Assembly: GCA_023953835.1 (NCBI GenBank)
Contig: JAMLJB010000001.1
Location: 2,949,501 to 3,013,500, forward strand
DNA length: 64,000 nt
From: Rhizobiaceae bacterium
Lineage (GTDB): Bacteria; Pseudomonadota; Alphaproteobacteria; Rhizobiales; Rhizobiaceae
Direction: 5' to 3'
How positions within the stretch are numbered: position 1 is the first letter of the stretch; the number at the start of each line of letters is the position of its first letter. This document shows positions 1 through 64,000 of the stretch, one piece after another. Made by a program: the position numbers and the translations under genes. The notes under the pieces are model-generated. The model saw only the letters and a list, made by a program, of their open reading frames with translations, made no database searches and had not been told where the DNA came from.

Positions 1-2
1 GG

Positions 3-1265
3 CGGTTCGACAAGTCGCTGGCGGGCGCGATGTCGCGTGGCTGCTGGGACGGCACGGCGGGCATCATCGCGAAGGGCCGCGAGTGGATCGTCAACGAGAT
101 GAAGGCGTCGGGCCTGCGCGGTCGCGGCGGCGCGGGTTTCCCCACGGGCCTGAAATGGTCGTTCATGCCGAAGGTCAGCGACGGTCGGCCTTCCTATCTG
201 GTCGTCAACGCCGACGAATCCGAGCCGGGAACGTGCAAGGACCGCGAGATCCTGCGCCACGATCCGCACACGCTTGTCGAAGGCTGCCTGCTGGCCGGTT
301 TCGCGATGGGCGCGGTCGCCGCCTACATTTATGTTCGCGGCGAGTTCATCCGCGAGCGCGAGGCGCTGCAGCGGGCAATCGACGAAGCCTATGATGCCAA
401 GCTGATCGGCCGGAACAACAAGAACGGCTACGATTTCGAGATTTACGTCCATCACGGTGCGGGCGCTTATATCTGCGGCGAGGAAACCGCATTGCTGGAA
501 AGTCTCGAAGGCAAGAAGGGCCAGCCGCGCCTCAAGCCACCTTTCCCGGCAAATATGGGTCTCTACGGCTGCCCGACGACCGTGAACAATGTGGAGTCAA
601 TCGCCGTTGCGCCGACCATCTTGCGGCGCGGCGCGGCGTGGTTCTCCTCCATCGGACGCCCGAACAATGTCGGCACCAAGCTGTTCATGCTGGTCGGCCA
701 TGTCAACACGCCCTGTGTGGTGGAAGAGGCGATGGGCATCACCTTCCGCGAACTGGTGGAGACGCATGGCGGCGGTATTCGGGGCGGCTGGGACAATCTG
801 CTGGCCGTCATTCCCGGCGGCGCGTCGTGCCCCGTTGTGAAGGCTGAGGACATCATCGACTGCCCGATGGATTTCGATGGCTTGCGCGAGCGCAAATCCT
901 CCTTCGGCACGGCAGCCGCAATCGTCATGGAGAAGTCCACCGACATCGTGAAGGCGATTGCGCGGCTGTCCTATTTCTTCAAGCATGAAAGCTGCGGCCA
1001 GTGCACGCCGTGCCGGGAAGGCACGGGCTGGATGTGGCGCGTCATGGAACGACTGGTGCGCGGCGAGGCGCAGAAGCGCGAGATCGACATGCTGCTGGAC
1101 GTCACCAAGCAGGTCGAAGGGCACACGATCTGCGCGCTGGGCGATGCGGCGGCCTGGCCCATTCAGGGCCTGATCCGCAATTTCCGTCCGGAGATCGAGC
1201 GGCGCATCGATGAATTCACGCGCAACGCGCACAACGCCGCGCCCGTGCTGGAAGCGGCAGAGTAG
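3..1265 (+). CDS. nuoF: NADH-quinone oxidoreductase subunit F (5'-truncated by window)
   Basis: This is the NADH- and FMN-binding subunit of the peripheral arm of respiratory complex I; it also carries iron-sulfur centre N3. The reading frame is open from base 3 (RFDKSLAGA before the first ATG at 30), so the true start lies upstream of the window and the ATG at 30 is internal. The FMN/NADH glycine-rich loop [11 protein letters not shown] is present near bases 118-155. The N3 ligands are visible as CGQCTPC (bases 993-1013) and a fourth cysteine in HTICALG (base 1131). It is followed by a short spacer and the rest of the nuo operon on the same strand. Identity is very secure; only the N-terminus is missing. 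Confidence 0.97.
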
Positions 1266-1283
1266 GGAGTATCGGTCGAGGCG

Positions 1284-1871
1284 ATGGGCGACACTCCGGA
1301 CAAGGACGACCAGAAGCAGCAGGCGGACGCGATGGACGCCATTGCGCAGGCGACTGCTATCGGCTTCGCCGTCGCCAGCCGCACGATGGAGATGTGGTTT
1401 GGTGCGATGTCCGGCTTTGCGCGTGCTTCACGCGAAATGATGGAGCCGCAGATCGGGGAGAAATTGCGCGATGCGCTCAAGAGCGCCGCAGAGCCTTCTC
1501 CTGTGCGAGCGGAAGCGCCGGCGGCGGATGCCAAGGTCGTCGATTTGGCCTCGCGGAAACCCTCAGGGAAGGCCGCAACGCCGAAGGTTGAGCAGCCTCT
1601 GGTCGCGAAGCGCATGCCCGTCGCAGGCGAGCCGCCGGCAGCGCCCGACGATCTGAAGCGCATCGCGGGCATCGGGCCGAAACTTGAGCAGGTCCTGAAC
1701 GGGTTCGGCATCTGGACCTATGCGCGGATCGCCGGACTGGAACCGGAGGAGATCGCATGGCTGGACGATGCGCTCGGCCTCAATGGCCGCATCGGCAATG
1801 ATGGATGGCTGGCCCAGGCCGCAGAGCTTGGCCGGGCCGGAATACAGAATAGAGACAAGGCGGCGGGGTAA
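1284..1871 (+). CDS. Helix-hairpin-helix protein encoded within the nuo operon
   Basis: A 195-residue protein lies between nuoF and nuoG. Residues about 15-65 are helical and amphipathic, residues 68-120 form an Ala/Pro-rich linker, and residues about 122-163 form a helix-hairpin-helix (DDLKRIAGIGPKLEQVL then a second helix). That C-terminal fold resembles the tail found on some NuoE or ribosomal L21-associated proteins in alphaproteobacteria. No cysteine cluster or cofactor motif is visible. Its position in the operon suggests a complex I accessory or assembly role, but that is inference from context. The start is the first ATG after nuoF and follows it by 18 bases. Confidence 0.8.
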   Translation: MGDTPDKDDQKQQADAMDAIAQATAIGFAVASRTMEMWFGAMSGFARASREMMEPQIGEKLRDALKSAAEPSPVRAEAPAADAKVVDLASRKPSGKAATPKVEQPLVAKRMPVAGEPPAAPDDLKRIAGIGPKLEQVLNGFGIWTYARIAGLEPEEIAWLDDALGLNGRIGNDGWLAQAAELGRAGIQNRDKAAG

Positions 1872-1914
1872 TCCCACCGCTATGGGTGCGGCTCGCCGCA
1901 AGGGTTTGTGACGA

Positions 1915-3993
1915 ATGGCTAAGATCAAGGTCGACGGCAAAGAGATCGAGGTCCCGGACCACTACACGCTGCTGCAGGCGGCGGAGGAGGCAGGGGCCGA
2001 GGTGCCGCGTTTCTGCTTCCACGAGCGCCTGTCGATCGCGGGCAACTGCCGCATGTGCCTTGTCGAGGTGAAGGGCGGTCCGCCGAAGCCGGCGGCTTCC
2101 TGCGCCATGGGTGTGCGCGACCTTAGGCCCGGCCCGAATGGCGAGGCGCCGGAAATCTTCACGAACACGCCGATGGTGAAGAAGGCCCGGGAAGGGGTGA
2201 TGGAATTCCTGCTCATCAACCACCCGCTGGATTGCCCGATCTGCGACCAGGGCGGCGAATGCGACCTGCAGGATCAGGCCATGGCCTTCGGCGTCGATGC
2301 CTCGCGCTACAAGGAAAACAAGCGCGCGGTCGAGGACAAATATATCGGCCCGCTGGTCAAGACCGTTATGACGCGGTGCATCCACTGCACGCGGTGCGTC
2401 CGCTTCACCACCGAGGTGGCGGGCATTTCCGAGCTTGGGCTGATCGGGCGCGGCGAGGATGCTGAAATCACGACCTATCTCGAACGGGCGATGACTTCCG
2501 AATTGCAGGGCAATGTCATCGACCTTTGTCCCGTCGGCGCGCTGACCTCGCGTCCGTTCGCGTTCCATGCGCGTCCGTGGGAACTCACCAAGACCGAATC
2601 CATCGACGTGATGGATGCCGTCGGCTCGGCGATCCGCGTGGACACGCGCGGCCGCGAGGTGATGCGCATCATGCCGCGCGTCAACGACCAGGTGAACGAG
2701 GAGTGGATTTCCGACAAGTCCCGCTTCATCTGGGATGGTTTGCGCACGCAGCGGCTGGACCGACCCTATGTCCGCCGCAACGGAAAGCTTGCAGCCGCCA
2801 CCTGGCCTGAAGCCTTTGCGGCCATCAAGGAAGCCGTGGACCGCACAGCGCCTGAAAAAATCGGCGCGGTCGCGGGCGATCTGGCGAGCGTCGAGGAAAT
2901 GTTCGCGCTCAAGCAACTGATGGGGTCGCTCGGCTCGGGCAACATCGATTGCCGTCAGGACGGCACAGTGCTGCACCCGTCATACGGTCGTGCGAGTTAC
3001 CTTTTCAACCCGACCATCGAGGGCATCGAGAAGGCTGACGCCATTCTCATCATCGGGTCCAATCCGCGCTTCGAGGCTTCGGTGCTGAATGCCCGCATTC
3101 GCAAGCGCTGGCGGCTGGACGTACCGGTCGCGGTGATCGGCGACATCGGTGACCTGCGCTACACCTATGAACAGCTTGGCGCCGGAGCGGATACGCTCAA
3201 GGAACTTGCCGGCGGCGCAGGCAAATTCTTCAGTGTGCTGAAAAAGGCGAAGCATCCGCTCATCATCGTCGGGCAGGGCGCGGTTTCGCGTACCGACGGC
3301 GCGGCGGTGCTCGGGCAGGCGGCAAAGCTGGCGCAGGCGGTCGGCGCGGTCACACTGGAATGGAACGGGCTTGCCGTGCTGCACACGGCGGCCTCGCGCG
3401 TCGGCGGGCTGGACATCGGTTTCGTGCCGCAGGATGCGCGCGCAACGGTCGCGCAGGTGATCGACGGCAGCGACCTTCTCTTCCTGCTCGGTGCCGACGA
3501 ATTCGATATGAAGCGCACCGCAAATGCCTTTGTCGTCTATATCGGGACGCATGGCGATGCGGGCGCGCATAGCGCAGACGTCATCCTGCCGGGCTCCACC
3601 TATACGGAAAAATCGGGAACCTTCGTGAACACGGAAGGCCGGGTCCAGTTGACCAGCCGCGCCGGTTTCGCGCCGGGGCAGGCGAAGGAGGACTGGGCCG
3701 TCCTGCGCGCGCTGTCGGATGTGCTGGGCCATCGCTTGCCGTTCGATTCGCTGGCGCAGCTTCGCGCCGCACTGCGCGCAGAATATCCGCATCTCGGAGA
3801 AGTCGACCGGATCGCGCACGGTTCGCCGGAAGATGTCGCGCGGCTGGCGAAGCTCGGCGGCGCGCTGCGCAAGCCGCCCTTTGTTTCGCCCGTCGGCGAC
3901 TTTTACCTCACCAATCCGATTGCCCGCGCCTCCGCCGTGATGGCGGAATGCTCCGCGCTGGCCCGGAACGGCTTCAAGCAGGCGGCGGAGTAG
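1915..3993 (+). CDS. nuoG: NADH-quinone oxidoreductase subunit G
   Basis: This is the 692-residue, 75-kDa-type iron-sulfur subunit of complex I, which carries electrons from the flavin along the cluster chain. Cluster ligands are readable in order. A 2Fe-2S site uses Cys34, Cys45, Cys48 and Cys63. The His103/Cys107/Cys110/Cys116 set binds a 4Fe-4S centre. Cys155, Cys158, Cys161 and Cys205 bind another. The rest is a molybdopterin-oxidoreductase-like domain without the catalytic cofactor, as usual for this subunit. It starts at ATG 1915, 44 bases after the helix-hairpin-helix gene, and nuoH follows 7 bases after its stop. Confidence 0.97.
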
Positions 3994-4000
3994 GCGCTTC

Positions 4001-5044
4001 ATGGATACCTTCTTCACCTTCTACGTGCTGCCTGCGCTGCTCATCCTGCTGAAATCGGTCGTGCTGATCGTCGTGCTGCTGATCTTCGTGGCGTATATCC
4101 TCTACGCCGACCGCAAGATCTGGGCCGCCGTCCAGCTTCGCCGTGGGCCTAACGTGGTCGGACCGTGGGGCCTCCTGCAGGCTTTTGCCGACCTGCTGAA
4201 ATTCGTGTTCAAGGAGCCGGTCATCCCGTCCGGCGCGAATAAAGGCGTTTTCCTGCTTGCGCCGCTGGTTTCCGCGATCCTGGCCATTGCGGCGTGGGCG
4301 GTCATCCCGGTGAATGAGGGCTGGGCGATCGCCAACGTCAATGTGGGCATCCTCTATGTTTTCGCGATCTCGTCGCTTGAGGTCTATGGCGTCATCATGG
4401 GGGGCTGGGCCTCGAACTCGAAATATCCTTTCCTCGGTGCGCTGCGGTCCGCCGCGCAAATGGTGTCCTACGAGGTCTCGATCGGGTTCGTCATCGTCAC
4501 CGTGCTGCTTTGCGTCGGCTCGCTGAACCTGACGGACATCGTGCTGTCGCAACGCGACGGCCTGGGCACGCATCTCGGCCTGCCCAACACGCTGCTCGAC
4601 TGGCACTGGCTCGGGCTCTTCCCGATGTTCATCGTGTTTTTCATTTCGGCATTGGCCGAAACCAACCGTCCGCCGTTCGATCTGGTCGAAGCGGAGTCGG
4701 AACTCGTGGCGGGTCATATGATCGAATATTCGTCCACGCCGTTCCTGCTGTTCTTTCTCGGCGAATATGTCGCGATCGTCCTGATGTGCGCGCTGACCAC
4801 GATCCTTTTCCTGGGCGGATGGCTGCCGCCCTTCGATTTCGCGCCCTTCACCTGGGTGCCGGGCGTCGTCTGGTTCATCCTGAAGGTCTGCATGGTGTTC
4901 TTCATGTTCGCCATGGTGAAGGCCTTCGTGCCGCGCTACCGCTATGATCAGTTGATGCGCCTCGGCTGGAAGGTGTTCCTGCCGATTTCGCTGGCGATGG
5001 TCGTCATCACCGCCGCCTTCCTCAAACTGACGGGGCTTGCCTGA
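4001..5044 (+). CDS. nuoH: NADH-quinone oxidoreductase subunit H
   Basis: A 347-residue polytopic membrane protein, the ND1-type subunit that joins the peripheral and membrane arms and forms much of the quinone cavity. The hallmark segment [19 protein letters not shown] is present around residues 222-240, as are an N-terminal transmembrane helix followed by [16 protein letters not shown] and about eight hydrophobic segments. Length is normal for the family. Its stop overlaps the start of nuoI (ATGA-type junction at 5041-5046), which indicates translational coupling. Confidence 0.97.
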
Positions 5045-5535
5045 TGTCTGCTCTTGCACAAGCTGCCAAGTCGCTGCTTCTCAAGGAATTCGTTGGCGCG
5101 TTCTTCCTTTCCATGCGCCAGTTCTTCGCGCCCAAGGCGACGCTGAACTATCCGCATGAAAAGGGTCCGGTCAGCCCGCGTTTTCGCGGTGAGCATGCTC
5201 TGCGCCGCTATCCCAACGGCGAGGAACGCTGCATCGCCTGCAAGCTCTGCGAGGCGATCTGTCCGGCGCAGGCCATCACCATCGAGGCCGGGCCGCGCCG
5301 CAACGACGGCACGCGCCGCACCGTCCGCTACGACATTGATATGGTGAAGTGCATTTATTGCGGCTTCTGCCAGGAGGCCTGCCCGGTGGACGCGATTGTC
5401 GAGGGACCGAATTTCGAGTTCGCGACCGAAACCCGGGAAGAACTTTACTACGACAAGGACAAGCTGCTTTCGAACGGCGACCGCTGGGAGCGCGAGATCG
5501 CGCGCAACATAGCGATGGATGCGCCGTACCGATGA
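5044..5535 (+). CDS. nuoI: NADH-quinone oxidoreductase subunit I
   Basis: A 163-residue ferredoxin-like subunit with two 4Fe-4S clusters (N6a and N6b) that hands electrons toward N2. Both cluster motifs are intact: Cys63, Cys66, Cys69, Cys73 and Cys103, Cys106, Cys109, Cys113. An N-terminal amphipathic stretch (residues 1-30) matches the membrane-apposed helix of the family. The gene overlaps nuoH by one base. Confidence 0.97.
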
Positions 5536-5736
5536 TGTGAAGCAAGGCGCTGGCTCTTTCCTTTCCCGTTTTTCGCGGGGCGAGGCGGAGCGAGGGGCAG
5601 CGTCAACAAGAATATGGACGGATACATTCGGCCCGTCTAAGGAACCACGCGATTTTGCAGGCCCGCCGGGCGGCGAAATCTGGATGGAAAGGGGCGGCGC
5701 TCCTTTCCGCGAGACTATGCAAACCGGGGGAACCCC

Positions 5737-6357
5737 ATGTTGAACGGATTAGAGGCGATCTTTTTCTATCTTTTCGCCTTCATCGCGGTGGCGTCGGCCT
5801 TCATGGTCATTTCGGCGCGCAACCCCGTGCATTCTGTGCTGTTCCTCATCCTGACCTTCTTTAACGCGGCAGCGCTTTTCCTTCTGACCGGCGCGGAATT
5901 TCTCGCGATGATCCTGCTCGTCGTCTATGTCGGCGCGGTCGCCGTGCTTTTCCTGTTCGTCGTCATGATGCTGGATGTGGATTTCGCGGAACTGAAGCAG
6001 GGCGCTCTGCAATATGCTCCGGTCGGCGCGCTGGTCGGAATCATCCTTGCAGCCGAGCTGATCGTCGTCACCGGCGGCTATGCATTTGCGCCGAAGCTCG
6101 GCCAGAGCGTGGCCCTGCCGACGCCCGACATTGCGACGCGCAACAACACCGCCGCGCTCGGCGACATTCTTTACACGGACTATATTTTCTACTTTCAGGT
6201 TGCCGGCCTCGTGCTGCTGGTCGCCATGATCGGCGCGATCGTGCTGACGCTGCGCCACAAGCAAGGCGTCAAGCGCCAGTCGATCCCGCAGCAGGTCGCG
6301 CGCACGCCGGAAACGGCGATTGAAATCAAGAAGGTCGAAACGGGCAAGGGCATCTGA
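5737..6357 (+). CDS. nuoJ: NADH-quinone oxidoreductase subunit J
   Basis: A 206-residue membrane subunit of complex I (ND6-like) with five hydrophobic segments. The conserved [17 protein letters not shown] segment, which forms the pi-bulge helix near the proton pathway, lies around residues 67-83. A 201-base gap separates it from nuoI, unusually large for this otherwise packed operon. I see no convincing gene in that gap. Nothing marks it as a terminator, so continued transcription is likely. nuoK starts 2 bases after the stop. Confidence 0.96.
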
Positions 6358-6359
6358 TC

Positions 6360-6668
6360 ATGCAGGTCGGCATCTCTCATTTTCTGGCCGTTTCGGCGAT
6401 CCTGTTTACGCTCGGCGTGTTCGGCATCTTCCTGAACCGGAAGAACGTCATCGTCATCCTGATGTCGGTCGAACTGATCCTGCTCGCGGTCAACATCAAC
6501 TTCGTCGCGTTTTCGGCTGCGCTGGGGGATCTGGTGGGCCAGGTCTTCGCGCTGTTCGTGCTGACGGTCGCCGCTGCGGAAGCTGCGATCGGGCTTGCAA
6601 TTCTGGTCGTTTTCTTCCGCAACCGCGGTTCCATCGCGGTGGAAGACGTCAACATGATGAAAGGTTGA
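6360..6668 (+). CDS. nuoK: NADH-quinone oxidoreductase subunit K
   Basis: A 102-residue ND4L-type subunit with three transmembrane helices. The buried glutamates expected for proton translocation are seen in [11 protein letters not shown] (helix 2) and [13 protein letters not shown] (helix 3). Length is exactly typical. The gene sits between nuoJ and nuoL with gaps of 2 and 10 bases. Confidence 0.97.
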
Positions 6669-6678
6669 GAAGCGCGCC

Positions 6679-8715
6679 ATGGATCAGATGTATCTGGCTA
6701 TCGTCTTTCTGCCGCTTCTCGGCTTCCTGATTGTCGGCCTGTTCGGCAATTCACTGGGCGCCAAGGCGTCGGAATACATCACTTCCGGGTTTCTGGTGGT
6801 TTGCGCGCTGCTCTCGTGGGTGGCCTTCTTCCAGGTTGCGCTGGGTGACACCGAGGCATTCACCGTGCCGGTGCTGCGCTTCATCGAATCCGGCGCGCTT
6901 CAAGCTGACTGGGCCTTGCGCATCGACACGCTGACGGTGGTCATGCTGGTCGTGGTCAATACGGTCTCGTCGCTGGTGCACATCTATTCCATCGGCTACA
7001 TGCACCACGATCCGCACAGGCCGCGCTTCTTCGCCTATCTGTCGCTGTTCACCTTCGCCATGCTGATGCTGGTGACCTCCAATAATCTGGTGCAGATGTT
7101 CTTCGGCTGGGAAGGCGTCGGTCTCGCTTCCTATCTGCTGATCGGCTTCTGGTACCAGAAGCCCTCGGCCAATGCCGCGGCGATCAAGGCATTCGTTGTC
7201 AACCGCGTCGGCGATTTCGGCTTTGCGCTCGGCATTTTCGGCGTGTTCGTACTGTTCGGCACGATCAATTTCGACACGATCTTCGCCAATGCCGCGACCT
7301 ACCTGCCGGTGGCCGCCGAACATGGCGCGGAAGCTGCCGCCCAAGGGGCAGATGCTGCCGTCGCGCATGGCGAAACAGTGCTGACCTTCCTTGGATACCA
7401 CCTCGACAAGGCAGCGGCGATGACGGTCGTTTGCCTGCTGCTGTTCATGGGCGCGATGGGTAAGTCGGCGCAGGTGCCACTGCACACCTGGCTGCCGGAT
7501 GCGATGGAAGGCCCGACCCCGGTCTCTGCACTCATCCATGCCGCAACGATGGTCACGGCGGGCGTGTTCATGCTGGCGCGCCTGTCGCCGCTGTTCGAGC
7601 TGTCGCACAGCGCGTTGACAGTGGTCACCTTCATCGGCGCGTTCACGGCCTTCTTCGCCGCGACCGTCGGGCTGGTGCAGAACGACATCAAGCGCGTCAT
7701 CGCCTATTCGACCTGTTCGCAGCTCGGCTACATGTTCGTCGCGCTCGGCGTCGGCGCATATGGCGCAGCAATCTTCCATCTGTTCACCCACGCCTTCTTC
7801 AAGGCGCTGCTGTTCCTCGGCTCGGGCTCGGTCATCCACGCGATGTCGGACGAGCAGGACATGCGCAAGATGGGTGGCATCCGCAAACTGATCCCGACCA
7901 CCTACTGGATGATGGTCATCGGCACGCTGGCGCTCACAGGAGTAGGCATTCCGGCCACGATCATCGGCACCGCCGGTTTCTTCTCCAAAGACGCCATCAT
8001 CGAGAGCGCCTTCGTCGGCCACAATGCGGTAGCCGGTCTCGCCTTCGCGCTGCTGGTCGTGGCGGCCTGCTTCACGAGCTTCTATTCTTGGCGGCTGATC
8101 TTCATGACCTTCCACGGCAAGCCGCGCGCCAGCCATGAAGTGATGCACCACGTGCATGAATCCCCTCCCGTGATGCTGGTGCCGCTGTTTATTCTGGCCG
8201 TGGGCGCGATCTTCGCGGGCGTGCTGTTCCACGATTATTTCATCGGCGAAGCCTATGCCGAGTTCTGGAAGCAGGCGCTGTTCACGCTGGAAAGCAACCA
8301 CATCCTCCACGACATGCACAATGTGCCGGTCTGGGTGAAGCTGTCGCCGTTCGTGGCGATGCTGCTCGGCCTGCTGGTGTCGTGGCACTTCTATATCCGC
8401 GACCCGCAGGCGCCGGTCCAGTTGGCCGCGCGCCATCACGGGCTTTACCAGTTCCTGCTCAACAAGTGGTATTTCGACGAATTGTACGACTTCCTGTTCG
8501 TCCGGACCGCGAAACGGCTCGGCTACTTCCTGTGGAAGAAGGGCGACGGCGTGGTCATTGACGGGCTTGGACCGGACGGCATCTCGGCGCGCGTCGTCGA
8601 TGTCACCGACCGGGTCGTCAAGCTGCAGACCGGATATCTCTACCATTATGCGTTTGCCATGCTGATCGGTGTCGCCGCGCTCGCCACCTGGATGATGCTC
8701 GGGGGTTCATTCTGA
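6679..8715 (+). CDS. nuoL: NADH-quinone oxidoreductase subunit L
   Basis: A 678-residue antiporter-like subunit (ND5) at the distal end of the membrane arm. The conserved [20 protein letters not shown] block is followed by the antiporter helices, and a long lateral helix plus final transmembrane segment lie at the C-terminus. An Ala/Glu/His-rich loop of about 25 residues (around residues 212-236) sits between two helices; variable loops occur here in alphaproteobacterial NuoL. The stop overlaps the nuoM start by one base (TGATG). Confidence 0.97.
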
Positions 8716-10250
8716 TGATCGACTGGCCGATTCTATCCACGGTCACCTTCCTGCCGCTGCTTGGCGCGCTGCTCATCCTGTTCATCGCGGATGAGGGTGA
8801 GAACGCGCGGCGAAACATCCGCGCCGTCGCGCTGTTCACGACCGTTTTCACCTTCGTCGTTTCCTTGTGGATCTGGGGCGGGTTCGACAATTCGATGCCC
8901 GGTTTTCAGTTCGTCGAAAAGGTCGGCTGGCTCGGTTCGAGCGTGTCGTACCATATGGGCGTCGACGGCATTTCGATGCTCTTCGTCATCCTGACGACCT
9001 TCCTGATGCCGCTTTGCATCCTCGCCTCATGGGAGTCGGTGGACAAGCGGGTCAAGGAGTACATGATCGCCTTCCTGCTTCTGGAAACATTGATGATCGG
9101 CGTGTTCTGCGCGCTGGACATCGTGCTCTTCTACGTGTTCTTCGAGGCCGGGCTGATCCCGATGTTCATCATCATCGGCGTCTGGGGCGGCAAGCGGCGC
9201 GTCTATGCGTCGTTCAAGTTTTTCCTCTACACGCTGCTCGGCTCGGTGCTGATGCTGCTCGCCGTCATGGCGATGTACTGGCAGGCGGGCACGACCGACA
9301 TCCCAACGCTGCTGACGCATGATTTCCCGGCCAATATGCAGACATGGCTATGGCTGGCCTTCTTCGCGTCCTTCGCGGTGAAGATGCCGATGTGGCCGGT
9401 GCACACCTGGCTGCCGGACGCCCACGTCGAGGCCCCGACGGCAGGTTCGGTCATTCTGGCGGGCATCCTGTTGAAGATGGGCGGCTACGGCTTCCTGCGC
9501 TTCTCGCTGCCGATGTTCCCGCTGGCCTCGGAATATTTCGCGCCTTTCGTGTTCACGCTTTCGGTCGTCGCCATCATCTACACCTCGCTGGTCGCGCTGA
9601 TGCAGGAGGACATGAAGAAGCTGATCGCCTATTCCTCCGTCGCCCATATGGGCTACGTGACCATGGGCATCTTCGCCATGAACCAGGAAGGCGTGCAGGG
9701 CGCGATCTTCCAGATGCTCAGCCACGGCCTCGTGTCCGGCGCGCTGTTCCTCTGCGTGGGCGTGGTTTACGACCGCATGCACACGCGTGAGATCGCCGCC
9801 TATGGTGGCCTCGTCAACAACATGCCGAAATATGCCGTCGTGTTCCTCATCTTCACCATGGCGAATGTCGGCCTGCCGGGCACCAGCGGTTTCATCGGCG
9901 AGTTCCTGACCCTCCTCGGCGTGTTCAAGGTGAACACCTGGGTCGCTCTGTTCGCGACGACCGGCGTCATCCTGTCGGCGGCCTATGCGCTGTGGCTCTA
10001 CCGCCGCGTGATGATGGGCGCGCTGACCAAGGACAGCCTCAAGGGCCTGCTCGACCTGTCGTTGCGCGAAAAGGTGGTGATCTACCCGCTCGTCATCCTG
10101 ACGATCTTCTACGGCGTCTATCCGGCGCCGATATTCGACGCCACCTCGGCGTCCGTGAAGAACCTCGTCGATCAGGTTTCGATCTCAATTCAGGCGGCGC
10201 CGCAGGCAGCCGCCGCGCCGGCTGCGGAAGCGCCGGTGGAAGCGCATTGA
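8715..10250 (+). CDS. nuoM: NADH-quinone oxidoreductase subunit M
   Basis: A 511-residue antiporter-like subunit (ND4) of the complex I membrane arm. The [20 protein letters not shown] block and the [14 protein letters not shown] segment are the usual ND4 signatures. About fourteen hydrophobic segments are readable. The C-terminus carries an Ala/Pro-rich tail (residues about 492-511). It overlaps nuoL by one base and is 14 bases ahead of nuoN. Confidence 0.97.
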
Positions 10251-10264
10251 CAGGATAGGGCAAG

Positions 10265-11701
10265 ATGACCCCAGACCTTTCCCTCAGCCTCTCGCTCGCC
10301 ACGCCGGAAATCATCATCGCCGTCGGCGCGCTGGCGCTGCTGATGATCGGCGCTTTCTCCGGCGAGCGCGCCAACACCACGGTGACGGGTCTTGCGGTCG
10401 CGATCCTCGCGGGCGCGGGCGCATGGATGTTGCTGTTCACGGGCGACGGCCTCGCTTTCGGCGGCGCATTCCTCGCGGACCCGTTCGCGCGTTTCATGAA
10501 GGTGCTGACGCTGATCGGTTCGATTGTCACGCTCATCATGTCGGTGGGTTTCGCCAAGGCCGAGAAATTCGACAAGTTCGAATATCCCGTGCTCATCATG
10601 CTTTCGACGCTCGGCATGATGCTGATGGTGTCGGCCAACAACATGATCGCGCTTTATCTCGGGCTGGAACTGCAATCGCTGGCCCTCTACGTCGTGGCGG
10701 CGATCAATCGAGACAGCGTGCGCTCCACCGAAGCGGGCCTGAAATATTTCGTGCTGGGTGCGCTCTCGTCCGGCATGCTGCTCTACGGCATCAGCCTCGT
10801 CTACGGCTATACCGGCCATACCGGCTTTGCGGAAATAACCGCCGCGCTGGATGGCGGCGAGCGCCAGCTTGGCCTTGTGTTCGGCCTCGTCTTCGTGCTG
10901 GCCGGCATCGCCTTCAAGATTTCGGCGGTTCCCTTCCACATGTGGACACCGGATGTCTATGAGGGTGCACCGACCCCGGTAACCGCCTTCTTCGCGGCGG
11001 CTCCGAAAATGGCGGCAATGGCGCTGCTGGTGCGCGTCACGGTCGGGGCCTTCGCTCCGGTCGCGCATGACTGGCAGCAGATACTGGTGTTCGTCTCCAT
11101 CGCCTCAATGGTGCTGGGCGCGTTCGCGGCCATCGGCCAGAAGAACATCAAGCGGCTGATGGCCTATTCCTCAATCGGGCACATGGGCTATGCGCTGGTC
11201 GGCCTCGCGGCGGCAAACGAGGCGGGCGTGCGCGGCGTCATCATCTACATGACGATCTACCTCGCCATGACCCTCGGCACCTTTGCCTTTATCCTTGCCA
11301 TGCGGCGGCGCGATGGAAATGTGGAGCAGATCAGCGACCTTGCCGGCCTGTCCAGCACCAATCCGGCGATGGCCACCATACTGACCATCCTGATGTTCTC
11401 GCTGGCGGGCATTCCGCCGCTCGCGGGCTTCTGGGGGAAGTGGTACGTCTTCCTCGCTGCCATCGACGCGAAGCTCTACACGCTGGCAGTCATCGGTGTT
11501 CTCGCCTCGGTGGTGGGCGCGTATTACTATCTGCGCATCATCAAGATCATGTGGTTCGACGAGCCGGTGGGCGGATTCCAGCCTATGGCGGGTGAGCTTC
11601 GGCTTGTGCTCGGTCTGTCGGGTGCATTCGTCCTGCTCTACATGCTTTTCATGGGGCCGCTTGAGGCAGTCGCGCAAACGGCGGCCAAGACCTTCTTTTG
11701 A
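10265..11701 (+). CDS. nuoN: NADH-quinone oxidoreductase subunit N
   Basis: A 478-residue antiporter-like subunit (ND2), the last gene of the nuo operon. The [20 protein letters not shown] block and [18 protein letters not shown] segment are characteristic. Its stop codon overlaps the TTG start of birA (TTGA), so the operon apparently reads on into birA and rnj. Confidence 0.97.
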
Positions 11702-12531
11702 CCGGTTTCGCGCTTTCACCGACCGCCGAACTGGCGGGCTTCAGGCTTGAGGCATTTCACAGCGTCGGCTCAACGAATGTGGTGGCGCTCGACCGTGCGC
11801 GTGCAGGCGATCGCGGCAATCTTTGGATCGCGGCGCTCAGGCAGGAGACCGGGCGTGGCAGGCGTGGGCGTGCATGGTCAACGCCCGAGGGCAATCTTGC
11901 AGCCACGCTGCTGGTCGTGCTGGACGGCGATTTCCAGCATGCGGCGACGCTGGGATTCGTGGCCGGTCTGTCTCTCGCGGATGCGCTGGACGCCGTTGCT
12001 CCGGGCAGCACCGTTCATATCGCACCCGACGGCGGGAGTGCGGGACGTAATCGTTTCGAGCTGAAATGGCCGAACGACGTGCTCGCGAACGGGGCCAAGA
12101 TGGCTGGCATCCTGCTGGAGTCCTCCATGCTGGCCAGCAACCGGATGGCGGTTGCCGTCGGCATCGGCGTGAATGTCGTCGAGCATCCGCGCGACGTTCC
12201 ATATCCGGCCACCTCGCTGTCCGCGCTGGGCGCGGCGTGCGATGCGCAGAGGCTGTTCCTCGCCCTTTCGGACGCCTGGGTCACGCATTTCGGCGACTGG
12301 CGCGGCGGGCAGGGGCTACGCGGCATTCGCGACCGCTGGCTTGATCGCGCGGCAGGATTGGGCGGCGAAGTCGCCGTGCGCATCGACGGCGAGGTGAAGC
12401 GCGGTATATTCGAAACGATCGATGAGGATTGCCGTTTCGTGATCCGCGAAGCGGGCGGAGAGCGGTTGACCATTTCGGCGGGCGACGTGCATTTCGGCGC
12501 GGTGGCGTCGGCAGGCGCTGCACAGATTTGA
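11698..12531 (+). CDS. birA: Biotin--[acetyl-CoA-carboxylase] ligase
   Basis: A 277-residue biotin protein ligase that makes biotinyl-AMP and attaches biotin to carboxylase carrier domains in the cytoplasm. The biotinyl-AMP loop GRGRRGRAW is at residues 52-60 and the ligase motif KWPND at 123-127. There is no N-terminal winged-helix repressor domain, so this is a monofunctional ligase rather than an E. coli-like repressor. The start is TTG 11698, overlapping the nuoN stop; no better start is visible before SVGSTN (residues 22-27), which belongs to the fold. Confidence 0.93.
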
Positions 12532-12543
12532 CGGGGAATTCAT

Positions 12544-14214
12544 ATGGCGGACACCAACAATGCCGAGCTTGTATTCGTGCCGCTCGGCGGCATAGGCGAG
12601 ATCGGCATGAACTTCGCGCTCTACGGCTTCGGCCCGGCACAGAACCGGGAATGGATCGTGGTCGATGTGGGCGTCACCTTTCCCGATGAGAAGCATCCCG
12701 GCGTGGACCTGATCCTGCCCGACATTCGCTTCATCGAGGAGCATGCCGAAAACCTGCGCGGCATCGTCATTACCCATGTCCACGAGGACCACTACGGCGC
12801 GCTGACCGACCTTTGGCCGCGCCTCAAGGCGCCCGTCTGGATGACACCGTTCGGCGCGGGCCTGCTGGAGGCGAAGCGGCTGTCGGAGCAGGGCGCCCCC
12901 GACATTCCGGTGCAGATCTATCGCGGCGGTGAGAAATTCATGGTCGGGCCGTTCCAGGTCGAGGCCGTGCCGGTTGCCCATTCCATTCCCGAACCCATGG
13001 CGCTGGCGATCACGACGCCCGCCGGAACCGTGGTGCACACGGGCGACTGGCGCATCGATTCCGCTCCGCAGATCGGCCCGAAAACGGACGAGGCGCGGCT
13101 GCGCGCCATCGGGGATGCGGGGGTGCTGGCGCTGATCTGCGATTCCACCAATGCCATGCGCGAGGGCGAATCGCCCTCTGAAAAGGCGGTCGGCGAGAGC
13201 CTTGAGAAGGTCATCTCCGAGAGTGCCGGGCGCGTCGCCATCACGACTTTCTCCTCCAATGTCGGGCGGGTGCGTTCGATAGCGGAGGCCGCCGCGCGAG
13301 CCGGTCGGAAGGTGCTGCTGCTCGGCCGCTCGCTCAAGCGCGTCGTCGGCGTCGCAACAGAACTCGGCTATATGGACGGTCTCGCGCCGTTTCTGGCCGA
13401 GGAGGACTATTCCTACATTCCTCGCAAGGAACTCGTGGTGATCTGCACTGGCAGCCAGGGCGAGCCGCAGGCAGCACTGGCGAAGCTGGCGCGGGAAGAG
13501 ATGAAGGCGGTTCCGCTGACGCCGGGCGATACGGTCATCTTCTCCTCGCGGGGAATTCCGGGCAACGAGCGTCCGATTCTCGAAGTCAAGAACCGGCTGA
13601 TCGACCTCGGCATGCGCATCATCGAGGATTCGGATGCGCTCGTGCACGTGTCCGGTCACCCGCGCCGGGGTGAGTTGCGCCAGATGTACGAATGGGTGCG
13701 CCCGAAGATCGGCGTGCCCGCCCATGGCGAGGCCGCGCATCTCGTGGCGCAGGGGTCGCTGATGGCGATGTCCGGCATTCCGCAGGTCGCGCAGGTGCGC
13801 GACGGCGATGTGCTCCGGCTGTGGCCCGGTGCGGCGGAGATCGTCGATCAGGTGCCATTCGGGCGGCTCTACAAGGACGGCATTCTGGTCGGTACCGACG
13901 AGGAAATGGGCGTGCGCGACCGCCGCAAGCTGTCCTTCGCCGGGCATGTCGTGGTCAATGTGGTGCTGGACGAACGGCATGACCTTGCCGGCGACCCGGA
14001 CCTCGTGGCAATCGGCCTGCCTGCATCGGATGCCCGGGGCGAGGATTTTGAGGAATTGCTGCTGGATGCGGCAATTGGCGCTGTGGATTCCATCCCGCGT
14101 CAGCGCCGAAAAGACCTCGACGTCGTGCGGGAATCGGTGCGCCGCGCCGTTCGCAGCACGGCAAACCAGACGTGGGGCAAGAAGCCGCTGGTCACCGTGT
14201 TCGTGACACGGTAG
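12544..14214 (+). CDS. rnj: Ribonuclease J
   Basis: A 556-residue metallo-beta-lactamase/beta-CASP ribonuclease, predicted to act as a 5'-3' exonuclease and endonuclease in RNA processing. The zinc motif HVHEDH lies at residues 78-83. Downstream are the GDWRIDSAP and CDSTNA segments, and the beta-CASP and C-terminal regions contain SGHPRRGEL and PAHGEAAHL. Length matches alphaproteobacterial RNase J. It follows birA by 12 bases. In Rhizobiales this gene is commonly found just downstream of nuo and birA, as here. Confidence 0.94.
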   Translation: MADTNNAELVFVPLGGIGEIGMNFALYGFGPAQNREWIVVDVGVTFPDEKHPGVDLILPDIRFIEEHAENLRGIVITHVHEDHYGALTDLWPRLKAPVWMTPFGAGLLEAKRLSEQGAPDIPVQIYRGGEKFMVGPFQVEAVPVAHSIPEPMALAITTPAGTVVHTGDWRIDSAPQIGPKTDEARLRAIGDAGVLALICDSTNAMREGESPSEKAVGESLEKVISESAGRVAITTFSSNVGRVRSIAEAAARAGRKVLLLGRSLKRVVGVATELGYMDGLAPFLAEEDYSYIPRKELVVICTGSQGEPQAALAKLAREEMKAVPLTPGDTVIFSSRGIPGNERPILEVKNRLIDLGMRIIEDSDALVHVSGHPRRGELRQMYEWVRPKIGVPAHGEAAHLVAQGSLMAMSGIPQVAQVRDGDVLRLWPGAAEIVDQVPFGRLYKDGILVGTDEEMGVRDRRKLSFAGHVVVNVVLDERHDLAGDPDLVAIGLPASDARGEDFEELLLDAAIGAVDSIPRQRRKDLDVVRESVRRAVRSTANQTWGKKPLVTVFVTR

Positions 14215-14237
14215 CTGTCGCAAACAGGGAGCGCGCA

Positions 14238-14645
14238 ATGCTGGGTCGTCTCAATCACGTCGCGATTGCCGTGCCGGACCTCGACGCCGCCACCGCGCTA
14301 TATCGCGACACGCTCGGCGCGAAGGTAACCGCGCCGCAGTCGCTGCCGGAACATGGCGTCACTGTCGTTTTCATCGATACGGGAAACACCAAGATCGAGT
14401 TGCTGGAGCCGCTGGGTGAAAGCTCTCCAATCGCGGCTTTCCTCGAAAAGAATCCGGCGGGCGGCATGCACCACATCTGCTATGAGGTCGACGACATCCT
14501 CGCCGCCCGCGACCGCTTGAAAGCACAGGGCGCGCGGGTGCTCGGCGACGGGGAACCGAAAACCGGCGCGCATGGAAACCCCGTGCTGTTTCTCCACCCG
14601 AAGGATTTTCTCGGCACGCTGGTCGAATTGGAGCAGGCCGGATGA
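14238..14645 (+). CDS. mce: Methylmalonyl-CoA epimerase
   Basis: A 135-residue vicinal-oxygen-chelate protein that interconverts (2S)- and (2R)-methylmalonyl-CoA in propionyl-CoA catabolism. The metal-ligand pattern is readable: His7 in LNHVAIAV, the glutamates of KIELLEPLG and LVELEQ, and the histidines of GGMHHICYEV. I chose ATG 14238, preceded by a GGGAGC ribosome-binding site, because a longer reading from 14172 would overlap rnj and lacks family similarity. The stop overlaps the next gene (ATGA). Confidence 0.92.
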   Translation: MLGRLNHVAIAVPDLDAATALYRDTLGAKVTAPQSLPEHGVTVVFIDTGNTKIELLEPLGESSPIAAFLEKNPAGGMHHICYEVDDILAARDRLKAQGARVLGDGEPKTGAHGNPVLFLHPKDFLGTLVELEQAG

Positions 14646-14920
14646 GCTGGTTTTCCGCCTTCGCGATCTACTTTGTCGTGTGGTGGCTGGTCCTGTTCGC
14701 CGTGCTGCCCTGGGGGCTCAAGACCCAGGACGAGGACGGCGAGGTAACGCTCGGCACAGTCGCAAGCGCGCCACGCGGGCCGCACGTGCTGCGCGCGATG
14801 CTTTGGGCCTCTGTCGTGGCGTTCATCGTCTGCGCCGGGTTTCTATATCTTACGCGCGGCCTTGGATACACGTTCGACGATATTCCTCGCCTCGTGCCCG
14901 ATTTCGACAAGCCGAACTAA
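14642..14920 (+). CDS. DUF1467 family membrane protein
   Basis: A 92-residue protein with two hydrophobic helices (residues about 5-25 and 52-73) around a short acidic loop starting at KTQDEDGEV. This matches the alphaproteobacterial DUF1467 family, which has no established function. The start overlaps the epimerase stop by four bases, so the two are translationally coupled. It ends the run that begins with nuo. Confidence 0.85.
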   Translation: MSWFSAFAIYFVVWWLVLFAVLPWGLKTQDEDGEVTLGTVASAPRGPHVLRAMLWASVVAFIVCAGFLYLTRGLGYTFDDIPRLVPDFDKPN

Positions 14921-15382
14921 AACAGTTCCGGCGCTGGCGGGTGAGGGCTGCGAGAGTGCGGGGAGGGGGATATTAGAGCATCACGTTTGCTCTGAACTGC
15001 ACAAAAAAAATGCAAGGCTGTAAGCCTTGCAATTTAACGCGTTCCGATCCGTATTCCGGCTTACCGGCGGCAGCGAGCGAGCGCGCCCAGATCACATCCT
15101 CCCAAGACTTTGACCGCGTAGAGAGGGCGAATTGTTTTTCGCCCATTCGATTATGGAGCGGCACAATAGACTAAGGCCGGGCGACCTGTCACGAAAAATG
15201 TTGCGTTGAAATGCACAGATTCTGTGCTGCGCTGCACAATTCTCTGCCATTCGGCAATGTGATGCGCCGAACCCGCTTTGCGGGCCTGCTTTTGGTTTCC
15301 ATTCCGCCACGAAATGGCTATTAAGCCGGTTCAAATCCAAACTTCGCGCCGATTCATCACGGCCATCTTCACGGACATATGA
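14921..15382. other. 462-bp non-coding stretch upstream of proS
   Basis: I see no gene with a ribosome-binding site here on either strand. It holds three hairpins: one with 9-bp arms at 15011-15031 (listed separately), a GGGCGAA/TTCGCCC stem near 15126-15145, and GCACAG-ATT-CTGTGC at 15213-15227. The promoter of proS must lie in the right half. A small RNA on the minus strand is possible, because the 15011 hairpin is followed by eight U on that strand. Confidence 0.5.
15003..15031 (-). terminator. Rho-independent terminator reading leftward
   Basis: Perfect 9-bp arms TGCAAGGCT and AGCCTTGCA flank a 3-base loop. On the minus strand the stem is followed immediately by eight T, the textbook arrangement. 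On the plus strand it is followed only by ATTTAACG, so it would work weakly for the mce/DUF1467 transcript. No minus-strand gene is recognised upstream of it. Confidence 0.65.
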
Positions 15383-16711
15383 ATGCGTCTGTCACGCTAT
15401 TTCCTGCCCATCCTGAAAGAAAATCCCCGCGAAGCCGAAATCGTCTCGCACAGGCTGATGCTGCGGGCCGGCATGATCCGCCAGCAGGGGCAGGGCAGCT
15501 TCACAATGCTGCCGCTGGGCAAGCGCGTGCTGGACAAGGTCTGCCGGATCATCCGGGAAGAGCAGGACCGCGCGGGCGCGCTTGAAATCCTGATGCCCAC
15601 GATCCAGTCCGCCGAGCTGTGGCGCGAGAGCGGTCGCTATGATGACTACGGCAAGGAGATGCTGCGCATCAAGGACAGGCAGGAGCGCGAGCTTCTCTAT
15701 GGTCCCACGAACGAGGAGATGGTGACGGAAATCTTCCGCGCCTATGTGAAATCCTACAAGGACCTGCCGCTGAACCTCTATCACATACAGTGGAAGTTTC
15801 GCGACGAGGTGCGGCCCCGCTTCGGCGTCATGCGCGGTCGCGAATTCCTGATGAAGGATGCCTATTCCTTCGACCTCAATTATGAGGGGGCAAAGGCGGC
15901 GTACAACCGCATGTTTGTCGCCTATCTGCGCACCTTCACGCGCATGGGCCTGAAGGCGATCCCGATGCGCGCCGATACCGGCCCGATCGGTGGTGACCTC
16001 AGCCACGAGTTCATCATCCTTGCGGAGACGGGCGAAAGCCAGGTCTTCTGCCATCGCGATTTTCTCGACCTGCCGGTGCCGGGCGAGGCGACCGATTTCG
16101 GCAATGACGTACAGATCGCGGACATCGTAAAGGAGTGGACCACGCCCTACGCGGCAACGGACGAAATGCATGACGAGGCCGCCTGGGAGAAGATTGCCGC
16201 TGCCGACCGGCTGTCGGCGCGCGGCATCGAGGTAGGCCACATTTTCCACTTCGGCGAGAAATATTCGAGGCCGATGGGCGCGAAGGTGCAAGGGCCGGAC
16301 GGCAAGGAACACTATGTCTCCATGGGGTCCTACGGCATCGGCCCGACGCGGCTGATTGCCGCCATCATAGAGGCGAGCCATGACGAGGCCGGCATCATCT
16401 GGCCGGAAACGGTCGCTCCCTTCGACGTCGGGCTCATCAACATGAAGGCAGGCGACCACGATTGCGACCGCATTTGCGAGCAGCTCTACGATGCATTCCA
16501 GGCGGCGGGAAAGGACGTGCTCTACGACGACACGGACCAGCGCGCGGGCGGCAAGTTCGCGACCGCCGACCTGATCGGCCTGCCGTGGCAGGTCATCGTC
16601 GGCCCGCGCGGCGCAGCAGCCGGCGAGGTGGAGATCAAGAGCCGCCGCACGGGCGAGCGTGAGACCGTTTCGCTGGCAGTTGCGCTGGCTCGTTTTGGAG
16701 GAACCGAATGA
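15383..16711 (+). CDS. proS: Proline--tRNA ligase (short alphaproteobacterial type)
   Basis: A 442-residue class II aminoacyl-tRNA synthetase that charges tRNA-Pro. Motif 2 ([19 protein letters not shown]) and motif 3 ([16 protein letters not shown]) are clear, and the anticodon-binding domain occupies the C-terminal part from about residue 340. The insertion editing domain found between motifs 2 and 3 in E. coli ProRS is absent, as is normal in Rhizobiales. Start ATG 15383 is favoured over the overlapping ATG 15379, which is in another frame. Its stop overlaps lolC. Confidence 0.95.
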
Positions 16712-17985
16712 GCACAGCCACCGCGCGCGGGGCCGGGCCTTTCTCCGCCTTCGAGCGGATGGTGGCGTGGCGCTACCTGCGCGCCAAGCGCAAGGAAGGC
16801 GTCACTTCCATGGTGGCGATCATATCCTTCGCCGGCATCATGCTCGGCGTTGCGGCGCTCATTGTCGTCATGGCGGTGATGAACGGTTTTCGCGCGGAGT
16901 TGCTGGACAAGCTGCTCGGCGCAAACGGCCATCTCATCATAGCGCCCGTAGACACGATGATGGACGACTATGCGGCGGTTGCCGACCGCGTCGGCAAGGT
17001 TCCCGGCGTGCGCCTCGCCATTCCACTGATCGAGGGGCAGGTGCTGGCGCAGGGCAACACGCCGTCCGGGAATGGCGCGCTGGTGCGTGGCATCCGGGGG
17101 TCCGACCTGACGCGCGTGGATCTCGTCGCTAAGAACATCAGGCAGGGTACGCTGGAGAATTTCGACGCCAGCGAGGGCGTCGCCATCGGCCAGCGGTTGG
17201 CGGATTCGCTCGGGCTGGTGCTCGGCGACACGATCACGCTGATCTCGCCGGACGGCGACGTCACGCCCATCGGCACCACGCCGCGCGTGAAAGGCTATCC
17301 GGTCGTCGCGATCTTCGAGGTCGGCATGTCCGAATATGATGCCTCGGTTGTCTACATGCCGCTGTCCGAGGCGCAATTGTTCTTCAACCTGGAGAACATC
17401 GCGCAGAGCATCGAGCTTTATCTGGATGCTCCCGATGCGGTGGATTCCATAAAGGGCCCCGTCGAGGAGGCCGCGCAACGGCCCGTCTACCTGACCGATT
17501 GGCGCCAGCGCAACCAGACCTTCTTTTCCGCCTTGCAGGTCGAGCGCAATGTCATGTTCATGATCCTGTCGCTGGTCGTACTCGTCGCCGCGCTCAACAT
17601 CATTTCCGGGCTCATCATGCTGGTGAAGGACAAGGGCCGCGACATCGCAATCCTGCGCACAATGGGCGCGACGCGGGGCGCGGTGATGCGAATATTCCTG
17701 ATGACGGGCGCCACCATCGGGCTGGCAGGCACGGCAGCGGGTGTGCTGCTCGGCTACATCATCTGCCTGAACGTGGAATCGATCCGGCAGTTCTTTTCGT
17801 GGCTGACGGGCACGATATTGTTCAACCCGGAGCTCTATTTCCTCAGCAAACTGCCCGCCAAGATGGACCCCGGCGAGGTGCTGTCCGTCGTGGCGATGGC
17901 AATGGTGTTGACCTTCTTTGCCTGCATCGTGCCGGCATGGCGCGCGGCCCGGCTCGATCCCGTAGAGGCATTGCGTTACGAATAA
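16708..17985 (+). CDS. lolC: Lipoprotein-releasing ABC transporter permease LolC/E
   Basis: A 425-residue permease of the LolCDE system, which extracts mature lipoproteins from the inner membrane for delivery to the outer membrane. It has one N-terminal transmembrane helix (about residues 34-56), a large periplasmic MacB-type domain (about 60-275), and three C-terminal helices (starting near 285, 330 and 392) ending in [17 protein letters not shown], the FtsX-family tail. Alphaproteobacteria usually carry one permease that forms a homodimer. Start overlaps proS; the stop overlaps lolD (TAATG). Confidence 0.93.
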
Positions 17986-18668
17986 TGGCCCAACCTACCA
18001 TTGTCGAACTCAAGGGCGTCGAGCGTCACTACAGGCAGGGGGAGCGCAAGCTCGTCATCCTGTCCGGCGCGGATTTCGCGCTGCGTCGCGGCGAGATGGT
18101 CGCGCTGGTCGCGCCTTCGGGCACGGGCAAGTCGACGCTGCTCCACACTGCGGGCCTTCTGGAGCGCCCCGACGGCGGCGAGGTCTATGTCGGCGGCAAG
18201 CCCTGCGGCAGGCTGAGCGACGATGCCCGCACCGCGATCCGCCGCAACGAGATCGGCTTCGTCTATCAGTTCCACCATTTGCTGCCGGAATTTTCCGCGC
18301 TGGAAAACATCGTCGTGCCGCAGATGGTGAAGGGCCTGTCCCGCTCCGAAGCGGCAGCGCGCGCGGCCCAGTTGCTGGACTACATGCAGATCGGCAACCG
18401 CGCCAACCATCGGCCGGGAGAGCTGTCCGGCGGCGAGCAACAGCGGGTCGCCATCGCGCGCGCCGTCGCCAACGCGCCGCAAGTGCTGCTTGCGGATGAG
18501 CCGACCGGCAATCTCGACCCCAAAACCGCTCACTATGTGTTCGATGCGCTCGAAGCGCTGGTGCGCCAGTCGGGTCTTGCCGCGCTGATCGCCACCCACA
18601 ATTTTGAACTTGCGGGCCGCATGGACCGCAGGGTTACGCTGGCCGAGGGCCGCATCGTCCCGCTTTAA
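17985..18668 (+). CDS. lolD: Lipoprotein-releasing ABC transporter ATPase LolD
   Basis: A 227-residue ATPase powering LolC/E. Walker A is APSGTGKS (residues 43-50), the signature is [14 protein letters not shown] and Walker B is [12 protein letters not shown]. The Walker A begins with Ala instead of the usual Gly, a variant I believe is common in rhizobial LolD and not damaging. The start ATG 17985 overlaps the lolC stop. Longer readings in this frame run through lolC and are not genuine. Confidence 0.93.
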
Positions 18669-18781
18669 CGGCGGCGACATTTCATTATAAATTGCTTTAT
18701 TAGTATTATATGCATAAAAACGGGAATGCGTCCCGCCGCCGGGATTCTACACCGAATTGACTTTTCCCCGGACAAGGCTTG

Positions 18782-19927
18782 ATGAAGTTCGTTTTTCTGA
18801 ACGGTACCAGCTATACGTTCGATCCGCGCACGCCTTTCAACCAGCCGCTTGGCGGTACGGAGTCGGCGGTCGCCTATCTGACCGCCGCACTTGTGCGCGC
18901 GGGCGCAGAGGTGACGTTGTTGAACAACAGCCCGGTCGAGCGCGAAGTGGATGGTGTGCGCATCGCGAACAACAATCCTATTGCGCACAAGTTTTTCACG
19001 GACTGTGATGTCTTCGTGGTGGTCGCCCGGTCGATCGGCCTCAACGTCCGCAGATTCCTCGGACCCGACACCCCCATCGTTCTATGGTCGCATCTGGACA
19101 GCGACCAGCCGAATGTCTTCGGCCTTGCGGAGGCAGCGGAACGCGATTCCTGGACCCGCTATGTCATGATCAGCAAATGGCAGGCCGAACGCTTCGTCAG
19201 GCAATATTCATTGCCTGAAGAGCGGATCGACATCATCGGCAACGGCGTGTCTCCGGCCTTTCTGGCCGAACCGCCGGCGCCCGCCTGGTTCGAAACCGGA
19301 GATTCGCCGACCCTTGCCTACACCAGCACGCCATACCGGGGACTGGACCTGCTGCTGCAATGCTTCCCGACAATCCGGGAAGCCGTGCCGGATGTCAGGC
19401 TGAGAATCCATTCATCGATGAAAATCTATGGGGTTCCCGCTCAAGGAGACGGCTTCGGATACCTGTACAAACTCGCGCAATCGCTTGATGGCGTGGACTA
19501 TGTGGGACCCGTATCGCAGCAGAAGCTCGCCGAATCCTTGCGCGACGTTGCCGCGCTCGCCTATCCGAGCACATTCAAGGAAACGTCGTGCATCGCCGTC
19601 ATGGAGGCCATGGCCAGCGGGGCGGAGGTTGTGACCACGCATCTGGGCGCGTTGCCGGAAACATTGAGCGGTTTCGGCAGGGTGCTCCCGTCGGGAAACT
19701 ACGAGCATAAATTTGGCACAAACCCGGCGCTCGCAAACAGCTTCATCGGCCTGGTGGTCAGAATGCTGCGCGAGGCCCGAAGCAATCCCGCATCTGTCGC
19801 CGAGGAGCGTCGGCGGCGCATCGGCTTTGCCCGGCAGAACTACAACTGGGATGCGCGCGCCCAGCAATGGCTGGCGCTGGCAAACCGGCTGAAATCGGGG
19901 ACAGAGGTCACGCCGAAGCTTCCATGA
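18782..19927 (+). CDS. Glycosyltransferase family 4-like protein
   Basis: A 381-residue glycosyltransferase of the GT-B fold, predicted to transfer a nucleotide-activated sugar in the cytoplasm. The N-terminal domain has GGTESAVAYLTAAL (residues about 22-35), typical of GT4 enzymes. The C-terminal domain carries YTSTPYRGLDLLLQCFP and the acceptor/donor motif PSTFKETSCIAVMEAMASG, with the EX7E-like glutamates. ATG 18782 is preferred over the TTG just before it. It is the first gene of the accessory block after lolD, separated by 113 AT-rich bases. The acceptor is unknown; nearby polysaccharide-active proteins suggest a surface glycan, but protein glycosylation is possible. Confidence 0.82.
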   Translation: MKFVFLNGTSYTFDPRTPFNQPLGGTESAVAYLTAALVRAGAEVTLLNNSPVEREVDGVRIANNNPIAHKFFTDCDVFVVVARSIGLNVRRFLGPDTPIVLWSHLDSDQPNVFGLAEAAERDSWTRYVMISKWQAERFVRQYSLPEERIDIIGNGVSPAFLAEPPAPAWFETGDSPTLAYTSTPYRGLDLLLQCFPTIREAVPDVRLRIHSSMKIYGVPAQGDGFGYLYKLAQSLDGVDYVGPVSQQKLAESLRDVAALAYPSTFKETSCIAVMEAMASGAEVVTTHLGALPETLSGFGRVLPSGNYEHKFGTNPALANSFIGLVVRMLREARSNPASVAEERRRRIGFARQNYNWDARAQQWLALANRLKSGTEVTPKLP

Positions 19928-20017
19928 ACCTGTGAATGACTACTATTGATTGTTTCCGCGAAACAATTACAACCATTTCATAAAATATAGCTCACCGCGG
20001 TGTTGTCATACTTTCGA

Positions 20018-20051
20018 TATAATTGACATATTTTATTATGCATACTAACAA
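20018..20051 (+). promoter_or_regulatory. AT-rich candidate promoter of the spike-like gene
   Basis: The 163-base gap before the gene at 20091 is much richer in A and T than its surroundings. It contains TATAAT at 20018-20023 overlapping TTGACA at 20023-20028, then TATTTTATTATGCATACTAA. No single pairing has ideal spacing, so the exact promoter is uncertain. The TTGACATATT string recurs upstream of the next gene at 21230. Confidence 0.3.
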
Positions 20052-20090
20052 TTAATCTAAGATCCGAGCTGGTCTTGCAGGTAACCGAAC

Positions 20091-21233
20091 ATGGATTCAG
20101 AATCTAGTGTTGCCACGTTCAACTTTGTTGATACGGACACTTACTTTTCTTTCGCTCTGGCCAACGTGAATGTGGGCCTGAACGCCGCCAAGATGGAGGC
20201 GTCCATCAATGCGGCGAATGTCGAATTCATGATTGCTGGAATTTCCTCTGAATTGAACTTCGTTGCGCAGACATTTGCCTACGCGATCGGCAAGGAATAT
20301 TCGACATCCCACAAGACCGAAAAAACGAGCTGGAGAGGGCTGGACCTGATCAGTTTGGCAGCGGCTGAACACGCCGATCCCGCGCAGCAACAATTGATGC
20401 TGGTATCAACTCTTGACGCTCAAGCTGCGAGCGCCACTTTCGAGTCCTTCAAGAACAAAGTCGAAAACGTCAAGGCGCACAGGGTCTCATACGAAGAGGG
20501 CACGACCCTCGCGATTTCGAAGGGCACAACGTATGAATTGACGACCGGCGTTTCCCATATCTGGGACTATGGAAAGACCTTTCGATATTCAGACAGCTTC
20601 AGCTACGATGCGTTGACGTCCGGCATGAAAATCATGTTCGGCCAACAATATGTCATTGCACAAATGAATGGCACGCGATTGGCGCAGGCTTCAACGGACG
20701 ACGCTGCCGGACATGCACTCGAGGACGACAGGAGGACCACATATGAAAGGCTCTTCGTGGAATCGGAGGTCAAGTTCGGCATTTCAGAAGATGGCATATT
20801 CCTCCAGGCTGGCGACTATCGACTGGCCGTCACCAAGACGGGAATTACGGCCAGCCTGAGCACCGGAGGGAACGGCGGCAATTCGATGGCTGAGAAAGCG
20901 AGCATCCAGCTTTCCGAGCATGGCGCATTGATTTCCGTACAGGGCAAAGAAGTCGAGGTGTCCGAACTGGGCGTGGTGGTCGATGGGGAACTCCAGGTTG
21001 CGGGAAACGTGTCGGCGAGCGGCAGAATCGCAAGCCCGAACGTGGTCGCGGGGGGAGTGTCTCTCTTGGCGCATGTCCATCCTGCGATCGGATCTCCGCC
21101 CACGCCGGGGGCACCAATACCACCCTTGGCAATATCGACAGTTTTCTCGAACGTAACGTCTTCACTAAGAAGTAAACATCTCTTATTACTTAATAAAGTT
21201 TTCAGCAAGAAAGTGACATCCAAATCGTTTTGA
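20091..21233 (+). CDS. Protein with phage-spike-like C-terminal HxH tip, otherwise unrecognised
   Basis: A 380-residue protein I cannot assign to a named family. Residues 1-130 are largely helical (two Ala-rich amphipathic helices at about 22-66 and 84-127). Residues 130-255 are beta-rich. Residues 265-326 show short alternating strands with Gly turns (ISVQGKEVEVSELG, GELQVAGNVSASG) like the beta-helix of contractile-tail spikes. The segment ending SLLAHVHPAIGSPPTPG places H328 and H330 in an AHVHP motif, resembling the metal-binding apex of gpV/gp138-type phage spikes. About 40 further residues follow, ending in a Lys/Ser-rich tail. No lysozyme, tail sheath or tube gene is nearby. The tip assignment is inference from pattern only. 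Confidence 0.6.
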   Translation: MDSESSVATFNFVDTDTYFSFALANVNVGLNAAKMEASINAANVEFMIAGISSELNFVAQTFAYAIGKEYSTSHKTEKTSWRGLDLISLAAAEHADPAQQQLMLVSTLDAQAASATFESFKNKVENVKAHRVSYEEGTTLAISKGTTYELTTGVSHIWDYGKTFRYSDSFSYDALTSGMKIMFGQQYVIAQMNGTRLAQASTDDAAGHALEDDRRTTYERLFVESEVKFGISEDGIFLQAGDYRLAVTKTGITASLSTGGNGGNSMAEKASIQLSEHGALISVQGKEVEVSELGVVVDGELQVAGNVSASGRIASPNVVAGGVSLLAHVHPAIGSPPTPGAPIPPLAISTVFSNVTSSLRSKHLLLLNKVFSKKVTSKSF

Positions 21234-21256
21234 CATATTATATACATAAATATACT
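21230..21256 (+). promoter_or_regulatory. Candidate promoter of the 397-residue unknown gene
   Basis: TTGACA (21230-21235) and TATACT (21251-21256) are separated by 15 bases in a strongly AT-rich stretch that overlaps the stop of the preceding gene. The spacing is short, so this is tentative. It would give a leader of about 20 bases before ATG 21285, which has no clear Shine-Dalgarno sequence. Confidence 0.35.
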
Positions 21257-21284
21257 TTAATAAGCCGAGTTTTGTTACAAATCT

Positions 21285-22478
21285 ATGTCCGGGCCTCTGA
21301 GCACATTTTTCAGCGAGATCGAGTTTCAGGTTTCGACGGGCCTGATCGTTCGAGCAATTGTCGCTGTGCGTTCCAGGGCCTCGATGGCGGAAGCGCTGAT
21401 CGCGCGATATGCGGAAAAGCACGGACTGGCAATTCTCCAACCCATCGAGGTGCAGGATGTGGTGCATCTCATGCGGGCGTCGCAAGTCACGCCTCTTCAT
21501 TCGCACCTCATAGGCAAGGTCGGTGCGGATGGGGCGGTCGCCTCGCTGGTATTGGGAAGCGCGAATGCGCGCGAATGCGCGCTGATTGCGTCGAAGTTCG
21601 ATCCGGCCCTGCCGGTGCTGGTCGTGTTCAACGTTCCCCTCAATCTCGGCCAATATCTTCAGCTGCGCTCGAACCGGATATCCATCGTGCCCATTGCGGG
21701 CTTTGTCGACGACACGGAAGCCAATCTGCCCACAACAGTCGGCGTGTTCTTTCCTGCCTGGACACAGGAGGCGCACGAACTGTTCGGGAAGCTGGACAGT
21801 CCCGTCCTCCTTCAGGATCCGCCGGAGACGATGACGGAGGCGACTGCCGCGCCTATTTTTTTGTTGATGGCGGAGGATCGGTGGTCATTGTCGCACCCAC
21901 TGGATTGCCATTGGTGGAGTTCCGCCCCGGTCATCGACGCCGAACCGCCGAGCGAGCAAGGCGTGCGCATGTTTCGCATGCTGCGTTCATCGAGCGAGCA
22001 GGGCGAGCTCGGCTATATCGGGCGCGCCCGTTTCGACTATGAACTGGTTCAATACAAGGATGCAGCCATCGAAGAGCCGAAGCGGCCCGCATCACGGTTG
22101 CTCTCGCTTGCCTGTGAAACTGCAATCGCGAATGCCTATTTCAATGGCTGTGCATTTGATTTCATGCCGGCCGCGATGAGGCGTCAGGCCGGGCTGCCGG
22201 CCCTCGGCTCGCTCGGTGGCGTTCGGGAGTCGTTGGACATCCTCCTGCAGCCTGTCGAGCAAGCGGTTTACAAATATCGCAAGATGAATGACGACAGACT
22301 GAACTATCAGATCATTCAGGAATTTGCTGCCGGCTTCGGGCTGGCGGTGGAACGAAATGTGCTACAGCAGGCCGTCGCTCGCTGGCAGGCGCTCAGCGCG
22401 TTCACCGGCGAGGGCCTGTCTTTCAAGCCTCCGGCGCGGCAGATCGCGAGCATGTTCTATGTGGAAAACTGCCGATAG
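21285..22478 (+). CDS. Unrecognised 397-residue protein of the accessory block
   Basis: A 397-residue soluble protein with no signal peptide, transmembrane helix or motif that I recognise. Residues 1-60 and 80-150 look like alternating strands and helices; residues about 290-380 are mainly helical (SLDILLQPVEQAVYKYRKM). A Trp-rich segment (RWSLSHPLDCHWWSSAP, about residues 200-216) stands out. It begins 51 bases after the spike-like gene on the same strand, which suggests a two-gene unit, and ends 25 bases before the 3' end of the convergent GH18 gene. Codon use matches a normal coding gene. No function is proposed. Confidence 0.72.
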   Translation: MSGPLSTFFSEIEFQVSTGLIVRAIVAVRSRASMAEALIARYAEKHGLAILQPIEVQDVVHLMRASQVTPLHSHLIGKVGADGAVASLVLGSANARECALIASKFDPALPVLVVFNVPLNLGQYLQLRSNRISIVPIAGFVDDTEANLPTTVGVFFPAWTQEAHELFGKLDSPVLLQDPPETMTEATAAPIFLLMAEDRWSLSHPLDCHWWSSAPVIDAEPPSEQGVRMFRMLRSSSEQGELGYIGRARFDYELVQYKDAAIEEPKRPASRLLSLACETAIANAYFNGCAFDFMPAAMRRQAGLPALGSLGGVRESLDILLQPVEQAVYKYRKMNDDRLNYQIIQEFAAGFGLAVERNVLQQAVARWQALSAFTGEGLSFKPPARQIASMFYVENCR

Positions 22479-22503
22479 GGCAGGGTTGCCGCCCGCTACC
22501 CCT

Positions 22504-25500
22504 TCAGGTCAGCACGACATTGGTGATTTCCTTGTCGAGCCACAGCGTTGCGGTGCCGTTGCTGTAGACATCATACGTCGTGCCGCCTTCTTCCTGTTCC
22601 GACCCTGTATCGGCAAATCCTATTGCCTGCACAGTGTCTCCGGCGTCGCCGTCCACCACGAGTGTGTTTGTCGAGGATGACATGCGCAGCAGGTCGTCCG
22701 CGGTAAAGGCCAGCCTGTTGTCGCCGCTGCCTGTGATGTCCAGCGCTTCGACGCTGGTGATCACATTGCTCGCGCTGGACAGGTCGATATCGATGTCACT
22801 GCCAGAAAGGATAATCTTATCAAACCCTTCGCCGCCGTCGATCAGCACATCGTGCATCTCGCCGACGTTGAACGTATCGTCACCCTCGAAACCCAGCAGG
22901 ATCTTGATCTTGTCGACAGCGCTCAGACTGTCGGCATCGGCGATGACATCGGCACCCGAAGTGCCGAGCGCGGCAGCTTCAGTCGTGATGGAAGTCGGAT
23001 CGTCGGAGCCGAAAACAACAGTGCCGCTCCCTACGGCATCATCTGACATCACCACGATCAGGTCGTCATAACCGTCGCGGTTAAGGTCGTTCGCGGCGAC
23101 AACGGACGGAGCCGCTTGACCATCCGCGCTGTCGTAGGGAATAAGGAAGCCCTGCGTTGCGGCCAGGCTGGACAGGTCGACCGCGCTGCCTCCGGTTGCG
23201 GAACCATAAATGACATAGGTTTGGTCGGAGCTGTATTCGCCGCCAGGCGCTCTCACGATGAAATCAGCTGTTCCGTCGCCGTTGACGTCTCCCGCCGCCG
23301 TGACCGCTAGGTCCGATTCCTCGCCGCCCGCGTCGTCCTGAATGATGAAGCCCTGTGCGTCGCCCAATACGACGGGGCTCTCTTGCTCGTTTCCGGTGTC
23401 GAGATCAACTGATGCAAGCATGAATGAGGAGAGCGGGGCAACCGTCGAATCCACGCTGATTTCGAACGCTGTAGATATCGGGCCATGCTGGCCGTTCTGG
23501 TCGACGACGCGGACCGTGTAGCTGTAGGCGTGGCCATCTTCGAGCCCGCTGTCGGCATAGGTCCAGTTGGTGCCCGAGACGCTTGCCGTGCCGATCACGG
23601 CGCCGTTGCGCAGCACCTGCAAGGTCTGGCCCGCGAGCAGCGTTGTCGACAAGGTGCCCGCGAGCGTTGGTGCATCATCGTCGGTCGTGCTGCCGATATA
23701 TCCGTCGATCACGCCGTCGCCGCCGATGATGACGTCAGGTTCGATCGAAGACTCCGCTATGATGTCGGCTACGCTCTTGCCCGTGAGGAAGCTTTCATAG
23801 GCCGCCTTTATCAGGCTGTCGGCAACCAGCGTATCGCCGGTTATGTCCCAGAACATCATGCCGCCCAGCCCCAGCGACTGTGCCCACTCCGCTTTCATTG
23901 CGACCGATGCCGGCGTTTCCAGCGTCGAGTAAATGCCGTCATCAGCATTGTACGCATAGGCGGCCTGGGCGTTGTCATCCCAATAGATCGTCCAGCCGCT
24001 GTCGGGGTCCTGCACCAGCGCGTAGAGTTCCTTGTAGTCGAATACGCCGTCTTCCCATCTGGTGTCGGCAAGGCCGGTGCTGGTGTCGTTCCAGCCGCCG
24101 TCGCCGCCGTTCGGCACGCCGGTCCACCCATAGTCATAGGTCGGTGCGCCGAGAATGATCTTGGAAGCGTCGACGCCCGCCGCGAGATACATCTGTATCG
24201 CGGTCGTCACGTCATTGCTGCCGCCGATCGTGTCATACATCGGCGCCTGATGCCCGGTCGTGGAACTCCATCTGCCGTTGAAATCATAAGCCATCACGTG
24301 GAAGTAATCGACGTAAGGCGAAAGGCCTTCGAGGTTCATGTCCGCGATGCGCTCGGAGGCCACCGGGGCGGCAATCGAAATGTCGTATTCGCGGCCGGTC
24401 TCGATCTCCAGGGCGTCGAGTGCGCCACGCAGATCTGAAAGCAGCAGCGCATAGTTCTGGCCGTCCGTGTCGCGGACCGCATTCGTGTCGAGTCCGCCGC
24501 CACCTGGAAATTCCCAATCGAAATCGACGCCGTCGAACATCGGATAGGTGCGCAGGAAATCCACGACCGAGCCGACAAAGGTTGCGCGCGTCTCGGCGCT
24601 TGCCGCCATGTCGGAGAAGTTTCCCGAGTTCGACCAGCCGCCGACCGCCATGGTTATGGAGAGCTCGGGGTTGGCGTCCTTCAACTTGGCGAGCTGGTTG
24701 AAATTGCCGGCAAGCCCTTGTCCCCAGACATCGGCGACGCCATCGATGCTCTCCTCCGCTGTGAAGGATTTCTCCAGCGCGGCATAGGGGTCGATAATCG
24801 CCATTTTGCCGTCCTCGTCGATCTTCGCGAACGCGTAAATCAACTGAGTCAGGCTTTCCACGGGCACATCATTGACCATGTAGTCGCGCCCGTAGATGCC
24901 CCATTCGGGGAAATAGGCCGCGACAACCGGATCTGGTGCGGCCTCGCCGGCAATCGAGGCACTGACGAGATTTCCTGTCTCCGCTCCCGCATCGTCGTGG
25001 ACATAGGAGATGCGCGCAGTGGTGGTCAGCGTCGTCGCATCGACGCCGATGTTTATGTCGAAGGGCGACGATGAGGCTCCTTCATTGCCCACCGCATCAA
25101 CGACGCGGACCGTGTATTGGTAGCTGTTGCCGCTTTCAAGGCCGCTGTCGGCGTAGGACCAGTTCGTACTGCCAACGCTTGCCGTGCCGATCACCTCACC
25201 GTCGCGCAGCACCTGCATCGTGTCGCCCAAGCCGAGCGCATCCGACAGGGTGCCCGAGAGAAGCGGGGTGGTGTCGTCGGTCGTCGCGCCATTGGCAAGC
25301 GTACCCGTTTCCGATCCCTGATCGTCCGTAGCTGCAACGATAGCTGCGGTCAGCGTTGGCGCGTCGATGTCCACCTCGATGGAAAAGCCGGTTGAGGTGG
25401 TTCCCGCATTGCCCACCGCATCGACGACGCGAACCGTATATTGGTAACTGTCGCCGCTTTCGAGGCCGCTGTCGGCATAGGACCAGTCCGTGGCGCCGAC

Positions 25501-26778
25501 GTTTGCGGTGCCGATCACCGCGCCGTCCCGCAACACCTGTACGGTTTCGCCCACGCCGAGTGCCTCCGACAAGGTGCCCGAGAGCAGGGGACTGGTGTCG
25601 TCCGTCGCGCCTGAGTCGGAGACGGGGCCTGTCTGCGATCCCTGATCGTCCGTGACCGCGCTGATGGACGCGGTTCGCGTCGGCGCGGTGGTGTCCACAC
25701 TTATGGAAAAGCCGTCCGAGACTGTTCCGGTATTGCCCGCCGCGTCGACAAGGCGCGCGCTGTATTCATAGGTGTTGCCGTCCTGGAGTCCGCTGTCGGC
25801 AAACGTCCATGCGATGCCGTCGACGCGCGCCGTGCCGATCACGTCGCCGTCGCGCAAAACCTGAACCGTCTCGCCCGCGCCAAGCTCCGCCGAGAGTGTG
25901 CCGAGCAGAAGTGGCGTGGTGTCGTCGGTCGCATCGCCGTCCGACAGCGCGCCTGTCAGCAACCCACGGTCGTCCGTGGCTTTGGTGATGGACGCCGTCT
26001 GCGTCGGCGCGCTCGTATCGATGCCGATCTCGAAGGTTGACGATTGCGCCCCGACATTGCCTGTCGAATCGACGATCCGTGCGCTGTATTCGTAGGTGTT
26101 GCCGTCTTGCAGCCCGCTGTCTTCGTAGATCCAGCCGGTAATGCTGACGCTTGCTGTTCCGATCACCTCGCCGTCGCGCAACACCTGCACGGACTCGCCT
26201 TCGGCGAGCGCCTGCCCGAGGCTGCCCGAGAGAAGCGGCGTTGTGTCGTCGGTGACGGCATGATTCGGGAGCAGGCTTTGCCGGGCCCCTTCATTGTCCA
26301 ATGCCGATTCGATCGTCAGCGACTCCGTCGGTGCCGGCGCGTCCTGCTCGACGGGGTCGGCAGGGTCGTTCGGGAAGGCCATCCCGTTCACGACACCGGC
26401 CGCTGCCGCCGATGTGCTCAGAATGCCAAGCAGTGAGGTGGCGGAGATGCTGCCGCCGATGCCCTCGACGGCGATCAGGCCGGGGTCGAGCACGCCCTGC
26501 GTGGTCGCAGCGAAGGCGTTCGACAAATCCACCAGCGTGTTGTTGCCGCCTTGCGCAAAGACCAGGTTGTTTTGCGAAACGCCGTTTTCGGCAAATCCCT
26601 GTATGGTGATGCTGTCGCCCGACTTCATATTGATAATCAGGTCGTTGCCCTGGCGGGTAAAATTGGCGACGTTTTCCGGGCCGCCCTGCACGACGAAATT
26701 GGTCGGCCCCTTCGGCGCAACCACGCTTCCCGAGGCGTCGATCGACGTGTGTCCGTCAAGAACTGATGGTGAAATCAA
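22504..26778 (-). CDS. Large secreted GH18 (chitinase-type) protein with Ig-like repeats and type I secretion features
   Basis: A 1424-residue modular protein. Residues about 25-75 resemble the BapA/LapA-type N-terminal prefix domain (GNDLIINMKSGDSITIQGF). Four Ig-like repeats of about 108 residues fill 153-590, each with DDTTPLLSGTL and QVLRDGxVIGTA. A glycoside hydrolase 18 domain spans about 617-1000: the catalytic motif DGVDFDWE is at 749-756 with Glu756 as acid/base, and AVGGWSNSG, MAYD (829-832) and Trp977 are also present. A fifth Ig-like repeat (1030-1112), two FG-GAP-like segments (DVNGDGTADF, DLNRDGYDDL) and a C-terminal region (about 1290-1424) like type I secreted adhesins follow. 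There is no Sec signal. The start is TTG 26778 with GGAG six bases upstream. No secretion ABC/MFP genes lie in the window. Likely substrate: beta-1,4-GlcNAc polymer. Confidence 0.85.
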   Translation of the reverse strand: MISPSVLDGHTSIDASGSVVAPKGPTNFVVQGGPENVANFTRQGNDLIINMKSGDSITIQGFAENGVSQNNLVFAQGGNNTLVDLSNAFAATTQGVLDPGLIAVEGIGGSISATSLLGILSTSAAAAGVVNGMAFPNDPADPVEQDAPAPTESLTIESALDNEGARQSLLPNHAVTDDTTPLLSGSLGQALAEGESVQVLRDGEVIGTASVSITGWIYEDSGLQDGNTYEYSARIVDSTGNVGAQSSTFEIGIDTSAPTQTASITKATDDRGLLTGALSDGDATDDTTPLLLGTLSAELGAGETVQVLRDGDVIGTARVDGIAWTFADSGLQDGNTYEYSARLVDAAGNTGTVSDGFSISVDTTAPTRTASISAVTDDQGSQTGPVSDSGATDDTSPLLSGTLSEALGVGETVQVLRDGAVIGTANVGATDWSYADSGLESGDSYQYTVRVVDAVGNAGTTSTGFSIEVDIDAPTLTAAIVAATDDQGSETGTLANGATTDDTTPLLSGTLSDALGLGDTMQVLRDGEVIGTASVGSTNWSYADSGLESGNSYQYTVRVVDAVGNEGASSSPFDINIGVDATTLTTTARISYVHDDAGAETGNLVSASIAGEAAPDPVVAAYFPEWGIYGRDYMVNDVPVESLTQLIYAFAKIDEDGKMAIIDPYAALEKSFTAEESIDGVADVWGQGLAGNFNQLAKLKDANPELSITMAVGGWSNSGNFSDMAASAETRATFVGSVVDFLRTYPMFDGVDFDWEFPGGGGLDTNAVRDTDGQNYALLLSDLRGALDALEIETGREYDISIAAPVASERIADMNLEGLSPYVDYFHVMAYDFNGRWSSTTGHQAPMYDTIGGSNDVTTAIQMYLAAGVDASKIILGAPTYDYGWTGVPNGGDGGWNDTSTGLADTRWEDGVFDYKELYALVQDPDSGWTIYWDDNAQAAYAYNADDGIYSTLETPASVAMKAEWAQSLGLGGMMFWDITGDTLVADSLIKAAYESFLTGKSVADIIAESSIEPDVIIGGDGVIDGYIGSTTDDDAPTLAGTLSTTLLAGQTLQVLRNGAVIGTASVSGTNWTYADSGLEDGHAYSYTVRVVDQNGQHGPISTAFEISVDSTVAPLSSFMLASVDLDTGNEQESPVVLGDAQGFIIQDDAGGEESDLAVTAAGDVNGDGTADFIVRAPGGEYSSDQTYVIYGSATGGSAVDLSSLAATQGFLIPYDSADGQAAPSVVAANDLNRDGYDDLIVVMSDDAVGSGTVVFGSDDPTSITTEAAALGTSGADVIADADSLSAVDKIKILLGFEGDDTFNVGEMHDVLIDGGEGFDKIILSGSDIDIDLSSASNVITSVEALDITGSGDNRLAFTADDLLRMSSSTNTLVVDGDAGDTVQAIGFADTGSEQEEGGTTYDVYSNGTATLWLDKEITNVVLT
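25009..26322 (-). repeat. Four tandem coding repeats (Ig-like domains)
   Basis: Four consecutive units of about 325 bases encode Ig-like domains of the GH18 protein. Units 3 and 4 are the closest pair (both contain DSGLESG and SYQYTVRVVDAVGN), while units 1 and 2 share DSGLQDGNTYEYSAR. A fifth, more diverged unit sits beyond the GH18 domain at about 23443-23694. The pattern suggests stepwise duplication. Confidence 0.85.
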
Positions 26779-27119
26779 AGTCGAACTCCGGAGAACCGAT
26801 CCGGCATGCGGCGCGTGCTACATTGATGAAGCGCGGCGCGGCCCGGAAGCCATCTCATGGATTGGCGCAAGTCAAAGAAAAATCAGTTCTGGCGGACGTG
26901 TTGGTCCGAGTGGCCAAACCAACGTCCGGCGCAAGCCTCAAATAATTCAAACAAAGTCGTCGCCCCTCAATTTCGAAATCAATACCAGCCCTATATTTGA
27001 ATGTATCTAATTTAGTGTCTTGTCAACCAATCTCGTGAGCCGGCCGCATGCGGGCAGGGGTTCCTCAATCGCGCCGTCGCCCTTGATCGTGGTTTGGAAA
27101 ATCAATCTCAGACGGCGTA
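26779..27119. other. 341-bp non-coding leader region of the GH18 gene
   Basis: No gene is seen. Reading leftward, TTGACA (plus coordinates 27021-27026) with TACATT (27000-27005, spacer 15) is a weak candidate promoter for the GH18 gene and would give a leader of about 220 bases. The region 26930-27020 is AT-rich compared with the flanking genes. Confidence 0.35.
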
Positions 27120-27149
27120 TTGACTCTGAACAAAAAAAGAACATAATAT
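27120..27149 (+). promoter_or_regulatory. Strong sigma70-type promoter of a mini-gene
   Basis: TTGACT (27120-27125) and TAATAT (27144-27149) are separated by 18 bases. Both hexamers are one mismatch from consensus, which makes this the best promoter match I noticed in the window. Transcription would start near 27156, leaving a leader of about 20 bases ahead of the ATG at 27176. Confidence 0.7.
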
Positions 27150-27175
27150 GAACAATACACAAACAGGAGGACGCA

Positions 27176-27262
27176 ATGAACGAGCTTCTTCAAGATGTTG
27201 TATCGATGGTCAGCATGAGCGCGTTTCTCATTTCCACGGCGTTGTGGATTGGCGCGCTGTAG
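27176..27262 (+). CDS. 28-residue hydrophobic mini-protein
   Basis: A short reading frame encodes MNELLQDVVSMVSMSAFLIS followed by TALWIGAL, a single amphipathic-to-hydrophobic helix long enough to cross or lie on a membrane. Support comes from signals rather than homology: a perfect AGGAGG Shine-Dalgarno sits five bases before the ATG, and a strong promoter lies 27 bases further upstream. Its stop is 13 bases from the 3' end of the convergent lipB. The longer frame starting at ATG 27148 overlaps the -10 box and cannot be transcribed from this promoter. I do not recognise the family. Confidence 0.6.
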   Translation: MNELLQDVVSMVSMSAFLISTALWIGAL

Positions 27263-27274
27263 GCGCGCTGGAAA

Positions 27275-27994
27275 TCACTGGGCGGCGAGCAGGTCGCTTG
27301 CCGCGCTGGTCGCGCCGAAAATCTCCTCAAAGGCCGATCGGAGCGCGACATCGAAATCGGGCATTGTGACCGGCAGGCCGAGGTCAACGAGGCTGGTCAC
27401 GCCATGGCCCTTGATGCCGCAGGGAACGATGCCTGAGAAATGCGAGAGTTCGGGTTCTATATTGATGGCGATGCCATGAAAGCTGACCCAGCGCCGAAGC
27501 CTGATGCCGATCGCCGCAATCTTGTCTTCGGCGGGCGCTCCGTCGGGCAGGGGCGGTCGGTCGGGGCGCACGACCCAGACGCCGACGCGGTCGTCGCGCC
27601 GCTCGCCCTTGACGTTGAACTGCGCCAGCGAGCGGATGGTCCATTCTTCGAGCGCGGCGACAAAGGCCCTTACATCCGGCTTGCGGCGCTTGAGGTCGAG
27701 CATCACATAGGCGACGCGTTGGCCGGGACCGTGATAGGTATATTCACCGCCGCGCCCCGCATCGAAAACCGGAAACCTGTCCGGTTCGATCAGGTCTTCC
27801 GGATGCGCGCTGGTTCCCGCCGTATAAAGCGGTGGGTGCTCCACTAGCCAGATCAGTTCGCTTTCCGTGCCGCGGTGGATCGCCTCGGCCCGCGCTTCCA
27901 TCGTCGCCAGCGCGTCGGCATATTCGGTGAGGCCGGGTTCTATCCGCCATTCGACGGGCGCCATCGCCTCGCTCGGATGGAAAGACGTCGCCAT
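27275..27994 (-). CDS. lipB: Octanoyl-[ACP]:protein N-octanoyltransferase
   Basis: A 239-residue enzyme that transfers octanoate from ACP to lipoyl domains, the first step of lipoate assembly. The [12 protein letters not shown] motif (residues 81-92), the catalytic lysine (Lys158 in [10 protein letters not shown]) and the acyl-accepting cysteine (Cys192 in SGIVPCGI) are all present. ATG 27994 is chosen. A TTG at 28033 would extend it by 13 residues, and MAPVEW at 27964 is a shorter option. It appears to stand alone, downstream of the epimerase-like gene. Confidence 0.93.
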
Positions 27995-28173
27995 GTCCTG
28001 GCGGCTGGAGCTTTTTTTGGTCGGGTCGAACAATTCTGCCGTGCCTGTTTCAGCCGGTCACTCCGTGCGCGCACCCGGTTCGACGGGTGGTTTCCGGCCA
28101 TGACAGAGCAGGATATGGGCCTAAAACCCCCCGGCGTCGAGTCCATTGATGCCGGGCGACTGTCCCGCCACCG

Positions 28174-29655
28174 TCATTTCAGAAGCTCTTCGAATGTCTT
28201 TTCCTGGTTGAGCAGCTTGCCGCGATTTATGCCGTCCAGCACTTTTTGCGGGGATTCGAACTCAAGACCGGGGCCTTGATCGAATTGAGAAGTGCGCTCA
28301 AGCCATTCCCTGGCGATTTTTTCGAGGTCCCCGGTCAGGCGGGGATCATCGAATGCAGGAAACTTCGCGAGATAGAGCAGGGCGACAATGTGCTGCATAT
28401 GATAGTAGTTCTTGCCGTTTTCCTTGCTGAAATTGGTCGGGTATCCGCAGATCAGCTCGCCATTGTCCAAGGCAAGCTGCGCCACTTGAAGACCGCCTTT
28501 CGCCGAGGACTGGATCGTGTGATACGGCCCGTCCGGCTCCGGCGTCGCCCGCCGGGGATTGTAGCCTCCCTCGCGAACCTTTACCGAGAACGCGCGGTCA
28601 GACACGATAAAGGTGTCGTAGAGCGAGGAGCAGTTGACCGAAGCAAGCGTCGTGCTGCTGCCCGCGTTCGATTTCAGGATGCGGTCGTCGAAGCCTCCAT
28701 AGGTGCGCGACGTGTCTTCCACGGGCGGGATGGCATAGTCGGGGAGCGCGGCGTCCCTGGCCTTGTACACCACGCGGAATGCGGGCGCGCCGTCAGTTCC
28801 GGTCAGTTCGATCCGCACGGGCGAGGTGTCGGAATAGCGGCTGATGTTGCGCTTGTCGTCATACCACGCGCCGTGATTGCGAACGAAGAATTCAAGGTTG
28901 CGACGAATGAGTTCGGACGACGCCGTGTCATGCGTGGTCACGGCATAGTCCGACAGTTTCAGCAGCGCGTGCAGCCAGCCGTTGAGAATCACTTCGGGAT
29001 TGGAATGAAAGAGGGGAAATTCCAGCAGGGCCTCGCCGTTCAGGTTTGTGCCCCCATACCGGTGATCGAGAAGCATTGCGGTCTTCACGCGCTCGGCGAG
29101 GTCGGACAGCCGGGGATCGAATTGGGCCGCTTTCGCATAGCCGGCGAGCGCTTCGGACTGCGAAATCGCGCTGAACATCACTTCGGGTCCGATCATTCGG
29201 GCAAGCGGAAAGTTGTCCGGATAGAAGAACGCGAGGCCGCCATTCGGCACTTCGACGCCTATCCGCTGCGAAAGTGCGGGCAGCCTTTCGCGAAAAGCCG
29301 GGTCGTCGGCATTGTTGAACACGAAGCGTCCCCACACCATCGGGTGAAAGACATATTTGTTGCGGTCCTTCAATTGCCAGTACGAGGCATAAGGGAGTCC
29401 GTCGACGACGATCGTTTTCTGGTTGTTTCCATAGAGCGAAAAATCGAAACCCGGATCGCCGGAATCATAGACGATCGACGCGGTTTCCATCTGGCCGGTG
29501 GAAGGCTGGAACGGTTTGGGGGTCACGCAGTTCGCGGACCCGGTGACGGCTCGGCACGCCGCTTCAAGGGAAACGGTGGACGCAACCGCCGGTGTACAGA
29601 AGCCGGCAGCCAGCAAGATCGTCGCGGCCATCCCTCCAATCAACCATTCCTGCAT
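28174..29655 (-). CDS. Exported D-glucuronyl C5-epimerase-like protein
   Basis: A 493-residue protein with a Sec signal peptide (MQEWLIGGMAATILLAAGF, cleavage near AVAS at 23-26), so probably periplasmic. The segment NGEALLEFPLFHSN followed by VILNGWLHALLKLSDYA (about residues 207-239) resembles the C-terminal domain of heparosan-N-sulfate-glucuronate C5-epimerases, an alpha/alpha barrel that binds uronate polymers. A GGAGG ribosome-binding site lies six bases before the ATG. The tRNA-Leu gene is upstream on the same strand. A role in modifying an exported uronic-acid polysaccharide is inference; it could instead be a lyase or binding protein with the same fold. Confidence 0.68.
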   Translation of the reverse strand: MQEWLIGGMAATILLAAGFCTPAVASTVSLEAACRAVTGSANCVTPKPFQPSTGQMETASIVYDSGDPGFDFSLYGNNQKTIVVDGLPYASYWQLKDRNKYVFHPMVWGRFVFNNADDPAFRERLPALSQRIGVEVPNGGLAFFYPDNFPLARMIGPEVMFSAISQSEALAGYAKAAQFDPRLSDLAERVKTAMLLDHRYGGTNLNGEALLEFPLFHSNPEVILNGWLHALLKLSDYAVTTHDTASSELIRRNLEFFVRNHGAWYDDKRNISRYSDTSPVRIELTGTDGAPAFRVVYKARDAALPDYAIPPVEDTSRTYGGFDDRILKSNAGSSTTLASVNCSSLYDTFIVSDRAFSVKVREGGYNPRRATPEPDGPYHTIQSSAKGGLQVAQLALDNGELICGYPTNFSKENGKNYYHMQHIVALLYLAKFPAFDDPRLTGDLEKIAREWLERTSQFDQGPGLEFESPQKVLDGINRGKLLNQEKTFEELLK

Positions 29656-29786
29656 TCATTTCCTCCGCCGTGGCCGGTCGCCATGCAGGGCGTTCGACAT
29701 GTCGAGCGCCTTGCGTATGAAGGCCGCGAACGTGCAACCTGCCCCCTTTTCAGGCAGGTGAGGCAAAAGGCAAGTCGATATGTTGT

Positions 29787-29805
29787 GAACAATTCAGGAT
29801 TGTTC
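29787..29805 (-). terminator. Hairpin just downstream of tRNA-Leu
   Basis: Perfect 7-bp arms GAACAAT and ATTGTTC with a 5-base loop sit 3 bases beyond the tRNA CCA end on the minus strand. There is no run of U after it (ACAACATATC), so it may act as a processing or weak termination signal. Confidence 0.4.
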
Positions 29806-29808
29806 GGA

Positions 29809-29893
29809 TGGTGCGGTCGAGAAGACTCGAACTTCCACGGGTTGCCCCACAGCGACCTCAACGCTGCGCGTCTACCAATTCCGCCACGACCGC
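29809..29893 (-). tRNA. tRNA-Leu (anticodon GAG)
   Basis: An 85-nt leucine tRNA with an encoded CCA end (plus-strand TGG at 29809-29811). The acceptor stem GCGGTCG/CGACCGC, the D-loop AATTGGTAGACGCG, the anticodon stem CAGCG/CGCTG with loop TTGAGGT (anticodon GAG at 29857-29859), a long type II variable arm and the T-loop GTTCGAGTC are all readable. It decodes CUC/CUU. The flanking 29656-29808 and 29894-30138 hold no gene that I can support. Confidence 0.95.
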
Positions 29894-30138
29894 ACGTCAC
29901 GAAAGGGCCGGTCGAACCGGCCCGCGGCATGTAGCAAATCGCCCACGTCGAAACAAGGCATCCCGACGACAAAAAATCAGCGTGCAAAAACCTCGTGTAA
30001 ATATGCTCCGGCTCATCAAAAATGCGTGTTGCGCGGCGGGATTCAGAGAGTGTTCAGCCCCTCGATGCATAGGTGGCGGCCAAATTGGCGGATATTCGCC
30101 CCGGGTGGAGCAGATTTCCTGACATCGGTGTGCCTGCA

Positions 30139-31185
30139 GTGAGTAGACTTCAGACCTTTTCGGCGCGCGCGCGCCACGCCGCCATCCGCATCGGGCTGGA
30201 GGCGATAAACCTGATTCCGCCGGCTCTTCAACGCGGACCGTGGACGGGCAGGGGCATCGTGTTCACTTTGCACCATGTGCGCCCCGCGCAGACACATCCG
30301 TTCCAGCCCAACGCTATACTTTCGATCACGCCGCAGTTTCTCGATTCCGCGATAGGTGTCGCGCTCGAATGCGGGCTGACACCCGTTCGCCTCGAAGATG
30401 TTCCCGCGCTGCTCGCGGACGACGGCGCGCCGCGCTTTTTCGCGGTCACGCTGGACGACGGCTACAGGAACAATGCGCAATATGCCGCGCCTGTGTTCGC
30501 GCGGTATGGGGTGCCCTATACGATTTTCGCCACCGCTGGCTTCTGGGATCGCTCGCGCACGCCGTGGTGGGAAGTGGCCGAGCGCATGTTGCAGCGAAGC
30601 GAAACCCTTACCTTCGATTTCGGCGACGGCGAAAGGGTGCATCCGGCGGGTTCTGTCGCGCAAAAGCAGGCGCTTTTCTCCCGGCTGGCAGCGTTCGTGA
30701 ACACAAATGAAGAAGATGCCGCGATTGGCCGCATCGATGCCGCTGCGCTTCGGTGTGGCGTTGTGCCGGTCGACCTCCTCGCGGAACTCGTCATGGACGC
30801 GGGCGAGCTTCGCGATCTGGCCGCACGCGACCCGCTGGCATCGATCGGGGCGCACAGCCTGACGCATTCCAACTTCGCGCGACTCGATGCCGAACGGCTG
30901 AGGACAGAGATAGAAGGGTCCGTGGCAGCGGTGGAAGCGCTCACAGGGGTGAGGCCAAAGGCTTTCGCCTATCCCTATGGCTGGTCGACCGCCGCCGGAG
31001 AGCGCGAAGCCCGGGCGGTCGCCGATGCCGGGCTGGCTGTCGGTGTGACGACCCGCCCGGGCGTCCTGAAAGGCGGTGCGGCAACGAATATGCACCTGCT
31101 GCCGCGCATATCCCTCAACGGATTCTACCAGCAGCCGCGCTTCGTGCGCGCGCTGATAACGGGTTTGCCATTCCTGTTCCGGTAG
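30139..31185 (+). CDS. Polysaccharide deacetylase family protein (NodB-like)
   Basis: A 348-residue carbohydrate esterase 4-type protein. The NodB motif TLDDGY gives the catalytic Asp106 and metal Asp107. The metal histidines are His239 and His243 in SIGAHSLTH, and AYPYGW is the later conserved motif. A C-terminal segment ends in LLPRISLNGFYQ. I chose GTG 30139 (VSRLQTF) because the upstream residues look unrelated; GTG 30073 and GTG 30130 are alternatives and no strong ribosome-binding site decides between them. A long insert (about residues 135-230) lies between the two metal motifs. It probably acts on an N- or O-acetylated surface polysaccharide; substrate unknown. Confidence 0.82.
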   Translation: MSRLQTFSARARHAAIRIGLEAINLIPPALQRGPWTGRGIVFTLHHVRPAQTHPFQPNAILSITPQFLDSAIGVALECGLTPVRLEDVPALLADDGAPRFFAVTLDDGYRNNAQYAAPVFARYGVPYTIFATAGFWDRSRTPWWEVAERMLQRSETLTFDFGDGERVHPAGSVAQKQALFSRLAAFVNTNEEDAAIGRIDAAALRCGVVPVDLLAELVMDAGELRDLAARDPLASIGAHSLTHSNFARLDAERLRTEIEGSVAAVEALTGVRPKAFAYPYGWSTAAGEREARAVADAGLAVGVTTRPGVLKGGAATNMHLLPRISLNGFYQQPRFVRALITGLPFLFR

Positions 31186-31266
31186 CTTCATTTCGTTTGA
31201 AATTCTGACGCGTTTGGCTAAACCAGACGCGCACCCAGTTTCACAGCCATTGTTCGGGAGGCGCCC

Positions 31267-32682
31267 TTGGAACACGACGAGGAGAAAGCGCCCGCACCCG
31301 AAGTGGGCGCGCTGCCGGTCACAGCCGACATCTATGACGAAGACGGCGTGGTCCGCGCGTCCTATCTTGCGCAGATCGGCGCGGCCATTGCCGACCGCGA
31401 CGTCATCTCGCTCAAGGCCGATGTCGGAAAGCTGCACCAGTCCGAGCTTGGCGACCTTCTCGAGGCGCTGTTGCCCGAACAGCGGCGCGCCCTTGTCGAC
31501 CTGCTCGGCAAGGATTTCGATTTCTCCGCGCTCACCGAGGTCGACGACGCCATCCGCGCCGAGATCGTCGATCACCTGCCCAACGACCAGATCGCGAATG
31601 CCGTCCAGGACCTCGATTCGGATGACGCGGTCTACATTCTGGAGGACATGGACGAGGAGGACCGGCAGGAAATCCTCTCCAAGCTTCCGTTCACGGAGCG
31701 TATCCGCCTCAAGCGCGCCCTCGATTATCCCGAGGAGACCGCCGGTCGGCGCATGCAGACCGAGTTCGTCGCCGTTCCGCCTTTCTGGACGGTGGGCCAG
31801 ACGATCGACTACATGCGTGAGGAAACAGATCTTCCAGACCGCTTCACCCAGATTTTCGTCATCGATCCGACCTTCAAGCTGCTCGGCGCGGTCGATCTGG
31901 ACCAGATCCTGCGCACCAAGCGCGCGACCAAGATCGAAGACATCATGCACGAGACGCGCTACGCGATCCCGGCCACGATGGACCAGGAAGAGGCGGCGCG
32001 CGAGTTCGAGCAATATGACCTGTTGTCTGCCGCCGTCGTCGACGAAAACGACCGCCTCGTCGGCGTGCTCACCATCGACGACGTGGTCGATGTCATCCAG
32101 CAGGAGGCCGAGGAGGACCTCATGCGCATGGGCGGCGTCGGTGACGAAGAACTTTCCGACACCGTTTTCGCGGCGTCGCGGTCGCGAGTTCCCTGGTTGG
32201 CGGTGAACCTGCTTACGGCCTTTCTCGCCGCCTCGGTCATTGGGTTGTTCGATGAAACGATCCAGAAGATCGTGGCGCTTGCCGTGCTGATGCCGATCGT
32301 GGCGGGCATGGGCGGCAATGCCGGTTCGCAGACCATGACCGTCACGGTACGCGCGCTCGCGACGCGGGAAATCGACATTTACAATGCGGGCCGCATCATC
32401 CGCCGTGAAATTGGCGTCGGCTTCATCAACGGGCTGGTGTTCGCGGTTCTCGTCGGGCTGGTGGCTACATTCTGGTTCGGCAACCAGAACATCGGCGGCA
32501 TCATTGCTGCGGCAATGGTCATCAACATGTTTGCCGCCGCGCTTGCGGGCATCATGATCCCGCTTCTGCTGGCCAAGCTCGGTGCGGACCCTGCCGTTTC
32601 CTCCTCGGTCTTCGTGACGGCGGTCACCGACAGCGTCGGCTTCTTTGCCTTTCTCGGGCTGGCGACATGGTGGTTCGGCTGA
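31267..32682 (+). CDS. mgtE: Magnesium transporter MgtE
   Basis: A 471-residue Mg2+ channel/transporter of the inner membrane. Residues about 40-160 form the acidic superhelical N domain, 160-285 two CBS domains that sense cytosolic Mg2+, and 310-471 five transmembrane helices with the pore motif GGNAGSQ. The start is TTG 31267, supported by GGGAGG six bases upstream. It stands alone, with 81 bases after the deacetylase and 80 before the MerR gene. Confidence 0.93.
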   Translation: MEHDEEKAPAPEVGALPVTADIYDEDGVVRASYLAQIGAAIADRDVISLKADVGKLHQSELGDLLEALLPEQRRALVDLLGKDFDFSALTEVDDAIRAEIVDHLPNDQIANAVQDLDSDDAVYILEDMDEEDRQEILSKLPFTERIRLKRALDYPEETAGRRMQTEFVAVPPFWTVGQTIDYMREETDLPDRFTQIFVIDPTFKLLGAVDLDQILRTKRATKIEDIMHETRYAIPATMDQEEAAREFEQYDLLSAAVVDENDRLVGVLTIDDVVDVIQQEAEEDLMRMGGVGDEELSDTVFAASRSRVPWLAVNLLTAFLAASVIGLFDETIQKIVALAVLMPIVAGMGGNAGSQTMTVTVRALATREIDIYNAGRIIRREIGVGFINGLVFAVLVGLVATFWFGNQNIGGIIAAAMVINMFAAALAGIMIPLLLAKLGADPAVSSSVFVTAVTDSVGFFAFLGLATWWFG

Positions 32683-32702
32683 ACCCCAAAAAGACGGCGC
32701 AA

Positions 32703-32718
32703 TTGACTTTTACGTAAA
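32703..32718 (+). promoter_or_regulatory. MerR-type operator candidate
   Basis: TTGACTTTTACGTAAA contains the perfect palindrome TTTACGTAAA (32709-32718) and includes a -35-like TTGACT. It lies 44 bases before the merR-family gene. Sites of this TTnACGTAAA type are known upstream of LiuR-like MerR regulators in proteobacteria; here autoregulation is inferred from position. Confidence 0.5.
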
Positions 32719-32762
32719 TGCCGTGGCACCCTTAGCCGACGCAACTGAATCGGGACGCCCCA

Positions 32763-33149
32763 ATGCGGGAGTATTATTCGATCACCGAACTCACCCGAGA
32801 GTTCGACATTTCGACACGAACGCTGCGCTTTTATGAGGACGAGGGCCTCATACAGCCGGTTCGGCGTGGCCGCACGCGGCTGTTCCGGCCTTCCGACCGG
32901 CATCTCGTGCGGCAGATCCTGCGGGGGAAGCGGCTCGGCTTTTCGATCAACGAGATACGCGAGATCATTCAGATGTATAAGGAGCCGCCCGGCGAGGTCG
33001 GACAGCTCAAGCTGATGATCCAGCGCATGCACGAGAAGCGTGAACACCTGCGCCAGAAGCGGCGCGACCTTGAAGAAACCCTTGCCGAACTCGATCAGGC
33101 GGAAGAAGCCTGCGTCGAAAGGCTGGCCGAACTTGGCGTGAACACCTAG
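32763..33149 (+). CDS. MerR family transcriptional regulator
   Basis: A 128-residue regulator with an N-terminal winged helix (YSITELTREFDISTRTLRFY, residues 5-24, then EGLIQPVRRGRTRLF) and a C-terminal coiled coil (about 78-115). There is no metal-binding cysteine loop, so it belongs with the LiuR/fatty-acid-type MerR proteins rather than MerR proper. Its stop overlaps the deoD stop on the opposite strand by four bases. Targets are unknown; a likely operator lies just upstream of it. Confidence 0.85.
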   Translation: MREYYSITELTREFDISTRTLRFYEDEGLIQPVRRGRTRLFRPSDRHLVRQILRGKRLGFSINEIREIIQMYKEPPGEVGQLKLMIQRMHEKREHLRQKRRDLEETLAELDQAEEACVERLAELGVNT

Positions 33150-33853
33150 TCCGTCGCCACGTCCAGCGCCAGCTTCACCATGTCCTTCAGCGAGTTTTGT
33201 CGGTCGTCGGCGCTCATTTCGTCGTGCGTAACAAGGCAGTCCGTCATGGTGCAGATCGCGAGCGCGCGTGCGCCGAACCTTGCGGCCAGCAGGTAAAGGG
33301 CCGCCGCCTCCATTTCGACCCCGAGCACGCCATGCGCGGCAAGCTTCTCATAGGCGGTGAAGCCGTCCTGCTGGTAGAAGATATCGCTGGACAGGATGTT
33401 GCAGGTGTGGCTGCGCAGGCCCGCTTTTTCGGCAAGCCGGACCGCCGCCGACAAAAGCCCGAAATCGGCGATGGGCGCATAGGCGTAACCCGGAAACGCA
33501 TCGCGCACGATGGCGGAATCCGTGGTGGCGGCCTGTGCGATGACGAGGTCGCGGACCTTGACCCGGGTGCTCAGGCCGCCGCAGGTGCCGACGCGGATCA
33601 GCTTGCCGACGCCATAGACATTGATGAGCTCGTGCACGTAGATCGAGAGCGACGGCTGGCCCATTCCCGTTGCCTGCACGGAGATCGGCTTGCCGCCATA
33701 GGTGCCGGTAAAGCCGAGGCAATTGCGCACGCCGTTGACCTGGACCGGGTTCTCGAAGAATGTCTCGGCGATCCATTTCGCGCGCAGCGGATCGCCGGGC
33801 AGAAGCACCGCTTCAGCATAGTCTCCGGGCGCGGCTGCGTTGTGCGGGGTCAT
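33146..33853 (-). CDS. deoD: Purine-nucleoside phosphorylase, DeoD type
   Basis: A 235-residue hexameric-type phosphorylase that cleaves purine (deoxy)nucleosides with phosphate. Readable signatures are LPGDPLRAKWIAE, GMGQPSLSIYVHEL, RVGTCGGL and the substrate loop GVEMEAAALY; the catalytic Asp is in CTMTDCLVTHDE. Length is normal. It follows an AT-rich 52-base gap, which probably contains its promoter. Confidence 0.94.
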   Translation of the reverse strand: MTPHNAAAPGDYAEAVLLPGDPLRAKWIAETFFENPVQVNGVRNCLGFTGTYGGKPISVQATGMGQPSLSIYVHELINVYGVGKLIRVGTCGGLSTRVKVRDLVIAQAATTDSAIVRDAFPGYAYAPIADFGLLSAAVRLAEKAGLRSHTCNILSSDIFYQQDGFTAYEKLAAHGVLGVEMEAAALYLLAARFGARALAICTMTDCLVTHDEMSADDRQNSLKDMVKLALDVATD

Positions 33854-33905
33854 GGCCTACCTCATTTTTTGAATCAGGAAACAATTCCAATATATTGAAA
33901 TATAT

Positions 33906-34376
33906 CTATATCCAGCGTCGCACACGCTTGGTGTAGTCGACATATTTCTTGCCGAAGCGCTGGTTGAGGTGCTTTTCCTCACGCTCGATCGCCAGCTTCT
34001 GCGTGGCGAAGGCCGCCACGATCCCGAACAGGATGAACCAGAGGCTTTGGCTCAATAGCCCTATGCCGATCATCAATGTCGTGTTTCCGAGATAGATCGG
34101 ATTGCGGCTCAACCCGAAGGCGCCGGTGGTCAGCAGATGTTGTGCGGAGCTGGTGGGCATGATCGGGGTTTTTGCCTTGCGCATGGCGCTCATCGCGGAG
34201 AAGTCGAGCGCGAGCGCGCCGGCGATGCAGATGCCGCCGATGGCGAACAGGAAATCGGCAAGCGGCGAGCCGATCCATGGCAAGGGGTAGAGCCAGTCCG
34301 CCACGACCGCAGCCGCGACGGCGGCAATGTAGATCAGCGGCGGCCATGGGATTCGGTTTGGCGGTTCCAAGGTCAT
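33906..34376 (-). CDS. Isoprenylcysteine carboxyl methyltransferase-like membrane protein
   Basis: A 156-residue membrane protein with about four helices and the ICMT/PEMT-type C-terminal signature (GLSRNPIYLGN, then EREEKHLNQRFG and YTKRVRRWI). This family uses S-adenosylmethionine to methylate lipid-like or isoprenoid substrates, but bacterial substrates are mostly unknown. ATG 34376 is chosen because it overlaps the upstream stop (ATGA), indicating coupling. Confidence 0.8.
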   Translation of the reverse strand: MTLEPPNRIPWPPLIYIAAVAAAVVADWLYPLPWIGSPLADFLFAIGGICIAGALALDFSAMSAMRKAKTPIMPTSSAQHLLTTGAFGLSRNPIYLGNTTLMIGIGLLSQSLWFILFGIVAAFATQKLAIEREEKHLNQRFGKKYVDYTKRVRRWI

Positions 34377-35368
34377 TGCGTGTTCCCTCCCGACAGCGCG
34401 TCCTGTGTCCTGATCGTGCATCCGGCGGCGAGATCCTGCACCGTTTCACGCTGTTCGTCCGATTGGCCGGAGCCGAACATGCCGTCCAGCAAGCCGGCTG
34501 TCTGCAACTCGTCCAGCATACAGACGCAATAGGCCGAACAGAAGTCGGCTTCCCGCGTCTGTTCGCAGGTGCGCTGGCAGGCCGGAACGAATTGCATCTC
34601 GCTGGAGACGGGCGCGGGCGGCGCAAGCTGCGTAGCGACCCAGACCAGCCCGATCAGCACCGGCTGGTGAATGAGGTAGAAGGCAAGGCTGTGGCGACCG
34701 ATGAAACCGAGGGGCCGCGCCCATGCCGGTTCTGCAACCCGGCGCAGCTTATCGAAAGACCCGGCGCGCTGCGAAAGCTTCGCCGCCGCAATGCCGATGA
34801 GCACTGCGCCGAACCATGGAAAAAGCGGCACGTAGTCATTGGAACGCGGCGCGGCTGGCGCAAGCCCGACCCACCAGAGCGTCGGGTGGGCGAAAATGTC
34901 CGAGCGCGCGAAGTGGGGCGCGGCAATCACCAGCGCCGCCACAACAAGCGTCAGCAAGGCGGGCAGGCGCAGGAAGGCGAGGCCCAGAATGCTCGCCAGC
35001 GCGATCTGGTGGAGGATGCCGAAAAAGATGAACGCCTGCGGCGTCGCCAGATAGGTCGCCGCGCTGATGAGCGCCGCCGCGCCTGCGACCATGGCAAGTC
35101 GTTTGAGGAACGGTCGCCAGCGTATCCCTTCGGCATGGGCGAGGAACAGGCTGACGCCGACGAGGAAGAGGAACGACGAGGCGATGCAGCGCGCGAAAAG
35201 CTTCCAGCCGCCCGCTGCGGTCATTCCGGGCGCGGCATAGCCAAAAAATTCGAGGTCCCACGCGAAATGATAAATCGCCATCGCAATGAGGGCCGCGCCG
35301 CGCGCCATGTCGATCGGGGCGATCCGGCCTTTCGCGTGGGCGGGCGCTGATGCTTCAGTCATCGTCAT
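34373..35368 (-). CDS. DUF1624 family membrane protein (acyltransferase-like)
   Basis: A 331-residue protein with about eight transmembrane helices and the DUF1624 N-terminus RIAPIDMARGAALIAMAIYH. The family resembles YeiB and the heparan-alpha-glucosaminide acetyltransferase superfamily. A C-terminal cysteine-rich segment (CQRTCEQTREADFCSAYCVC, residues about 264-283) lies outside the last helix and is unusual; it could form disulfides in the periplasm. It is coupled to the downstream ICMT-like gene. Confidence 0.75.
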   Translation of the reverse strand: MTMTEASAPAHAKGRIAPIDMARGAALIAMAIYHFAWDLEFFGYAAPGMTAAGGWKLFARCIASSFLFLVGVSLFLAHAEGIRWRPFLKRLAMVAGAAALISAATYLATPQAFIFFGILHQIALASILGLAFLRLPALLTLVVAALVIAAPHFARSDIFAHPTLWWVGLAPAAPRSNDYVPLFPWFGAVLIGIAAAKLSQRAGSFDKLRRVAEPAWARPLGFIGRHSLAFYLIHQPVLIGLVWVATQLAPPAPVSSEMQFVPACQRTCEQTREADFCSAYCVCMLDELQTAGLLDGMFGSGQSDEQRETVQDLAAGCTIRTQDALSGGNTQ

Positions 35369-35502
35369 GGTGCGAATCTCGTAACTTCGACTGGGAACCG
35401 TTCAGCGTTACCATGCGGGGTGCCGCCCGGTGAAGCGTCGCGGCGGCGACATGAGGGGGCGGAAATTGGTTTGCCGCAACCGGGGTTTGTGCCTATAGTC
35501 CG

Positions 35503-35684
35503 TTCGTCGTCGGTTCCCTTGTGGAGCCAACAGGGAATGCGGTTATGGCCTCGGGGCCGGATGCCGCGGCTGCCCCCGCAACTGTGTGCGGTGAGTTCGA
35601 TCCGACTTGGCCACTGAAGCCCCGGCTTCGGGAAGGCAGGATCAGAGCGACGAACCGCGAGCCAGGAGACCTGCCGGCGACGAA
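35503..35684 (+). promoter_or_regulatory. Cobalamin (B12) riboswitch
   Basis: The closing stem P1 pairs TTCGTCGTCGG (35503-35513) with CCGGCGACGAA (35674-35684). Inside are the GGGAATGCGGT element, the CCCCCGCAACTGT segment, the B12-box-type GCCACTGAAGCC...GGGAAGGC, and GAGCCAGGAGACCTGCC. These are the conserved core of the adenosylcobalamin riboswitch. Downstream, a GTCCTC/GAGGAC hairpin (35697-35713) lies just before the cbtB ribosome-binding site. It is expected to repress cbtB-cbtA-cobU-cobO when cobalamin is abundant. Confidence 0.95.
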
Positions 35685-35728
35685 TTGCAGCTTCCGGTCC
35701 TCGGGTGGAGGACATTAAGGAGAGGAAT

Positions 35729-35905
35729 ATGAACGCTAATACTTCGTCACTCGGCGGCGTTTCGTCGTCGTCGCGCGTGCTGCAACTGGCGCTTGCCGGG
35801 TTGCTCGGGCTTTTCATCGTGGGTTTCTCGGGCTTCGCCCCGATGGAAGTGGTGCACAACGCCGCCCATGATTATCGCCATTCCATGGCTTTTCCCTGCC
35901 ACTAA
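35729..35905 (+). CDS. cbtB: CbtB family protein (cobalt transport accessory)
   Basis: A 58-residue protein with one transmembrane helix (about residues 18-38) and a His-rich C-terminus (HNAAHDYRHSMAFPCH) that can bind cobalt. ATG 35729 with AAGGAG upstream is chosen over longer readings into the riboswitch. CbtB with CbtA forms a B12-regulated cobalt uptake system in many proteobacteria, and the riboswitch directly upstream supports that. Confidence 0.9.
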   Translation: MNANTSSLGGVSSSSRVLQLALAGLLGLFIVGFSGFAPMEVVHNAAHDYRHSMAFPCH

Positions 35906-35919
35906 GAAGGGAACATCAC

Positions 35920-36690
35920 ATGGCTATATTTCGTAACACCGTGTTCGTCGCGGTGGTCGCGGGGCTGTTTGCAGGGCTGGTCATGGCCGCCATGCAAAGC
36001 TTCACCACCGTTCCGCTGATTCTTCAGGCGGAGACCTTCGAAAATGCAGGCGAGGCTGCGCCCGCCGCTGCTGCGACCGAACATGCTCATGATGCCGCCG
36101 CGCCGACCCACAGCCACGATGCGGCTGCTCCCGCCCATGAGCACGACCCCGATGCCTGGTCGCCCGCCGACGGCTTCGAGCGCACATTCTATACGGTTGC
36201 CGCAAACGTCGTGACGTCGATCGGCTTCGCCCTGATTCTGCTCGTCGCCTCGGAACTGACGGGTGGCATTGCGTCATGGCGGCAGGGCGTGCTTTGGGGT
36301 CTTGCCGGCTTTGCCGTGTTCACGCTCGCACCGGGGCTCGGCCTTCCGCCGGAGCTTCCCGCAATGCCGGCGGCTGAACTCGGCGACCGCCAGTTGTGGT
36401 GGTGGTTCGCCGTCATCGCAACCGCCGCCGGGCTTGCGCTGATGGCATTTCGCGGCACGGTGGTCTGGTCGCTTGTCGGGCTCGCGCTGATCGTCGTTCC
36501 GCATCTCGTCGGCGCGCCGCAGCCGGTCAGCCATGAATCGCCGATCCCGGAAAACCTGCATCACCAGTTCGTGGTCATCACAACCGTGACCAACCTGGTT
36601 TTCTGGGTTGTGCTGGGCGGACTGGCCGGAGCCTTGCGCGATCGCTTTTTCGCGAGCGCGGACAACAGCTTGCAAGGCAAACTTGCCTGA
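35920..36690 (+). CDS. cbtA: CbtA family cobalt transporter
   Basis: A 256-residue membrane protein with about five transmembrane helices. A His/Asp-rich loop after the first helix (EHAHDAAAPTHSHDAAA and following HEHDPD, residues about 50-75) is a likely metal-capture segment. It lies 14 bases after cbtB, and its 3' end overlaps the start of cobU. Confidence 0.9.
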   Translation: MAIFRNTVFVAVVAGLFAGLVMAAMQSFTTVPLILQAETFENAGEAAPAAAATEHAHDAAAPTHSHDAAAPAHEHDPDAWSPADGFERTFYTVAANVVTSIGFALILLVASELTGGIASWRQGVLWGLAGFAVFTLAPGLGLPPELPAMPAAELGDRQLWWWFAVIATAAGLALMAFRGTVVWSLVGLALIVVPHLVGAPQPVSHESPIPENLHHQFVVITTVTNLVFWVVLGGLAGALRDRFFASADNSLQGKLA

Positions 36691-37189
36691 GCTTACCTTC
36701 ATCCTGGGCGGTGCGCGTTCCGGCAAGAGCGCGCATGCCGAACGGCTCATCGAACTCTTGCCTGCACCGTGGCTCTACATCGCCACGGCGCAGGCATTCG
36801 ACGATGAAATGCGCGAGCGTATCCGGCAGCACCGGCACCGGCGCGGCGACGGATGGCAGACCCTGGAATCGCCGCTCGATCTGGCCGACGCGTTGGGCCG
36901 TGTTCCGCACCACCAGCCGGTCCTGGTCGATTGCCTCACGCTTTGGTTGACAAACCAGATGCTGGCTGAAGCCGATTGCGAGGCTGCGGGCGCTGGGTTG
37001 ATGGATGTGCTTTCGCGGCCGCGCGGGCCGTGGTTCGTGGTTTCCAACGAGGTCGGATTGGGTATCGTGCCTGACAACGCGCTGGCGCGGCGCTTTCGCG
37101 ACGAGGCGGGGCGGCTCAACCAGCGCGTTGCGGCGGTGGCCGACCGTGTGCTGTTCATGGTGGCGGGCTTGCCGATGCAGGTGAAATGA
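36683..37189 (+). CDS. cobU: Adenosylcobinamide kinase / adenosylcobinamide-phosphate guanylyltransferase
   Basis: A 168-residue bifunctional enzyme (CobU, also called CobP) that phosphorylates adenosylcobinamide and attaches GMP for the nucleotide loop. The P-loop GGARSGKS is at residues 8-15, and LTLWLTNQM and VSNEVGLGIVPDN are family signatures. The start TTG 36683 overlaps the cbtA stop and places the P-loop at its normal position; a longer reading runs inside cbtA. Confidence 0.9.
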   Translation: MPELTFILGGARSGKSAHAERLIELLPAPWLYIATAQAFDDEMRERIRQHRHRRGDGWQTLESPLDLADALGRVPHHQPVLVDCLTLWLTNQMLAEADCEAAGAGLMDVLSRPRGPWFVVSNEVGLGIVPDNALARRFRDEAGRLNQRVAAVADRVLFMVAGLPMQVK

Positions 37190-37803
37190 TGCGCGAAATT
37201 TCCGAAAGCGAGGCCGAGCGGCACAAGGCCAAGATGGCGAAGCGCAAATCCGTTCAGGATGCGGAAGTTGCGGGCAAGACCGTCGAAAAGGGCCTGCTGA
37301 TCGTCAACACGGGACCGGGCAAGGGCAAGACCACCGCCGCATTCGGGCTCGCGCTGCGCATGCTTGGCTATGGGCGGCGCGTCGGCGTTGTCCAGTTCGT
37401 CAAGGGCGCGTGGCATTCGGGCGAAAAGGATGCCTTCGCCGCCTTCGGCGACAGGATCGTCTGGCACACAATGGGTGAGGGTTTCACCTGGGAGACGCAG
37501 GATTTGCAGCGCGACATCGCCGCCGCCGAGGCCGCTTGGGCAAAGGCGCTGGAACTGATGGCGGACCCGTCCATCAGCCTCATTGTCTTTGACGAACTCA
37601 ACATTGCCCTGCGCTATGACTATCTCGACGTGGATCGCGTCGTTGAAGCGCTGAAGGCGCGCCGACCGGACCTGCATATCGTCGTCACTGGCCGCAACGC
37701 GAAGCCTGCCTTGGTCGAAGCCGCCGACCTCGTGACCGAAATGGGTGCGGTGAAGCATCATTTCGCCTCCGGCGTGAAGGCGCAGAAGGGAATCGAGTTT
37801 TAG
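37186..37803 (+). CDS. cobO: Cob(I)yrinic acid a,c-diamide adenosyltransferase
   Basis: A 205-residue corrinoid adenosyltransferase of the CobO/BtuR type, which adds the adenosyl ligand to cob(I)alamin or its precursors. The P-loop TGPGKGKTT is at residues 42-50, and VFDELNIAL and VVTGRNAKPALVEAADLVTE are conserved. It overlaps cobU by four bases and ends the riboswitch-led operon. cobD is convergent 27 bases away. Confidence 0.94.
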   Translation: MMREISESEAERHKAKMAKRKSVQDAEVAGKTVEKGLLIVNTGPGKGKTTAAFGLALRMLGYGRRVGVVQFVKGAWHSGEKDAFAAFGDRIVWHTMGEGFTWETQDLQRDIAAAEAAWAKALELMADPSISLIVFDELNIALRYDYLDVDRVVEALKARRPDLHIVVTGRNAKPALVEAADLVTEMGAVKHHFASGVKAQKGIEF

Positions 37804-37830
37804 GCGTTTGTGCCGCACAGACGCCGGTCC

Positions 37831-38790
37831 TTAGTACGTAATCCCCAGCAATGCGCAGGCCGCAAACAGCGTGATCACCAGCGCATCGGCGGTCCAGTAC
37901 AGACGCAGCGCGCGCCTGATGTCGGCGGCGGAGGCGTTGCGCCTGCCGCCTTCGCCCATGAAGGCGTCCTGCACCATCACGCCGCCATAGGAGCGCGGGC
38001 CGGCCAGCGACAGGCCGAGCGCGCCGGCCATGGCGGCTTCGGGCCAACCGGCATTGGGCGAGCGGTGTTTGCCTGCGTCGCGTCTCACCGCGTTCCATGC
38101 GCCGCGCCAGTCCGCATCGTATCGCAGCCATGCCGCGCCGACGATCACCAGCGCCGTCAGCCGCGACGCGGGCAGATTGACGAGATCGTCCAAGCGCGCG
38201 GCGGCCCGGCCGAAGTCTCGATATTTTTCGCTCCGGTGGCCGATCATCGAATCGGCTGTGTTGGCAGCCTTGTAGGCTGCTCCGCCACCAAGGCCGCCGA
38301 CGCCCAGCCAGAAGGCCGGCGCCACGACACCGTCGGAGAAATTCTCCGCGAGGCTTTCGATTGCCGCGCGGCAGATGGCGGCCTCGTCAAGCTGCTCGGG
38401 GTCGCGCCCGACGATCTGCGAAACCGCCGCGCGGCCCGCATCGATGCCGCCGCTTTCCAGCGCATCGGCCACTGCCTCGACATGTCTGGCAAGGCTGCGC
38501 TGCGCGAGCAGTGAACTCCCGACAAGGCCGCACAGGATCACGCCGATCCACCCCCGACCAAGGAAACCCTGCACCATCAACCCTGCAAGCGCGGGCACGA
38601 GTACGATCACCAGCGCCGCAAACAGGCCCGCGCGCCGACGCGCCTTCGGCGCATATTCGGGCCGGTTCAGAACATTATCCAATCTGGAGATCAGGCCGCC
38701 GATCCAGATAACCGGATGACCGATTGATTTGACCAGGCGCTCCGGGTAGCCGATGCACAGCTCGAATACGAGGGATAAAAGGGTGAGCAT
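37831..38790 (-). CDS. cobD: Adenosylcobinamide-phosphate synthase CobD/CbiB
   Basis: A 319-residue membrane protein that attaches aminopropanol (or its phosphate) to adenosylcobyric acid. Signatures include GYPERLVKSIGHPVIWIG near the N-terminus, ESLAENFSDGVVAPAFW in the middle, and NAGWPEAAMAGALG and DIRRALRLYWTADAL near the C-terminus. ATG 38790 gives the family-typical N-terminus. Its start codon overlaps that of cobC on the other strand. Confidence 0.91.
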   Translation of the reverse strand: MLTLLSLVFELCIGYPERLVKSIGHPVIWIGGLISRLDNVLNRPEYAPKARRRAGLFAALVIVLVPALAGLMVQGFLGRGWIGVILCGLVGSSLLAQRSLARHVEAVADALESGGIDAGRAAVSQIVGRDPEQLDEAAICRAAIESLAENFSDGVVAPAFWLGVGGLGGGAAYKAANTADSMIGHRSEKYRDFGRAAARLDDLVNLPASRLTALVIVGAAWLRYDADWRGAWNAVRRDAGKHRSPNAGWPEAAMAGALGLSLAGPRSYGGVMVQDAFMGEGGRRNASAADIRRALRLYWTADALVITLFAACALLGITY

Positions 38791-39811
38791 GCGAGACGAA
38801 ACCTTCCTGCCGGTCGAACATGGCGGCAGTCTCGCGCGCGCCGCGGCCGAGTTTCCGAACGCGCCGAAACCGTTTGTCGATCTTTCGACCGGGATCAATC
38901 CGCACCACTATCCATTTTTCGATTTGCCCGCCAGCGCGCTGACGCGCCTGCCCGAACCGTCGCGCGTCGCGGAACTGTGCGCAACCGCCGCGGTGGCTTA
39001 TGGCGCATCTCCCGGTACGCTGGTCGCAGGTCCCGGCACGCAGGTGCTGCTGCCGCTTGTGGCCTCGCTCGCGCAGCCGGGCAGGGCGGCGATCCTTGGC
39101 CCGACCTATCAGGAACATGCGCGCGCCGCCGCCATTGCCGGGCACGAAGTGTCGGAGGTTGGCGATTTCGACGCGCTGGCTGATGCCGGACTCGCGGTCG
39201 TCGTGAACCCGAACAACCCGGATGGGCGCGTGGTCGAACGCGGGCAACTCATCGAACTGGCGAACCGCCTGCACGCTCGTGGCGGATTGCTGGTCGTGGA
39301 CGAGGCGTTCATGGATGTCGGCCCGCGCAACGAAAGCGTGGCGGATGCGGTGGAAGAGGGTGGTCTGGTCGTGCTGCGGTCGTTCGGGAAGTTTTTCGGG
39401 CTTGCCGGCGTGCGGCTTGGTTTCGCCATTGCTGCGCCTTCCCTCGCGGCGCAGCTTGCCGCAAGGCTTGGACCGTGGGCCGTGGCCGGTCCGGCGCTGG
39501 AATACGGGCTACGCGCCCTTGCTGACAAAGGCTGGCAGGAGGGCATGCGCGGGCGGCTTGCGCGCGAGGCCGTGCGTCTGGATAGGTGCCTTGCGAATGC
39601 CGGTGTCGCGGTGACGGGCGGGACGAGCCTGTTTCGCCACATCGCCACCGATGCGGCCGCGCGGCTCTATCGCCATCTCGGCGGGCGGGGCGTGCTGCTG
39701 CGGTCGTTCGCAGACAGGCCGCGCGAGCTTCGCTGCGGCCTGCCGGGCAGTGAAGAAGGCTGGCGGCGCCTTGAGGCAGCGCTCGCGCAATGGCGGGAGG
39801 AAGTGCGATGA
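38789..39811 (+). CDS. cobC: Threonine-phosphate decarboxylase-like aminotransferase CobC
   Basis: A 340-residue PLP-dependent fold-type I enzyme thought to supply (R)-1-amino-2-propanol phosphate for cobalamin. NPNNPDGR lies at 140-147, DEAF at 171-174, and the Schiff-base Lys201 is in SFGKFFGLAGVRLG. ATG 38789 is chosen; GTG 38783 in the same frame is an alternative. It is divergent from cobD with no intergenic space, and its stop overlaps the phosphatase gene. Confidence 0.9.
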   Translation: MRDETFLPVEHGGSLARAAAEFPNAPKPFVDLSTGINPHHYPFFDLPASALTRLPEPSRVAELCATAAVAYGASPGTLVAGPGTQVLLPLVASLAQPGRAAILGPTYQEHARAAAIAGHEVSEVGDFDALADAGLAVVVNPNNPDGRVVERGQLIELANRLHARGGLLVVDEAFMDVGPRNESVADAVEEGGLVVLRSFGKFFGLAGVRLGFAIAAPSLAAQLAARLGPWAVAGPALEYGLRALADKGWQEGMRGRLAREAVRLDRCLANAGVAVTGGTSLFRHIATDAAARLYRHLGGRGVLLRSFADRPRELRCGLPGSEEGWRRLEAALAQWREEVR

Positions 39812-40311
39812 TCGTGGTGTGTCCCTTGTCCAGGCTGGAGAGCACGGTTGCGGAGATGCGGCCCGACAGGCTGATTTCCCTTCTGTCGGAAGGCACGGCG
39901 CTTGAGCGGCCTCGCAGCATCGAGGCGGCCAACCATCTTTATGTCACGATGCACGACATCTCCGAAGCGCAGGAAGGCATGACGCTTCCCGGCGAGGATC
40001 ATGTGCACGGCATTCTGGATTTCGCGCGGGGGTGGGACCGCCGCCGTCCGCTGGTGGTGCATTGCTATGCCGGGATCAGCCGCTCGACCGCCACGGCCTA
40101 TATGATCGCAGCCGCTTTCGCGCCGGGCCGCAGCGAGGCCGAGCTTGCGCGTACCCTGCGCCGCCTATCACCGTCCGCGACGCCGAACCAGCGCATGATC
40201 GCGCTGGCGGATCACATATTGCGCCGTGAAGGGCGGATGGTCCGCGCCATACAGGACATAGGACGCGGCGCGGACGCATTCGAAGGCACGCCCTTTGCGC
40301 TTGAGCTTTAG
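39808..40311 (+). CDS. Protein tyrosine phosphatase family protein of the cob locus
   Basis: A 167-residue cysteine phosphatase-like protein. The active-site loop HCYAGISRS matches HCX5R, with Cys86 and Arg92. It is coupled to cobC by an ATGA overlap and has GGGAGG upstream. Similar genes accompany cob genes in Rhizobiales, which suggests a role with a phosphorylated pathway intermediate, but no substrate is established from sequence. Its stop overlaps the creatininase-family stop on the other strand. Confidence 0.8.
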   Translation: MIVVCPLSRLESTVAEMRPDRLISLLSEGTALERPRSIEAANHLYVTMHDISEAQEGMTLPGEDHVHGILDFARGWDRRRPLVVHCYAGISRSTATAYMIAAAFAPGRSEAELARTLRRLSPSATPNQRMIALADHILRREGRMVRAIQDIGRGADAFEGTPFALEL

Positions 40312-41135
40312 GCTCCTGTGGTCTGGCTCAGCAGCTTGTCCGGATTTGCCTTGCGCATGTCCTTGAGCAGGCGAATGAAGCCCTGCGCCTGATGTTCGGC
40401 CGTGCGCCTGCCCTTGTCCGCCGACGCCGCCGCCGCGTTGCCGACGACGCCCGCCGGATTGAGGTCCGTCGCCATCCACGCGAATCCGAACGGCCCGGTG
40501 TGGCGCAAAAGGTCGAAATCCTGTTCCGCCGAAAGCACGTTCGAGCGGAAGTCGTGCGCCTTGCCCATGTCGACGAGATCGGGCCGGAAATGCAGCATGA
40601 GCGAGGCTTCCACCTCGCCGCCATGCACGCCGAGGCGCAACTCCTCGTCGCCGAACGTGCCTTGCGGATGGCCGAACCTGCCCCAGCTCGATTTCACCGC
40701 CAGCATGCGGTGACGCACGCGCATCTCGCGGGTGAGGAGCGCCATCACCTCCTCGTTGCCGCCGTGCGAGGTCACGACCACCAGCTTGCGGATGCCCGTT
40801 CGCGCGACCGAATCACCAAGCTGCATCCATGCTTCGAGCGCCGTCCCGGCGTCGAGCGACAGCGTGCCCGGCACATTGATATGCTCATTCGACTTGCCGG
40901 TTTCCTGCACCGGCAGCACGCGAACGTCGAGCGATTCCGGCAATTGCCGTTCAACTTCGGCAAGCATGCCGCGCATGATGGCGGTGTCGGTGGAAAGCGG
41001 CAGGTGCGGACCGTGCTGCTCCACCGCCGCCAGCGGCAACACTGCGATCACGGCCTGAGGATCGACGGAAACGAAATCCGCCGCCTTGAAATCACTCCAC
41101 CAGAAAAGCCTGTTTGCAGCCACCGAACGCCTCAA
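40308..41135 (-). CDS. Creatininase family protein
   Basis: A 275-residue metal-dependent amidohydrolase-like protein. The metal motifs EQHGPHLP (Glu39, His41), DTAI, SHGGN and GVHGGEVEASLML are in the family order. The family includes creatinine amidohydrolase, mycofactocin peptidase MftE and FAPy deformylase; the substrate here cannot be told. The start is TTG 41135; GTG 41123 is equally possible. It is divergent from the nitroreductase gene, with a perfect inverted repeat between them. Confidence 0.8.
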   Translation of the reverse strand: MRRSVAANRLFWWSDFKAADFVSVDPQAVIAVLPLAAVEQHGPHLPLSTDTAIMRGMLAEVERQLPESLDVRVLPVQETGKSNEHINVPGTLSLDAGTALEAWMQLGDSVARTGIRKLVVVTSHGGNEEVMALLTREMRVRHRMLAVKSSWGRFGHPQGTFGDEELRLGVHGGEVEASLMLHFRPDLVDMGKAHDFRSNVLSAEQDFDLLRHTGPFGFAWMATDLNPAGVVGNAAAASADKGRRTAEHQAQGFIRLLKDMRKANPDKLLSQTTGA

Positions 41136-41202
41136 TACGTTAACGGAAACGATCTATCCTTGCCGGCGTCGGTTGTCGAATCAGGTGAGCGGCGCGATGC
41201 GC

Positions 41203-41222
41203 ATATTGCAGGCTTGCAATAT
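41203..41222. promoter_or_regulatory. Perfect inverted repeat between divergent genes
   Basis: Arms ATATTGCA and TGCAATAT are separated by GGCT. The site lies 45 bases before the nitroreductase ATG and 68 bases from the creatininase-family start, a natural place for an operator serving one or both genes. The regulator is unknown. Confidence 0.5.
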
Positions 41223-41266
41223 TTTGTGTGCGGCGTATCCCCAATTTCTGCCGCAAACTATGTCAT

Positions 41267-42010
41267 ATGGCCGACAAAACATTGAACTATCCGAGTGAAG
41301 CCATGCTCGCGAGAACTGAAACCCAGGAATTGTCGGAACAGGAAATCGTCGATGAGGCGATCCTGACGCGACGCTCCGTGCGCGCGTTCCTGCCCACCCC
41401 CGTCGAACCTTCGGTGATCCGCGACATTCTGGAAGTGGCGCGCTGGGCGCCTTCGGGAACCAACATGCAGCCGTGGCGCGCTTATGTCGTGCAGGGCGAC
41501 GTCAAGCAGCGCATCGCCGACGCGATCCTGAATTCCGGCATCCGCGCGGAAAAGATCGAGTGGGACGAGTACAAATACTACCCGGACCAGTTTTTCGAAC
41601 CCTATCTCACGCGCCGCCGCACGGTGGGCTTCGCGCTCTACAACGCGCTCGGCATCGGTCGTCGCGAGGTTGAGCGCATGCGCGCGCAGCACGACCGCAA
41701 CTTCCTGTTCTTCGACGCGCCGGTCGGCCTGCTCTTCACCATCGACCGCAGGCTCAACAAAGGGTCGTGGATCGACCTCGGCATGATGCTGGAAAATGTG
41801 ATGATCGCGGCGCGCGGCAGGGGATTGCACACCTGCCCGCAGGCGGCGTTCGCGCCCTACCACAAGCAGATTCGTCCCATCATCGGCATGGGCGACGAGG
41901 AAATCCTCGTCTGCGGCATCGCGCTCGGCTACGAGGACACGACCAAACCGGAGAACCAGTTCCGGTCGGAGCGCGCCCCGCTGGAAGAGTGGGTGAAGTT
42001 TGTCGATTAA
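41267..42010 (+). CDS. Nitroreductase family protein
   Basis: A 247-residue FMN-dependent oxidoreductase. TRRSVRAFLPTPV and EVARWAPSGTNMQPWRAYVV form the N-terminal FMN-binding region, and WIDLGMMLENVMIAARGRG and IRPIIGMGDEEILVCGIALG follow the usual order. It reduces nitro compounds or quinones with NAD(P)H. It is not BluB: the BluB N-terminal motif is missing despite the nearby cob genes. ATG 41267 is chosen; ATG 41303 is possible. It ends directly against soxG, which is convergent. Confidence 0.84.
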   Translation: MADKTLNYPSEAMLARTETQELSEQEIVDEAILTRRSVRAFLPTPVEPSVIRDILEVARWAPSGTNMQPWRAYVVQGDVKQRIADAILNSGIRAEKIEWDEYKYYPDQFFEPYLTRRRTVGFALYNALGIGRREVERMRAQHDRNFLFFDAPVGLLFTIDRRLNKGSWIDLGMMLENVMIAARGRGLHTCPQAAFAPYHKQIRPIIGMGDEEILVCGIALGYEDTTKPENQFRSERAPLEEWVKFVD

Positions 42011-42598
42011 TTACCTGATTTCGTAGCCGGTTTCTTCCGCCGCGTGGCAGAGTGCGTTCCAGAAGGAGCGCGCGAAGGACCGGAAAACATAGATGTCAAA
42101 CCGCTGGTCGCCACTGCGCTGCACCTGCGCGAAAATATCGTGGTGATTGGTCGCAACGCCGTTGCCGACCGGAAACTTCGCAGGCGAGAAATCCACCGCG
42201 AAGAACTTGGCCAGCACCCACGCCGCCTTGTCGCCTTCGATGCGAAGCGCCGTGCGGCCATGCGACAGGTCCGTCACCGAACCGACCGAAGCGGGCACGG
42301 CCTCAGCCAGCCTGCCCGCCAGCCCTTCATCCGCATCGACCAGCAGCCAGCGGCCCGGCGCGATGCCGAAGGCTGCGCTCTCGCCTGATGCCGCACCCGC
42401 GCCCGGCGCATTTCCAACCTTGAGCTTCAGCACCTTGGAGATGACGGCCTGCGCGGCGGCTTCCATACCGGGCCACACGGCCAGTTGCACGATGGAGCCG
42501 GGCGCGGTTTCGGAAAGCACCACGCCGATCTCGGCGGCGCTGTTGGCATGGCGACCGGCGCGCAAATGTTCCCCGAGCGGTGAAAGGATTTCAGCCAT
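42011..42598 (-). CDS. soxG: Sarcosine oxidase subunit gamma
   Basis: A 195-residue subunit of heterotetrameric sarcosine oxidase, last gene of soxBDAG. It resembles a GcvT-like fold (PGRWLLVDADEG, VTDLSHGRTALRIEGDKA). ATG 42598 overlaps the soxA stop by eight bases. Longer frames upstream lie inside soxA. Confidence 0.88.
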   Translation of the reverse strand: MAEILSPLGEHLRAGRHANSAAEIGVVLSETAPGSIVQLAVWPGMEAAAQAVISKVLKLKVGNAPGAGAASGESAAFGIAPGRWLLVDADEGLAGRLAEAVPASVGSVTDLSHGRTALRIEGDKAAWVLAKFFAVDFSPAKFPVGNGVATNHHDIFAQVQRSGDQRFDIYVFRSFARSFWNALCHAAEETGYEIR

Positions 42599-45581
42599 GC
42601 ATGCGGCTCCCGTCGGGGTCGAAGAAGTGATGGCTGACGATTTCGACCGGCCCGAACCGGTTGCGGAGCGGATCGGAAACAAAAGCGCGAGTGCCACGCC
42701 GCGACTTGCCCGCCTCGACCAGCGCCAGCGCGATATATTTCCCGAGCGCCGGTGAATAGCACATGGCCGTGACGTGGCCGATGGAACCGGACGGACGGCC
42801 CTCAGCCGGTTGATCGACGATATGCGCGCCGCCGTTGATGGGCCGGTTGTCCAGAGGCACGATGCCAACCAGTTGCAGGCGGTTTGCGCCGGTCATGCCC
42901 TCGCGATCCATCATCGCCGAGCCGATGAACGGCTTCTTCTTCGAAAGCATCCAGTCCAGATGCAGGTCGCGCGCGGTGGTCCGCCCGTCGATTTCAGCGC
43001 CCGTCACATGGCCCTTTTCGATGCGCAGCGTTCCAAGCGCCTCCAGGCCGTAGGGCACGATTCCATGCGCTTTTCCGGCCTCCATCAGCGCTTCCCACAC
43101 ATCCGTGCCGTAGCCCGCGCCGCAATAGACCTCATATGCCAGTTCGCCGGAAAAGGAGAGGCGGCAGATCATCACCGGCGCGCCACGGATCGTGCCATGC
43201 ACGATGCCCATGAAGGGAAGCGTTTCGTTGTCGACCGCAGTTCCCTCGACACAGGCTTCCAGCACCTTGCGCGAGAGCGGACCGGCAACGGCCGCGCCTG
43301 CCCACTGGTCCGTCACGGAGGTCAGGTGAACGTTCAACTCCGGCCAGACCACGTCCAGCATATATTCCAGATGCTGCATCACCTTGCCTGCATTGGCGGT
43401 GGTCGTCGTCATCAGGAATTCGGTTTCGCCGAGCCGCCATGTCGTGCCGTCGTCCAGCGCGAACCCGTCCTCGCGCAGCATCAGCCCGTAGCGCGCCTTG
43501 CCGACCGGCAGGCTGGAAAACATGTTGGTGTAGACGCGGTCGAGAAATTCCGCCGCGTCCGGCCCCTGCACGGCGATCTTGCCGAGCGTCGAGACATCGA
43601 CAATGCCGACGCCGGAGCGCACAGCGCGCGCCTCGCGCACATAGGCCTGCTCCACCGTCTCGCCCTGCTGGCCGTAGATCATCGGGCGGAACCAGAGACC
43701 GGCGGAATACATGGTCGCGCCGTGCTCCAGGTGCCAGTCGTGCATCGGCGTCAGACGCTCCGGCTTGAGGTCGCCAAAGCGCTCGGCGGCAAGCGCGCCG
43801 ACCGAAACCGGGGCGAAGGGCGGGCGGAAGCGGGTCGATCCCACCTCCGGGATGGGCTTGCCGGTGGCCTCCGCCATGATCGCCATGCCGGGAACGTTCG
43901 AGGTCTTGCCCTGATCGGTAGCCATGCCCAGCGTCGTGTAGCGCTTGAGGTGTTCCGCCGAGGTGAAGCCTTCCTGATGTGCAAGCCGCACATCGTCCGC
44001 CGTCACATCGTGCTGAAAGTCCACGAACGCCTTGCCTTTGCCCTTGATCCCGAGAACCGGGGCCGGATGGGGTTCACACGAAAAGCCTTCGACGAACGGC
44101 GCGATAGGCTTTCGGCCCCGTTTCTCACCGGCAGCCGCCAGACCGGCGGCCTGACCTTCTCCAATCGCGTCGCCGGTCTGGAAGGTGCCGTTGAACGCGC
44201 CCGCGCCAAGCCAGTTTTCGGTCGGCTGCGGCGGCAGGAAGGCTTGCAGCGCTTCGTTCCATACCGGGCGTCCGCCTGCCTGGCTCGCCAGATGTATGGC
44301 GGGCGACCAGCCGCCCGAAACCAGCAGGCAATCGGCCTCGATCAGGCGCTCGCGTCCGCTCGCTCGTGCGCCGTCGAAGGGTTGAACCCGCACGCCGTCG
44401 AGCGCCTTTCCCCCCTCCGTCGTCTGCACCGCGTGGCCCGTCAGGACCTCGGCAAAACTCTCTGACGCCGCCTGCCGCGCGGCGTCCGATATCTCGGTTC
44501 GCACGTCGATGATGGCGGCGACGGTCGCGCCCGCGCGCTTCAGCGCGAGCGCAGCACCATAGGCCGTGTCGTTATTGGTAAAGATCGCCACCTGCTTGCC
44601 TGTGCGCACCCCGAATTCGTTGGCATAGCGCTTTGCCGCCGATGCCAGCATGACGCCCGGAATGTCGTTGCCGGGAAACACCATCGGACGCTCGAACGCG
44701 CCTGTCGCCAGCACGACCGCGCCCGCGCGAATGGTCCAGTGTCGATGCCGGGGTTCGCCCTTCGAGGCGGCTGCCTTGTGATCGGTCACGCGCTCCAGCG
44801 CCGCCAGCGTGTTGCCGTCATAATAGCCCCAGACGCTCGTGCGGTTGAGCATTCGCACGTTCTTTCGGGCGGCGAGCGCCGCCACTGCCTCGCTTGCCCA
44901 TTGGGCGGCGGGCATGCCGTCGATGGTTTCGCCCGACCAGTTGGCCGATCCGCCGAAACGCGGATCGATTTCGGCCAGCACGACATCCGCTCCCTGTTCC
45001 GCTGCCGCCGCTGCGGCGCTCAGCCCGGCGGGGCCGGAGCCTACGACCAGCACGTCGCAGAAGGCGTTCATGCGCTCGTAGCGGGAGCGTTCCGGTTCGA
45101 GGCCCGCCATTCCGAGGCCCGCCGCGCGGCGAATGAAGCGCTCGCAGAACATCCAGAAGCGTGTGCCCTTCAGCGGCCAGATTTCCGGTCCCATGAAGGT
45201 CTTGTAGTAGAAGCCCGCGCCGATGAACTTGCCGGCAAGCTGGTTGAACGCGCCGATGTCGAACTGGAGCGAGGGAAAGCGGTTCTGGCTTTCGGCGACC
45301 AGCCCCTCGTAGATTTCCACCATCGTGGCGGGAATGTTCGGCTCGCGCACTGTGCCGCGCAGGACAGTCACCAGCGCGTTCGGCTCGTCCACGCCCGCGG
45401 TCAGCAATCCGCGCGGTCGATGATATTTGAACGAGCGGCCGAACAGCGAAACGCCGCTGGCCAGAAGCGCAGATGCCAGCGTGTCGCCCGCGTGACCGGC
45501 GAAGCGCTGTCCGTCGAAGGTGAAGTTGATCGTGCGGTCGCGGTCGATGCGTCCGCCTGCATTGGTGCGGGACGCGCTCAT
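42591..45581 (-). CDS. soxA: Sarcosine oxidase subunit alpha
   Basis: A 996-residue subunit of sarcosine oxidase, which oxidatively demethylates sarcosine to glycine and passes the methyl carbon to tetrahydrofolate as 5,10-methylene-THF. Residues about 10-110 form a ferredoxin-like domain without cluster cysteines. Residues about 172-210 hold the dinucleotide-binding DVLVVGSGPAGLSAAA. Residues about 600-990 form a GcvT-type folate-binding domain. Length is normal for the family. It overlaps soxD by four bases. Confidence 0.94.
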   Translation of the reverse strand: MSASRTNAGGRIDRDRTINFTFDGQRFAGHAGDTLASALLASGVSLFGRSFKYHRPRGLLTAGVDEPNALVTVLRGTVREPNIPATMVEIYEGLVAESQNRFPSLQFDIGAFNQLAGKFIGAGFYYKTFMGPEIWPLKGTRFWMFCERFIRRAAGLGMAGLEPERSRYERMNAFCDVLVVGSGPAGLSAAAAAAEQGADVVLAEIDPRFGGSANWSGETIDGMPAAQWASEAVAALAARKNVRMLNRTSVWGYYDGNTLAALERVTDHKAAASKGEPRHRHWTIRAGAVVLATGAFERPMVFPGNDIPGVMLASAAKRYANEFGVRTGKQVAIFTNNDTAYGAALALKRAGATVAAIIDVRTEISDAARQAASESFAEVLTGHAVQTTEGGKALDGVRVQPFDGARASGRERLIEADCLLVSGGWSPAIHLASQAGGRPVWNEALQAFLPPQPTENWLGAGAFNGTFQTGDAIGEGQAAGLAAAGEKRGRKPIAPFVEGFSCEPHPAPVLGIKGKGKAFVDFQHDVTADDVRLAHQEGFTSAEHLKRYTTLGMATDQGKTSNVPGMAIMAEATGKPIPEVGSTRFRPPFAPVSVGALAAERFGDLKPERLTPMHDWHLEHGATMYSAGLWFRPMIYGQQGETVEQAYVREARAVRSGVGIVDVSTLGKIAVQGPDAAEFLDRVYTNMFSSLPVGKARYGLMLREDGFALDDGTTWRLGETEFLMTTTTANAGKVMQHLEYMLDVVWPELNVHLTSVTDQWAGAAVAGPLSRKVLEACVEGTAVDNETLPFMGIVHGTIRGAPVMICRLSFSGELAYEVYCGAGYGTDVWEALMEAGKAHGIVPYGLEALGTLRIEKGHVTGAEIDGRTTARDLHLDWMLSKKKPFIGSAMMDREGMTGANRLQLVGIVPLDNRPINGGAHIVDQPAEGRPSGSIGHVTAMCYSPALGKYIALALVEAGKSRRGTRAFVSDPLRNRFGPVEIVSHHFFDPDGSRMHG

Positions 45582-45877
45582 GCCTTCGCCCTCGGCTTGC
45601 GCTTCGCTTTGGCGGACACCGGGGCGGATCGAGCGGGCCGCACGCCGGAAATCTTGTGCGTCAGCGTGTTGCGCGTCACTGCGAGGTGCATGCGGCAGCC
45701 GCCGGAATGCTGCCAGATTTCATTGTGCTCGCCCGCAATGTTCACCCGGTCATAGACATAGGCGTTCCACGCATCGAGGTCCGTCGAGGCGGGGTCGGGG
45801 CGGGTGCGGTTGCCGTCGCCCTGATAGGTGAATTCCGATACGTCGCGCGGGCCGCAATAGGGACATGAAATCAGCAT
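45578..45877 (-). CDS. soxD: Sarcosine oxidase subunit delta
   Basis: A 99-residue zinc-binding subunit. CPYCGPRDVSEF (Cys5, Cys8) and HSGGCRMHLAVTRNTLTH carry the expected metal ligands. A Lys/Arg/Ala-rich tail ends the protein. ATG 45877 overlaps the soxB stop by one base (TGATG). Confidence 0.92.
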   Translation of the reverse strand: MLISCPYCGPRDVSEFTYQGDGNRTRPDPASTDLDAWNAYVYDRVNIAGEHNEIWQHSGGCRMHLAVTRNTLTHKISGVRPARSAPVSAKAKRKPRAKA

Positions 45878-47136
45878 CAGTGGAGTCTCGGCGTTGCGCC
45901 TTGGCCCTTGTCGTCGATCACCGTTCCCCGGTGGAAACGGTCGAGCGTGAAGGGCGCGTTGATTTCGTGCGGCTCGTCTTTGGCGATCGTGTGGGCAAAG
46001 CACCAGCCCGAGGCTGGCGTCGCCTTGAAGCCGCCGTAGCACCAGCCGCAATTGAGATACATGCCGGGCAGGGGGCCGGTGGTGATGATGGGCGAGCCGT
46101 CCATGGACATGTCGCAGACACCGCCCCATGAGCGCAGCACGCGCACAGTGGCCAGCGAAGGGAACAGCGCCAGCATCTCGCTCATCACGTCCTCGACGAT
46201 GGGCAGGTTGCCGCGCTGCGCATAGGAGTTGTAGCCGTCGATGTCGCCGCCATAAACCAGCCCGCCCTTGTCCGACTGCGACACATAGAAATGGCCCATG
46301 CCGAAGGTCACGACCGTGTCGAGGATCGGCTTCAGCGATTCGGACACGAAGGCTTGCAGCACGTGGCTTTCGATGGGCATGCGCTCGATGCCGGCCATGC
46401 GCATGACGTGGCCGGTCGAACCGGCGACGGCGACAGCGATCTTCTTTGCGCGGATTTCCCCGCGCGACGTGGTGACGCCGACGATGCGCTCGCCGTCGCG
46501 CAGGAAACCGGTAACCTCGCAGTTTTCGAGAATGTCCACGCCGCGCCGGTCCGCCCCCCGCGCATAACCCCAGGCCACCGCGTCGTGGCGGGCGGTGCCC
46601 GCGCGCCACTGCATCAACCCGCCATGAATGGGAAATCGCGCCGTGTTCGAAGCATCGACGACCGGCATCAGGCGCTTGATGGCCGCGACATCCATCAACT
46701 CGGCGTCCGCATCGAGATGGCGCATGGCGTTGCCGCGCCGCGCATATTCGTCGAGCTGGGCCGGCGTGTGCGCGAGGTTCAGCACGCCGCGCTGGGAAAA
46801 CATCACATTGTAGTTCAGGTCGTGCGAAAGCCGTTCCCACAGCTTCATCGAATGCTCGTAGAACCGGATGTTCTGCGGCAGCAGGTAGTTGGAGCGCACC
46901 GCAGTCGTGTTGCGGCCGACATTGCCGGAACCGAGATAGCCCTTTTCCAGCACCGCGACATTGGTGATGCCATGCTCCTTCGCCAGATAATAGGCGGTCG
47001 AAAGCCCGTGCCCGCCGCCGCCGATGATGATGACATCGTAGCTCGGCTTCGGGTCCGGCTTGCGCCATGCGGGCTTCCACCCGCGATTGCCGGTCAGCGC
47101 GTTGCGTATCACGGACAGCGCAGAATATTCCGCCAT
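45877..47136 (-). CDS. soxB: Sarcosine oxidase subunit beta
   Basis: A 419-residue flavoprotein subunit, first gene of soxBDAG, that binds FAD at DVIIIGGGGHGLSTAYY (residues 34-50) and covalently holds FMN in this family. YLGSGNVGRNTTAVRSNYL and GWCYGGFKATPASGW are characteristic. ATG 47136 is preferred because the upstream extension lacks family similarity. The promoter must lie in 47137-47409, shared with the divergent mechanosensitive channel gene. Confidence 0.93.
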   Translation of the reverse strand: MAEYSALSVIRNALTGNRGWKPAWRKPDPKPSYDVIIIGGGGHGLSTAYYLAKEHGITNVAVLEKGYLGSGNVGRNTTAVRSNYLLPQNIRFYEHSMKLWERLSHDLNYNVMFSQRGVLNLAHTPAQLDEYARRGNAMRHLDADAELMDVAAIKRLMPVVDASNTARFPIHGGLMQWRAGTARHDAVAWGYARGADRRGVDILENCEVTGFLRDGERIVGVTTSRGEIRAKKIAVAVAGSTGHVMRMAGIERMPIESHVLQAFVSESLKPILDTVVTFGMGHFYVSQSDKGGLVYGGDIDGYNSYAQRGNLPIVEDVMSEMLALFPSLATVRVLRSWGGVCDMSMDGSPIITTGPLPGMYLNCGWCYGGFKATPASGWCFAHTIAKDEPHEINAPFTLDRFHRGTVIDDKGQGATPRLH

Positions 47137-47393
47137 GCCGGTCGAGACTCCCCTTCGAATTTCCGCAGAGAGGCTATCGCTGCTGCCATTCCCCGACGGA
47201 CAATAAAGCGCCATCGCCTTTCAAAGGACCGACGCGCCGGCTGCATGAATAGTCGCCGGCTTCGAAACGCACAACCGTTGCCGGGCGACATGTTGCGGTC
47301 AAGATTGGCGGCCAAGGGATGCATTTTGGTGCGGAATGCGGATAATCTCCGCGCGTTTTGTCATAGCCATCCAGCGATTCGCTGCGAGGTCCT

Positions 47394-47405
47394 GACCCTA
47401 GGGTC
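47394..47405. promoter_or_regulatory. 12-bp perfect palindrome at the channel gene start
   Basis: GACCCTAGGGTC is a perfect palindrome four bases before ATG 47410, and its AGGG would be the ribosome-binding site. A bound repressor or a local RNA fold would block translation initiation. It may be chance; function is not known. Confidence 0.35.
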
Positions 47406-47409
47406 CCGT

Positions 47410-49899
47410 ATGAACTCAATTCGAAAAATTCTGGCGCTCGCCCTTGTCCTGATTTTCGCTGCGGTGGGCGGCCTGTTTGCGCAGGATGCGCCGGATACAC
47501 AGGATACGCGCGACGTTCAGCCGCCGCTCATCGGGATTGCCGCCGATCAGCGGGCGGCGATTGATCGTCTCTCCGCCCAGACCGACCGTCTCGAAACCGA
47601 CATCAATGGGAATGTCGAGGACGATGCGCGGCTGGTGGAAATCCGGCTGGCGCTCGAGGATATTCAGGCGGAAGTGCTGCAAAGCGGCGTCGCTTTCCGT
47701 CCGACCCTGAACGACATCAACGCCAAACTCGAAGCGCTCGGTCCGGTGCCCAAGGACGGCGACCCCGCCGAGGCCGATGAAAAGGCTACCCAGCGCGCGG
47801 CGCTGAACAAGCAGAAGGCCCAGATCAACCAGGTCATCGCGCAGGCCGAGGACCTGCTGGTGCGCGTCAACGGCCTTGTCAACAAGATCGCCACCATTCG
47901 CCGCGATCTGTTCGCCGATACGCTTATGAAGCGCTATCAACTCCGTGCGGCCATCAGTCCCGATGTCGGCGCGGAAGTCGGCGATCAGGTCACCATGCTG
48001 TCGCGCAACGTGTCGGCGTGGTTCCGCTTCCTGCTGCGGTTCAAAATGCAGGCGGCGCTCGTCGCAACATTCTTCGCCTCGATCGTCGGGGTGATCTTCT
48101 ACATTCTCGGACGGCGCGTCGGCGGACGCCTTCTCTACAAGGACCCGGAGGCCCATCCCGACTATCTCAGCAGGCTCTCCGCCGCGTTCTGGCTGACCCT
48201 GCTGCCCTCGCTCGCGCTGCTTCTGTTCATGATGCTGACCGTCGGCCTCTACCAGTCCTACAACGTGCTGCGGGGGGACGTCGCCGCCTATTTCATCGGC
48301 CTCCTGCAGACGCTCTTCATCTGCTTTTTCGTGAACAGGCTGGCGAACGCGATCCTGTCGCCCGATGCTCCGAACTGGCGGCTCATCAAGATCGAGGCGC
48401 GTCCCGCCCGCGTCCTCATCTGGCTTGCCACGTTTGCGGCTCTCATCGTCGGCCTTGACCGCTTTACGGACATCGTCACGGAAAGCCTCGGGTCGCCGCT
48501 TTCCGTGACGATCCTCAAGGGTCTCTTTGCTGCGGTTCTGGTCGGCGTGCTGCTGATGGTGTTCGGAAGCGTCAGGCCCTTCGCGGACGAGGAAGGCCGT
48601 TCCGTCACATGGCCGGGATGGTTTCGCGCGACTGTCTATGTGCTCGGCCTCGCGACGATCATCGCCGCGCTGACCGGCTACATCAGCCTTGCGCAATTCG
48701 TTTCGCGCCAGATTGTGGTGACCGGAGCGTGGATCGCGACGGCCTATATCGGCCTGCTCGCCTCTCGGGCAATTTCCGACGAGGGCGCATTCGGAAACAC
48801 CGCCGCAGGGCGCTGGGTCAAGCAGACATATCACACCGAGGATTCCAAGCTCGACCAGCTCGGCGTGCTGGCAAGCGTGGCCATCAACCTCATCATCGTT
48901 CTCGCCGTCATGCCCGTCGTGCTGTTCCAATGGGGCTTCCAGGCAGGCGACATGGCGGTGTGGATACGCCGCATCGCCAACGGATTCCAGATCGGCTCCT
49001 TCACCTTCTCGCCGCTCGCCATCGTGACCGGCCTCGTCGTATTCGGTATCGGCTATTTCGTCACCCGCTGGTTCCAGTCATGGATCGACGATACGGTGAT
49101 GGCGCGCGGGCGCGTCGATATCGGCGTGCGCAACTCGATCCGCACCGTGGTCGGCTATGCCGGGCTGGCTGTTGCTGCGTTGATCGGCATATCGGCGGCG
49201 GGCCTCAACCTGTCCAACCTCGCGCTGATCGCCGGCGGCCTTTCCCTCGGCATCGGCTTCGGTCTCCAGAACGTCGTTTCCAACTTCGTATCCGGCCTCA
49301 TCCTGCTGGTGGAGCGCCCGTTCAAGGTGGGCGACTGGGTGGTGGCGGGAGATGTTTCCGGCACTGTGCGCAAGATCAGCGTGCGCGCGACGGAGATCGA
49401 GACCTTCCAGCGCCAGACGATGATCGTCCCCAACTCGCTGCTCATCAACAATGCAGTCGGCAACTGGACGCATCGCAACAAGCTCGGACGGGTGGAGGTT
49501 CCTGTCGGCGTCGTCTACGGGTCCGACGCGGAGCATGTGCATCAGGTGCTGCTCGATATCGCGCGCAGCCATCCGCTTGCATTGAAGAATCCCGAGCCTG
49601 TCGTGGTCTTTGTCGGATTCACCGATACCGCGATGAATTTCGAGATACGTGTGTTTCTCGCCGATGTCGGGAACATGATGACGGTGGGAAACGACATGCG
49701 TTTCGCAATCCTGCGCGCCTTCCAGCGCGAGGGCATCGTGATTGCGCATATCCCGAGAATCACCAGTGCGCTCAGCACGGCATGGGATGCCAGCGAGGAC
49801 GAGGTCGAAGCCGCTTTGGCCGAGCGCGTCGCCCGTCGCGCCGAGGAGGATGCGAAACCGGCGAAGAAGCCGCGCAGGCGAAAGCCCGATCCCGCCTGA
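47410..49899 (+). CDS. MscS/MscK-type mechanosensitive channel with DUF3772 domain
   Basis: An 829-residue inner-membrane channel. A signal peptide (MNSIRKILALALVLIFAAV, cleaved near FAQD at 24) is followed by a periplasmic coiled-coil region (about 25-190, DUF3772-like), about ten transmembrane helices, and the conserved MscS core: pore helix IAGGLSLGIGFGLQNVVSNFVSGL (given here as two parts, IAGGLSLGIGFGLQ and NVVSNFVSGL, near residues 610-635) and the beta domain with VPNSLLINNAVGNWTH. It protects against hypo-osmotic shock. ATG 47410 is chosen; the frame stays open upstream only as antisense of soxB. Confidence 0.88.
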   Translation: MNSIRKILALALVLIFAAVGGLFAQDAPDTQDTRDVQPPLIGIAADQRAAIDRLSAQTDRLETDINGNVEDDARLVEIRLALEDIQAEVLQSGVAFRPTLNDINAKLEALGPVPKDGDPAEADEKATQRAALNKQKAQINQVIAQAEDLLVRVNGLVNKIATIRRDLFADTLMKRYQLRAAISPDVGAEVGDQVTMLSRNVSAWFRFLLRFKMQAALVATFFASIVGVIFYILGRRVGGRLLYKDPEAHPDYLSRLSAAFWLTLLPSLALLLFMMLTVGLYQSYNVLRGDVAAYFIGLLQTLFICFFVNRLANAILSPDAPNWRLIKIEARPARVLIWLATFAALIVGLDRFTDIVTESLGSPLSVTILKGLFAAVLVGVLLMVFGSVRPFADEEGRSVTWPGWFRATVYVLGLATIIAALTGYISLAQFVSRQIVVTGAWIATAYIGLLASRAISDEGAFGNTAAGRWVKQTYHTEDSKLDQLGVLASVAINLIIVLAVMPVVLFQWGFQAGDMAVWIRRIANGFQIGSFTFSPLAIVTGLVVFGIGYFVTRWFQSWIDDTVMARGRVDIGVRNSIRTVVGYAGLAVAALIGISAAGLNLSNLALIAGGLSLGIGFGLQNVVSNFVSGLILLVERPFKVGDWVVAGDVSGTVRKISVRATEIETFQRQTMIVPNSLLINNAVGNWTHRNKLGRVEVPVGVVYGSDAEHVHQVLLDIARSHPLALKNPEPVVVFVGFTDTAMNFEIRVFLADVGNMMTVGNDMRFAILRAFQREGIVIAHIPRITSALSTAWDASEDEVEAALAERVARRAEEDAKPAKKPRRRKPDPA

Positions 49900-50033
49900 A
49901 CCGCGCAGACGCGACAAGAATTTATCGTTCAGTTGCCGTTCAGGCAGTTTGTCCTATAGCATCAGCATCCGAGGGGGCCTTTCGCGCCCTTGGGGGTTGC
50001 AATAGAGGCGGTGCTCGCACCGGAACTGGAAGC

Positions 50034-50297
50034 ATGTTGAAAATAGTTTTTGCTGCGCTGGCGATGGCCATGACGAGCGGTGCCGCCTTTGCGGCGAGCG
50101 CCGTCAATCTCGACAGCGAAACGCGGACGATTGTCGTGACCGAAGGCGGCAGCCGCCAGCAGATCGACATCGCGCCCGGTGAAACCGTGGATTTCTGCGC
50201 CAATGGCTGCTTCGTGACGCTGCCCAATGGCGACCGCGAGGCGCTGACCGGCGGCGAAACCGTGGAGATTTCCGGCGGCGCCGCGAAGATCAAGTAA
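50034..50297 (+). CDS. Small exported protein of unknown function
   Basis: An 87-residue protein with a clear signal peptide (MLKIVFAALAMAMTSGAAFA, cleaved after residue 20). The mature part is beta-rich (TRTIVVTEGG, QQIDIAPGETVDF) with two cysteines in CANGCFVTLPNG that could form a disulfide. It looks like a small periplasmic Rhizobiales-specific protein; I do not recognise a characterised family. It lies 134 bases after the channel gene. Confidence 0.75.
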   Translation: MLKIVFAALAMAMTSGAAFAASAVNLDSETRTIVVTEGGSRQQIDIAPGETVDFCANGCFVTLPNGDREALTGGETVEISGGAAKIK

Positions 50298-50368
50298 ATG
50301 AGGTCGCGGCGCATTTGAGCAATGTCGCAAACAGGCTGCATTGCATCCGGTGCGCCGCCTTATAGTCT

Positions 50369-50396
50369 CCCGCGATCAATACCCTGGAGTCGCGGG
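50369..50396 (+). promoter_or_regulatory. Hairpin holding the ribosome-binding site of the dimethylglycine-dehydrogenase-like gene
   Basis: CCCGCGA (50369-50375) pairs with TCGCGGG (50390-50396). The GGAG ribosome-binding site (50386-50389) lies at the edge of the 14-base loop and the ATG follows three bases after the stem. The fold could reduce translation. Confidence 0.4.
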
Positions 50397-50398
50397 CA

Positions 50399-52960
50399 AT
50401 GGCAGAATTTCCCAGCAAAGCGAAGGTCGTCATCATTGGCCTCGGCGGCATCGTGGGCGCATCCGTCGCCCATCATCTGATCGAGCGCGGCTGGGACGAC
50501 ATCGTCGGGATCGACAAGTCCGGCATTCCGACCGACATCGGCTCGACGGCCCATGCGTCGGACTTCTGCTACACCACAAGCCATGATTTCCTGTCCTGCT
50601 GGACGACGCTCTATTCCATCGATTTCTACGAGAAGATGGGTCACTATGCCCGCATTGGCGGCCTTGAGGTCGCGCGCGTCGGCGACGATGGCCGCATGGA
50701 CGAAATCAGGCGCAAGGTGACGTCGGCCAAGGCGTTCGGCACCCGCGCCCGCCTGATCGAGCCTGCCGAAATCAAGGCGAAATTCCCTCTCATCGAGGAG
50801 CATCTGGTGCAAGGCGGCCTGTGGGACCCCGACGCCGGGCTGGTCGTGCCGCGCTCGCAGACCGTTGCCGGCAAGCTCGTCGACGCGGGCGAGGCTTCCG
50901 GCAAGTTGAAGGCTTTCGCCAACACGCCCGCGAAGTCGCTCATCATCGAGAATGGCCGCATCCGTGGCGTCGTCACCAGCCGCGGCACGATCCGCGCGGA
51001 TCATGTCATTGTCTGCGCCGGCCTGTGGGGCCGCCTCATCGCGGAGATGGCGGGCGAGGACCTGCCGGTCATGCCGATCGATCATCCGCTGACCTTTTTC
51101 GGCCCCTATACAGAATTTGCCGGCACCGGCAAGGAGATCGGCTGGCCGCTCATGCGCGACCAGGGCAATTCGGCCTATATGCGCGACACGGGCGACCCCA
51201 GGACCACCGAAGGTGGGCAGATCGAGTGGGGCTATTACGAGGAAACCAATCCACGCCTTTGCCATCCGCGCGACCTGCTTGAAAAGGATCAGGCGCGGCT
51301 GTCGCCCTCACAGCGCGACCTCGACATGGAGCAGATCCTCGAACCGCTGGAACGCGCCATCGAGTTGACGCCGATCCTCGGCGAACTCGGCTACAATGAG
51401 AGCCATTCCTTCAACGGGCTGTTGCAGGTCACCGCCGATGGCGGGCCGTCGGTCGGCGAAAGCCAGAAGGTGAGGGGGCTGTGGTATTGCGTCGCCATCT
51501 GGGTCAAGGACGGCCCCGGCTTCGGCAAGCTGCTCGCGGACTGGATGACGGATGGCCGCACCTCGATCGACCATGCCCGCATCGACTATTCGCGCTTCTA
51601 TCCGCACCAGCTTGAGGAAAAATTCGTCGAGGGCCGTTGCGGCGAGGCGGCGCAGAAGGTCTACAACCCGGCGGTGCATCCGCGCGAACCTTACGCGACG
51701 GGCCGCAACATCCGCCGCTCGCCTTTCTACGAGCGCGAGAAGGAGCTTGGCGGCTATTTCATGGAGCTTGGCGGCTGGGAGCGCGCCCATGGCTACGCTG
51801 CCAATGAGCATCTTCTCGAGAAATACGGCGACCGTGTTCCTGTGCGCGAAAACGAATGGGACAATCGGCATTTCTGGCGCGTCTCCAACGCCGAGCATCT
51901 CGCCATGAGCGAGGATTGCGGCATCGTGAACCTGTCGCATTTCGCCATGTTCGATGTCGAAGGCCCGGACCACGTGGCACTCATGGAGTGGGTCTGCGCT
52001 GCCCGCATCGGCGGCGACGCCAATATCGGCAAGGGCATCTACACGCATTTTCTCGACGACGAGGGCATGGTGCGGGCGGACCTCACCGTCATCCGCATGG
52101 TCGACCGCTGCCGCGTGATCGACGGTGCGGATGCCGGTCCGCGCGACTATCACTATCTGCGCCGCGTGGCGGAGGATAAGGGCTTCGACGTCACCATCAT
52201 CGATGTGACGGAGAAGTTTGTCACCATCGGCATCTGGGGGTCGAACGCGCGCGCCACGCTGCAACAGGTGGTCGCGGACCCGGAGGGCCTTGCGTCGGAG
52301 AACTTTCCCTTCGCCGCCATCAAACCGATCCGCATCGCGGGCAAGGATGTGACGGCATTCCGCATTTCCTATGTCGGCGAGCAAGGTTGGGAGCTTCACA
52401 TGCGTTATGAGGACGGGCTTGCCGTCTGGGACGCGCTGCGCGCAACCGGAATCATGCCGTTCGGTGTCGAAACCTACGCCAACAGCCGCCGCATGGAAAA
52501 AAGCCTTCGGCTTCAGAACGCCGATCTCCTGACCGAGTACAATCTGTTCGAGGCCGACCTTGCGCGTCCCAAGGTCAAGGAAGCGGACTTCCGGGGCAAG
52601 GCGAAGCATGTCGAATATCGCGCCCGCGACGGACAGCCTGCCACGCTCTGCACCCTCGTCATGACGGACAATATCGACTCGAAGGGCGTTGCCCGCTATC
52701 CGGTCGGCAGCATGCCCGTCATGGACCCCGACACCGGCAAGACGCTGGTCGACGAGCTTGGACGCCTGTCATTCACCACTTCGGTCGCCTTCGGCCCCAC
52801 CATCGGCAGGAACATCGCGCTGGCCTATCTGCCTCGCGATTTCGCGCAGCAGGGCCGCCGGCTTGTGGTCGAATATTTCGGCGACACCTTTCCTGTCGAA
52901 GTGGCTGCGGTCGGCTACCAGCCGCTCTACGATCCCGAAAACCTCAAGCCGAGAAGCTGA
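50399..52960 (+). CDS. FAD-dependent dimethylglycine/sarcosine dehydrogenase-like protein with GcvT domain
   Basis: An 853-residue two-domain enzyme. Residues about 7-400 form a DAO-type FAD domain (KVVIIGLGGIVGASVAHHL; ADHVIVCAGLWG). Residues about 450-845 form an aminomethyltransferase (GcvT) folate-binding domain (YVGEQGWELHMRYEDGLAVW, YANSRRMEKSLRL). The architecture is that of dimethylglycine dehydrogenase and related enzymes that oxidise N-methyl groups and hand formaldehyde-level carbon to tetrahydrofolate. The exact substrate is not decided. A strong terminator follows. Its neighbours soxBDAG and the corrinoid methyl-transfer genes point to betaine, dimethylglycine or similar substrates. 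Confidence 0.85.
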   Translation: MAEFPSKAKVVIIGLGGIVGASVAHHLIERGWDDIVGIDKSGIPTDIGSTAHASDFCYTTSHDFLSCWTTLYSIDFYEKMGHYARIGGLEVARVGDDGRMDEIRRKVTSAKAFGTRARLIEPAEIKAKFPLIEEHLVQGGLWDPDAGLVVPRSQTVAGKLVDAGEASGKLKAFANTPAKSLIIENGRIRGVVTSRGTIRADHVIVCAGLWGRLIAEMAGEDLPVMPIDHPLTFFGPYTEFAGTGKEIGWPLMRDQGNSAYMRDTGDPRTTEGGQIEWGYYEETNPRLCHPRDLLEKDQARLSPSQRDLDMEQILEPLERAIELTPILGELGYNESHSFNGLLQVTADGGPSVGESQKVRGLWYCVAIWVKDGPGFGKLLADWMTDGRTSIDHARIDYSRFYPHQLEEKFVEGRCGEAAQKVYNPAVHPREPYATGRNIRRSPFYEREKELGGYFMELGGWERAHGYAANEHLLEKYGDRVPVRENEWDNRHFWRVSNAEHLAMSEDCGIVNLSHFAMFDVEGPDHVALMEWVCAARIGGDANIGKGIYTHFLDDEGMVRADLTVIRMVDRCRVIDGADAGPRDYHYLRRVAEDKGFDVTIIDVTEKFVTIGIWGSNARATLQQVVADPEGLASENFPFAAIKPIRIAGKDVTAFRISYVGEQGWELHMRYEDGLAVWDALRATGIMPFGVETYANSRRMEKSLRLQNADLLTEYNLFEADLARPKVKEADFRGKAKHVEYRARDGQPATLCTLVMTDNIDSKGVARYPVGSMPVMDPDTGKTLVDELGRLSFTTSVAFGPTIGRNIALAYLPRDFAQQGRRLVVEYFGDTFPVEVAAVGYQPLYDPENLKPRS

Positions 52961-52995
52961 GCGGCGGCTCTCGAAAAGTTGAATGTGCGGAGAGC

Positions 52996-53036
52996 ATCCC
53001 GACCGAAGGCCCATTGCCATCGGTCGGGATTTTCTT
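52996..53036 (+). terminator. Rho-independent terminator
   Basis: A perfect 11-bp stem (ATCCCGACCGA with TCGGTCGGGAT) and 13-base loop is followed by TTTCTT. It lies 36 bases after the dimethylglycine-dehydrogenase-like stop. It also argues that the next gene starts at 53050 and not at an earlier ATG/GTG within the stem. Confidence 0.85.
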
Positions 53037-53049
53037 AATCCTTGTCTCC

Positions 53050-53865
53050 ATGCGCGGAATCCCTCAAGGCTTGAGGATTGCCTTTGCTTTCGTCGCCCTC
53101 GCGACGACGGGCGGTGTTTCGTCAGCCGCCGAGCCGGTCGATGTCGAACTCGTCCTCGCGGTGGACGTTTCGCTTTCCATGTCTCCCTCCGAGCTTGACA
53201 TCCAGCGCGACGGCTACGCGGCTGCGCTGCTCGACAAGGATGTGCTCGACGCCATCGCCGCCGGTGCCTATGGCCGCATCGCCGTGGCCTATTTCGAATG
53301 GGCGGGCACCACGTCGCACCAGCTCGTCGTGCCCTGGACAACCATCTCCAGCCGCGCGGACGCCGAGCGTGTGGTCGCGCGGCTCACGGCCCTTCCACCG
53401 GCAAGCGCGCGCCGCACCTCGATCTCCAGCGCGCTCGAATTCGGTGCGGACCTGCTGGCCGAAAGCCCGTATCAAAGCGTCAAGCGCGTGATCGATATTT
53501 CGGGAGACGGTCCGAACAATCAGGGCGCGCCCGTGGTCGAAATGCGCGACCGGCTTGTGGAGCAGGGCATTGTCATCAACGGACTCCCGCTCATGACGAA
53601 TGGCGGCTTTTCCAGCGCCTACGACGTTCCCGATCTCGATTCCTACTACACCAATTGCGTCATCGGCGGGCCGGGGGCGTTCATGATTCCCGTCAATGCC
53701 TGGGAGCAGTTTCCCGAAGCGATCCGCCGCAAGCTGGTGCTTGAACTTGCTGCCCGGCCCCTTGGCGACTTGCCTGTCGTTCTCGCTCAGGCCAAGGAGC
53801 CGTATGACTGTCTTGTCGGCGAGAAGATCTGGCGCAATCGTTCATGGATGTGGGACAGCCGCTAA
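53050..53865 (+). CDS. DUF1194 family protein (von Willebrand A-like, exported)
   Basis: A 271-residue protein with an N-terminal signal peptide (MRGIPQGLRIAFAFVALATT, cleaved near SSAAEP at 25-30). The mature part has a vWA/MIDAS-like motif LAVDVSLSMS and the segments SISSALEFGADLL and RVIDISGDGPNNQG, typical of DUF1194. The family is alphaproteobacterial and its function is not established; a metal-dependent adhesion-type fold in the periplasm is expected. It is the last gene before the repeat-rich segment. Confidence 0.85.
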   Translation: MRGIPQGLRIAFAFVALATTGGVSSAAEPVDVELVLAVDVSLSMSPSELDIQRDGYAAALLDKDVLDAIAAGAYGRIAVAYFEWAGTTSHQLVVPWTTISSRADAERVVARLTALPPASARRTSISSALEFGADLLAESPYQSVKRVIDISGDGPNNQGAPVVEMRDRLVEQGIVINGLPLMTNGGFSSAYDVPDLDSYYTNCVIGGPGAFMIPVNAWEQFPEAIRRKLVLELAARPLGDLPVVLAQAKEPYDCLVGEKIWRNRSWMWDSR

Positions 53866-53880
53866 GTCGGCAAGGTTCGC

Positions 53881-54029
53881 ACCGCCCCCACTCCGTCGCG
53901 CTTCGCGCGCCACCTCTCCCCCACTTCGCAGGGGAGAGGAAGGGTGTGGCGGGGAAGACAGGCTCCCTTCCTCACCCCCACTTTGTGGGGGAGAGGTGGT
54001 TTGCGAAGCAAACCGGAGTGGGGGTGGTG
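53881..54029. repeat. Palindromic intergenic element, family 2
   Basis: The left half (53881-53939, with CACCTCTCCCCCACTTCGCA) is mirrored by the right half (53971-54029, with TTTGTGGGGGAGAGGTGG and GGAGTGGGGGTGGT). It would fold into a long two-arm RNA structure. It differs in sequence from the three elements of family 1 but has the same design. Its right arm is read through by the small gene at 53972. Confidence 0.75.
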
Positions 54030-54193
54030 TCCAAATACGTCACCCTTCGACCACGGAACCACGGCGCATTGACCACGATCCATGTCAGGCCGAGCAGGGT
54101 GAAAGATGGGGCGATGATCCACAGCGCCTTGATCGCATCCGACGAGGAGCGAAACGCATCGAAGAAATCCTGCCAGAAATGATAGCTGTCCAT
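53972..54193 (-). CDS. Small membrane protein, copy A of a tandem duplicate
   Basis: A 73-residue protein beginning MDSYHFWQDFFDAFRSSSDA and containing one transmembrane helix (LWIIAPSFTLLGLTWIVV, about residues 24-41) followed by a basic RGRR stretch. GGAGG sits five bases before the ATG. The last 17 or so residues (TTPTPVCFANHLSPTKWG) are encoded by the adjacent palindromic element, so the original end has probably been replaced. It is about 85-90 percent identical over residues 1-52 to copy B at 54656 by eye. Family and function unknown. Confidence 0.7.
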   Translation of the reverse strand: MDSYHFWQDFFDAFRSSSDAIKALWIIAPSFTLLGLTWIVVNAPWFRGRRVTYLDTTPTPVCFANHLSPTKWG

Positions 54194-54486
54194 TGCGACC
54201 TCCGTGCCATGCAATTTGGTCACCGAGGGGCCCCAAAAAGCCCCACTCGCCCCTCTGGTGACCGGGGAGGTGATAAACCGTGCAACGACGGCTGCCCCGA
54301 CCTTTAAGCCGAAGCTCTGGACATACGTCGGGGCCTCCCCGGCCCTGAGGCTCGTGGAGATGCCGTTGACGGTCGGCATCGACCGCGTCGCAAGGGATTA
54401 TCACATCCCAAGGCCCGGCCAAACGACCGGACCCGAGGCGACCATATTCCATCATATGCTAAAATAGAAGCGGGATTTTGGGTTGG
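54040..54486. repeat. Direct repeat unit A (about 450 bp)
   Basis: This unit is nearly identical to 54694-55140 at an offset of 654 bases. It contains the small membrane-protein gene and about 290 bases of its upstream leader. The leader includes a large stem (GGTCACCGAGGGG with CCCCTCTGGTGACC, about 54220-54265) just before the ribosome-binding site on the minus strand. Differences include a two-base indel in the stem loop (CCCCAAAAAGCCCC here). Confidence 0.88.
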
Positions 54487-54496
54487 TGCCCAGCGC

Positions 54497-54650
54497 ACCC
54501 CTCAACCGGCTGCCGCCACCTTCTCCCACAAGGGGAGAAGGACGATGGCAACCACGTCTCGCATTTTCTGCGACGTCGTTGACTGAGGCCGGCGTGACGG
54601 ACATCCCCTTCTCCCCTTGTGGGAGAAGGTGCCGGCAGGCGGATGAGGGG
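54497..54650. repeat. Palindromic intergenic element, family 1, copy 1
   Basis: The outer arms contain CCACCTTCTCCCACAAGGGG and the mirrored CCCCTTGTGGGAGAAGGTG followed by CCGGCAGGCGGATGAGGGG; about 65 bases of unrelated sequence lie between. Each arm also folds on itself (CTTCTCCC/GGGAGAAG). The same element recurs at 60564 and 62902. It separates the two duplicated units. Confidence 0.85.
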
Positions 54651-54655
54651 CAGCG

Positions 54656-54847
54656 CTATGTCGGCAAGGCTATCACCGCCGCATCAACATACATCACCCG
54701 CCTTCCACGCAGCCACGGCGCATTGACCACGATCCATGTCAGGCCGAGCAAGGTGCATGATGGGACGATGATCCACAGCGCCTTGATCGCATCCGACGAG
54801 GACCGAAACGCATCGAAGAAATCTTTCCAGAAATGATAGCTGTCCAT
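54656..54847 (-). CDS. Small membrane protein, copy B of a tandem duplicate
   Basis: A 63-residue protein beginning MDSYHFWKDFFDAFRSSSDA with one transmembrane helix (LWIIVPSCTLLGLTWIVV) and a basic RGRR stretch, ending VMYVDAAVIALPT. GGAGG lies five bases before the ATG. It ends just before a palindromic element, so this copy may keep a more original C-terminus than copy A. The second repeat unit supplies the same leader hairpin. Family unknown to me. Confidence 0.72.
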   Translation of the reverse strand: MDSYHFWKDFFDAFRSSSDAIKALWIIVPSCTLLGLTWIVVNAPWLRGRRVMYVDAAVIALPT

Positions 54848-55140
54848 TGCGACCTCCGTGCCATGCAATTTGGTCACCGAGGGGCCCCAAAGCCCCACTC
54901 GCCCCTCTGGTGACCGGGGAGGTCATAAACCGCACAACGACGGCTGCCCCGACCTTTAAGCCGAAGCTCTGGACATGCGTCGAGGCCTCCCCGGCCCTGA
55001 GGCTCGTGGAGATGCCGTTGACGATCGACATCGACCGCGTTGGATGGGACTATGACACCCCAAGGCCCGGCCAGGCGACCGGACCCGAGGCGACCATATT
55101 CCATCATATGCTAAAATAGAAGCGGGATTTTTTGGGTTGG
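54694..55140. repeat. Direct repeat unit B (about 450 bp)
   Basis: Second copy of the unit at 54040-54486, with scattered substitutions and a shorter stem loop (CCCCAAAGCCCC). The leader part (54848-55140) contains no separate gene that is conserved in frame between the copies, because the two-base indel shifts any longer upstream reading. It directly abuts the 3' end of the GlxA-type regulator gene. Confidence 0.88.
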
Positions 55141-55149
55141 TGGTTGCGC

Positions 55150-56151
55150 TCAGGCGGCGGCGAGTTGCTTCCTGTCGGCGCGTTCCTGCTGGGGCGAGCG
55201 GGCGTAAAGCTCGCGATAGCATTTCGAAAAATGCGACGCCGACACGAAGCCGCAGGCAACCGCCACCTCGACCACCGGCATGGAGGACTGGATAAGCAGG
55301 TGGCGCGCGCGGTCGAGCCGGATCTCCAGATAATACCGGGCCGGGGATCGGCCCATTTCGGATCGGAAGAGCCGTTCGATCTGGCGGCGCGACAGGCCCA
55401 CATGGTCGGCGATTTCGATCAATGACAGAGGCTCGGACAGATTTGCCTCCATGAGCTCGATGATGGTGAGCACCTTGGAATTCTGCACGCCGAGCCGCGC
55501 GCGCAGCGGCAGGCGCTGGCGGTCGGTGGGGTTGCGGACGCGGTCGGTCAGCATCTGTTCGCAGACCCGGTTGACGAGATTATCGTCGAAATCGTCGCCG
55601 ATCAGCTTCAGCATCATGTCGAGTGCGGCGGTGCCCCCGGCGCAGGTGTAGACGTTCTGGTCAACCTCGAAGAGATCGGCAAAGACATTGGCCTTCGGGA
55701 ACGCCTCCGCGAATCCGGGCAGGTTTTCCCAATGGATGGCGCAGCGCTTGTTGGCCAGCAGCCCGGCCGCGGCAAGCACATGCGCGCCCGTGCAAAGCCC
55801 GCCGACGCTGACGCCGCGATTATACTCCTCGCGCAGCCAGGCCAGCGCCGATTTGTTCTGGAATTTCTCGACATTGTAGCCGCTGCAAACGATGACCATG
55901 GACGGGCGCTCGGCCCCGCCCATCTTCCGGCGCTCATCCTCCAGTGAGGTATCGGCGGCGCAGAGAACACCGTTGGAGGCGGGCACGGGCCTGCCGTCGA
56001 GACTGGCGAGCCGCCAGCGATAAGCTTCATAGCCGAGCATGCGGTTTGCGATGCGCAGCGGCTCCAGCGCCGTCGCAAATGCGACCATGGTGAATTCGGG
56101 AACGAGAAAGAAGACCAGCGATCGTTTAATCTGATTCTTCACGATGTTCAT
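55150..56151 (-). CDS. GlxA family transcriptional regulator (DJ-1/PfpI + AraC)
   Basis: A 333-residue regulator. Residues about 10-190 form a class I amidotransferase-like DJ-1 domain with the CTGAHVLAAAGLL nucleophile-elbow region (Cys119), and residues about 225-325 carry two AraC-type helix-turn-helices (SLIEIADHVGLSRRQIERLF and VAVACGFVSASHFSKCYREL). The layout is that of GbdR, CdhR and related regulators of betaine, carnitine and sarcosine catabolism. Given the surrounding N-methyl catabolic genes, control of those genes is likely but inferred. Confidence 0.86.
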   Translation of the reverse strand: MNIVKNQIKRSLVFFLVPEFTMVAFATALEPLRIANRMLGYEAYRWRLASLDGRPVPASNGVLCAADTSLEDERRKMGGAERPSMVIVCSGYNVEKFQNKSALAWLREEYNRGVSVGGLCTGAHVLAAAGLLANKRCAIHWENLPGFAEAFPKANVFADLFEVDQNVYTCAGGTAALDMMLKLIGDDFDDNLVNRVCEQMLTDRVRNPTDRQRLPLRARLGVQNSKVLTIIELMEANLSEPLSLIEIADHVGLSRRQIERLFRSEMGRSPARYYLEIRLDRARHLLIQSSMPVVEVAVACGFVSASHFSKCYRELYARSPQQERADRKQLAAA

Positions 56152-56260
56152 GGCCCAGACCCTGGCTGCGCATGCCGAGATTGCGAGCGCGTGGCTTTGC
56201 TATATGCGACACCAAATTTCGGCCTTGTCAATGGCGGGCATGGCGACCCCGAAACGAACA

Positions 56261-56290
56261 GGGCCGCCGCACCGAAAGGTGCGACGGCCC
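56261..56290 (-). terminator. Hairpin downstream of the 46-residue gene
   Basis: GGGCCGCCGCACC and GGTGCGACGGCCC pair with one mismatch around a GAAA loop. It lies 24 bases after the stop of the gene at 56315 on the minus strand. The U-rich tail is weak (TGTTCGTTTCG). Confidence 0.5.
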
Positions 56291-56314
56291 GGCCCGATTT
56301 GCAGTGAGGGTCGA

Positions 56315-56455
56315 TCAGCGGATCAGCATGCCGAGGCGGTTCGCCGCGATTGCGCCGGTCTGGCCGGGCATGGTGCGGGCGAAGCGATCACGCTCGCGAA
56401 TGGTCGAAAGATTGGCTGCTGCGCCGGTTCTGAAAAGGCGGGAAAAAAGCTTCAT
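56315..56455 (-). CDS. Putative 46-residue basic small protein
   Basis: Reads MKLFSRLFRTGAAANLSTIR, then a polar helix with ERDRFARTMPG. It has net positive charge and an amphipathic N-terminus. Support: GGAG seven bases before the ATG, a hairpin after the stop, and a candidate promoter (TTGCGA, 17 bases, CATATA) about 100 bases upstream on the minus strand. Layout and size resemble the DUF1127-like genes nearby, but the core motif is absent. Confidence 0.5.
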   Translation of the reverse strand: MKLFSRLFRTGAAANLSTIRERDRFARTMPGQTGAIAANRLGMLIR

Positions 56456-56727
56456 GACACGTCTCCATGTATCCAAGCCTACACGGGGTGCCTTCGCGTT
56501 TATGCCGGAGTGGGGCATCTCGGTTCTTGTTGGCGCTGATATAGGATCGACGGCGCGGGGCCGCTATATGCAAAACGAAATTGGCTGTCGCAAAATCGAC
56601 AAGGCGAGCGCCGCATCGTGGTTGATGCCCAAAATCTCTTTTGATTAACAGACTGTTACGGACCGCACGTTGTGGCTTGCGCATGCCTCATATGCGGCAT
56701 GCGCGCGCTGCATGCCAGGGTAGCCGC
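56456..56727. other. Non-coding stretch between two small minus-strand genes
   Basis: I see no supported gene here. It contains the presumed promoter of the 46-residue gene (minus strand TTGCGA and CATATA near 56570-56600) and a short repetitive GCATG-rich part at 56680-56715. Confidence 0.4.
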
Positions 56728-56758
56728 AAAAAAGGCCCGCCGGCATGGCCGGCGGGCC
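56728..56758 (-). terminator. Strong Rho-independent terminator
   Basis: Perfect 11-bp GC arms (GGCCCGCCGGC with GCCGGCGGGCC, 3-base loop) followed on the minus strand by six T (plus-strand AAAAAA at 56728-56733). It lies 27 bases after the stop of the DUF1127-like gene at 56786, which supports that gene being separately transcribed. Confidence 0.88.
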
Positions 56759-56785
56759 GGTTCGGTTCGCAACACATGCTTCGGC

Positions 56786-56956
56786 TCAATGCTCCACATG
56801 GATTCGGGTGGCACGGCGGGCGTCCTCGACCTGCGGCCAGCCGATGTCCTTCTGGACCTCGAAGGGCAGGGCGCGCAGCAGACGCTCGGTCTGGTAGCGC
56901 GTGCGGGCGCGGCTGTATTCATGTGCCAGATGGCTGATTGCTCCAAAAATGCTCAT
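56786..56956 (-). CDS. DUF1127-like small protein, copy 1
   Basis: A 56-residue protein beginning MSIFGAISHLAHEYSRARTR with the core RLLRALPFEVQKDIGWP (residues 25-41), matching the arginine-rich helix and xKDIGx ending of DUF1127/YjiS proteins. AGGAGG stands seven bases before the ATG and a strong terminator follows. It is divergent from the LysR gene 129 bases away and is a likely target. Such proteins in Brucella and rhizobia are regulated by VtlR/LsrB and are linked to stress or sugar uptake. Confidence 0.78.
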   Translation of the reverse strand: MSIFGAISHLAHEYSRARTRYQTERLLRALPFEVQKDIGWPQVEDARRATRIHVEH

Positions 56957-57036
56957 GTCCTTCCTCCTGTTTGCAGCGTCCGGTCGGTCCGGGCACTTTC
57001 GATGGCTTGACTATCTCGCACTATTTGTGTTCAATC

Positions 57037-57058
57037 AAACGAAATGGAATGATCGTTT
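57037..57058. promoter_or_regulatory. LysR-type operator candidate
   Basis: AAACGA (57037-57042) and TCGTTT (57053-57058) are perfect inverted arms around ten bases. The site lies in the 129-base gap between the divergent DUF1127-like gene and the lysR gene, 27 bases before the lysR ATG, as expected for an autoregulated LysR regulator that also activates the divergent gene. Confidence 0.5.
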
Positions 57059-57085
57059 CAGTCAGAAAAATTGAACGAGGTTGTC

Positions 57086-57982
57086 ATGAACGCGCCGCTC
57101 AATCATCCGCTCCCCCTGCTCGATCTGGACGTGCTGCGCACCTTTGTCGCGATTGCGGAAACGGGCAGCTTCACTTCGGCGGCAAATGCGGTTTTCCGCA
57201 CGCCGTCCGCTGTTTCGATGCAGATCAAGAAGCTTGAGGACATTCTGGGTCGCGCCGTGTTCGCGCGCGATGCGCGATCCGTTTCTCTGACCACCGATGG
57301 CGAGATCCTGCTGGGCTATGCGCGGCGGCTGCTGGCGATCAATCGAGAAGCGGTCTCCAAGTTTGTCGTGCCGGACATTGTCGGCGTGGTGCGCCTTGGG
57401 TCGCCGGATGATTTCGGTGAGCGTGTTCTGCCGCATGTGCTGCGCCGGTTTGCGCAGACGCATCCGTCCATCGCCGTGGATGTAGTGATCGACCAGAGCG
57501 TGAACCTGCGCCGGCGCATGGACGACCGGGCGCTGGACATTACGCTGCTGACAAATTCGACCGGCGCGTCGCATGGCGCGGAGACATTGCTGACCGAGCC
57601 GATCGTGTGGGCAGGCGCGCGTGGCGGCTGCGCCCATCTGCGCGAGCCGCTGCCGGTTTCGGTGTGGGAAGAGGGTTGTGCGTGGCGCGCAGGCGCCATG
57701 GAGGCGCTCGGCCGCGAAGGCCGCAATTTCCGCGTCGCCTATATGAGCGCCCATACGGCGGGGCAGCGCGCCGCTATCCTGTCCGACCTCGCGGTTGCGC
57801 CGTTGCCGAAGTCTTTCATCACCGAGGAGATGGTCGAGCTTGGCCCAAAGGACGGCATGCCGTCGATCGGCCAATATTCACTTGCAATGCTTGTCAGCAA
57901 GGACGCGACCCCGCCGGTCAAGGCCGCCGCCGACCATATCCGCGCCGCCTTCGAGGCGTTTCGCGAAACCGGAAAGTTCTGA
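57086..57982 (+). CDS. LysR family transcriptional regulator (VtlR/LsrB-like candidate)
   Basis: A 298-residue regulator with N-terminal helix-turn-helix (VLRTFVAIAETGSFTSAANA, then TPSAVSMQIKKLEDILG) and a type 2 periplasmic-binding effector domain (about 95-295). ATG 57086 has GAGG upstream; a TTG at 57071 would add five residues. DUF1127-like genes lie on both sides, which is the known arrangement of VtlR in Brucella, an activator of DUF1127 small proteins. Orthology is inferred from context and the conserved N-terminus. The hydrophobic pocket ligand is not known. Confidence 0.85.
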   Translation: MNAPLNHPLPLLDLDVLRTFVAIAETGSFTSAANAVFRTPSAVSMQIKKLEDILGRAVFARDARSVSLTTDGEILLGYARRLLAINREAVSKFVVPDIVGVVRLGSPDDFGERVLPHVLRRFAQTHPSIAVDVVIDQSVNLRRRMDDRALDITLLTNSTGASHGAETLLTEPIVWAGARGGCAHLREPLPVSVWEEGCAWRAGAMEALGREGRNFRVAYMSAHTAGQRAAILSDLAVAPLPKSFITEEMVELGPKDGMPSIGQYSLAMLVSKDATPPVKAAADHIRAAFEAFRETGKF

Positions 57983-57996
57983 GCAGCGTAACGAGA

Positions 57997-58026
57997 AAGG
58001 GCGGGCAACCGCAGTTGCTCGCCCTT
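57997..58026. terminator. Bidirectional terminator between lysR and the second DUF1127-like gene
   Basis: A 13-bp stem, AAGGGCGGGCAAC with GTTGCTCGCCCTT (one G-U pair), surrounds a 4-base loop. It lies 14 bases after the lysR stop and 24 bases after the convergent small-gene stop. The stem ends in TT/AA runs that give short U tracts. Confidence 0.65.
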
Positions 58027-58049
58027 GCGACTCCGCTATCGCAGATGGA

Positions 58050-58232
58050 TCAGATGATCTCGAACTGAAGGTCGGGCTTGCCGCCCTTCTCGGGACGGCT
58101 CGGCGTCCAGCGCCAGCCGATGTCCTTCTGGATCTCTTCCGGGAGCGCGTTGATGATGGAGGCCGTGCGACGATCCGCACGCGACTTGAAGTGACCGCTG
58201 GCGATCCACGCCAGTGCTTTCGACATGTTCAT
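58050..58232 (-). CDS. DUF1127-like small protein, copy 2
   Basis: A 60-residue protein beginning MNMSKALAWIASGHFKSRAD with core SIINALPEEIQKDIGWRW (about residues 26-43). It shares the LPxxxQKDIGW signature with the gene at 56786, so the two are paralogues on either side of lysR. The start is ATG 58232; ATG 58226 is possible. An 18-bp perfect inverted repeat lies 52 bases upstream. Confidence 0.75.
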   Translation of the reverse strand: MNMSKALAWIASGHFKSRADRRTASIINALPEEIQKDIGWRWTPSRPEKGGKPDLQFEII

Positions 58233-58283
58233 TTTGCTTCTGCCTTTTGAGAAAGACGCGAAGCACATGACTGCCTCAAGCGT

Positions 58284-58301
58284 CGTCGTATTCTTACGAC
58301 G
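58284..58301. promoter_or_regulatory. Perfect inverted repeat upstream of a DUF1127-like gene
   Basis: CGTCGTA and TACGACG flank TTCT. It lies 52 bases before the ATG on the minus strand, where an upstream activator or repressor would bind. The same sequence does not occur at the LysR-DUF1127 divergent region, so it may serve another regulator. Confidence 0.45.
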
Positions 58302-58485
58302 TTGATATATCTATCGACGGTTCTGTCTACAAGCTCACTTGCCTATCAAATTTGCAGGTGAGGTATGAAAATTCGGCAGCCCATGCCCATTTTTCGCGCA
58401 TCATGTGCAAAATGCGGCGCATTTCAGCAGTTTTGCGGGCGTATTTTTCGAGAAATCGCGATTTTTGCGCTGAAAACCGTGCTTG

Positions 58486-60555
58486 TCAGACGCGGTTTCG
58501 GCGAGCCGCGCGTTCCTCACGCGAGCGCCTGCGAGGCGCGCCATCGCCGGGCTCGCCACCGGTCTCAAGCACTTTGCGCGGCGGCAACTGAACCTGTTCG
58601 GCGAGCCGGGGGAACGGGTCGACCTTGTTCGGCAAGGCCATGGCATCGATGAACAATTGCTGGAAATGCGGCTCCAGCGCTGTCTCAATTTTCTCGATCT
58701 TCGAGACTTCCCTTTCGATCTCGCGACGATGGCCGCGATTGAGCAAAGCCATCAATGCGCCGGTCCCGGCGGCGTTGCCGACGGCCCTGACTTCCGACAG
58801 GTCGCAATCGGGAATGAGGCCCAGAACCATTGCGTATTTGGGATCGATGAAGGAGCCGAACGCGCCCGCGAAGCGGATCACATCGACATGGACAACCCCT
58901 TGTTTTTCCATGAGAAGCTTGACGCCCGCATAGAGCGCCGCCTTGGCGAGCTGGATGGCGCGGATGTCGTTTTGCGTCACCGTTATGCGCGGCTCGCCCT
59001 GCCGTCCCTCCCGCAGCAGGTAAGAGAAGGTGCGGCCGTTTGGAATGATGCGGGTGCTGCGCGCGGCAAGCGATCCGTCCACCACGCCGTCCTCCGAAAT
59101 AATGCCGGCGAGGTACATTTCGGCGACGACCTCGATGATCGCCGAGCCGCAAATTCCGGTCACGCCGGTTTTCCAGGATTCGTCCTCGAAGCCGTCTTCA
59201 TCGGACCACTTGTCGACGCCGATCACACGGTAGCGCGGCTCCAGCGTTTGCGGGTCTATCCGCACCCGCTCGATTGCGCCGGGCGCTGCGCGCTGGCCGG
59301 ATGAAATCTCGGCGCCCTCGAATGCGGGGCCGGTCGGAGAGGATGCGGCTACAACCCTGTTTTTATTGCCTAAAACGATCTCGGCGTTGGTCCCGACATC
59401 GACCAGAAGCATCATCTTGTCCTGCCGGTAGGGGCCTTCGGACAGGGTTGCGCCGGCAGCGTCTGCGCCGACATGTCCCGCAATGCAGGGCAGCATGTAG
59501 ACCCGTGCGCCACGGTTCACGTCGATGTCGATTTCGTGCGCCCAATATTGCAGTGCGCCCGAAACCGCCAGCGCGAACGGAGCCTGTCCCAGTTCGGTCG
59601 GATCGATGCCAAGGAAAAGGTGGTGCATGATCGGATTGCCGACGAACACGCAATCGAAAATGTCGTGCCGATCGACATTGCCTTCCGCGCAGACCTTGCC
59701 GATCAGCGTGTTGACCGCCTCGCGCACGGCCTTCGTCATGGCTTCGCGCCCGTCCGGGTTCATCATCACATAGGAGACGCGGCTCATCAGATCTTCGCCG
59801 AAGCGGATTTGCGGGTTCGACGTGCCCGAGGAAGCGGCGATGCGCCCTGAAAGCAGCGACACCAGATGCATCGCGATGGTGGTCGAACCGATGTCGCAGG
59901 CGATGCCGTAGGCTTCGTTTTTCAAGCCGGGGAACAGACCGATGATAAACGGGCGCGCCGATTCCACATCGCGGTGAATGGCGGCGGTCACACCCCAATT
60001 GCCTTTGCGCAGAATGGCTTGCACCTGCGGGATGATGTGCGGCGCGACGAGTAGGTCCTCCCAGCCCCAGTCTTTTTCCAGGACGAGTTTCAGCCGGTCG
60101 AGATCGCCGAGCGGCTTGTGCATGTCGGGTTCGTCGACCTCGACATAGCAAAGCTGGACCGGCGAATTACGCTCGATCACACGGTCGGTCGCCGCCTTGC
60201 GCACCACCTGCGCATTGATGACCGTATCCTGCGGAACGTCGATGACGAGATCGCCCTGCACCGTCGCGGAACAGGACAGGCGACGGCCCTCGGGAAGGCC
60301 GCGGATCTTCTCGTAGCGCTCTTCCTTCGCGCCCTTGGGCGAAATGTGGTCGAGCGACGAAACGATCTTGTGCTTGGCGAAATTGCCTTCCTGCACCTCT
60401 ATCTGGCAGCGTCCGCACGTCGCTCGACCGCCGCACACGGACTCGACATAGACGCCGAGCGACCGCGCTGCATCGAGGATCGGCGTTCCGACAGGAAAGC
60501 GCCCGCGCTTGCCCGAAGGCATGAACAGGACGAGAGGATCGGAAGGACTTGCCAT
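58486..60555 (-). CDS. Corrinoid-activating ASKHA/2Fe-2S protein (RamA-like)
   Basis: A 689-residue protein. Residues about 5-100 are a plant-type 2Fe-2S ferredoxin domain with Cys41, Cys47, Cys50 and Cys95. Residues about 150-650 form an ASKHA ATPase-like domain (CDIGSTTIAMHLVSLLSGR, LLVDVGTNAEIVLGNKN, GICGSAIIEVVAEMYLAG), as in RamA and DUF4445 reductive activators that return cob(II)alamin of methyltransferase corrinoid proteins to cob(I). An Arg-rich tail (RRRSREERAARRNR) ends it. ATG 60555 is chosen because longer readings enter a palindromic element. Confidence 0.88.
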   Translation of the reverse strand: MASPSDPLVLFMPSGKRGRFPVGTPILDAARSLGVYVESVCGGRATCGRCQIEVQEGNFAKHKIVSSLDHISPKGAKEERYEKIRGLPEGRRLSCSATVQGDLVIDVPQDTVINAQVVRKAATDRVIERNSPVQLCYVEVDEPDMHKPLGDLDRLKLVLEKDWGWEDLLVAPHIIPQVQAILRKGNWGVTAAIHRDVESARPFIIGLFPGLKNEAYGIACDIGSTTIAMHLVSLLSGRIAASSGTSNPQIRFGEDLMSRVSYVMMNPDGREAMTKAVREAVNTLIGKVCAEGNVDRHDIFDCVFVGNPIMHHLFLGIDPTELGQAPFALAVSGALQYWAHEIDIDVNRGARVYMLPCIAGHVGADAAGATLSEGPYRQDKMMLLVDVGTNAEIVLGNKNRVVAASSPTGPAFEGAEISSGQRAAPGAIERVRIDPQTLEPRYRVIGVDKWSDEDGFEDESWKTGVTGICGSAIIEVVAEMYLAGIISEDGVVDGSLAARSTRIIPNGRTFSYLLREGRQGEPRITVTQNDIRAIQLAKAALYAGVKLLMEKQGVVHVDVIRFAGAFGSFIDPKYAMVLGLIPDCDLSEVRAVGNAAGTGALMALLNRGHRREIEREVSKIEKIETALEPHFQQLFIDAMALPNKVDPFPRLAEQVQLPPRKVLETGGEPGDGAPRRRSREERAARRNRV

Positions 60556-60563
60556 TGTGAGCG

Positions 60564-60720
60564 ACCCCTCATCCGCCTGCCGGCACCTTCTCCCACAAGG
60601 GGAGAAGGACGATTTCAGGAAACGCGCCGCAAATCGCCGACGTGCTGGCGTTGTATGCGACCGAAACTGCATTCCGCCTTCTCCCCTTGTGGGAGAAGGT
60701 GCCGGCAGGCGGATGAGGGG
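60564..60720. repeat. Palindromic intergenic element, family 1, copy 2
   Basis: Outer arms read ACCCCTCATCCGCCTGCCGG and its mirror, inner arms CACCTTCTCCCACAAGGGG. It fills the gap between two codirectional genes of the methyl-transfer operon, nine bases before the RamA-like ATG. It therefore lies in the transcript and may affect RNA stability or partial termination. Confidence 0.85.
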
Positions 60721-60741
60721 TGAAGGAAGGCACGGAGCAAG

Positions 60742-61710
60742 CTATCCCTGCGCCGCCCGTCGCGCTTCGCGTCCGCCGCGGCGGCGGCCACCGGCGGCGG
60801 CTTCGCCGGGGGCGGTCACGGCCACCGGGGTAGGGGCGGCGTGCTCGCCGGGCTTGTAATCCTTGTAGGTGCGGATCCAGGTCATGCAGTCCTTGTCCGT
60901 CCCGTTCAGCACGTTTGCGCCGCGCACGGCTTCCATTTCCTGCGGGCGGCAGGGGTTCATGATTGCAGAGGTCATGCCCGCGCCGATCACCATGGGGATG
61001 AATGCGCCGTTGATGCCGTGGCGATGCGGCAGGCCGAAGGAGATGTTGGAAAGGCCGCAGGTGGTGTTGACCTTCAGTTCCTCGCGCAAGCGCCGCAACA
61101 GCGCGAACACCTGGCGGCCCGCGTCGCCCAGCGCGCCGATGGGCATCACCAGCGGGTCGACAACCACGTCCTCGGCCTTGATGCCGTGATCCATTGCGCG
61201 CTCGACGATCTTCTTCGCGACCGCGAAGCGCACGTCCGGGTCCATGGAAATGCCTGTCTCGTCGTTCGAAATGGCGACCACGGGCACATCGTATTTCTTG
61301 ACGAGCGGCAGGATCGCCTCAAGCTTTTCTTCCTCGCCGGTCACGGAATTGACCAGCGGGCGGCCTTTTGCGACCTTCAGCCCTGCTTCGATCGCCGCCG
61401 TCACGGAGGAGTCGATGGAAAGCGGCAGGTCGACAAGGTTCTGCACGATTTCAAGGGTTTGCACCAGCAAGCCGGGCTCGGTGGCGTTTGGATCGACCGC
61501 CGTGACGCCCGCATTCACGTCCAGCATCGTTGCGCCCGCCGCCGCCTGCTCAAGAGCGTCCTTGATGACGGTCTCGAAGTTCCCGGCTTGCATTTCGGCG
61601 GCGAGTTTCTTGCGGCCTGTGGGGTTGATCCGTTCACCGATCACGCAAAAGGGCTGATCGAATCCGATGACGATCTCGCGGCTGGCGGATGCGACGATGG
61701 TGCGGGTCAT
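60742..61710 (-). CDS. Methyltetrahydrofolate:corrinoid methyltransferase-like protein (DHPS fold)
   Basis: A 322-residue TIM-barrel protein of the dihydropteroate-synthase/MeTr family. FCVIGERINPTGRKKLAAEM, GATMLDVNAG, LSIDSSVTAAIEAGL and the asparagine-rich CGLSNISFGLP match MtgA/AcsE/MtvA-type methyltransferases, which move a methyl group between a corrinoid protein and tetrahydrofolate. The C-terminus has an Arg/Gly-rich tail from about residue 295. AGGAG lies seven bases before the ATG, and a perfect palindrome overlaps the probable promoter. Confidence 0.88.
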   Translation of the reverse strand: MTRTIVASASREIVIGFDQPFCVIGERINPTGRKKLAAEMQAGNFETVIKDALEQAAAGATMLDVNAGVTAVDPNATEPGLLVQTLEIVQNLVDLPLSIDSSVTAAIEAGLKVAKGRPLVNSVTGEEEKLEAILPLVKKYDVPVVAISNDETGISMDPDVRFAVAKKIVERAMDHGIKAEDVVVDPLVMPIGALGDAGRQVFALLRRLREELKVNTTCGLSNISFGLPHRHGINGAFIPMVIGAGMTSAIMNPCRPQEMEAVRGANVLNGTDKDCMTWIRTYKDYKPGEHAAPTPVAVTAPGEAAAGGRRRGGREARRAAQG

Positions 61711-61723
61711 AAAGCTCTCCTAA

Positions 61724-61745
61724 GATATAAAGACATCTTTATATC
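61724..61745. promoter_or_regulatory. Perfect 10-bp-arm palindromic operator over a methyltransferase promoter
   Basis: GATATAAAGA (61724-61733) and TCTTTATATC (61736-61745) flank CA. On the minus strand it contains TATAAA (61738-61743), which is 15 bases from TTGATC (61759-61764), so a protein bound here would block the promoter of the methyltransferase gene 14 bases away. The motif looks like ArsR-family operators; regulator not identified. Confidence 0.7.
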
Positions 61746-61760
61746 GATATTCGTTTGCGA

Positions 61761-62858
61761 TCAATGCGCAGTTTTCACGAGTTCGACCTGGCTTTCGACC
61801 TTGTCGTCGCGCAGGATGCTTTCAAGTCGTTCGGCGACGATCCGGTCGTCCTGCCGCGCTTCGCGCTGCCACGGGCGGCGTCCTTTCAGCACGCCGGATT
61901 CATCGACGATCTCGGCGACGTATTCCTCCTGCCGGTAGGCCATCACATGAACGCCCGCGACGCCGGAAATTTCCTTCACCTCGTTGATGATGTCGATGCA
62001 GATGCGCTTGCCTTCCTTCTTCTGGTCCTGCGCGCCTTCCAGCCGCTCGATGATGGCGTCGGGAATGTGAATGCCGGGAACGTTGGAGCGTATCCATTTC
62101 GCCGTCTTGGCTGACGCCAGCGGCCCGACGCCGCAAAGGATGAACACCTTTTCGGCATGCCCGAGATCGCGCGCCTTCTGCATGAAGCTCTTGAACATCG
62201 GCACGTCGAAGCAATATTGCGTTTGCACGAACTGCGCGCCCGCGGCGATCTTCTTGCCGAGATGGATCGGACGGAAATCGAAGGGCGGCGCGAAGGGGTT
62301 CACCGCCGCGCCGAGGAAAAGCTGCGGCGGCGTGGTGAGTTTGCGGCCCGAGAGGAACTTGCCGTTGTCGCGCATGATGCGGACCGTTTCGAGCAGCGAA
62401 ATGGAGTCGAGGTCGAAAACCGGCTTTGCGCCGGGCTGGTCGCCCGCCTGCACGCCGTCGCCTGTCAGGCACAGTATGTTTGCCACGCCCATCGCAGCCG
62501 CGCCCAGCACGTCGCCCTGAATGGCGATGCGGTTTTTGTCGCGGCAGGCAATCTGCATGATCGGCGCATAGCCCATGCGGGTCAGGAGCGCACAGATGCC
62601 GACCGATGACATATGGCAGTTCGCGCCCGACGCATCGACCGCGTTGATGCCGTCCACCCATCCGTCGAACACTTTGGCACGGTTGTAGACGTCCTCGGGG
62701 TCGGCGCTGTCGGGCGGATTCAGCTCGGTGGTAACGGCGAACTCACCGCGCCGCAGAACGCGCTCCAGCCGCCCGCGCGACGAATGGCCGGGCAACGGCT
62801 CCAGCGGAAGGTGAACGCCTTCCGGATTCTCGTCGGGCTGGACCGGGCGTTTAGACAT
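61761..62858 (-). CDS. Methylenetetrahydrofolate reductase (MetF-like)
   Basis: A 365-residue TIM-barrel flavoprotein of the MTHFR family that interconverts methylene-THF and methyl-THF. EFAVTTELNPPDSADPEDV, MQIACRDKNRIAIQGDVLG and CLTGDGVQAGDQPGAKPVFDLD (quoted here as CLTGDGVQAGDQPG and AKPVFDLD) carry the folate and FAD-binding segments. It is longer than E. coli MetF, with a C-terminal part after residue 300. In this setting it probably runs in the oxidative direction, from methyl-THF produced by demethylation. Confidence 0.88.
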   Translation of the reverse strand: MSKRPVQPDENPEGVHLPLEPLPGHSSRGRLERVLRRGEFAVTTELNPPDSADPEDVYNRAKVFDGWVDGINAVDASGANCHMSSVGICALLTRMGYAPIMQIACRDKNRIAIQGDVLGAAAMGVANILCLTGDGVQAGDQPGAKPVFDLDSISLLETVRIMRDNGKFLSGRKLTTPPQLFLGAAVNPFAPPFDFRPIHLGKKIAAGAQFVQTQYCFDVPMFKSFMQKARDLGHAEKVFILCGVGPLASAKTAKWIRSNVPGIHIPDAIIERLEGAQDQKKEGKRICIDIINEVKEISGVAGVHVMAYRQEEYVAEIVDESGVLKGRRPWQREARQDDRIVAERLESILRDDKVESQVELVKTAH

Positions 62859-62901
62859 GGAAAGATCCCCGTCGAAATGCGATCTCGCGCGGTTCTGCCA
62901 A

Positions 62902-63056
62902 ACCCCTCATCCGCCTGCCGGCACCTTCTCCCACAAGGGGAGAAGGCAGAATGCGCAAACGCCCGCAAAAACCGTCAACGTTGCAGAGAATGCGAGGCAT
63001 TTCGGTCAACCGCCTTTTCCTCTTGTGGGAGAAGGCGCCGGCAGGCGGATGAGGGG
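62902..63056. repeat. Palindromic intergenic element, family 1, copy 3
   Basis: The left arm reads ACCCCTCATCCGCCTGCCGG then CACCTTCTCCCACAAGGGG; the right arm mirrors it with small differences (CCTTTTCCTCTTGTGGGAG, then GCGCCGGCAGGCGGATGAG). About 65 bases lie between. It fills the gap between two codirectional genes of the same cluster. Confidence 0.85.
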
Positions 63057-63083
63057 TGCGGGCAGCACGAGCGGAAACGAACA

Positions 63084-63725
63084 TCACGATTGCGCCCTGT
63101 CCGCGTGGGCGGCGGCTTGTGCCGTAACGCGCAACCATGCCGAGGTCTCGCGCAGGGACTGGTCGACCGGCTTTTGCACGTTGAGGATCGCGTCACCATG
63201 CACCATGTTGCGCGAGCCTTCCCAAGCTTTCACCCAGACGCAGGGCATGTTGGGCTCGACCTCGCAATTGCCGTTTGCACGCACGCCGCCGCACGGACCG
63301 TTGCGCAGTTGCTTGGGGCAGTTCATCGGGCAGGACATGCCGGTTGAAGAGAGGACACATTGCCCGCACATGCGGCAGTCGAACATCAGGCCCTTCACAT
63401 TGCGCTCGACGAACTTGATCGGAGCCTCGACGCGCCCATAGCCGATCGCCTTCCACAGCGGGTGCAGGCTCAGGAAGATGCTGGCGAAGCGCGCGTAGAA
63501 CCACTCCAGCGCGCGGGAATGGCGGATCGACCACAGCCGCACGGTGTAGCTGCGCTGGACGCGCCGTTGCGGCGAAACGTCGGCGGGCTTGTAGTCGGAT
63601 TTGGGGGCGGATTTCTTGACCGCGCTTGCCTGTGTCTCTCCGGCCTTCGCCGCCGGGGGCAAGGTCTCGGGCGCAGCGCTCGCCGGGCCTGCCGCCGTTG
63701 TGGATCGGGTCGTGTCGTCAGCCAT
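63084..63725 (-). CDS. MTHFR C-terminal-domain (MTHFR_C) cysteine-rich protein
   Basis: A 213-residue protein with a low-complexity Ala/Thr/Pro N-terminus (residues about 1-55). A Cys-rich core reads CRMCGQCVLSSTGMSCPMNC, followed by CGGVRANGNCEVEPNMPC; these cysteines could bind one or more Fe-S clusters or zinc. This domain is fused to or encoded beside MetF in several acetogens and methylotrophs, where it links MetF to an electron carrier. ATG 63725 overlaps the upstream gene's stop by eight bases. Confidence 0.85.
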   Translation of the reverse strand: MADDTTRSTTAAGPASAAPETLPPAAKAGETQASAVKKSAPKSDYKPADVSPQRRVQRSYTVRLWSIRHSRALEWFYARFASIFLSLHPLWKAIGYGRVEAPIKFVERNVKGLMFDCRMCGQCVLSSTGMSCPMNCPKQLRNGPCGGVRANGNCEVEPNMPCVWVKAWEGSRNMVHGDAILNVQKPVDQSLRETSAWLRVTAQAAAHADRAQS

Positions 63726-64000
63726 GTTCCTTGCCGCCTGCCTTGGCAAGCGCCACGAGGCGCTCGCGTGGGTACTCAGCATCCAGTGCCGAAGCGGCCT
63801 TTTCCGCCTCGACTTCGAGGTCGTCGCCGACGGGTACCGCATCGGCCTTTCGCCACTCGGCGAGATAGGCGTCGGTGTCGCTGTCGCCGGAGCGCATGGC
63901 GGCCATGTCGATGGCTTCGGCAAAACGCTGCGGCAGTTCCCGCTTCGCATTCTGACGCCCCTTGCGCACGATGACCTGCGCAGGGATGTCACGCCAATAA
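63718..64000 (-). CDS. 'Virulence factor' domain small protein (5'-truncated by window)
   Basis: The visible part reads WRDIPAQVIVRKGRQNAKRE, then RFAEAIDMAAMRSGDSDTDA and YLAEWRKADAVPVGDDLEVE, which matches the small alphaproteobacterial 'virulence factor' family found beside MetF, DHPS-type and corrinoid-protein genes in methyl-transfer clusters. The first ATG visible is internal, so the start lies beyond base 64000. Its stop overlaps the MTHFR_C start. Function is not established; the name of the family is misleading here. Confidence 0.78.
   Translation of the reverse strand, partial: YWRDIPAQVIVRKGRQNAKRELPQRFAEAIDMAAMRSGDSDTDAYLAEWRKADAVPVGDDLEVEAEKAASALDAEYPRERLVALAKAGGKEHG

What the first reader, a model, noticed from the sequence alone, without database searches (positions are those of the whole stretch)
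18669..26778. Accessory block with a spike-like protein, an unknown protein and a large secreted GH18 protein
After the conserved lolD gene the gene order changes to a GT4 glycosyltransferase, a protein with a phage-spike-like tip, an unrecognised 397-residue protein and a convergent 1424-residue GH18 protein. Intergenic spacers are AT-rich, unlike the flanking operons, which suggests acquisition. A tail-spike-like tip without other tail genes, next to a polysaccharide hydrolase and a glycosyltransferase, could be a cell-surface or secreted assembly not yet described. The link between the genes is inference; only adjacency is seen. This is my best candidate for a new system.
Basis: partly seen in the sequence, partly recalled or inferred. 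Interest (0 to 1): 0.7.

Follow-up and report, generated by a model that had tools for sequence, protein, structure and literature searches.

The report
Orphan type VI secretion tip pair
Two of the four genes are an orphan copy of a pair that also sits inside a complete bacterial "spear-gun" (type VI secretion) gene cluster elsewhere in the same genome; one encodes a free-standing spike with a phage-type metal-binding tip, and the neighbouring glycosyltransferase and chitinase-like genes are unrelated passengers.

Summary
The four genes exist as described, but they are not one system. The GT4 gene follows lolD in both sampled congeners, so it belongs to the genus core. The 1424-residue GH18 protein is an ordinary BapA-prefix/Ig-repeat (type I secretion-style) enzyme. 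The real unit is the middle pair: spike-like protein (sp1) plus 397-residue protein. The same genome holds a paralogous pair in the same order (26% and 48% identity) between hcp and vgrG of a complete T6SS (T6SS-1), about 2.3 Mb away. The C-termini of both spikes match phage P2 gpV / Mu gp45 apex domains with an invariant HxH (iron-binding in phages). The VgrG of T6SS-1 lacks the beta-helix needle, and no PF05488 PAAR gene was found in the genome. Best explanation: an orphan, exchangeable tip module for T6SS-1, in which a separate phage-type spike supplies needle and metal tip and the 397-residue protein is its loader or adaptor. The pair was found in no other genome, phage, plasmid or viral contig searched. 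Split VgrGs are known (Acinetobacter, Francisella); an HxH-tipped separate spike with this partner was not found in the papers searched. New variant of a known kind; the mechanism is inferred, not shown.

The parts
20091..21233 (+). sp1: free-standing spike protein, 380 aa; N-terminal half unknown, C-terminal phage gpV/gp45-like apex
   Evidence: paralogue in T6SS-1; apex homology; GC z -4.0
20973..21125 (+). apex domain of sp1 (about residues 295-345)
   Evidence: 38% identity over 52 aa to gpV of phage Smp131; alignment with phage spikes
21072..21080 (+). HVH motif (residues 328-330), equivalent to the iron-binding HxH of phage spikes
   Evidence: both His invariant in nine aligned sequences; role from PMC6116203 and PMC10715212
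21285..22478 (+). 397-aa partner protein, new family; 48% identical to the 408-aa protein of T6SS-1
   Evidence: no family match
19928..20090 (+). AT-rich spacer upstream of sp1 with a sigma-70-like match (TTGACA at 20023); consensus only
18782..19927 (+). GT4 glycosyltransferase; genus core gene, NOT part of the module
   Evidence: follows lolD in G001 and G002
22504..26778 (-). BapA-prefix / Big_13 repeats / GH18 / FG-GAP protein; NOT part of the module

Best explanation
sp1 and the 397-aa protein are an orphan tip module for a type VI secretion system. Shown: a paralogous pair in the same order sits between hcp and vgrG of a complete T6SS in the same genome; the C-termini of both spikes are homologous to the metal-binding apex of phage baseplate spikes; the VgrG of that T6SS lacks the beta-helix needle; no canonical PAAR gene was found in the genome. 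Inferred: three copies of the spike form the needle and HxH metal tip that VgrG and PAAR provide elsewhere, docking on the needle-less VgrG hub; the well-conserved 397/408-aa protein folds, loads or joins the spike (adaptor or chaperone); the window pair is an alternative tip that can replace the cluster-encoded one and may carry a different cargo or target specificity in its divergent N-terminal half.
For: Paralogous pair, same order, at G000:C1:668122-670327: sp2 26% identity E 1.6e-10, 408 aa 48% identity E 6e-122. Locus: hcp - sp2 - 408 - vgrG - 82 aa - tssB-C-E-F-G - fha - tssJ-K-L - clpV - sigma-54 activator - tssM - tssA, all with intact frames. sp2 C-terminus against 50,697 phage records: the annotated matches listed are baseplate assembly V / gp45 / spike proteins, the rest hypothetical or unannotated; its two best solved-structure hits are a Vgr needle (3wit) and a phage puncturing protein (4ru3), both weak. 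A profile of both spikes plus phage spikes reaches P2 gpV, Mu gp45 and the R2 pyocin spike in the PDB. VgrG of T6SS-1 matches solved VgrG1 only to residue 550 of 593, and five other VgrGs carry the needle that it lacks. No PF05488 in the genome. The partner is more conserved (48%) than the spike (24-26%), as for an adaptor rather than an immunity protein (inference). Metal tips are needed: T6SS assembly in EAEC fails without PAAR (PMC10715212).
Against: No structure: both AlphaFold models are unusable (pLDDT 41.7 and 29.5). Only two members of each family are known, both in one genome. The orphan pair has no hcp, vgrG or tss gene beside it. The genome also has a full-needle orphan VgrG (L039) and, in T6SS-2, a Tox-PAAR-like protein, which could tip T6SS-1 instead. 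The period-8 signal for a beta-helix is weak in the spikes (z about 2). sp1 has 53 residues from its HVH motif to the end where sp2 has 18, which might spoil a pointed tip or be decay.
Confidence: 0.55

Rival explanations
1. The spike is a T6SS effector: a toxin or cargo domain in the divergent N-terminal half fused to a phage-type tip, and the 397/408-aa protein is its cognate chaperone or immunity protein; the apparatus itself uses other VgrG/PAAR proteins.
For: Genes next to hcp and vgrG are often effector genes (established knowledge); N-terminal halves diverge strongly; orphan VgrG/effector modules are known (PMC10671463); another VgrG with needle and a Tox-PAAR-like protein exist in the genome.
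Against: No toxin domain found; the partner is much better conserved than the spike, unlike most immunity proteins; it does not explain why the adjacent VgrG lacks its needle.
Confidence: 0.25
2. Captured phage parts: sp1/397 and sp2/408 are remnants of a contractile-tailed phage (Mu-like or jumbo) that inserted twice and have no T6SS role.
For: Apex domain is phage-like; Mu-like phage genes lie in this genus, including in the same GT4-lipB interval of G002; the spike gene is AT-rich.
Against: No other tail genes at either place; neither protein matches any phage over its length; both pairs are intact, and one lies inside the T6SS cluster between hcp and vgrG.
Confidence: 0.12
3. The four genes of the block form one secreted surface assembly.
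For: Adjacency only.
Against: GT4 is core in the genus next to lolD; GH18 is convergent and of type-I-secretion style; the pair recurs without GT4 or GH18 in T6SS-1.
Confidence: 0.03

Closest known systems
Phage baseplate spike apex (P2 gpV, Mu gp45, phi92 spike, R2 pyocin PA0616)
   Same: C-terminal 50-100 residues with the pattern ..DVxxxxxSLxxHxHxxxxGxxTxxP; both His invariant
   Different: No recognisable OB domain; N-terminal half unrelated; lies in or is paired with a T6SS, not a phage tail; has a dedicated partner family
VgrG + PAAR spike of canonical T6SS
   Same: Encoded next to hcp/vgrG; weak match of the sp2 needle region to a Vgr needle structure (3wit)
   Different: Needle and tip would be a separate protein with an HxH site instead of a VgrG C-terminus plus PAAR
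Split VgrG (Acinetobacter, PMC6838775) and Francisella VgrG/PdpA (PMC5924787)
   Same: Hub and needle on separate proteins
   Different: Those systems have PAAR or a PAAR-like tip (IglG proposed in Francisella); here a phage-type apex and a conserved 400-residue partner, duplicated as an orphan pair
Orphan vgrG / PAAR auxiliary modules (e.g. PMC10671463)
   Same: Tip component plus partner encoded away from the main cluster
   Different: No VgrG, PAAR, Tap (DUF4123), DUF2169 or recognised effector in the window module

Membership tests
Phage-type central spike (gpV/gp45 apex) | C-terminal HxH within the conserved apex motif | tested here: met
   both His invariant in nine sequences; E 6.7e-9 (sp1), 7e-15 (sp2)
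Phage-type central spike (gpV/gp45 apex) | N-terminal OB-fold domain | tested here: not met
   no PF04717 or other OB match in sp1/sp2
Phage-type central spike (gpV/gp45 apex) | Trimeric beta-helix with bound iron | not testable with these tools
   AlphaFold model unusable
T6SS (T6SS-1 locus) | Core tss genes A, B, C, E, F, G, H, J, K, L, M with hcp and vgrG | tested here: met
T6SS (T6SS-1 locus) | VgrG with needle plus PAAR tip | tested here: not met
   VgrG-1 without beta-helix; no PF05488 in genome; a Tox-PAAR-like protein exists in T6SS-2
PAAR proteins | PAAR_motif / Tox-PAAR-like domain in sp1 | tested here: not met
Known T6SS adaptors (DUF4123, DUF2169) | Family match of the 397/408-aa protein | tested here: not met
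   hhalign probability 0.1 (shallow profile)
BapA-like type I secreted protein (GH18 gene) | BapA prefix domain and repeated Ig domains | tested here: met
   PF22783 E 5e-10, NF033677 E 2e-12, Big_13 with five stretches

The most novel reading that the evidence does not exclude
A T6SS whose VgrG is only a hub and whose needle and tip come from exchangeable, separately encoded phage-type HxH (iron-tipped) spikes, each with a dedicated ~400-residue partner of a new family, kept both in the cluster and as an orphan cassette.
Probability: 0.4. Interest if true: 0.7.

Novelty: new variant of a known kind. Interest (0 to 1): 0.55.

Why it matters
PAAR was required for T6SS assembly in EAEC (PMC10715212). 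A T6SS that uses the phage solution (an HxH metal tip on a separate spike) would show that tip chemistry and needle can be swapped between phage tails and T6SS, and would make the question 'what does the tip actually do' testable by exchanging two natural tips in one host. It also names a new protein family as a candidate T6SS adaptor.

Tried and rejected
Relatives of the 397-aa family: about 800 other genomes of the order and phylum, two genome contigs pattern scans, phages, plasmids and viral contigs: none. The single weak hit (G574) is a short chance match in a reading frame that overlaps other genes. AlphaFold models were too poor for a fold search, so none was run. Shared sigma-54 promoter: T6SS-1 has a sigma-54 activator, but no convincing -24/-12 site lies before sp1, and the matrix is too loose (60 hits in the window). 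The stretch upstream of tssB in 20 distant clusters with 64-74% identical TssC: no similar pair. DUF4123 / DUF2169 / TssA relation of the partner: none seen. One search used an out-of-frame stretch by mistake and is discarded; it was repeated correctly. Alignment A3 had the same error and was replaced by A4. Defence-system library: no match. Flanking repeats or integration marks: none clear; the long direct repeats are the Ig repeats of the GH18 gene.

Full report
What is there. Pfam confirms a GT4 glycosyltransferase and a GH18 enzyme. The GH18 protein starts with a BapA prefix domain, has Big_13 Ig repeats on both sides of the enzyme and FG-GAP repeats near the end, the build of a type-I-secreted adhesin or enzyme; the sequence DGVDFDWE (catalytic pattern DxxDxDxE, own knowledge) is intact. 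The 380-aa protein and the 397-aa protein match no curated family above threshold.

The block is not one block. In both sampled congeners a GT4 gene of 56-58% identity follows lolD directly, so GT4 is part of the genus backbone. The variable interval runs from GT4 to lipB: in G001 it holds a 728-aa BapA/Ig protein, in G002 Mu-like phage genes, here sp1, the 397-aa gene and GH18 (the Mu-like genes of G002 were read from their sequence, not tested by a family search). Among the genes only sp1 stands out in composition (GC z -4.0).

The pair has a home. Searching the own genome gave a second copy of both genes, in the same order, at C1:668122-670327: 26% identity for the spike, 48% for the partner. 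That copy sits inside a complete T6SS (T6SS-1), between hcp and vgrG; TssA, B, C, E, F, G, H (ClpV), J, K, L, M, FHA and a sigma-54 activator are all there with intact frames. TssC of T6SS-1 is 64-74% identical to clusters in other classes of the phylum, but in the sampled order at most 62% (one genome, G041) and otherwise 45% or less, so T6SS-1 itself looks horizontally acquired; neither congener has a TssC match.

What the spikes are. The last 99 residues of the T6SS-1 spike (sp2) match phage baseplate spikes almost exclusively: gpV, gp45, 'baseplate spike' (E-values 2e-3 to 9, so the argument is the uniform annotation, not single scores). sp1 gives Erwinia and Vibrio large-genome phage baseplate or structural proteins. 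In an alignment of nine sequences both histidines of HxH are invariant. A profile of the phage C-termini separates sp1 and sp2 from 117 other entries; the phage sequences had been found with sp2 or sp1, so this is partly circular, but sp1 also matches phage proteins that only sp2 had found (Smp131 gpV, 38% over 52 aa). Against the PDB, the same alignment reaches P2 gpV, Mu gp45 and the R2 pyocin spike, and sp2 alone has a Vgr needle and a phage puncturing protein as its two best, weak, hits. In those phage spikes HxH binds iron at the tip (PMC6116203, PMC10715212).

What T6SS-1 lacks. Its VgrG (593 aa) aligns with solved VgrG1 to residue 550 and ends in a short hydrophobic tail; five other VgrGs continue into the beta-helix needle. 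PF05488 PAAR was found nowhere in the genome; T6SS-2 on C2 has a Tox-PAAR-like protein.

Reading. The simplest reading is a split tip: VgrG is the hub, the spike is needle plus metal tip, and the 397/408-aa protein handles the spike. The window pair would be an orphan alternative tip, as orphan VgrG and PAAR modules are elsewhere. Shown: gene pairing, duplication, T6SS context, apex homology, needle-less VgrG. Inferred: trimer, metal, docking on VgrG, role of the partner, exchange between the two tips. The effector reading stays open (0.25), because the N-terminal halves are unlike each other and unknown.

Novelty. Split hub/needle is known in Acinetobacter and Francisella. Seven searches of the open paper library turned up no HxH-type spike in a T6SS; subscription papers were not searched. 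The partner family was found in none of about 800 other genomes sampled, so it is very young, very divergent or poorly sampled.

Noticed in passing
L156:6116-7669 and L156:10884-15195, L157:1706-7660 (genome G041): A second genome of the order with a T6SS-1-type TssC (62%) has a VgrG that ends right after the OB domain (517 aa), plus two sets of three beta-rich 270-330-aa proteins (one weakly like DUF2345), DUF2169-pentapeptide fusions and a PAAR-like protein: perhaps another split tip.
   Followed up: partly
L039:9456-16208 (G000:C1:3171455-3178207): Orphan full-length VgrG (59% identical to VgrG-1) with DUF4123 adaptor and a metallopeptidase-like protein, beside Mu-like phage genes (transposase A and B, gpT).
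   Followed up: partly
L040 (G000:C2:317000-336999): Second T6SS (T6SS-2) with VgrG, DUF2169 adaptor and a Tox-PAAR-like protein with an unknown C-terminal domain.
   Followed up: partly
L150:8986-11172; L151:5280-14117; window 19928-27274: The GT4-lipB interval is variable in the genus: BapA/Ig protein, Mu-like phage genes, or spike pair + GH18.
   Followed up: partly
window 21126-21233: sp1 has 53 residues from its HVH motif to the end, mostly AT-rich code, where sp2 has 18; either a real extension or read-through into former spacer.
   Followed up: no
L006:881-1129: 82-aa protein between vgrG and tssB of T6SS-1 without family match.
   Followed up: no
window 54194 and 54848: The same 16-base sequence TGGCACGGAGGTCGCA (sigma-54-like) occurs twice on the - strand 654 bases apart, each within a small predicted ORF (53972-54379, 54656-54898).
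   Followed up: no
window 28174-29655: 493-aa protein with a sub-threshold match to D-glucuronyl C5-epimerase (PF06662, E 0.0016).
   Followed up: no
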